Shown here: positions 1-21,050 of the stretch, in pieces
How the letters are laid out: each line of letters opens with the position of its first letter
How positions within the stretch are numbered: position 1 is the stretch's first letter
Source: a virus
Strand: one strand, 5' to 3'
Length of the DNA stretch: 21,050 bases
IMG/VR virus record: IMGVR_UViG_3300032288_003545
Coordinates: 1-21,050 of that record
The notes under the pieces: model-generated
The model's input: only the letters and a program-made list of their open reading frames with translations
Told to the model about the DNA's origin: nothing
Database searches by the model: none
Translations under genes and position numbers: made by a program

Positions 1-81
1 GCTAAGACCTCGGCTAAAATTGCCAGCCTTGAAAGTAATCAACAGAAACAATTGTTGAGTTTACTTTTAAAGGTGGCATAA
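1..81 (+). CDS. C-terminal end of an unknown phage gene (5' truncated by window)
   Basis: Frame 1 is open from the window edge to a TAA at 79-81 and gives 26 residues ending in LLSLLLKVA. The sequence is Gln- and Leu-rich and looks helical. The next gene starts 6 nt after the stop, so the two are probably co-transcribed. Too little is visible to name it. Confidence 0.6.
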   Translation, partial: AKTSAKIASLESNQQKQLLSLLLKVA

Positions 82-87
82 TGCCGT

Positions 88-717
88 ATGCTCGACACAT
101 TTCCGTTTGATAAACGATTAGCTGCGGATCTCCTAGCCGATACTGAAACCACGGCTACGGTTTTGCATATGATCATCCTGGCTGCTTACGGCGATGAAGT
201 ATATGGTTCGCTAGAACACGGCATTGAACCTGCAGATCCTGTGGAATTATGGCTTCGTATTAAAGAAGACTTTTCCGTAACTGTCCCGGAGTCTAATGAA
301 AATAAAGTAAATGCTTTAATGCTAGCTTTATCCACGGAAGCTTTTTACGATGACCCGTTAGCATTTATCAGTATATCTAATGCTCTGTATTCCGGGGATC
401 TTGGTGACTTAGTTGATGGAGCTCTCGAGGATTTAACTATGCCAGAAATGCTCTGGGGTATCTACGAGGTAGAACTGAACCGTGGAGATTCCGAAGGCTT
501 TGCTTTACCTATTGACCGTCTGATTGATGAGATCATTAAAAATGAGGCAGAGGACAATGAGGAGTTAGAGGAAGAACAGGTAGTTCCATACTACGAAAAG
601 TTCGTTGCGGAAATGCGCGATGATATGCTTGTTCAAATGCGGATGCTGGGAGTGGATGAGATGGTCATTAAAAAGATATTAAAAGAAGATCTCACTCCTG
701 CTCCTGAATTATCCTGA
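88..717 (+). CDS. Acidic phage protein of unknown function, 209 aa
   Basis: I do not recognise this protein. It is strongly acidic and largely helical in appearance, with no signal peptide or membrane segment. A Glu/Asp cluster lies around residues 152-164, just before a Tyr/Met-rich C-terminal helix region. The chosen ATG at 88 has one of the few Shine-Dalgarno-like sequences in the window (AGGTGG at 71-76, about 11 nt upstream). It follows the previous gene by only 6 nt, so the two are likely one operon. Its stop overlaps the terminase gene tail-to-tail by 9 bp. Lying beside terminase, it may belong to a head or packaging cluster, but that is inferred from position only. Confidence 0.75.
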   Translation: MLDTFPFDKRLAADLLADTETTATVLHMIILAAYGDEVYGSLEHGIEPADPVELWLRIKEDFSVTVPESNENKVNALMLALSTEAFYDDPLAFISISNALYSGDLGDLVDGALEDLTMPEMLWGIYEVELNRGDSEGFALPIDRLIDEIIKNEAEDNEELEEEQVVPYYEKFVAEMRDDMLVQMRMLGVDEMVIKKILKEDLTPAPELS

Positions 718-2598
718 GATGGCACCTCCCAAGTCAAATCCTCCATGAGGGTTAAAGAACTGCGTCTGCTGCCCCGGATTAAATGTCTCTCTAAATATCT
801 GTGTTAAGGCAGGATCTTCTAGAATAGGTTCATTCAGAATAATGCGCGCCAAGCAGAAAGCAAAGTTGATCGCATGCAAAGTATCATCTGCTTTAGATCC
901 ATGCCGTTGATATCTAAAACCTGAATTACCTCCGACTGTTTCTGTTGGTACGCGGTACAGGTTCAGTAATTCAAGAAGACGTTCTTGGGCGAGCTCCCAG
1001 GAATAACATCTGAATCTTCTACTTTTAATAGCCTGATATAAGCTAGTAATAGATTCAGTTCTATTCAGCGAGTACTGGTTAAACCACCCAGGGCCACTGC
1101 TTGGTGCCTTAATCAAAGCTGACTGCGGGCCAACATAACCAAATATGAAATGTCTCTCTGGGCGAATAATGGGATTCTCGCGAAGCAGCATATTATAAGC
1201 CGCGCCAACGCCGAAGTCAGAAGCAATACCTATGCAGTTATAAGCTTTGTGATCTTCGCAAATCTGGTTTGAAATACTTCTGTAGTCCATACCAGAATAT
1301 TGCCTGATGTGTATAATTTCAATACTACCATCCCAGCAAATACCAAGTATAGCATGAACAGTATAGGAAACTTTCGTTTTAGTAGCTGGGTTATAATCAG
1401 AACCACCCCAGTCACACCCTGATACTGTGTATTTATATCTTCTTTGTGATGGGTGTGATAAACTTTTTAAAGTCTCAGGTGTCTCAGGAAGAACACATAT
1501 ATTCTTTAGATCCTGAGTTGTAATTTCCCGCATACCCTCTTCTGTAGGGATACCTAGAATTTCCTGCAGGAACTTCTTGATGTCATAGCTCTGAAATGCG
1601 TTCCAGATTTCCATCCATTTCTGAGGAATATTAGCGTAATCAGGAATGATAATCTGAGGGATGTGGAATCCTAGATATCCTTGTTCAAAGTTAGATTGAA
1701 TCTGATGTACGAATCTGCCATCAGTTACATCGATTACTTTACCAGAAGCTGGATTGGTAAGTCCTTGCGGTTGAATGGCTTTAAGAATGTCCTCTTTATC
1801 TGAGCAGTTAAGCCAGCCCTGGCCTACACTATTAGAATGGTAGCCGGGAGCACGGATTAACCAAGCAGCTTGGCTAGACTCTAAAAATTTAGTTTCTAAT
1901 AATGAGTCAGTCGTAGTGGATGTGCCTGCATAAATAGTAGTAGGCATACGTGAAGCCTTTTGGCACTGCTCGATGTCAGGAAGGAAGTCTGGATCAAGTA
2001 ACTGACACTCATCAAACAGTGCTTCGTCTGTAGTTTTAGAACGAGCTTCCTGTGTATCCGTCAAGCACTTGACCAGCATAGTCACAGACTCATTTGGATA
2101 CTCTTTATATTTTAAGTTCTGTCTATAATCTTTATGTACCTGATAGAACCTAAAAGCTCTCTCCATTTCCCGGACACGGTTCGCATACGTATCCAAGAAT
2201 GATTGGTGCGGAACAATATACATACTGCGCCTTTTGCGCATAATGTGCGCGTACATTAACTGTCGGGCTCCGAACGACGTAGACTTTCCAATCTGACGTC
2301 CTGCTCGTATACTCAGAAACCCGCCAATCTGCATATGAAACATAGCGAAGGAATAAGGTCGTGCAGAACAGGATAATGGTTTATCGTATGGATACTGAGG
2401 AAAGAAGTAAGGTACCAACAAACCGGCATTGTATTTGCAAAGTCTATAAATATCTATTATCCTACTAGCTATCTTGTCACTACCATGCGGATCTCCATCG
2501 GTTTCTTTTTCTAATCGTTTGATATCGTCAGTTAAAGCTTTAAGCTTATACCGAAACTCCGCATTTGTTTTGACTTCCCAGTTTAAATCAATGTACAT
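709..2598 (-). CDS. Terminase large subunit (packaging ATPase/nuclease)
   Basis: This 629-aa protein is the motor that packages phage DNA into proheads and cuts the concatemer. The N-terminal ATPase carries a Walker A motif AGRQIGKST at residues 99-107, a Walker B LFDE at 184-187 and a motif III-like AGTSTTT near 214-220. The C-terminal RNase H-like nuclease shows acidic positions in GCDWGGSD (D386), ASDFG (D451) and KADDTLHA (D561/D562), which is the usual order for the family. The length is typical. The gene is the only long leftward gene in the first 8 kb, and its ATG (2596-2598) is 2 bp from the start codon of the next rightward gene, so its promoter must lie inside that neighbour. No small terminase subunit is visible in the window. 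Confidence 0.95.
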   Translation of the reverse strand: MYIDLNWEVKTNAEFRYKLKALTDDIKRLEKETDGDPHGSDKIASRIIDIYRLCKYNAGLLVPYFFPQYPYDKPLSCSARPYSFAMFHMQIGGFLSIRAGRQIGKSTSFGARQLMYAHIMRKRRSMYIVPHQSFLDTYANRVREMERAFRFYQVHKDYRQNLKYKEYPNESVTMLVKCLTDTQEARSKTTDEALFDECQLLDPDFLPDIEQCQKASRMPTTIYAGTSTTTDSLLETKFLESSQAAWLIRAPGYHSNSVGQGWLNCSDKEDILKAIQPQGLTNPASGKVIDVTDGRFVHQIQSNFEQGYLGFHIPQIIIPDYANIPQKWMEIWNAFQSYDIKKFLQEILGIPTEEGMREITTQDLKNICVLPETPETLKSLSHPSQRRYKYTVSGCDWGGSDYNPATKTKVSYTVHAILGICWDGSIEIIHIRQYSGMDYRSISNQICEDHKAYNCIGIASDFGVGAAYNMLLRENPIIRPERHFIFGYVGPQSALIKAPSSGPGWFNQYSLNRTESITSLYQAIKSRRFRCYSWELAQERLLELLNLYRVPTETVGGNSGFRYQRHGSKADDTLHAINFAFCLARIILNEPILEDPALTQIFRETFNPGQQTQFFNPHGGFDLGGAISG

Positions 2599-2600
2599 AT

Positions 2601-2837
2601 ATGGCTTTCTCTTACACAGCTAATTCACTAAGACACATTCGTCCCAATCGATTTTTTAAAGCTCGTTTTAGAAATATTAGATGGAACAGAGACGATACTA
2701 TTGTTGTTGACAGTGCGCCTGTCAATGATAATAAATTCGTGCCCACAGATCCTGAGGTAGTAAATGAGCAGTTGATCAATACACTGAATAACACAGATGC
2801 CAAACTCGAAAGAATCAGAAACCGTTACAACGGATAA
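2601..2837 (+). CDS. Small unknown phage protein, 78 aa
   Basis: I do not recognise this protein. The N-terminal third is basic and aromatic (RFFKARFRNIRW, residues 17-28), and the rest is polar and Asn/Asp-rich. There is no Shine-Dalgarno sequence before the ATG. The start codon is divergent from the terminase start with 2 bp between them. The 3' end overlaps the next gene by 41 nt in another frame, which supports coupled expression. The basic segment could bind nucleic acid, but that is a guess. Confidence 0.65.
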   Translation: MAFSYTANSLRHIRPNRFFKARFRNIRWNRDDTIVVDSAPVNDNKFVPTDPEVVNEQLINTLNNTDAKLERIRNRYNG

Positions 2838-3255
2838 AGTTGAGAAGACGGAAAATAAATTGTCTGAGAATTTTCAGAAAGTTCTTGCAACTCTTCAAGA
2901 AATTGCTAAAAAACTTCCAGAAACCGAAAAGGCATTTGACCCCATCTCTTATTTAATTAAGTCTCTCAAAGACAGTGATGTCCTAATTGAATACAAAATT
3001 ATAGCCCACAGTAAAGATGGTGAGATATTCAATATCGAAGGAGTAAACAATCTACCCAGACTGTTTGATGAATCGATGCTTCCAGAAGCGCCTACCAATT
3101 TTGAAAACGCATTTAACTCTAGCATTATCAGGCCTGCTTTAAATGCATTCATGAAATACACCCGGGATAAGGTTGAAGAATATAAGAAACCATCTTCAGC
3201 TGCCCAATCGTTAATGTTACCTAATACCGAACAGCAAGACTTCATATCAGAATAA
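2797..3255 (+). CDS. Unknown phage protein, 152 aa
   Basis: I do not recognise this protein. It begins with a polar Thr/Glu/Lys-rich stretch, then a likely amphipathic helix around residues 25-45 and a mixed alpha/beta middle; the C-terminal tail is Gln/Ser-rich. No membrane segment or metal motif is seen. It starts inside the 78-aa gene (41-nt overlap) and ends 4 nt before the thymidylate synthase ATG. The three genes therefore look like one operon that ends at the terminator near 4075-4103. Confidence 0.75.
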
Positions 3256-3259
3256 AGTT

Positions 3260-4054
3260 ATGATTGAGTACCAAAAGTTAATGAGGCATGTATTGGAGAA
3301 TGGTGTGTACAAGATGGATAGGACGGGCACAGGTGCCATTTCCGTATTCGGTACACAGAGTCGTTATAATCTGACCGAAGGCTTTCCTTTGGTGACGACA
3401 AAGAAGATGCATTTGAAATCTATTATCCATGAACTGCTCTGGTTCATTAGGGGAGATACAAATGTTAAATATCTTCAAGATAACGGTGTGACCATCTGGG
3501 ATGAATGGGCTGGACCAGATGGCGAGCTAGGACCTATCTACGGAAAACAATGGCGTAGCTGGGAAACTCGAGATGGAACTATTGATCAGTTATTCAATGT
3601 TATCGAAGGACTGAAAAACAATCCACATAGTCGTAGGCATATTGTTACCGCCTGGAATCCTGCAGATGTAGAAACAATGGCGCTACCTCCTTGCCATGCT
3701 TTCTTCCAATTCTTTGTGGATGATGAGGATCGCCTTAGCCTGCAGCTATATCAGCGTAGCGCCGATGTATTCCTCGGTGTACCATTTAACATTGCCAGCT
3801 ACTCATTGCTGTTAATGATGGTTGCTCAGGTTACTGGTTATACACCGCATGAATTTATTCATACTATCGGTGACGCTCATTTATATTCCAATCATATTGA
3901 GCAAGCCAAACTCCAGCTTTCCCGAGAACCTCTGGAAAGTCCTATTATGAAGATCAATCCCAATATTAAAAATATTGATGGCTTCAAATATACGGATTTT
4001 GAATTGGTGAATTACGAATGTTATCCTGCTATCAAAGCAGAGATTGCCGTTTAA
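3260..4054 (+). CDS. thyA: Thymidylate synthase (folate-dependent ThyA type)
   Basis: The 264-aa product converts dUMP to dTMP using methylene-tetrahydrofolate, which boosts the thymidine pool for phage DNA synthesis. The length equals that of bacterial ThyA. The dUMP/folate loop DRTGTG is at residues 20-25 (R21), the catalytic cysteine lies in [10 protein letters not shown] (C145), and [12 protein letters not shown] (162-173) and PFNIASY (N177) are intact. The C-terminus ends in IKAEIAV, close to the usual closing tail. All active-site residues I can see are present, so the enzyme should be active. There is no Shine-Dalgarno sequence before the ATG. A hairpin terminator follows 20 nt after the stop codon. 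Confidence 0.97.
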
Positions 4055-4074
4055 TTAACCTACTATATTTATCA

Positions 4075-4103
4075 AAGGGGTGCTCGTAACTGGGCACCCT
4101 TTT
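4075..4103 (+). terminator. Intrinsic terminator after thymidylate synthase
   Basis: AAGGGGTGC (4075-4083) pairs with GCACCCTTT (4094-4102) to form a 9-bp stem with one G-U pair and a 10-nt loop, running into T4100-4103. It sits just after the thyA stop. Its T-run is directly continuous with the first copy of the 20-bp promoter-like element, so the terminator and the next promoter form one compact boundary. Confidence 0.75.
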
Positions 4104-4121
4104 GTGTTATATAAATTTGTA
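4102..4121 (+). promoter_or_regulatory. 20-bp promoter-like element, copy 1
   Basis: The sequence TTGTGTTATATAAATTTGTA occurs here and identically at 4499 and 7416. Each copy is intergenic, points rightward, lies downstream of a gene end and precedes a unit that ends in a terminator. The core TATAAATT resembles the T4 late promoter -10 (TATAAATA), and TAAATTTG also fits the TAnnTTTG box of Bacteroidota promoters. No conventional -35 or -33 element is evident. This copy precedes the 92-aa gene at 4167. Confidence 0.75.
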
Positions 4122-4166
4122 ACCCCAGAAATGGGTGTTACAAAACATCAACACACACATAAAAGT

Positions 4167-4445
4167 ATGTATACAAATAATCAAAAACTTAAAGTTTTGG
4201 TTGATTACGCAATCAAAACTTTCCCCGAAAGGGTCGAGCAGGAATTCTTGAATCATTTCAAGGAATTCTGCGAGGAGCCATCCACCAAGAATGCCGCTGA
4301 CGTTATATGGCTGCTTCTTGCTGTGTTCGAAAAATACGGAATGTCGAAGGAAGGCGGCAAAAGCATCGCAGATTTGGAGGTAAGGCTTTCTCAGCTGGTT
4401 GACCGGCTGGAAAAAACTGGCGGGTTGATTAACCCTGAAAAATAA
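4167..4445 (+). CDS. Unknown phage protein, 92 aa, in its own transcription unit
   Basis: I chose ATG 4167 because an in-frame ATG at 4080 would place translation across the terminator loop and the promoter-like element at 4102-4121. The product is a compact, probably all-helical protein with many acidic and basic residues. It includes FLNHFKEFCEEPSTK in its first half and a Leu/Val-rich amphipathic helix near the C-terminus (about residues 72-85). There is no signal peptide or metal motif. The leader is CA-rich with no Shine-Dalgarno sequence. The gene lies alone between promoter-like copy 1 and a UUCG-loop terminator, so it is probably expressed strongly and independently. The function is unknown. 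Confidence 0.75.
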   Translation: MYTNNQKLKVLVDYAIKTFPERVEQEFLNHFKEFCEEPSTKNAADVIWLLLAVFEKYGMSKEGGKSIADLEVRLSQLVDRLEKTGGLINPEK

Positions 4446-4450
4446 TCACT

Positions 4451-4474
4451 GGGGATCTTCGGATCCCTTTTTTT
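4451..4474 (+). terminator. Intrinsic terminator with TTCG tetraloop
   Basis: GGGATC (4452-4457), TTCG loop, GATCCC (4462-4467), then seven T residues (4468-4474). This is a compact textbook intrinsic terminator. It closes the 92-aa gene unit about 24 nt before the next promoter-like element. Confidence 0.88.
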
Positions 4475-4498
4475 ATTTATCTGCTATAACTATACTTA

Positions 4499-4518
4499 TT
4501 GTGTTATATAAATTTGTA
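4499..4518 (+). promoter_or_regulatory. 20-bp promoter-like element, copy 2
   Basis: This is an identical copy of TTGTGTTATATAAATTTGTA. The preceding bases (TTA) and following CG are also shared with copy 3. It lies 25 nt after a terminator and 33 nt before the ATG of the 665-aa gene. The predicted transcription start is near 4523. Confidence 0.75.
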
Positions 4519-4551
4519 CGCACCGGAATTATCTAGGACGTACTTCACGTT

Positions 4552-6549
4552 ATGTTCTTACACATCAAACAACAAGTACAGAAGCGCTTTAATGAGCTTC
4601 TGCAAAATGGTCCCGTATTTTGCGTGGACATCGACAAAGAAAAGATCTGGGAAATGTACCTCGCTGCATTCCCGGAACAATACAAACAGGAGAATACCTG
4701 TAACTGCTGTAAATCTTTTATCCGTCAGTTCTCAGGACTGGTTGGTATTAAAGATAACAAGGTCCTTACTCTGTGGGACTTTGAATGTACTGATCCAGAG
4801 TACGCTAATTCGGTTAAGGCAATGAGGGATTATATTCTCTCCTGCAAGATCGATTCAGTTTATGTTAATTCGTTCGCCAAGCTGGGAACGGATAAGACAC
4901 CGGACGCAAAACGTAATCTGGTTTGGGAGCATTATTTCATTGAGCTGCCGCGAAACATGCTGGTACGGGAAGATAAAATCGGACCAACTCAAGGTACAGC
5001 TAGGGACAATAAAAATGTCCTTAAGCGCTCGCTTGATGAAATCACGGATGATGCCGTGAATACTGTTCTTGAACTGATTGGTCAGAATTCCCTGTACCGG
5101 GGCAATGAGCATAAAGCTACACTGACCGAGTTTATTAAAATTAAGGAGCGGTATAAGAAGGTACCTAACGCCCTGCGCGATAACTTCTGCTGGGCTGAAG
5201 CGCCAAAGACTCATGCTGCCGTCTGCCGTATTCGTAATACGTCTATCGGTACGCTGCTGGTAGATTTGTCTGAAGGTCGTGACCTGGATAGTGCGGTCTC
5301 CGCATTTGAACGTGTAGTGGCTCCTGCTAACTACAAGCGCCCTACCGCGCTGGTTACACCCAGGATGATTGAACAGGCGCAGGAACGTCTGACTGAGCTG
5401 GGTATGCTCGGTTCACTTGAACGTCGTATCCTGGACAGTCGTGATCTCAATGTTAATAATACATTGTTCGTGCATCGTCCGTCTGGTGGTGGTGTTTCCG
5501 ATATCTTCGCAGACCTGAAGAAAGACACTATTGTCAATCCTAAGAGTCTGAATAAAGTTGAGGAAATCAGCATTCAGGACTTTGTGGATAAAGTTCTACC
5601 TACTTCCAAATCTATTAAAGTTCTTGTGGAGAATATTCACATGCCGAACTTTGTTACTTTGGTCGGCGCTAAGAACCCGGATGATCCTACCATGTTCAAG
5701 TGGGGAAATAACTACTCCTGGGCATACACCGGGGATGTGGCTGACTCGATCAAAGAACGTGTCAAAGCTGCCGGTGGTAATGTCACTGGCGTTCTGCGTA
5801 TCAGCTTGTCATGGCATAACCACGATGACCTGGATCTGCATGTTCATGAGCCTCAAGGTTATCATATTTATTTTGCTAACAAGAGGGCGTTGTCTCCATC
5901 AGGCGGTATGCTGGATGTAGACATGAATGCAGGTGGTGGTAGTAGCCGTGAACCTGTGGAAAATATTTTCTGGGCTAAAGAACCCAGAATGGAAGGCACG
6001 TATTCTGTCGTTGTGAATAATTACTGCCGCCGCGATAATAAAGATGGTGGCTTTGAGGTTGAGATTGAGTACAATGGTGAAATTGAAACTTTCACTTCTA
6101 ATACCAATGCAGCCACAGGTAAAAATTTCAACATCGTTGAATTTAATTACACCAAGAAAAATGGTATTCAGTTTATTAATTCTAGCGGTAAATCTAATAT
6201 CGCTAAATATAATTCCAGAGAGAAGTGGGGTGTAAAGACCGGGCAGTTTGTTCCTGTTCGTGCTATTACGCTGTCTCCTAATTTCTGGAATGATACATCA
6301 GGTAACAAACATTATTTGTTCCTGCTGGAAGGTTGTAAATCGGATGAGAAGACTCGTCCGTTTTTCAATGAGTTCCTTAAGCCTGAGCTTAGCGCAGATC
6401 GCAAGGTCTTCGAGATCCTGGGTAGTAAGGTAAATGTAGACAAAGCGGAAGATGAGCTGTCTGGTATCGGTTTCTCCGACACCGTACGGAATCATGTTTT
6501 CGTTGAAGTCGAAGGCACGTTCAAGCGTGTCGTCAAAGTTAAATTTTAA
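4552..6549 (+). CDS. Large conserved phage protein with YfaP/DUF2135-like domain, 665 aa
   Basis: The function is unknown. An N-terminal region carries a TCNCCKSFIRQF cysteine cluster at residues 49-60. A long middle part is mostly alpha/beta. A beta-rich domain at about 412-535 has the hallmarks I associate with YfaP/DUF2135-type domains: LSWHNHDDLDLHVHEP (419-434), a GGMLDVDMNAGGG turn (451-463), EPVENIFW (467-474) and a GxYxVxVNxY strand (482-491). Asp/His clusters suggest metal binding. The final 125 residues include LSPNFWNDTSGNKHYLFLLEG. From memory, similar proteins occur in several tailed phages, but I cannot verify this here. It is the first gene after promoter-like copy 2. There is only a weak AGGA about 17 nt upstream. 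I see no signal peptide or membrane segment. Confidence 0.85.
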   Translation: MFLHIKQQVQKRFNELLQNGPVFCVDIDKEKIWEMYLAAFPEQYKQENTCNCCKSFIRQFSGLVGIKDNKVLTLWDFECTDPEYANSVKAMRDYILSCKIDSVYVNSFAKLGTDKTPDAKRNLVWEHYFIELPRNMLVREDKIGPTQGTARDNKNVLKRSLDEITDDAVNTVLELIGQNSLYRGNEHKATLTEFIKIKERYKKVPNALRDNFCWAEAPKTHAAVCRIRNTSIGTLLVDLSEGRDLDSAVSAFERVVAPANYKRPTALVTPRMIEQAQERLTELGMLGSLERRILDSRDLNVNNTLFVHRPSGGGVSDIFADLKKDTIVNPKSLNKVEEISIQDFVDKVLPTSKSIKVLVENIHMPNFVTLVGAKNPDDPTMFKWGNNYSWAYTGDVADSIKERVKAAGGNVTGVLRISLSWHNHDDLDLHVHEPQGYHIYFANKRALSPSGGMLDVDMNAGGGSSREPVENIFWAKEPRMEGTYSVVVNNYCRRDNKDGGFEVEIEYNGEIETFTSNTNAATGKNFNIVEFNYTKKNGIQFINSSGKSNIAKYNSREKWGVKTGQFVPVRAITLSPNFWNDTSGNKHYLFLLEGCKSDEKTRPFFNEFLKPELSADRKVFEILGSKVNVDKAEDELSGIGFSDTVRNHVFVEVEGTFKRVVKVKF

Positions 6550-6561
6550 TTAAAAATTCAA

Positions 6562-6756
6562 ATGACTCCTAAAACATACACTCTGGGACAGGATGAAGAA
6601 TGTAATGCGCTTTATGATGAAAATGGAAATTTAATTTATGGTTGGCAAGAAGGCGATGACATTTCTCGCGTTCTTAGCAAAATACTTTCTAACTTTAATA
6701 TAACGTTAGATCGTAAATCTATTAGTGTTGATGGATCCTATCCTTCAAAAATTTAA
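6562..6756 (+). CDS. Small acidic unknown protein, 64 aa
   Basis: I do not recognise this protein. It contains a short motif LYDENGNLIYGW that could be a beta hairpin, followed by a polar C-terminal half. It lies 12 nt after the 665-aa gene, with an AT-rich leader and no Shine-Dalgarno sequence. It should be on the same transcript as its neighbours, between promoter-like copy 2 and the terminator at 7202. Confidence 0.65.
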   Translation: MTPKTYTLGQDEECNALYDENGNLIYGWQEGDDISRVLSKILSNFNITLDRKSISVDGSYPSKI

Positions 6757-6790
6757 ATTCTAATCCCAAACAACCCACACAAATAAAACA

Positions 6791-7186
6791 ATGTCACTCG
6801 AAACACTCGTAGTCAAAGCCGCTCGTAAGAAGTGGCGCTTCGCAACCACCAAAGGTCACCTCAGCTTTGAGGATCTTTGGGATCTGAAGCTCGAAGATCT
6901 GGATAAGATCGCCGTTGCTCTGGATGAGAAAATCCAGAAGGGAGGACGTAAGTCCTTCATCACAAAAAGGACTGAAAGCATGACTGAAGAACAGGGCATG
7001 TTTGACCTTGTCAGCTATGTCATCGAAACCAAGATGGCAGAGGCTGATGCCGCTAAGGATCGCGCTGCTAAGCGTGGTCAGCGTGAGTTCCTTGAGGATC
7101 TCAAGAAGAAGAAGCTAATCGCTACGCTCGAGGGTCTGTCTCTCGATGAGATCGATAAGCAGATTGCTGCTCTTGGAGAAGAGTAA
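6791..7186 (+). CDS. Conserved phage hypothetical protein, 131 aa, helical
   Basis: The N-terminus KKWRFATTKGHLSFEDLWDL (residues 13-32), a Lys/Ala-rich charged helix around 75-105 and a C-terminal LDEIDKQIAAL resemble a family of small phage proteins I remember but that has no assigned role. The C-terminal half is probably a coiled coil or long helix and lacks Cys and Trp. The leader is CACACAAATAAAACA with no Shine-Dalgarno sequence. The codon choice looks more biased toward C-ending codons than that of adjacent small genes, which fits strong expression. It is followed directly by a 10-bp-stem terminator. Scaffolding or DNA-associated roles are possible but unsupported. Confidence 0.85.
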   Translation: MSLETLVVKAARKKWRFATTKGHLSFEDLWDLKLEDLDKIAVALDEKIQKGGRKSFITKRTESMTEEQGMFDLVSYVIETKMAEADAAKDRAAKRGQREFLEDLKKKKLIATLEGLSLDEIDKQIAALGEE

Positions 7187-7201
7187 CCAAACCTAAACCT
7201 C

Positions 7202-7238
7202 GCCGCCAGGAGTTAATTCTCCTGGCGGCTTTCTTTTT
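7202..7238 (+). terminator. Strong intrinsic terminator ending unit 2
   Basis: GCCGCCAGGA (7202-7211) pairs perfectly with TCCTGGCGGC (7220-7229) across an 8-nt loop, followed by TTTCTTTTT. This is a 10-bp GC-rich stem, among the strongest hairpins in the window. It lies 15 nt after the stop of the 131-aa gene. Confidence 0.93.
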
Positions 7239-7242
7239 ATCT

Positions 7243-7410
7243 ATGGATAAAATTTTAAAATATATCAAAGAGCAACTGGAGCTTATCAAAAATCAGAAAA
7301 CATATACTGATTGGGAAGAAGCCAGAAGAGAAGGGGCCGAGGGTGCTCTAGAAGATTTGCTGGAACAATTTTCAAATCCATGTTTATCTAAAAACAGTTG
7401 CAATACTTAA
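7243..7410 (+). CDS. Small unknown protein, 55 aa
   Basis: The ATG at 7243 lies 5 nt after the terminator T-run, and the stop TAA is at 7408-7410. The product has a Lys/Glu-rich helical N-terminal two thirds containing YTDWEEARREGAEGALEDLL (residues 21-40), and a C-terminal tail with two cysteines. There is no Shine-Dalgarno sequence and no obvious promoter, so expression would depend on terminator readthrough. The charged, helix-like composition supports a real gene, but confidence is moderate. Confidence 0.5.
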   Translation: MDKILKYIKEQLELIKNQKTYTDWEEARREGAEGALEDLLEQFSNPCLSKNSCNT

Positions 7411-7415
7411 CATTA

Positions 7416-7435
7416 TTGTGTTATATAAATTTGTA
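7416..7435 (+). promoter_or_regulatory. 20-bp promoter-like element, copy 3 (drives the structured RNA)
   Basis: This is the third identical copy of TTGTGTTATATAAATTTGTA, sharing TTA upstream and CG downstream with copy 2. It lies 5 nt after the stop of the 55-aa gene. No credible gene follows for about 440 nt; a GC-rich structured stretch and a strong terminator follow instead. Confidence 0.75.
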
Positions 7436-7436
7436 C

Positions 7437-7853
7437 GGATAGTAATATCTATACACTCTTAACAGGGCAGTGTAATTGCTGTTAAGTTTCTTTAGGCGCT
7501 GCCTCCTCTACCAGTGGGAAGACACTCTGGAGTGACGTGGAAATCGTCACTCTCTTAAAGCGCCCACGGCGTACCGAATGGTATTCTGTGACGGTTACAA
7601 GGCCGAATGCCCCGACTGGGTACATTAGTCGGTGCTGCTCTGCGCCTTTGCAGAGAACGTTGAGTAAGAGCAATCTGGATATGATATTGGCGACTAGTTA
7701 GTCGAGCGATTACATGGTTGCTGCAATAACCATGGTGTTCGCCTTATCCAGGAAACAACGTCCCATCGACAAGACTCCAGCGGGCACGCAGAGTATTAGC
7801 GACCAAGTTGTAGGAGAGCGTCCAGGTAGAAATACCTGGGCGCTTTTCTTTTA
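7437..7853 (+). ncRNA. Large structured non-coding RNA, about 415 nt, class not recognised
   Basis: The span from promoter-like copy 3 to a strong terminator has no convincing reading frame and is richer in GC than its flanks. Helices seen by eye: 7458-7465/7479-7486 (8 bp); 7495-7500/7559-7564 (6 bp) enclosing 7530-7537/7545-7552 (8 bp); 7567-7570/7602-7605 enclosing hairpins 7572-7583 and 7587-7599; 7612-7617/7627-7632 (6 bp); 7638-7643/7650-7655 (6 bp); 7657-7662/7756-7761 (6 bp) enclosing 7675-7681/7745-7751 (7 bp). The last helix holds hairpin 7691-7704, stem 7706-7709/7739-7742 and hairpin 7713-7719/7728-7734 (7 bp). A GGTAC in the loop at 7619-7623 could pair with GTACC at 7571-7575. 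I see no tmRNA, RNase P, tRNA or clear group I intron signature. GOLLD- and ROOL-type phage RNAs are comparable in concept, but from memory are longer. Confidence 0.8.
7817..7853 (+). terminator. Intrinsic terminator with GAAA tetraloop, end of the structured RNA
   Basis: AGCGTCCAGGTA (7817-7828), loop GAAA (7829-7832) and TACCTGGGCGCT (7833-7844) form a 12-bp stem with one G-U pair, followed by TTTCTTTTAT. The stability of the stem and its position mark the 3' end of the unit 3 transcript. Confidence 0.93.
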
Positions 7854-7880
7854 TATATTGATAATAAAAAATAACATGCA

Positions 7881-8075
7881 ATGAAATCTTTGTTTTATAA
7901 AATAAAATACAAACTCAATAGAAGATGTAAATATTTATTAAAGCATAAATGGCATAAGGTTGAGCCTACGGAAAGAGAATGCCAAGTAGCGTTGAGAATA
8001 GGAGTGCATCCTTTAAAGGATATGCATGAATGTACCAAGTGTGGTCAGCGTGGTTGGTTATTCCCTATTAACTAA
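7881..8075 (+). CDS. Small basic protein with a CxxC motif, 64 aa
   Basis: The first half is very basic (Lys/Arg-rich, about residues 7-25), and HKWHKV is followed later by HECTKCGQRGW near residues 49-59. The single CxxC plus nearby His/Cys could form a small zinc site resembling short phage zinc-ribbon proteins, but I cannot assign a family. The AT-rich leader has no Shine-Dalgarno sequence. The stop codon overlaps the leftward kinase-like gene by 8 bp. No terminator separates the two convergent genes. The gene begins 28 nt after the terminator T-run of the structured RNA. Confidence 0.7.
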   Translation: MKSLFYKIKYKLNRRCKYLLKHKWHKVEPTERECQVALRIGVHPLKDMHECTKCGQRGWLFPIN

Positions 8076-8703
8076 TATAAGGATCTACCAGGTAAGGACG
8101 TCCTTGTGGTGAGAACATAATATTTCCCGATCCTGCAATATCACTTATATGTACTGGACCTTTAGCAGTCTGCATAGTTGCAGTATTTGGCAATCCGCCA
8201 GCTCTAAAACTTTGGTACCTTTTAGCATCAGGTATAGAAACTCTTTCCGGATTTAGTGTAGATTTTTGAAATCTCTGTACGAAGTCTAGCCACTGTTTTT
8301 TATTACTAGAAGGTAGCGATAAGATTTCTTTTAAAGCATTGCCTTTAGGAGGTATTGGATTCAATCTTGGGATAGCATATCCTCTTCCCCCTCTAATCAC
8401 AGATAAAACATTTGGAAAGATATCTGAAGAAGAGAATAAGTTTTCTATACTCTTGATTCTTTTCTCATTAACAGGCGCTGCCTTAGATGAAATTAATTTT
8501 AATGCTGAAGGACCATGTCCTCCAGTAAAGCTTTCATAAACTCGACCTTCTCCGCCTGCGCCAAGCATCCTTGGTTTCCCGGATATGCTTTTTAGTAATC
8601 TTGTTTTATTCGCCGGAAGAGCAGCGGTTAGTTTCTCTATACTCTGCGTCGACATTCCTTTAGCCAAAGCACGAACCCAGGCGGGTGTCGCCTGCTTAGT
8701 CAT
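8068..8703 (-). CDS. Very short protein-kinase-fold protein, 211 aa
   Basis: From the ATG at 8703 the product shows a glycine-rich loop GAGGEGRVY (residues 48-56), a lysine in SALKLI (K69) matching the ATP-anchoring Lys, a catalytic-loop-like HISDIAGSGNIMF (H185, D188, N194) and VDP (D207) in place of DFG. The spacing N194-D207 (13) is kinase-like, while D188-N194 is one residue longer than usual. The protein ends four residues after D207, so the activation loop and C-lobe helices of normal kinases are missing. It is leftward while its neighbours run rightward. The frame is open upstream to 8796, but that part overlaps the next gene. An AGGAG at 8724-8728 is too far for this ATG and suits an in-frame ATT at 8712. 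It may be an atypical kinase or pseudokinase; the substrate is unknown. Confidence 0.75.
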   Translation of the reverse strand: MTKQATPAWVRALAKGMSTQSIEKLTAALPANKTRLLKSISGKPRMLGAGGEGRVYESFTGGHGPSALKLISSKAAPVNEKRIKSIENLFSSSDIFPNVLSVIRGGRGYAIPRLNPIPPKGNALKEILSLPSSNKKQWLDFVQRFQKSTLNPERVSIPDAKRYQSFRAGGLPNTATMQTAKGPVHISDIAGSGNIMFSPQGRPYLVDPYIS

Positions 8704-8763
8704 TCCGCTAATTAAAGTTAATTCTCCTGAATTCACACAAATACAATAAACCATTAAAACAAC

Positions 8764-8979
8764 ATGACAATTGTAAAAGCACGCATTACTGAACAACCTA
8801 AATCATTGTTTGATCCCATGCCCGAAGTATGGGTTACATATGAAGATGGAGAAGAAGAAAAGCTCTTCTCCTATTATCCAGATGAGATTTCATTTGATGC
8901 CTCTGAATTTGTAGGCTTAACAAGAGAACAAGCAATGAGTCTGTATACTAAAAAAGATATAGCGTATCTGAGGGCATAA
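8764..8979 (+). CDS. Conserved small phage protein, 71 aa, next to the SbcD-like gene
   Basis: The protein contains QPKSLFDPMPEVWVTYEDG (residues 11-29) and EKLFSYYPDEISF (32-44). I remember this combination from small phage proteins encoded near recombination nucleases, without an assigned function. It is acidic and probably beta-rich. The leader carries CACACAAATA and an A-rich stretch but no Shine-Dalgarno sequence. It ends 1 nt before the SbcD-like ATG, so it should be co-transcribed with the recombination operon. The 60-nt gap to the divergent kinase-like gene must hold promoters for both directions, though none is obvious. Confidence 0.8.
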   Translation: MTIVKARITEQPKSLFDPMPEVWVTYEDGEEEKLFSYYPDEISFDASEFVGLTREQAMSLYTKKDIAYLRA

Positions 8980-8980
8980 C

Positions 8981-10123
8981 ATGATTAAAATTATTCACAC
9001 CGCCGACTGGCATCTGCGCGATATGCAGTTTGGCAAAACCGCTCGCGCTCAAGACTTCACTGACTCAGTGTTCCGCATTGTGGACATTGCAGTTCAAAAT
9101 CAAGTTGATTATATTTTATGTGCTGGAGATATCCTAAACTCCAAGCGTCCTAGCAGTAGAAATATTGCAGACTTGATTCGCCTGAACCAGAAGCTTCTGG
9201 CAAATAAGGTCAAACTTTTTGTTATCACTGGTAACCACGACAAATGTCATCCTTCCTGGATTAAGGTATTGCAGGAAGAAATGCAGGAGAATGGTCAGTG
9301 TGCTATTTACGATATCGATTTCCAGCTTAAGCGCATTCAAAGCAGAGATGGTAATTACTATACAATCTATGGTGTACCTGATATGGCTCCGGATGATTTC
9401 CGGGAAAAGAGCGTGGATTTTCCTTCCGCTGATTTCATGATGTTTCATGCGCTGATCAAAGACTTTGCAGCATTTGATGCTGGTGACAAAGTTCTCAAGG
9501 TCAGTGACCTACCATCAGATAAATACAAAGCTATTCTACTTGGCGACATCCATGTTCATAAATACATTGATCTGGAAAACTGTGTAGTCGGTTATCCCGG
9601 CTCTACTGAGTTGTGCTCGCGTAATGAGAGTGTAGATAAATATGTAACGCTATTTACGTTGCAGGATAATGGTACTCTGGAAAGAGAATCCATTCCTCTG
9701 AAACTGAATAAGCCGATCATCGCAGAGGATATTCGCACCGCAGAAGAAGCCAATGCTTTGCTCCTGAAGATTAATGACGTTAAGGATGAGCATCCTACGA
9801 TTCTTGTCCGTAAAGATCCTACATTCACAGATCTGTATATGCGTATTGCGCGTATTGTAGATACCAGTAAATGTATTATCAGAGTCACTAATCTGCAGCA
9901 GGCTGGATTTAAACTTATTAATATTGTCAGTCGTAAAACTGATAATCCTGTAGGTAAACAACCTGTAGATTTTGTATCTGACTATTTCCCAAATGGTTCT
10001 GATATATTTGAATTAGCCCAGGCTCTTTGTGATCCTCAGGCTGCTGCTCCTCATCTGATTGAAAGCTTTATAGACAACCGACTTTATGCGAATCAAAAAA
10101 CTGCTGATAAAAAATTTGGGTAA
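8981..10123 (+). CDS. SbcD/Mre11-like recombination exonuclease subunit (T4 gp47-like)
   Basis: This 380-aa calcineurin-like metallophosphoesterase is the nuclease half of the SbcCD / gp46-gp47 complex that processes DNA ends for recombination-dependent replication. The metal-binding motifs appear in order: TADWHL (D9, H11), CAGDILN (D50), TGNHDK (83-88), FHALI (H156) and LLGDIHVHK (GDIHVH 188-193). The C-terminal third is the capping/SbcC-binding region and is not conserved enough to read. A Shine-Dalgarno-like GAGGG lies about 8 nt before the ATG. Its 3' end overlaps the SbcC-like gene by 38 nt, which suggests coupled translation of the two subunits. Confidence 0.95.
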   Translation: MIKIIHTADWHLRDMQFGKTARAQDFTDSVFRIVDIAVQNQVDYILCAGDILNSKRPSSRNIADLIRLNQKLLANKVKLFVITGNHDKCHPSWIKVLQEEMQENGQCAIYDIDFQLKRIQSRDGNYYTIYGVPDMAPDDFREKSVDFPSADFMMFHALIKDFAAFDAGDKVLKVSDLPSDKYKAILLGDIHVHKYIDLENCVVGYPGSTELCSRNESVDKYVTLFTLQDNGTLERESIPLKLNKPIIAEDIRTAEEANALLLKINDVKDEHPTILVRKDPTFTDLYMRIARIVDTSKCIIRVTNLQQAGFKLINIVSRKTDNPVGKQPVDFVSDYFPNGSDIFELAQALCDPQAAAPHLIESFIDNRLYANQKTADKKFG

Positions 10124-12623
10124 ACACAGACAGCTGGAGGCAACTCTAGATGGCTCTGTTGTTGGATTGATGGGACCTAATGGTTCTGGTAAATCCACCA
10201 TTCTAAAATTAATTCATTTCCTTGTCACCGGTTGGACACCAGCTAAGGAAACACAGGAATCATTTATCCGTAAGGTAGACCCAGAGATTGAAGCCGAACC
10301 TTCATATGGTCTAGCTGAGATGGAATTCTTTGCCCAGGGTAATACATATAGGATTAGTCGCAAGATTGGATCTCCATCTTCTAGAAAGCTTGCTAAGCTC
10401 GACAGTAAGGGAGCCGAAATCAAAGAAGATACCTATACCCGGGCAGATGAAATTCAGGCTGCTCTGACTGATATTCTTGGTGCAGATAAATATGCTATTG
10501 ATAATGCAGTGTTCCCTGAACAAGGTGCCTTGGATAAAATCCTATTTGGTTCCCAGGCAGAACGTGAGGAGTTGTTGGTAAAACTTCTCCTGCTCGGTCA
10601 TATGCAGAAGGTAGCAGATGTAGCTGCAGGTAAGATTAAAATACTAGGCTCTGAGATCCAGGACTTCTCGACTTTGCACGATGAGTTACAAGCATCCAGG
10701 AATAGCGCAGAAGTAGATCTAGCTAATGCTGAAGAACAGCTAATGCGTACGCGCAGTTATGATGCAGAAATTAAACTGTATGAAGAATGGGAGCGTAACC
10801 TCAGTGATATAGTTTCAAATTCATCTCATCTGCTTAACGCCAAAAATGCTGCGCGTGTAAATGATGAGAAAGCTAAAGCTACGCTGGATGAACAAGCTAC
10901 CAAGCTAGGTTTAGTTTTGAAATCACCAGATGAGCTGGGAGACTGGATTGAGAAGCTTAAAGATAAAATTAAAGCTACACGCCAGACGGTGACCACACTG
11001 CAGGATACCAAAAGTAAAGCTGTGCAGTACAAGAGCATCACGGAACGTGTAGATAATTATAATAATGATCTAAGGCAGCTTAAAGCTGATTGTCCTGCTG
11101 CTGTAGATCCTAATCTGATCACTGCCCTTGATAGAGGAATCCGAGAGCAACAGAATCGAGAACATTACAGATCACAGCTTGCTGATGCTACTACCAGAGG
11201 TAAGGACACTCGAGACAAAATCGAAAGACTTACAGAAATTGTTAATGAGCTATCCGCTGAGTTGAAGGATGTCGAAGATAAAGAACAGGTCTTATCTAAT
11301 GAGAGATCATTGTTTAAAACTATCACCGATACCTGTAAGCTTGCGCTGGATAGTAACTGCACTGCTGATTGCCCTGTGTGTGGAGAAAATGTATCTCATG
11401 AAAAACTGAGGTCCAGATTCGAAACATACAATACAAAACTAATAGAAGCTTCCAATAAGCTACGCGATATTAGTACTATTCATGCTCAGACGAGTAAACA
11501 GCTGCGTGAAATGCAGCATGAGCTTACTCAACGGCAGACGCTACTAACTGTTTATATTAAACAATATAAAGATAACAAAGCATTACTTGATGCTGGTGAA
11601 GATCAGGATGTGCAGGCTTTAAAAGCTGAGTTTACACGCCTAAATAATACTAATGCCAAGCGTGCTTCTGATATCAAAAATATAGAGAAGATTGAGTATG
11701 AAATTAAGAAATTAGAATTTGCTCTTCAAGGTTACACTGAAGAAGAAGTTAAAAGTTTCAATGAGCTTGACCTTGCTTCTTTGGATAAAGAGGTAAGCGA
11801 GCTCAATGATAAGGTCGAGCACTGGAGCTCTAAACTGGATGAGTTGTCTAAAACTTATATTACTATCAACCAACTTATTTCAGCTAGAGAAACGGAGATT
11901 AAACGCTCCGAGGAATTCGCTACTGCATGTGAAAGCTTCGCTCTAAAAAGGGATGCAATCTTTAATTCTTTTCCGCCGCAACTAAAGAAATTAGTTGAGC
12001 AAGGGGGTGAGATAAAAGACACTCTGATAGAGAACAATAAAATATATAATCAACTAGAAGCAAAAGCTGCACAGCTTAAAGTCCAGGCCAATGGCATACG
12101 GAAACGGTTACGTGAAATTGAGGACAAGATAAAGTTGGATGAAGAAAAGCGTGCTGTGATTCAAGAATTGCAGCGTGTGGTACATGCGTTCTCAAGGCAA
12201 GGTATTCCCATGTCTTATGTTCAACATAAGTTTGATAGCCTTGTCAGTATGACTCAGGACAATCTGGAAATCATGGATGCGAACTTCGCTATTATTCCGC
12301 ATCCTAATAAGCCAGTGAGTCTGCAGTTCTACCGCGTAGATGAGCCGGGTCAGGTATTGTTTGACCATGACAAGTTGTCGGGAGGTCAGAAGGTTAGGCT
12401 GTCTATTGCCTTCCTTCTAGCAGTCCAACAACTAGTTATCCCGGAATTAGGTTTCCTAGTTCTGGATGAACCCTCTACCCATTTGGATGAGGAGGCTAGA
12501 GAAAATTTAAAAGAGCTCTTGCTTAATTTGAATCAACAGCTAGAAAGTACGGATACTCAAATTCTCGTCTGCGACCACGCTAGAGAACTGGAACCTGCTT
12601 TTGTAAATGTAATTCAATTATGA
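10086..12623 (+). CDS. SbcC/Rad50-like SMC ATPase (T4 gp46-like)
   Basis: This 845-aa protein is the ATPase partner of the preceding nuclease. Walker A GPNGSGKST is at residues 30-38. Long charged coiled-coil arms flank a zinc-hook CPVC near residues 428-431. The ABC signature LSGGQKVRLS is near 764, and Walker B FLVLDEPSTHLDEE is near 789-802. The length suits a phage member, shorter than E. coli SbcC. The start lies inside the SbcD-like gene, and the stop overlaps the next gene (ATGA). There is no Shine-Dalgarno sequence, so translation is probably coupled to the upstream gene. All catalytic motifs appear intact. Confidence 0.96.
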   Translation: MRIKKLLIKNLGKHRQLEATLDGSVVGLMGPNGSGKSTILKLIHFLVTGWTPAKETQESFIRKVDPEIEAEPSYGLAEMEFFAQGNTYRISRKIGSPSSRKLAKLDSKGAEIKEDTYTRADEIQAALTDILGADKYAIDNAVFPEQGALDKILFGSQAEREELLVKLLLLGHMQKVADVAAGKIKILGSEIQDFSTLHDELQASRNSAEVDLANAEEQLMRTRSYDAEIKLYEEWERNLSDIVSNSSHLLNAKNAARVNDEKAKATLDEQATKLGLVLKSPDELGDWIEKLKDKIKATRQTVTTLQDTKSKAVQYKSITERVDNYNNDLRQLKADCPAAVDPNLITALDRGIREQQNREHYRSQLADATTRGKDTRDKIERLTEIVNELSAELKDVEDKEQVLSNERSLFKTITDTCKLALDSNCTADCPVCGENVSHEKLRSRFETYNTKLIEASNKLRDISTIHAQTSKQLREMQHELTQRQTLLTVYIKQYKDNKALLDAGEDQDVQALKAEFTRLNNTNAKRASDIKNIEKIEYEIKKLEFALQGYTEEEVKSFNELDLASLDKEVSELNDKVEHWSSKLDELSKTYITINQLISARETEIKRSEEFATACESFALKRDAIFNSFPPQLKKLVEQGGEIKDTLIENNKIYNQLEAKAAQLKVQANGIRKRLREIEDKIKLDEEKRAVIQELQRVVHAFSRQGIPMSYVQHKFDSLVSMTQDNLEIMDANFAIIPHPNKPVSLQFYRVDEPGQVLFDHDKLSGGQKVRLSIAFLLAVQQLVIPELGFLVLDEPSTHLDEEARENLKELLLNLNQQLESTDTQILVCDHARELEPAFVNVIQL

Positions 12624-13102
12624 GTGATGTAGCTACTCTGTATAATCTGAAGATCAAATTGACTTCTTCTTGGTTGGGCAATCAAAGAACTCGAGAAAAC
12701 GTTCGTCGTTTTCGCCGGGATCGAGATGGTAAACTTGCTGTAGATATGGCTCAATGGAGCTGGACCTTTCAGCAAGCTGCCGAAGCCCTGCACATGAAGG
12801 ATATCGATACGGATACTATTCGTCCACAGATGAATATAGATCCTCCGTCTTTAGTTTTATATAGACGTAACTACACTCATAAAAATAAGCAGCAATGTGA
12901 AATGTTTGAAGCCATCCGAGAAAACTGTGTTCTTACGATCCAGGTTTTGGTGACGACGACAGACAAGCAAGATAAGTTTGCTCCCGATCTGGCTAGGCTC
13001 AGAGACATATTCAAATTCACTGGTATGTTTCTGGGTCTTAGCCCTTGGGGAGGTCAATACGGCTATGGTCGTTTTGATGTAGAGGAAATCACGCCTCTTT
13101 AA
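12620..13102 (+). CDS. Unknown protein of the recombination operon, 160 aa
   Basis: The function is not known to me. It begins with a beta-strand-like LKIKLTSSWLG, then a basic stretch RENVRRFRRDRDGK (residues 25-38), a Trp-rich segment and a C-terminal GLSPWGGQYGYGRFDVEEI (residues 138-156). The Gly/aromatic C-terminal segment and alternating strands recall ferredoxin-like RNA-binding proteins (RAMP type), but only loosely. It overlaps the SbcC-like stop by ATGA, so it is in the same operon and may act with SbcCD-like processing. A weak hairpin (AGAGG/CCTCT) spans its last codons. Confidence 0.8.
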   Translation: MSDVATLYNLKIKLTSSWLGNQRTRENVRRFRRDRDGKLAVDMAQWSWTFQQAAEALHMKDIDTDTIRPQMNIDPPSLVLYRRNYTHKNKQQCEMFEAIRENCVLTIQVLVTTTDKQDKFAPDLARLRDIFKFTGMFLGLSPWGGQYGYGRFDVEEITPL

Positions 13103-13116
13103 TTTAGGTATCAGAA

Positions 13117-13128
13117 ATAATAAATTTG
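13117..13128 (+). promoter_or_regulatory. Possible weak relative of the 20-bp promoter-like element
   Basis: ATAATAAATTTG shares TAAATTTG (13121-13128) with the three identical elements, but the upstream half does not match. It lies 15 nt before the lipoprotein gene, in a gap after the recombination operon. A chance match is quite possible in AT-rich DNA. Confidence 0.25.
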
Positions 13129-13142
13129 CATGAGACAATCAA

Positions 13143-13262
13143 ATGAGACTAATTTTAATCATCTGCCTCCTTCTGACCGCTTGTCAGAATAAAGACAAGC
13201 CAACCGTTATCGACTACTGTGACCTGTGGTTTGTCGTGCCTAAAAATCCTTTTGATAAATAA
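13143..13262 (+). CDS. Tiny lipoprotein, 39 aa (outer-membrane spanin-like candidate)
   Basis: The N-terminus is a short lipoprotein signal: MRL, a hydrophobic run LILIICLLL and a lipobox LTAC (L11-C14), so the mature protein would be about 26 residues anchored by a lipidated Cys14. The mature part contains VIDYCDLWFVVP (residues 22-33). Such short lipoproteins occur in phages as o-spanins (Rz1-like) or as surface proteins that alter infection. The sequence alone does not decide between these. There is no Shine-Dalgarno sequence. It is followed by another tiny membrane-protein gene, which makes a functional pair possible. Confidence 0.65.
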   Translation: MRLILIICLLLTACQNKDKPTVIDYCDLWFVVPKNPFDK

Positions 13263-13305
13263 ATGCATTGAAAGCACAGGCAAAACTTTAAATTTCTGGT
13301 AAATT

Positions 13306-13455
13306 ATGTTTGAAGGATTTGATACAGGATCTTCGTGGGGAGACGATGAGGACCAACCCGAACCACCGGATCCGCCCTGGTATATTCAAATTCTAATTTT
13401 GATTACAGTAGCCACAATCATTTGGGCTATTTACGAAGGCATTAAAAGTTTATAA
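13306..13455 (+). CDS. Tiny single-span membrane protein, 49 aa
   Basis: The N-terminal half is acidic and Pro-rich (WGDDEDQPEPPDPP, residues 11-24). A single hydrophobic helix (WYIQILILITVATIIWAIY, residues 25-43) and a short tail EGIKSL follow. This suggests a small membrane protein with an acidic domain on one face. It lies 43 nt after the lipoprotein gene and 1 nt before the helicase ATG. It might pair with the lipoprotein (spanin or holin-like) or modify the membrane during infection. No family is recognised. Confidence 0.65.
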   Translation: MFEGFDTGSSWGDDEDQPEPPDPPWYIQILILITVATIIWAIYEGIKSL

Positions 13456-13456
13456 T

Positions 13457-14896
13457 ATGAGTAAAGAAGCTCATCTCATGTGGGATGATTCTGTACTGAC
13501 TATTGCCCCGTCCAGTCCTGCGCTGGAAAAGTTTCTTACTTATAGGGAAAAGAAGTTAGTTCAGGATCCAAAGTGCCCATGGAAAAAAGTTACCAAGGTA
13601 ACTGTGAATCCTTTATATAAAGTCTTAAACCAGCAGAAAGGATACAATGTTATCCAGACCATGCAGGGTATGTGGCTTAAGGTAAAAACATTTCTAGAGG
13701 AGAATGGATGGAATGTAAAGTTCTATGACATGCGCATAGCCTTCCCTAAACCTCGTTTAGATTTAATGTGCGGTTTTAGGTTTAAGCAGCAAGAACTGCT
13801 GACTTCATTCCTGAATACCAATTGCAGCGGGCTGCTTGGAGCGCCAACGCGGTATGGAAAAACCACGCTCATTAAAAATACATTGAGAGCATTTCCTAAT
13901 GTACACACTGTGGTTACTGCTCCCGGCGCAGATCTAGTTAAACAGCTTTATGAGGATGTTAAAGAAGCACTCCCACATAGAGAGGTAAAACTTATTGGCG
14001 CTGGTTCTACTAAGAGCCCATGTGACGATATCAATGTCGTGAGCATGGACAGCTTGCATAAATGCGATGCATCAGCTTGTAAATTATTATTGATTGATGA
14101 GCCACATGCTTGTGTCACAGACAGTCGTTTACCTGAACTGACTAAGTTTGATAAGGCTAGACGTATTGGATTTGGTGCTACACTTAAAGGTAGATTCGAT
14201 CAACGCGACATTCTAATTGAAGCTTTGATTGGTCCTGTAATTGCGGAGCGCACATTCCAAGAAGCTGTAGCTGAAGGTGCTGTGTGCCCGCTAATTGTGT
14301 ACATGATCGTGATACCTTTGGCAGGTAATGCTGATGATCGTGATCGCGCATACAAGACACATTTATTCAAAGGCGAGCGTGTAGCAAAAGCTGTGCGTTG
14401 GATTTGTCATGAACTTCTTCCTCAGGACTGGCAGACTCTGCTCTTTATTAAAAATGAAGAACAGGCTGAATACTTTTTAGATTGGGTTGGGCAGGATGGC
14501 ACTATTGCCATGGCCAAACGCATGACTAAGAAAGAACGCGAGGAGCTAATGGAAAGAATGCGTGGTGATGAAATTAAACGCTGCCTGGCTAGCGAAATCT
14601 ATGCGCAGGGTGTTACGTTCAATCATGTCCGTTCTCTTATTAACCTGAGTGGCGGAGGAGCGAATACATCTACAATTCAGAAACCTGGCAGACTTGCAGA
14701 AGTTCGTCCAGATAAGAAGTGTGGTGTAGTATTTGATTTCTTCTTTACCCCGGGAACTGGGAAAGGTGGCGGCATACAAGCTTTATACAGAGAGTCTATG
14801 GCTCGAGTCAAAGCTTATACTGAAAAAGGTTATGAGATTATTTTCGTAGACAGTTATAATGAGCTGGAATCTTCGTTTAAATCCAAAGCCATATGA
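13457..14896 (+). CDS. UvsW-like SF2 DNA helicase
   Basis: This 479-aa protein has the layout of UvsW-type helicases that unwind R-loops and remodel branched recombination intermediates. After a 100-residue N-terminal region, motif I GAPTRYGKTT is at 128-137, motif II LIDEPH at 212-217 and motif III FGAT at 239-242. The motif V region is SEIYAQGVTFNHV near 379-391 and motif VI TSTIQKPGRLAE at 404-415. Motif VI normally reads QxxGRxxR; here the last arginine position is Glu415, with Arg417 nearby. The C-terminus retains VVFDFFFTPG. There is no Shine-Dalgarno sequence. The stop overlaps the next gene by ATGA. Confidence 0.9.
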   Translation: MSKEAHLMWDDSVLTIAPSSPALEKFLTYREKKLVQDPKCPWKKVTKVTVNPLYKVLNQQKGYNVIQTMQGMWLKVKTFLEENGWNVKFYDMRIAFPKPRLDLMCGFRFKQQELLTSFLNTNCSGLLGAPTRYGKTTLIKNTLRAFPNVHTVVTAPGADLVKQLYEDVKEALPHREVKLIGAGSTKSPCDDINVVSMDSLHKCDASACKLLLIDEPHACVTDSRLPELTKFDKARRIGFGATLKGRFDQRDILIEALIGPVIAERTFQEAVAEGAVCPLIVYMIVIPLAGNADDRDRAYKTHLFKGERVAKAVRWICHELLPQDWQTLLFIKNEEQAEYFLDWVGQDGTIAMAKRMTKKEREELMERMRGDEIKRCLASEIYAQGVTFNHVRSLINLSGGGANTSTIQKPGRLAEVRPDKKCGVVFDFFFTPGTGKGGGIQALYRESMARVKAYTEKGYEIIFVDSYNELESSFKSKAI

Positions 14897-15240
14897 ATTT
14901 CGCGCATAAAAGATTTAACATGATTCATTTACTTAGAAACCTTGCTAGATTTTTTACAAGCTACCAAGTGGCTTTACCTTGGAAAGTAGGAGACACGATT
15001 GTAGACAACCTCACAATGACCCTGGCTAAAGTTCAGGGTATTGAATGGGCTGAAGGGAAAGTTATTGACTTCAGAGGCGGCACACGGAATTATGCTGGCT
15101 GTGTAGTCCTTTGGTTAGACAATGATTATCTTGACGGAGGTCGTCATCCATGGGAAGTAAGTGATCCACTATCAACTGAGGAAATATCTAAATGGGAAGT
15201 AGCTCTAAAAAAATATCAGAAGAAAAACCAAGATGGTTAA
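14893..15240 (+). CDS. Unknown phage protein, 115 aa
   Basis: I do not recognise this protein. The middle contains KVGDTIVDNLTMTLAKVQGIEWAEGKVIDF-type beta strands (about residues 31-60), followed by GCVVLWLDN, which suggests a small beta-barrel or SH3-like fold. The C-terminus is Lys-rich. The ATG overlaps the helicase stop (ATGA). A second in-frame ATG at 14920 would remove nine residues. It belongs to the tightly packed operon running to the replicative helicase. Confidence 0.7.
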   Translation: MNFAHKRFNMIHLLRNLARFFTSYQVALPWKVGDTIVDNLTMTLAKVQGIEWAEGKVIDFRGGTRNYAGCVVLWLDNDYLDGGRHPWEVSDPLSTEEISKWEVALKKYQKKNQDG

Positions 15241-15428
15241 TGACAACGGAGGAATTGGACCATGCCGATGGCTGGTTCATTTATCGTCGTTTTAGAACCA
15301 AGACAGAAATGGCTGTCTTTGTAAATGATCCTGGTAATCTCTCTGAACTAGAGATGCGCTACCCGCTTATTGACTACCGACGTAAATTGGATATCGATAA
15401 TAAATATATTGCACTATTGAGACGTTAA
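15192..15428 (+). CDS. Small unknown protein, 78 aa
   Basis: I do not recognise this protein. It contains HADGWFIYRRF and a Leu/Glu/Arg-rich C-terminal half. The ATG at 15192 has GAGGAA 8 nt upstream, one of the better ribosome-binding sites here, and overlaps the previous gene by 49 nt. An alternative ATG at 15240 overlaps the previous stop (TAATG) and would give 62 residues. The stop overlaps the next gene start (TAATG). Confidence 0.6.
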   Translation: MGSSSKKISEEKPRWLMTTEELDHADGWFIYRRFRTKTEMAVFVNDPGNLSELEMRYPLIDYRRKLDIDNKYIALLRR

Positions 15429-16066
15429 TGAACGATGATCGCCTAGACGCCGTTGCTAGAGAAATTCGGAATCATTACATAGAGAAAAAGCGTTCGTTAT
15501 ACAACGACACCTACAAAGTTAAAGCTGGTGATTTTGTTCACTGGCAGAAAGCTGCTCGAGTCTGCGAAGAGTTAAATGCTTCTCCAGAATTGTTTGTAGA
15601 CGCTGCATTCTCTCAATGCCGAAATACTCTTGGTCCTTTCCCAAATGCGATGTATGGTCCTGCGTGCCGTAACTGGTACAAAGAATACACCGCATCACGG
15701 AAGGCTTATAGACAAGCTAAAGATGAAGCAGAACTAGCTGGTAGAGATCCCATGTTTGATGCGGAGTCTGACAGCAATGTCGTAGATTTAAAATACGAGA
15801 TTGATTTTGTTGAGCGTTCTTTGTTGCGGTTAACTGGAACAAAGAAAATTAATGCTGTAACAATTGAATATATTAATAGCCTGACAACTGGCTATCCGGC
15901 GCATGTCCGTGTTTTGCTAGGTTACAGGAATGATAAAGTAAAAGAATTCTTCGGCAAGACCGCCTTAGAATTTTATAATACAAGGCCGCAGATGTATCGT
16001 GCAGCGCAAACCCTTGGTTACCCCATCAGAGAGATTTTGCTATGGCTAAATGCCCCAAACAGCTAG
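15428..16066 (+). CDS. Unknown protein upstream of the replicative helicase, 212 aa
   Basis: No motif allows a family call. It is mainly helical and basic, with KAGDFVHWQKAARVCEEL (residues 32-49) and a Tyr/Arg-rich ARKAYRQAK-like segment in the middle. The C-terminal half contains TGYPAHVRVLLGYRNDKVKEF. It overlaps the replicative helicase gene by 25 nt and its length is near that of T4 gp59 (217 aa). A helicase-loading role is therefore an idea from position and size only; I see no sequence support for it. Confidence 0.8.
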   Translation: MNDDRLDAVAREIRNHYIEKKRSLYNDTYKVKAGDFVHWQKAARVCEELNASPELFVDAAFSQCRNTLGPFPNAMYGPACRNWYKEYTASRKAYRQAKDEAELAGRDPMFDAESDSNVVDLKYEIDFVERSLLRLTGTKKINAVTIEYINSLTTGYPAHVRVLLGYRNDKVKEFFGKTALEFYNTRPQMYRAAQTLGYPIREILLWLNAPNS

Positions 16067-17556
16067 AAGTTTACATAGACAAAAATTACAAATGGTTTGA
16101 ACAATCCATTGTAGCTGTATGTCGTGCCGACTTAGCTAGCTACAAGAAGTTTAGCCCTGTGCTTTGTTTGAAGTCTGGGACAAAGGATAAGCACTCAGAC
16201 GATTTTGAAGAGCCTTACAATAATATAATATATGATGCCATACGCGGCTACAATTGTTTATTTGAAGGTGCTAGCGAAGGAATATTCAAACCTATCGGTG
16301 TTGCCCAATTGCAGACAGTGCTCAACGAGCGTGCCAGCAAAGGCGAGATGGTAGGCTTCTCTGAAATCCCTGATATTGTTAAATACTTTGAAGACGTAAT
16401 TTTAAAACAGGATTCTGGAGTAGAGGCCATATACCTTGTTAATACAGGTATACCTTATTACCTGAAGAGTGTGCGTGCTAAGAAGATCATTAACAGTGCT
16501 TCGCTATTAGGCGTAAACTTGGACGACTTAACTCTTATCTGTGAAAAAGATATAGAGTTGATTAATAAGTTAGAAGATGGAGGTAAACTTCTCGTCGATG
16601 TCCCAGATAGAATTGAGCTCGCAGATATTGATGAGTTTGATGATCCTAATAAGGTACTGATTGAAACTTTAGATTGTGACATACCTAAATTGAATGAAAC
16701 TATTTCCTCATTCAGAAAAGGACATGCCTATTTATTTATCGGGGGTACTGGTTCTGGTAAGACTATTATTGCTTGCCAACTAGCTTCCGCATTCTCTTAT
16801 ATTAATGGAGCTTCCGGGCTGTATATCTCAACTGAGCAAAAGCATGATGAGCTATACAGGCGTATCGTCTCCAACAAATGCAGCATTCCACACCGCACGA
16901 TTAGCCAGGGGATCTTTAAAGATAAGCTTACACCTAATGAGGTGCAACGCTATCTGGATTTCAGAATCAAGGCGAACAGCCTAAATTCTGGCGATGCTCA
17001 GTTTATTAACTGGGGCAATTTTCAAAAACAGGCAGACATCAACATGATCAAAAAGATTGAAGATGAAATTGAACTGTATGAAAAGGAAAGCGGAAAGAAA
17101 GTTGAGTATGTGATCCTTGACTGGATTGGCGGTGCGCTGGGATCTATGGCAGAGGCCGGAGATAAAACGCGGCACATCTACCAAGCCGCAGCTGATGCTC
17201 TAGAAGAGCTTTGCCGTAAAAGAAATTTCGTGGCTATTGCTTTTGCACAGGCAGTTCCTGCTTCTGTGAATAAAGTTAAAATAGACTCTCAAGATCTTTC
17301 TGAGTGTAAAACCATGGGCAGAAATTATTCTGCTATCATTGGTATATCCAGCTTGTACTCGGAAGAGTACGCCAAACAGGTAGATCAAGAAAAGAGTAAG
17401 AAGCGTAAAGATTATAGGGTGGGCTCTGAATTAGATGAAGCTGCAACCTATGCTACCAAGCAATTCTTATTTATTTCAAAGTCTAGGTTTGGCGATCCAA
17501 AAGCTGTACCATTCAAAAGAGAATACGAGTATCAGAGAATAGCGCCATGGGTGTGA
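16042..17556 (+). CDS. DnaB-type replicative helicase (T4 gp41-like)
   Basis: This 504-aa protein should form the hexameric ring that unwinds the replication fork. The RecA-like domain has Walker A GGTGSGKT (234-241), a catalytic Glu in YISTEQ (E265), Walker B VEYVILDWIGG (354-364) and an AIAFAQAVP segment equivalent to the H3 region. The N-terminal 200 residues are the variable N-domain and linker. There is no intein. It starts inside the preceding gene (25-nt overlap) with a weak GAGAG about 10 nt upstream. The primase gene lies 1.4 kb downstream, separated by one unusual gene. Confidence 0.92.
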   Translation: MAKCPKQLEVYIDKNYKWFEQSIVAVCRADLASYKKFSPVLCLKSGTKDKHSDDFEEPYNNIIYDAIRGYNCLFEGASEGIFKPIGVAQLQTVLNERASKGEMVGFSEIPDIVKYFEDVILKQDSGVEAIYLVNTGIPYYLKSVRAKKIINSASLLGVNLDDLTLICEKDIELINKLEDGGKLLVDVPDRIELADIDEFDDPNKVLIETLDCDIPKLNETISSFRKGHAYLFIGGTGSGKTIIACQLASAFSYINGASGLYISTEQKHDELYRRIVSNKCSIPHRTISQGIFKDKLTPNEVQRYLDFRIKANSLNSGDAQFINWGNFQKQADINMIKKIEDEIELYEKESGKKVEYVILDWIGGALGSMAEAGDKTRHIYQAAADALEELCRKRNFVAIAFAQAVPASVNKVKIDSQDLSECKTMGRNYSAIIGISSLYSEEYAKQVDQEKSKKRKDYRVGSELDEAATYATKQFLFISKSRFGDPKAVPFKREYEYQRIAPWV

Positions 17557-17577
17557 AAAAAACTGCACATTTGTGTT

Positions 17578-17592
17578 GCGCGCATAACGCGC
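17578..17592 (+). promoter_or_regulatory. GC-rich hairpin before the 489-aa gene
   Basis: GCGCG (17578-17582), loop CATAA, CGCGC (17588-17592) lies in the only gap (57 nt) between the helicase and the next gene. The following bases are not T-rich, so it is not a standard terminator. It could be an operator or an mRNA element. Evidence is limited to the inverted repeat. Confidence 0.3.
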
Positions 17593-17613
17593 CTTGCTAA
17601 CATCGCGACCCTT

Positions 17614-19083
17614 ATGCTTTGGAAACCTTACGCCTTTGTGAAAACTGAGGAAAGACCTCGCCGCCCTGTGCATCATAATACACTGAGTATTCCTGATCAC
17701 ATGGTCATCGCCTCGGAAAGCGATGTGCCTGTTCTCTCTATCAAGCTGAACTTTAGCAGTATTGAAGAGAGAACTAAGGGCGAGGTCCTGGCGTTGATTC
17801 AACACATGAATCAACTGGGTAAATTTGTTTCCAAAGAATGGGTTTATACTCGTCTTAATTTTAAGGCTCGCAAGGCAGATGACATCTTTACCGAGCTTAA
17901 ACGTGAAGGTAAGATTGAAGACTTCCTTGCGGTACGCGGCACTCGCCAGCACGGCACCTATTGGCGTATTGCAGGTAAGAAAGCGCGGCGCGAAATGCAG
18001 CGTGTTCACGCCACGATGCGTCGCAAGTTGCGCGAGTCTTTTTTGGAGAGTATTAACTCTCCTGAAGGTTCTCTGGAAATCAGAGAAGAAACCCAATCCA
18101 TTTCTGATTCCGGGACTGACTTGAAAAAAGAATTCGAACCTGCAGAAAAAATATCATTGCGTCATCAAGCGGTTTCCCGGAACCATGAAGATGGTTCTCC
18201 GGGAGATGGCTTGGAAGGAACGCATTACACAGAAGCAGGATGTTTTGACCGACTATCCAACCCGGAAAGAAATCCTGCAGAGTATGCTCTCATGGAGCGA
18301 CTTGCTGAAGCGTCAGAAGACAAAATGCTTACCCCGGCAGCAGCAAGAAGCGCAGCGAGAAGGATTGATTCAGGCGTCATAAATAAAATATCTGTCGTTA
18401 AGATTTATAAAATTATAGAATCTAAACAATTGGCTTACAGTCTGTTAGACCTGATTCGTAATTTTGATGAAATACTCAAAGAGCATTGTGAAACCATCAG
18501 ACCCGGTGAGCTTGACTACATCAAGGACCAGATCGATGAGATGGCTGAGGGAACTTCAGAGAACTACGTTTTCAAAGAAATTGCCTTGGCTTCCAAGACT
18601 CTTCGTGAACTTGGATCGAATGTTGAACAACTGACTTACACTGATTACTATAATTTTGTTAAATCTTATTCGATTCCTGTTTATGCTAAACTTGTAGCTC
18701 TGAGCCTATCTAAATATTATAAGCCGAGTATTATTAAATTGCTGGCTGCTGAATTTGAACAAACTCTATTTGCTGAAATTACTGCTAACCTTGCTGTACA
18801 TGATTTCTTAATTAACTTTAAAAAGTTTAACTTTATTGACTGGAATGCATTTGCTGAATATCGCCGTGATGCTGTTGATAATCTTAGATGTACCTTGTTT
18901 GTAAATAAACTCCGCAACCGGAAGCTTGATATCTTCGCCAGCCAGTTGCATTTCTTTGACCAGCTTTACAATGCATACGGAAGTAAACACGACACAGGGG
19001 TTATCAACGAGTACCATACCGAGAGACATCTTGATACTTGCGGAAGCGTTGAGCAGGCTACATGGGCCTGCGGTAATCCGTAA
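17614..19083 (+). CDS. Winged-helix-containing unknown protein, 489 aa
   Basis: Residues about 53-118 (EVLALIQHMNQLGKFVSKEW followed by DDIFTELKREGKIEDFLAVR and a TYWRIAG strand) read like a winged-helix DNA-binding domain. A very basic helix KKARREMQRVHATMRRKL follows. Residues about 145-230 are low in hydrophobics and probably disordered. The C-terminal 230 residues are a helical domain that I do not recognise. The gene sits between replicative helicase and primase. Its 3' end overlaps the primase frame by at least 113 nt. No Shine-Dalgarno sequence precedes the ATG. A role in replication initiation or transcription control is plausible but not shown. Confidence 0.8.
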   Translation: MLWKPYAFVKTEERPRRPVHHNTLSIPDHMVIASESDVPVLSIKLNFSSIEERTKGEVLALIQHMNQLGKFVSKEWVYTRLNFKARKADDIFTELKREGKIEDFLAVRGTRQHGTYWRIAGKKARREMQRVHATMRRKLRESFLESINSPEGSLEIREETQSISDSGTDLKKEFEPAEKISLRHQAVSRNHEDGSPGDGLEGTHYTEAGCFDRLSNPERNPAEYALMERLAEASEDKMLTPAAARSAARRIDSGVINKISVVKIYKIIESKQLAYSLLDLIRNFDEILKEHCETIRPGELDYIKDQIDEMAEGTSENYVFKEIALASKTLRELGSNVEQLTYTDYYNFVKSYSIPVYAKLVALSLSKYYKPSIIKLLAAEFEQTLFAEITANLAVHDFLINFKKFNFIDWNAFAEYRRDAVDNLRCTLFVNKLRNRKLDIFASQLHFFDQLYNAYGSKHDTGVINEYHTERHLDTCGSVEQATWACGNP

Positions 19084-20236
19084 CGAAGCCAATGGCTTTC
19101 ATATTTATTTACCTTCACCAGAGTGCTTAAAAACAGATGGTCGCAAGGAGATACAAAGTAAGCATTTAACTGTTAATGCTTCTAGATATAAACAGACAGA
19201 TGACTGGGTTCTAAAACATGGGCATCTTAAAGACGATCTCATCCGGGACTTCAGCGCTGTCTGTCACAAAACTAATACCAAGTATAAGGTATCTGATTTG
19301 TTAAATGAGAGGAAGTACCCCACACTTGAAAAGAGGGGTCTTCGCAATATTTCATCTAAAATTATTCAGGCTGCTACATTGAAGTCTGAAAGTTTAGTTG
19401 ATGATGGTAAAGGAAACCTAGTTCCAATGGATCCAGGGGTAGTTATTCCAATTACCAGTTTACCTCCATTTCATCCTGCTGTTGAATATTTAAAGAACAG
19501 AGGGTATGACTTGGAACTTCTGTATAAACAATTCAAGTGTTCGTTCTGCACACAAGAAACTCCCGAGAATGCAGCGAAGGGTATTTTCTATAAAAGACTA
19601 CCACTTGATTTTAAAGAAACACCTCAGGGGCGGGTAGTATTCTATTCGTTCATTAATGGTGTACAGGTAGGGTGGCAGGCTCGTATTCTTGAAAAGGTTG
19701 ATAATGGTTTAAAATACTATTTCCATCCTTATAAGAATAATTGGGTGGCGGCTGAACAGAAGAATGTGGAGACTGGTAAATGGGAACCGATTCCCGGGAT
19801 AGAAATTGAATTAGATGGCTACACCATAGAATGGAAAGTTGCCAAGTATAAGACTGCGTTTGGTATGCAGCGTAATGATACCCTTATGGGGCTTGACGCT
19901 GCGGTTGAGTTTAATCAAAAACTTAACCTAGCCAAACCTACTGTCTGTATTGTGGAGGGTCCATTAGATGCTGCTCGCATAGGTCCAGGAGCGGTAGCGC
20001 TTCTTGGTAAATATATGAGTGAGCGGCACGCTGATCTGCTGGTTAGAAAATTCAAAAAGCTAATCGTCGTTGCTGACAATGACAAAGCAGGCCAGGAAAT
20101 GGCTAAAAGAATAAAAGAGTTAATGAGCGAAAGACGCGCCGAAGTAGTATTCATTGATATTCCTGATCAATACAAGGACGTCGGTGAAATGACATATGAG
20201 GCTGCAATTGAAATGATATTTAAACACCTAAACTAA
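18971..20236 (+). CDS. TOPRIM DNA primase
   Basis: This 421-aa protein resembles DnaG-type phage primases that lay down RNA primers. The TOPRIM domain shows VCIVEGPLDAA (E329) and LIVVADNDKAG (D369, D371), the metal-binding triad. Upstream, VVIPITSLPPFHPAVEYLKNRGYD and the RVVFYSFINGVQVGWQARIL strands match the primase core entry. I see no CHC2 or paired CxxC zinc-binding motif at the N-terminus: Cys52, Cys98 and Cys190/Cys193 are scattered. The ATG at 18971 lies inside the previous gene; a TTG at 18926 is also in frame, and a TTG about 60 nt downstream is possible, so the start is uncertain. Confidence 0.88.
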   Translation: MHTEVNTTQGLSTSTIPRDILILAEALSRLHGPAVIRNEANGFHIYLPSPECLKTDGRKEIQSKHLTVNASRYKQTDDWVLKHGHLKDDLIRDFSAVCHKTNTKYKVSDLLNERKYPTLEKRGLRNISSKIIQAATLKSESLVDDGKGNLVPMDPGVVIPITSLPPFHPAVEYLKNRGYDLELLYKQFKCSFCTQETPENAAKGIFYKRLPLDFKETPQGRVVFYSFINGVQVGWQARILEKVDNGLKYYFHPYKNNWVAAEQKNVETGKWEPIPGIEIELDGYTIEWKVAKYKTAFGMQRNDTLMGLDAAVEFNQKLNLAKPTVCIVEGPLDAARIGPGAVALLGKYMSERHADLLVRKFKKLIVVADNDKAGQEMAKRIKELMSERRAEVVFIDIPDQYKDVGEMTYEAAIEMIFKHLN

Positions 20237-20244
20237 ACACTGGA

Positions 20245-21050
20245 ATGAGCACACAAACTACACACACTATTAATCAGATCAATCATCGCGTCCGTAGTGG
20301 CGGTATCTATTGGAAACAATATCATGCAGGCTTTCGCGGACCTAAGAATCATAGCATCTGGTATCTTGTTTCAGAAGCAAAACTTGCTGATATAGGCCAG
20401 CCTAAATGGTTAATTACTAACAGCACATTGGCTAATATTCTCGCAGTGAGCGCCAATAATTTAGCTAGTTATTCTAAAATTGCGTCTAAAAATCATTTTG
20501 TTTATCATGATGACGCTCCGACGCATTTTATTGTAGACGATGGTAAACCTACGAGGCGTACTCGGCAGTTGTTGTGGACGCTTGAAGGTATAAAATTTAT
20601 TTTAACTGTATCAGGTATTAGGCTAAACACTTCTTTTAAAGGCGATATGCTAGAGTGGGTTCAGTATCTGTCAGATACGTTTGATAAAAAAGATTTGCCA
20701 GTTACGCAGGTTGTCGCTTCCATTAGTAAGCCGAAAGAGCCTATCCAAGAAAACAAGATTACTTCTGTGGTAGACGCTCAGAATAATATCATTGAAGCTG
20801 TTCGCTATGTTACTAATATTGTTGACCAGTTGTGGCTTGAGCGTAACAAGCGCCGTGAGCTTGAAGAAGAAGTTGCAGCTCTACGTGATCGGCTTTCTCC
20901 TGTCAATACTGCCATGGTTAATAAAAGCGCACTCAAAGAACCTAAGCACATTCAAATTCATAAGGTAGACAACTCTAGGTTTGATTTTGCTAAAGAAAGC
21001 CTGAGTCAGTATGTATCCAGAAAAGGTAAGAAGCATCACAGGGCGGAGCA
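20245..21050 (+). CDS. Unknown protein, 3' truncated by window (at least 268 aa)
   Basis: The frame is open from the ATG at 20245 to the window end. The protein starts MSTQTTHTINQINHR. Its N-terminal half includes GGIYWKQYHAGFRGPKN (residues 19-35), a SWYLV-type strand and LWTLEGIKFILTV. A charged coiled-coil-like helix LWLERNKRRELEEEVAALRD occurs near residues 195-214. The layout (N-terminal domain, then coiled coil) recalls phage antirepressor-like regulators, but no motif proves it. There is no Shine-Dalgarno sequence. It begins 8 nt after the primase stop. Confidence 0.75.
   Translation, partial: MSTQTTHTINQINHRVRSGGIYWKQYHAGFRGPKNHSIWYLVSEAKLADIGQPKWLITNSTLANILAVSANNLASYSKIASKNHFVYHDDAPTHFIVDDGKPTRRTRQLLWTLEGIKFILTVSGIRLNTSFKGDMLEWVQYLSDTFDKKDLPVTQVVASISKPKEPIQENKITSVVDAQNNIIEAVRYVTNIVDQLWLERNKRRELEEEVAALRDRLSPVNTAMVNKSALKEPKHIQIHKVDNSRFDFAKESLSQYVSRKGKKHHRAE

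Follow-up and report, generated by a model that had tools for sequence, protein, structure and literature searches.

Late promoters of phage T4 conform to a single -10 element, TATAAATA, without a -35 box. The middle promoters of the same phage are described as the combination of a phage box (MotA) with TGn and a -10 element (PMC2988021), and in phage 7-11 a sigma factor of the phage is described as reading the bipartite sequence GTAAtg-(16)-aCTA in conjunction with the host core (PMC8948821). Among jumbo phages, those without a polymerase of their own are reported usually to be the ones with recognisable sigma homologues, and the non-virion polymerase of AR9 uses gp226, a protein without sequence similarity to sigma (PMC7598289). 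The accessible main text on the mReC phages (multisubunit-RNAP-encoding Caudovirales) contains neither "sigma" nor "promoter", and accordingly describes no promoter (PMC7481178). The virion proteins of Salmonella phage Arash, to which, of the cultured phages in the collection, those discussed here are most closely related, include a sigma, a beta (the most detected) and a beta', all homologous to those reported below; the word "promoter" is absent from the accessible text of that study (PMC10585845). Here we describe a repeated 20-mer, TTGTGTTATATAAATTTGTA, which from its sequence and placement is very probably a promoter common to a group of uncultured tailed phages, and of which we found no description in the open-access literature searched.

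The window, by which we mean the whole stretch of 21,050 bases analysed, encodes among others a terminase large subunit, a thymidylate synthase, a phrog_1735 protein, SbcD/SbcC-like proteins, helicases and a Toprim primase-like protein. The claim of a sequence-only reading that the 20-mer occurs in three exact, rightward, intergenic copies was borne out: they start at 4102, 4499 and 7416, all on the + strand, and a search of the window with up to three mismatches yielded no further copy. Shuffled versions of the window gave a mean of 0.02 matches, with none of 100 shuffles giving three, and none of the copies lies inside a same-strand ATG-start ORF of at least 60 aa. The first starts 47 nt past the thyA stop and 2 nt past a terminator-like hairpin, the second 30 nt past a terminator-like hairpin and the third 5 nt past the stop codon of a questionable 55-aa ORF. 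That reading had also seen no conserved -35 block, wrongly, as the boxes GTAACT, GCTATA and GCAATA (copies 1, 2 and 3) stand at an identical distance, 10 nt, upstream of the 20-mer and the box is conserved in relatives. The features of the region are as follows:

4077..4104, + strand: terminator-like hairpin after thyA, overlapping the upstream box of copy 1
4086..4091, + strand: -35-like upstream box of copy 1, GTAACT, at the fixed 10 nt from the 20-mer
4102..4121, + strand: promoter copy 1, 20-mer, with extended -10 TGT-TATATA at 4105-4113
4120..4140, + strand: 5' hairpin of predicted transcript 1, TAACCCC/GGG.GTTA with a GAAA loop
4167..4445, + strand: small ORF of 92 aa, in the cassette between copies 1 and 2
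4450..4476, + strand: end of unit 1, a terminator-like hairpin with T run
4483..4488, + strand: upstream box of copy 2, GCTATA
4499..4518, + strand: promoter copy 2, 20-mer
4516..4543, + strand: 5' inverted repeat of predicted transcript 2, GTACG ... CGTAC, in a leader kept in relatives
4552..6549, + strand: gene behind copy 2 for a 665-aa protein, PHROG match phrog_1735, a family without assigned function
6791..7186, + strand: gene for a 131-aa protein, PHROG match phrog_2018, in unit 2 with copy 2 and phrog_1735
7400..7405, + strand: upstream box of copy 3, GCAATA
7416..7435, + strand: promoter copy 3, 20-mer
7433..7454, + strand: 5' hairpin of predicted transcript 3, GTA.GGATA GTAA TATCT.TAC
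7545..7855, + strand: predicted structured non-coding RNA behind copy 3 (core, closing helix and terminator)
7813..7853, + strand: terminator of the RNA gene, a hairpin with its T run

Scanning IMG/VR for exact matches to the 20-mer recovered 14 stretches on 9 contigs, which were analysed whole. With a weight matrix we recognise 44 sites in ten family contigs, the window included (576 kb), each scoring at least 26.6 bits; the next-best score below them is 19.9 and controls reach at most 14.5 bits, and as the matrix was trained on these same 44 sites it is the gap to the controls, not the score itself, that constitutes evidence. All 44 sites run along the majority gene strand and 42 lie outside same-strand ORFs of at least 60 aa, the exceptions being those at 43022 and 61353 of G009, within hypothetical ORFs; the scatter inside genes and on random strands that would speak against a promoter is thus not seen. 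Many sites closely follow a stop codon, and by a loose test a terminator-like hairpin lies within 130 nt upstream of 25 of the 44. The sites are followed by protein genes (a small ORF, phrog_1735 and genes for RNA polymerase), by an RNA gene and by regions that bear tRNAs. The structural block has no site, and as the first 46 kb of contig G004, including its structural genes, are free of them, the sites appear to serve mainly non-structural, RNA and polymerase genes. The replication genes, said earlier to lack a copy, indeed have none in the window, and the relative G005 is likewise devoid of sites between 6629 and 33135; the three units may, as was proposed, be separately timed. A degenerate pattern added six contigs (G010-G015) with near-copies but no good upstream box, which are most likely chance occurrences or belong to other contexts. 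These contigs are excluded from the family counts; copies from G010, G011 and G012 remain in the sets of 35 and 26 copies used below, but not in that of 32. Cultured phages gave nothing beyond weak matches to the element (E 4).

In 35 deduplicated copies GTG at positions 3-5, TATA at 7-10, A12 and TTG at 16-18 are invariant, and variation at positions 13 and 15 defines two main classes, AAATTTG and ATAATTG. The upstream box, at -16 to -11, reads G (32 of 35), C/A/T, A/T, A (34 of 35), T/C and mostly A. At a gap of 10 the box G[C/T/A][A/T]A[T/C]A matches 40 times in the family and 4 times in relatives, with no match at gaps of 6-9 and 11-14 and none in reversed-sequence controls. The complete two-box pattern is G[C/T/A][A/T]A[T/C]A - N10 - KYGTG(T/C)TATATA(A/T)A(T/A)TTGTA, which in sigma70 terms amounts to a -35-like GCAATA, a 16-nt spacer and an extended -10, TGt-TATATA. 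The dominant strand-specific intergenic word is TGTGTTATA, present in forward orientation in 36 of 239 intergenic stretches and in reverse in one. After masking of the known sites no second promoter class was seen in the intergenic stretches; sigma70-like box pairs numbered 16 forward and 5 reverse, against 10.4 in shuffles (largest 19), which is not convincing.

The units behind the three copies differ in content. Unit 1 consists, in order, of promoter, hairpin, 92-aa ORF and terminator; this ORF has no Pfam or PHROG match, and G001, G003 and G004 lack a comparable ORF at the corresponding position. In G004, which has a single copy, the 320 nt to its left match those to the left of window copy 1 and the 124 nt to its right those to the right of window copy 2, with 3 mismatches each, which implies that unit 1 has been inserted or removed as a cassette between two identical promoters. 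Elsewhere this place is occupied by other ORFs (G005 and G009) or by two cassettes (G002). Unit 2 starts with the phrog_1735 gene. Unit 3 has no convincing ORF; its region 7433-7860 folds well (z -5.18), and the RNA core aligns with G001, G004, G005 and G009, giving five sequences with the window, in which 22 of 78 predicted pairs show changes on both sides. Rfam returned no match at gathering for this RNA, but only sub-threshold matches with E up to 5, and judging from these sequence comparisons copy 3 would drive a previously undescribed structured RNA of about 300 nt.

The sequence directly behind the element differs between sites, yet folds in most copies, as illustrated by ACGGATA-GTAA-TATCTGT, TAGCGC-AGC-GCGCTA, GCCA-GCAA-TGGC and ACCC(CAGAAAT)GGGT. 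Across 26 distinct copies the mean fold energy is -4.77 kcal/mol, as against -1.80 in shuffled sequences (sd 0.31, 500 shuffles), with a few copies folding weakly. The edge of pairing was examined in 17 distinct family copies with a stem anchored at positions 22/23: position 20 is paired in 12 of the 17 (expected 4.9) and position 21 in 10 (expected 5.1), while position 19 is at chance, with 8 paired and 8.4 expected. A stem with this anchor is lacking in 12 of the 32 distinct family copies, some of which have a different one, e.g. GTACG...CGTAC in the leader of the phrog_1735 gene. The pairing edge suggests A20, 7 nt past TATATA, as the first transcribed base, and transcripts probably begin there; as the copies are not all independent by descent, we treat this start as a prediction.

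The gp55-like sigma of the T4 kind that had been proposed for the element did not materialise: among the ten contigs, which are fragments, neither phrog_234 nor phrog_12791 has a match, and the T4 positive control was detected with both (2.5e-70 and 7.3e-8 respectively). Pfam Sigma70_r4 is likewise unmatched in the ten contigs and Sigma70_r2 gives one sub-threshold match (0.025), in G004. A 238-aa protein of G004 matches Sigma70_r3 with 26.7 bits (cut-off 25.3) and the phrog_351 sigma with 6.4e-10, and has sequence matches to RpoS/RpoD. The best PDB matches of its predicted model (pLDDT 73.9, pTM 0.38) are chains of sigma-containing transcription initiation complexes, with low TM because the domains are flexibly placed. 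G004, the sole family contig spanning the structural block and sigma locus, is the one of the ten with this gene. Relatives of the protein, at 62% and 52% identity, are found on two further contigs, G016 and G017, which together have four sites of the two-box promoter with the same spacing and a hairpin behind each, such that all three contigs with this sigma have the promoter. By these matches the group encodes a sigma70-family factor, a trait of phages with promoters of the phiEco32/7-11 kind.

RNA polymerase pieces escaped PHROG scans covering 40 proteins, most of them from G005; these scans identified polymerase, helicases and a resolvase, and neither a sigma nor an RNA polymerase. The pieces came to light only through comparison with Arash, whose gp206 and gp216 Pfam confirms as RNA polymerase. 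Pieces of the N-terminal part of beta occur on eight contigs: homologues of Arash gp206 residues 27-263 on G001, G002, G005, G006, G007, G009 and G017, and of residues 268-469 on the same seven and G008. RNA_pol_Rpb2_3 was above cut-off on both contigs tested. The first 12 contigs have no catalytic beta or beta', and these are found on G018, which bears the same sample number as G005 and encodes the C-terminal part of beta, a beta' with NADFDGD and beta'C (E 9e-59 to 1e-90). G018 has no copy of the 20-mer at up to three mismatches; between its beta and beta' genes there is a promoter copy, GCAATA-N10-TTGTGCTATATAATTACGAT, with an inverted repeat. Other promoter copies lie within about 3 kb before beta genes. 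PF00940, for single-subunit RNA polymerase, matched none of the ten contigs, a result to be read with the control, which also matched in none of 14 genomes. By homology, the group therefore encodes a split multisubunit RNA polymerase, with the beta, beta' and catalytic NADFDGD that mark multisubunit-RNAP phages. The window itself has neither sigma nor RNA polymerase genes; related contigs have them, and no single contig has all. The sequence-only reading had invoked a phage-specific sigma or RNA polymerase; the promoter is well supported and both kinds of gene are present in the group, which upholds this in part, and its choice of a gp55-type factor falls away.

Based on these observations we favour, with moderate confidence, the reading that this two-box promoter is recognised by a phage holoenzyme, in which the phage's own split multisubunit core would act with its own sigma70-family factor and which may, like the Arash proteins, be part of the virion. 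Transcription would start at the A of position 20, and the RNA would at once fold into the short variable hairpin, often GNRA-capped, which most likely protects the 5' end against degradation or makes promoter escape easier. A point against such a holoenzyme is that Arash, the closest cultured relative, uses a different dominant motif, and the sigma may just as well bind the host core as the phage core. We advance more tentatively, and with some doubt, the full combination of an all-phage holoenzyme, possibly injected, a structure-conserved +1 hairpin serving as a cap-like mark and a new RNA of about 300 nt. It is less likely that the phage sigma redirects the host RNA polymerase at these sites, in the way of phages phiEco32 and 7-11, while the phage polymerase serves another promoter class: the sequence that the 7-11 sigma is described as reading with the host core is close in its box and spacing to GCAATA-(16)-TATATA (PMC8948821) and the G004 sigma resembles RpoS/RpoD, but in the Arash virion sigma, beta and beta' are reported to travel together (PMC10585845), and the placement of a promoter before the phage beta' gene and of others no more than about 3 kb before beta genes fits, without proving, self-controlled synthesis.

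A host sigma could also be responsible, the sites being strong vegetative promoters of the Bacteroidota-like type (TAHHTTTG at -12 to -5) whose flanks suit the phage or whose upstream box is bound by a phage activator, comparable to MotA/AsiA of T4; we consider this rather improbable. A Shine-Dalgarno 4-mer precedes just 64 of 539 genes, and Bacteroidota genes likewise lack Shine-Dalgarno sequences. The Bacteroidota -7 box noted earlier holds as far as letters go, with TAAATTTG fitting TAHHTTTG (PMC6847099, PMC9723704), but TAHHTTTG is not enriched in the other intergenic stretches (10 forward, 13 reverse, 10.6 in shuffles), and class-2 sites have ATTG in place of TTTG. There is no TTTG at -33, where these sites have G[CTA][AT]A[TC]A, though the -33 box is reported to be weak in F. 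johnsoniae anyway (PMC6847099). Furthermore, the near-invariant TGTGTTATA and the TA at positions 19-20 fall outside the host consensus, and the predicted start at position 20 leaves 1 nt after the -7 box where the Bacteroidota rule has 4-5 nt, which puts the hairpin edge about 3 nt short of the +1 that this rule would predict. The two-box pattern had no match in the genome collection, and the relatives of thyA are a mixture of Bacteroidota, Proteobacteria and others. Least probable by far is that the repeats are recombination, packaging or replication sites, or operators of a dimeric regulator with the hairpin arms as half-sites. The copies do flank the exchangeable cassette and inverted repeats do follow the element, but any shared repeat could explain the cassette exchange, the sites without exception face genes and nearly all lie between genes, the hairpin arms, in contrast to operator half-sites, vary from site to site and contain G-U pairs, and a two-box motif with sigma70-like spacing would be unexpected of a recombination site.

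With a polymerase, a sigma and a candidate promoter nameable in one phage group, promoter recognition becomes directly testable. The position-dependent pairing amounts to a start-site prediction obtained from sequence alone, and further concrete targets are offered by the exchangeable cassette of promoter, ORF and terminator and by the structured RNA.

Arash and the Vibrio phages D69, D148 and D181 share with this group homologous TerL (25%), sigma (24%), portal, capsid, beta and beta' proteins; beta and beta'N form one chain of 1525 aa in Arash and are spread over four or more genes here. Between its genes Arash has GGTATAAG as its dominant motif, which differs from the promoter described here and has little 5' hairpin signal (-3.5 as against -2.4, sd 0.45). 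Like the mReC phages, the present group comprises metagenomic tailed phages with beta and with beta' bearing NADFDG. The promoters of the virion and non-virion RNA polymerases of the jumbo phages phiKZ and AR9 are alike in having an AT-rich, highly conserved motif at about -10, placed before gene blocks of phages with a multisubunit RNA polymerase of their own, but a -35-like box such as the one found here is not described for them in the accessible texts. The upstream box at a fixed gap and the lack of a gp55-family match in the ten contigs speak against the T4 late promoter type. The T4 middle promoters, as described, are alike in having an upstream box in place of the -35 element, TGn and a -10, but their box differs from the one here. 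The nearest functional parallel is provided by the late promoters of phage 7-11 (phiEco32-like), for which the phage sigma is SaPh711_gp47. These differ in their -10 part, aCTA, and in their use of the host core RNA polymerase, and the accessible account of them reports no 5' hairpin; they resemble the present promoters in the phage sigma70-like factor, the GTAA(tg) upstream box, the 16-nt spacing and the several copies before gene blocks, and the short, sequence-variable hairpin directly 3' of the promoter is new here.

The cassette of promoter, ORF and terminator that separates thyA from the phrog_1735 gene, which encodes a 665-aa protein, is an exchangeable unit: the number of cassettes at this site varies between 0, 1 and 2 among the window and the related uncultured-phage contigs G001-G005 and G009. 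The positions of this cassette and of three further features are:

window 4102-4499, exchangeable cassette upstream of the phrog_1735 gene
window 7433-7855, structured non-coding RNA of ~300-420 nt, downstream of promoter copy 3 (the third of three identical 20-mers proposed as a phage promoter)
G005 1383-2981 and G004 45336-46934, thyA ORF of 532 aa
G005 71305-73293 (L051), short proteins encoded in a tandem array, with the pattern MKQSLNNSVSxSVWDSV...

The thyA ORF encodes 264 aa in the window (3260-4054), as against 532 aa in some relatives, a length that could reflect an intein or some other insertion. Apparent interruptions were also seen in the portal, DNA polymerase and RNA polymerase beta subunit genes of some contigs. 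The short proteins of the tandem array define a family with 28 members across 4 contigs. The structured RNA, which has orthologues on four contigs, returned no match in Rfam; in some orthologues stretches resembling the tRNA T-arm are placed between the hairpin and the core.

A TTGACC-N16/17-GATAAT sequence, possibly a promoter of the host sigma70 type, is conserved immediately 5' of the start codon of a 350-aa gene in G001, G002, G003, G004 and G009. Across the ten contigs of the family, Shine-Dalgarno-like 4-mers are scarce (64/539 gene starts), leaders are A-rich and about half of the 539 starts carry T at -1; the host may belong to the Bacteroidota or another group without Shine-Dalgarno-like sequences.

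The nearest cultured relative, Salmonella phage Arash (OQ632216), has a strand-biased intergenic motif of its own, GGTATAAG(T/A), with 26 of 27 matches on the minus strand in the 180,000 bases searched. In the parts of its genome examined the structural genes lie mostly on the plus strand. This motif is a candidate promoter of the Arash virion polymerase.

Follow-up and report, generated by a model that had tools for sequence, protein, structure and literature searches.

Twister ribozymes require two pseudoknots; these lie outside what a covariance model encodes. To our knowledge, no role has been established for most bacterial and phage twister ribozymes. The ribozyme is built from a P2 stem of four pairs, a T1 pseudoknot of three Watson-Crick pairs plus an A.A contact, and a T2 pseudoknot of two pairs, and the P4 extension features an invariant G-C and a U/A (PMC5408937). 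Studies on the env22 twister determined that the G after the P2 3' strand (G48) activates the cleavage step (PMC12648317). The optional stem P5 is occupied in about 1% of known twisters (PMC6154101). GOLLD RNA is characterized by a conserved 3' part, a variable 5' part and a link to tRNA (PMC12286853).

The DNA analysed here, referred to as the window, is a stretch of 21,050 nucleotides from IMG/VR virus record IMGVR_UViG_3300032288_003545, and positions 7437-7853 hold an RNA locus of 417 nt that was compared with both systems. Twister type P1 (Rfam RF03160, clan CL00120) and the window RNA share P1, the U-A-A, a 4-bp P2, a two-nucleotide L2, P3, P4 with a U...AA.. loop, the GA after P2, a three-pair T1 and a two-pair T2, all at the expected positions. 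The window RNA differs from RF03160 in its T2, which is CC x GG where the consensus is GC x GC (one pair, changed on both sides), and in having two hairpins at the P5 position, where its short-form relative L006 has one. Also unlike RF03160, the window family lies below the Rfam cut-off and sits in a 400-nt RNA with a promoter, a terminator and a covarying 3' domain. Like GOLLD and ROOL (PMC12286853), the locus encodes a large phage non-coding RNA with a conserved 3' part, a variable 5' part and a tRNA link; however, it is smaller, has a ribozyme-like core and gives no match to either covariance model at E <= 10. The original prediction of a new RNA class holds in that no Rfam family claims the RNA at its cut-off, but its conserved middle is twister-like, a known kind of ribozyme. 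What is new is the variant itself, with an additional pair of hairpins in place of the rarely occupied P5 and an altered T2, together with a covarying 3' domain that has no Rfam match and a variable 5' part.

As read from its sequence, the locus is a real promoter-to-terminator RNA gene, non-coding and structured. Its borders are set by the following features.

7437..7853, plus strand: whole non-coding RNA, predicted to start at 7433-7437 and to end 3' at the terminator
7399..7436, plus strand: promoter, TTGCAA (-35-like), 17 nt and TTATAT, overlapping a TAAATTTG (TAnnTTTG) box
7812..7849, plus strand: intrinsic terminator, a stem-loop with a GAAA loop and a T-run

The terminator was recognized in the original prediction, as was the higher GC content of the locus (49%, compared with 36% upstream and 31% downstream). 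The RNA is flanked by a 55-codon ORF (7243-7410) and a 64-codon ORF (7881-8075). The promoter-like element had been described as occurring in three identical copies. Three copies are present in the window, with starts at 4102, 4499 and 7416; two of these are identical across TTGTGTTATATAAATTTGTAC and the third has one mismatch. Throughout the window and all relatives the promoter TTGTGTTATATAAATTTGTA is confined to one strand per contig, and a control with the reversed pattern found no occurrence in the same sequences. Many of these promoter copies, in the window as well as in the relatives, are followed by a small hairpin where the transcript is predicted to begin. A Shine-Dalgarno motif precedes 13 of the 69 ORFs, with mostly A-rich sequence before the start codons instead; this feature and the TAnnTTTG promoter are presumably compatible with a Bacteroidota host.

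The absence of a convincing frame was borne out: the longest frames in 7437-7853 are broken by stops and differ among the homologues. The locus folds with a minimum free energy of -155.6, compared with -126.5 for shuffled sequence (z -5.25). This agrees with the expected excess stability, though 6 of 50 other 400-nt windows of the same phage also reach z <= -4. The mean z of those 50 windows is -2.0; RNA folding is unusually strong across the coding regions of this phage. Folding stability alone is therefore weak evidence for an RNA gene, its values being matched by windows from coding sequence of this phage. It is the compensatory changes in the homologues, together with frames that are not open across them, that establish a structured non-coding RNA.

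The relatives were reached through a neighbouring gene product of 665 residues (phrog_1735), which led to six close IMG/VR contigs (L001 to L006). The RNA is found at the same place in five of them, L001, L002, L003, L004 and L006, the last in a short form, and the compensatory changes in these five sequences uphold the prediction of a dedicated structured phage RNA. L005 has no RNA but retains the tail AGTTGTAG and the terminator directly behind the upstream gene, which indicates that the locus was lost by deletion and suggests that the phage can do without it. A covariance model of the core, R1, was built from five sequences without L006 and encodes no pseudoknots; it retrieves L006 at the same locus with an E-value of 8e-6. 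R1 gave no match in roughly 70 more distant phage loci, and no additional family member came from searching IMG/VR and 84,980 prokaryote genomes by pattern; the RNA family is narrow. A match in the genome_contigs set (L085) was a chance match within an ORF resembling a LacI-type regulator, the motif matches L111-L125 are not homologues, and matches in Flavobacterium and Tenacibaculum phages were short and weak and were discarded.

The most conserved part of the RNA is its core, which consists of the following elements.

7552..7670, plus strand: twister-like ribozyme core
7552..7555, plus strand: putative ribozyme P1, 5' strand, pairing with 7667-7670
7556..7557, plus strand: predicted cleavage site U7556^A7557, aligned to Rfam twister-P1 through L006
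7559..7562, plus strand: P2 5' strand AGCG, 4 bp with CGTT at 7658-7661
7563..7564, plus strand: L2, CC, forming the T2 pseudoknot with GG at 7601-7602
7565..7590, plus strand: P3 hairpin, with compensatory changes in 9 of 10 pairs
7592..7605, plus strand: P4 and loop L4, CGG-UUACAAGG-CCG, in which UAC at 7596-7598 forms T1 with GUA at 7664-7666
7609..7635, plus strand: P5 hairpin, which covaries
7638..7655, plus strand: extra hairpin P6, adjoining P5 and nearly invariant
7662..7666, plus strand: L1 3' side GAGUA, with the putative catalytic G7662 (G48 of env22), A7663 and the T1 strand

Among five sequences, 10 pairs of the core are changed on both sides, a number reached in 0 of 500 shuffles, and 15-16 pairs are so changed once L006 is added. 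P1, P2 and P4 are paired in 100% of cells across six sequences, and the elements follow the twister order P1-P2-P4-P2'-P1'. T1 is paired in all six and features a single compensatory event, UAC/GUA to UCC/GGA (A-U to C-G) in L006; A7663 is available for the T1 A.A contact. T2 is also paired in all six and is invariant within the family. Both pseudoknots are present although the aligning model R1 contains neither. T2, P1 and P4 give no proof by covariation, because they never vary. The active-site letters U7556-A7557-A7558, G7662, A7663 and the AA of L4 are kept in the six sequences, and the invariant G7662 lies directly 3' of the P2 3' strand. P1 comprises 4 bp in the window and is longer in the relatives, and C7552 also belongs to a hairpin upstream (Pc). 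Two three-way junctions had been proposed for the RNA. One of them, in the 3' domain (P7/P8/P9), is supported, while the other is a multi-branch loop in which P2 is joined by P3, P4, P5 and P6. The proposed long-range GGTAC/GTACC contact did not survive, since GTACC at 7571-7575 belongs to P3, where it covaries with the opposite strand, and L001, L003 and L004 have lost the GGTAC loop.

The twister assignment comes from the relatives. The L006 core gives a full-length match to Rfam twister-P1 with 29.9 bits; the E-value is 3.1e-6 for a search of the L006 contig and 4.5e-5 when 131 nt are compared with the whole of Rfam. In this alignment UAA, P2, P4 with CCAAG, GAGG and P1 coincide with elements that were defined independently by alignment of the homologues. 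L003 matched twister-P1 weakly (22.6 bits) in a permissive Rfam scan, with only the 5' half properly covered. The window core itself gives no twister match at E <= 10. Scans of the window at gathering and permissive thresholds returned only noise, with GOLLD, ROOL, tmRNA, tRNA and group I introns all without a match; matches to ctRNA_p42d and ctRNA_pGA1 are explained by the terminator hairpin. The original prediction had likewise seen no hallmark of tmRNA, RNase P, tRNA or a group I intron, and neither ARAGORN nor Rfam gives such a match over the window RNA.

A descriptor taken from the literature (PMC5408937), with a three-pair T1, a two-pair T2, a 4-bp P2 and the U/A and G-C in L4, matches the window and 5 of 5 relatives, plus one other place (L019) in 4.2 Mb. 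The same descriptor found no match in 12.5 Mb of shuffled sequence. The conserved L2 letters GC are CC in the window. These letters seem not to be obligatory, because a twister in contig L128, with an E-value of 1.2e-9 against RF03160, reads AC there. The L128 twister (1501-1565) is compact and pairs T2 as AC x GU, and the L019 element (2907-2961) is a compact twister between the genes for tRNA-Glu and tRNA-Lys that matches RF03160 with 43 bits and an E-value of 9e-10. Both share the ribozyme plan of the window RNA and lie in contigs with phrog_1735, but they lack the P5/P6 hairpins. The Rfam cut-off for twister, 67.2 bits, is reached by no family member (the best being L006), and the two compact phage twisters likewise miss it, at 43 bits. 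A twister-P1 search at E <= 0.01 found none in 14 control genomes and two in 48 other phage contigs, both of which are plausible as real twisters. Since the window is unscored and all members fall below the cut-off, membership rests on the homology to L006, the pseudoknots and the descriptor tests, from which the core is probably a true twister.

The locus is thus quite likely a dedicated phage transcription unit producing a non-coding RNA of about 417 nt, with a divergent type-P1 twister as its core that would cleave between U7556 and A7557. After transcription the core would fold with both pseudoknots and make the predicted cut. The predicted 5' product is about 120 nt long and would carry a 2',3'-cyclic phosphate end, and the predicted 3' product of about 297 nt would start with a 5'-OH and comprise the ribozyme body, followed by the domain with the three-way junction, the one made of P10-P13 and finally the terminator hairpin. 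The piece upstream of the cut would be exchangeable cargo matured by the ribozyme, and the stable 3' RNA would persist with a function of its own. Whereas the RNA gene, its homologues, their covariation and the twister layout are there to be read in the sequences, the cleavage, the product ends and the processing role are deduced from them.

It is unlikely, given the active site, that the core is a former twister that no longer cleaves and has been retained for its compact double-pseudoknot fold, with the RNA acting whole in a structural or protein-binding role. The short P1 of the window with its strand overlapping hairpin Pc, the unusual P5/P6 insertions, the L2 change and the missing Rfam score would fit such a loss of activity; however, six sequences retain every active-site letter checked as well as the two pseudoknots, and one T1 pair has changed in a compensatory way.

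In the preferred reading, that of an active twister, the cut would separate a fast-changing 5' part from the conserved remainder of the RNA, and this contrast speaks for the reading. The 5' domain of the window contains three hairpins.

7437..7450, plus strand: 5'-terminal hairpin GGATA-GTAA-TATCT, with small hairpins also after other promoter copies
7458..7486, plus strand: hairpin Pb, with a loop GTGTAAT common to L002 and L003 and a stem that covaries
7530..7552, plus strand: hairpin Pc, immediately before P1, with a T-loop-like 7-nt loop (U at position 1, A at position 5)

Two of these hairpins covary among the window, L002 and L003. In L001 the 5' part instead resembles a tRNA-Leu whose anticodon loop carries a 63-nt insert (ARAGORN, intron mode), and the T-arm of this element occupies the position of Pc. 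In L004 there are two small ORFs between the promoter and the core, which starts at the second stop codon, and L006 has almost nothing but the 5' hairpin. The 3' domain features two structured units.

7675..7751, plus strand: three-way junction of P7 (7675-7681/7745-7751), P8 (7691-7704) and P9 (7706-7742)
7755..7811, plus strand: P10, ACAAC/GTTGT, enclosing P11-P13, of which P11 covaries

This domain is kept with covariation in the window, L001, L002, L003 and L004. P7, P9 and P11 covary in these five sequences, and the observed number of paired cells is reached in 0 of 2000 shuffles. The domain has no match in Rfam. The P9 loop CTGCAA at 7721-7726 (CUGCAA in RNA) is invariant. Pairing of this loop with UUGCAG in P6 is possible, yet it is not claimed, because both sides are invariant and the pairing conflicts with P6.

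A conserved 3' part, a variable 5' part with a tRNA-like sequence in L001, and a promoter common to tRNA clusters would also suit a new ornate RNA of phages, comparable to GOLLD or ROOL in assembling with itself into a structure and in having a variable 5' region, whose twister likeness arose by chance. This is quite unlikely, since neither family gives a match at E <= 10 and a whole twister layout is unlikely to arise by chance, as the descriptor result in random sequence indicates. The 3' domain alone could work in a GOLLD/ROOL-like manner beside the ribozyme. The arrangement in L004, with its two ORFs and the core at the second stop codon, would be expected of a cis-acting 3'-end element in which ribozyme and terminator trim or control the mRNAs of the promoter, the 417-nt RNA being the case without an ORF. 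Such a role is very unlikely: no ORF lies between promoter and core in the window, L001, L002, L003 or L006, and the 3' domain covaries in five sequences. An intergenic relic that folds by chance and makes no functional RNA would account for the unexceptional fold z-score and the loss of the locus in L005, but is contradicted by extensive compensatory change in six sequences and by synteny and has next to no probability. A replication-origin transcript was also considered and rejected, as the points at which the skew turns are 4-6 kb distant, close to where gene direction changes.

The locus read as a self-cleaving transcription unit offers a concrete role for a twister, which would part a variable RNA on the 5' side from a conserved one on the 3' side, in a free-standing RNA gene that has clear borders, a predicted product on either side of the cut, and conservation in a phage lineage. 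Promoters of the same family are also found ahead of the tRNA clusters in these phages, and within the clusters lie relatives of the tRNA-like element as well as other unclassified structured RNAs. This suggests that the phages may run one programme of stable RNA production. A wider reading can be put forward tentatively, and is doubtful as a whole: a new phage RNA gene in which a built-in twister-type ribozyme would detach an exchangeable 5' cargo, be it tRNA-like, a T-loop hairpin or small ORFs, from a 3' RNA of several conserved domains. The 3' RNA would act in trans during infection, and the locus would belong to a wider unclassified set of structured RNAs expressed with the phage tRNAs. 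Divergent phage twisters can fall far below the Rfam cut-off and stay unannotated; three kinds occur in this small sample of large phages.

Several other RNAs were observed in these phages. The tRNA-like elements have a long insert that replaces the normal anticodon arm, keep the T-arm GCAGGTTCRAATCCTGCC and in some cases have an encoded CCA. The structured RNAs A-D, located among tRNA genes, are compact and closed by perfect stems of 8-12 bp. Their positions are as follows.

L103 10179-10350; L107 4045-4167; L109 1835-1917; L001 13180-13325: tRNA-like elements inside phage tRNA clusters
L108, near 773-880 and 2461-2590, minus strand: two tRNA-like elements
L098 2640-3230 (minus strand); L107 3905-4040 and 5073-5145: structured RNAs A-D

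RNAs A and B are conserved between phages, at differing places, and a search of A-D against Rfam gave no ribozyme or non-coding RNA match. At 2465-3362 of L107 a tRNA-Leu(UAA) is split by a group I intron (RF00028 at 3062-3278), which carries on the opposite strand a 187-aa ORF resembling an HNH endonuclease. In a distant phage, L067, 13-nt-like units (GAGCAGCCTTGGG-like) are repeated in a long tandem array at 12610-13110 beside the related gene.
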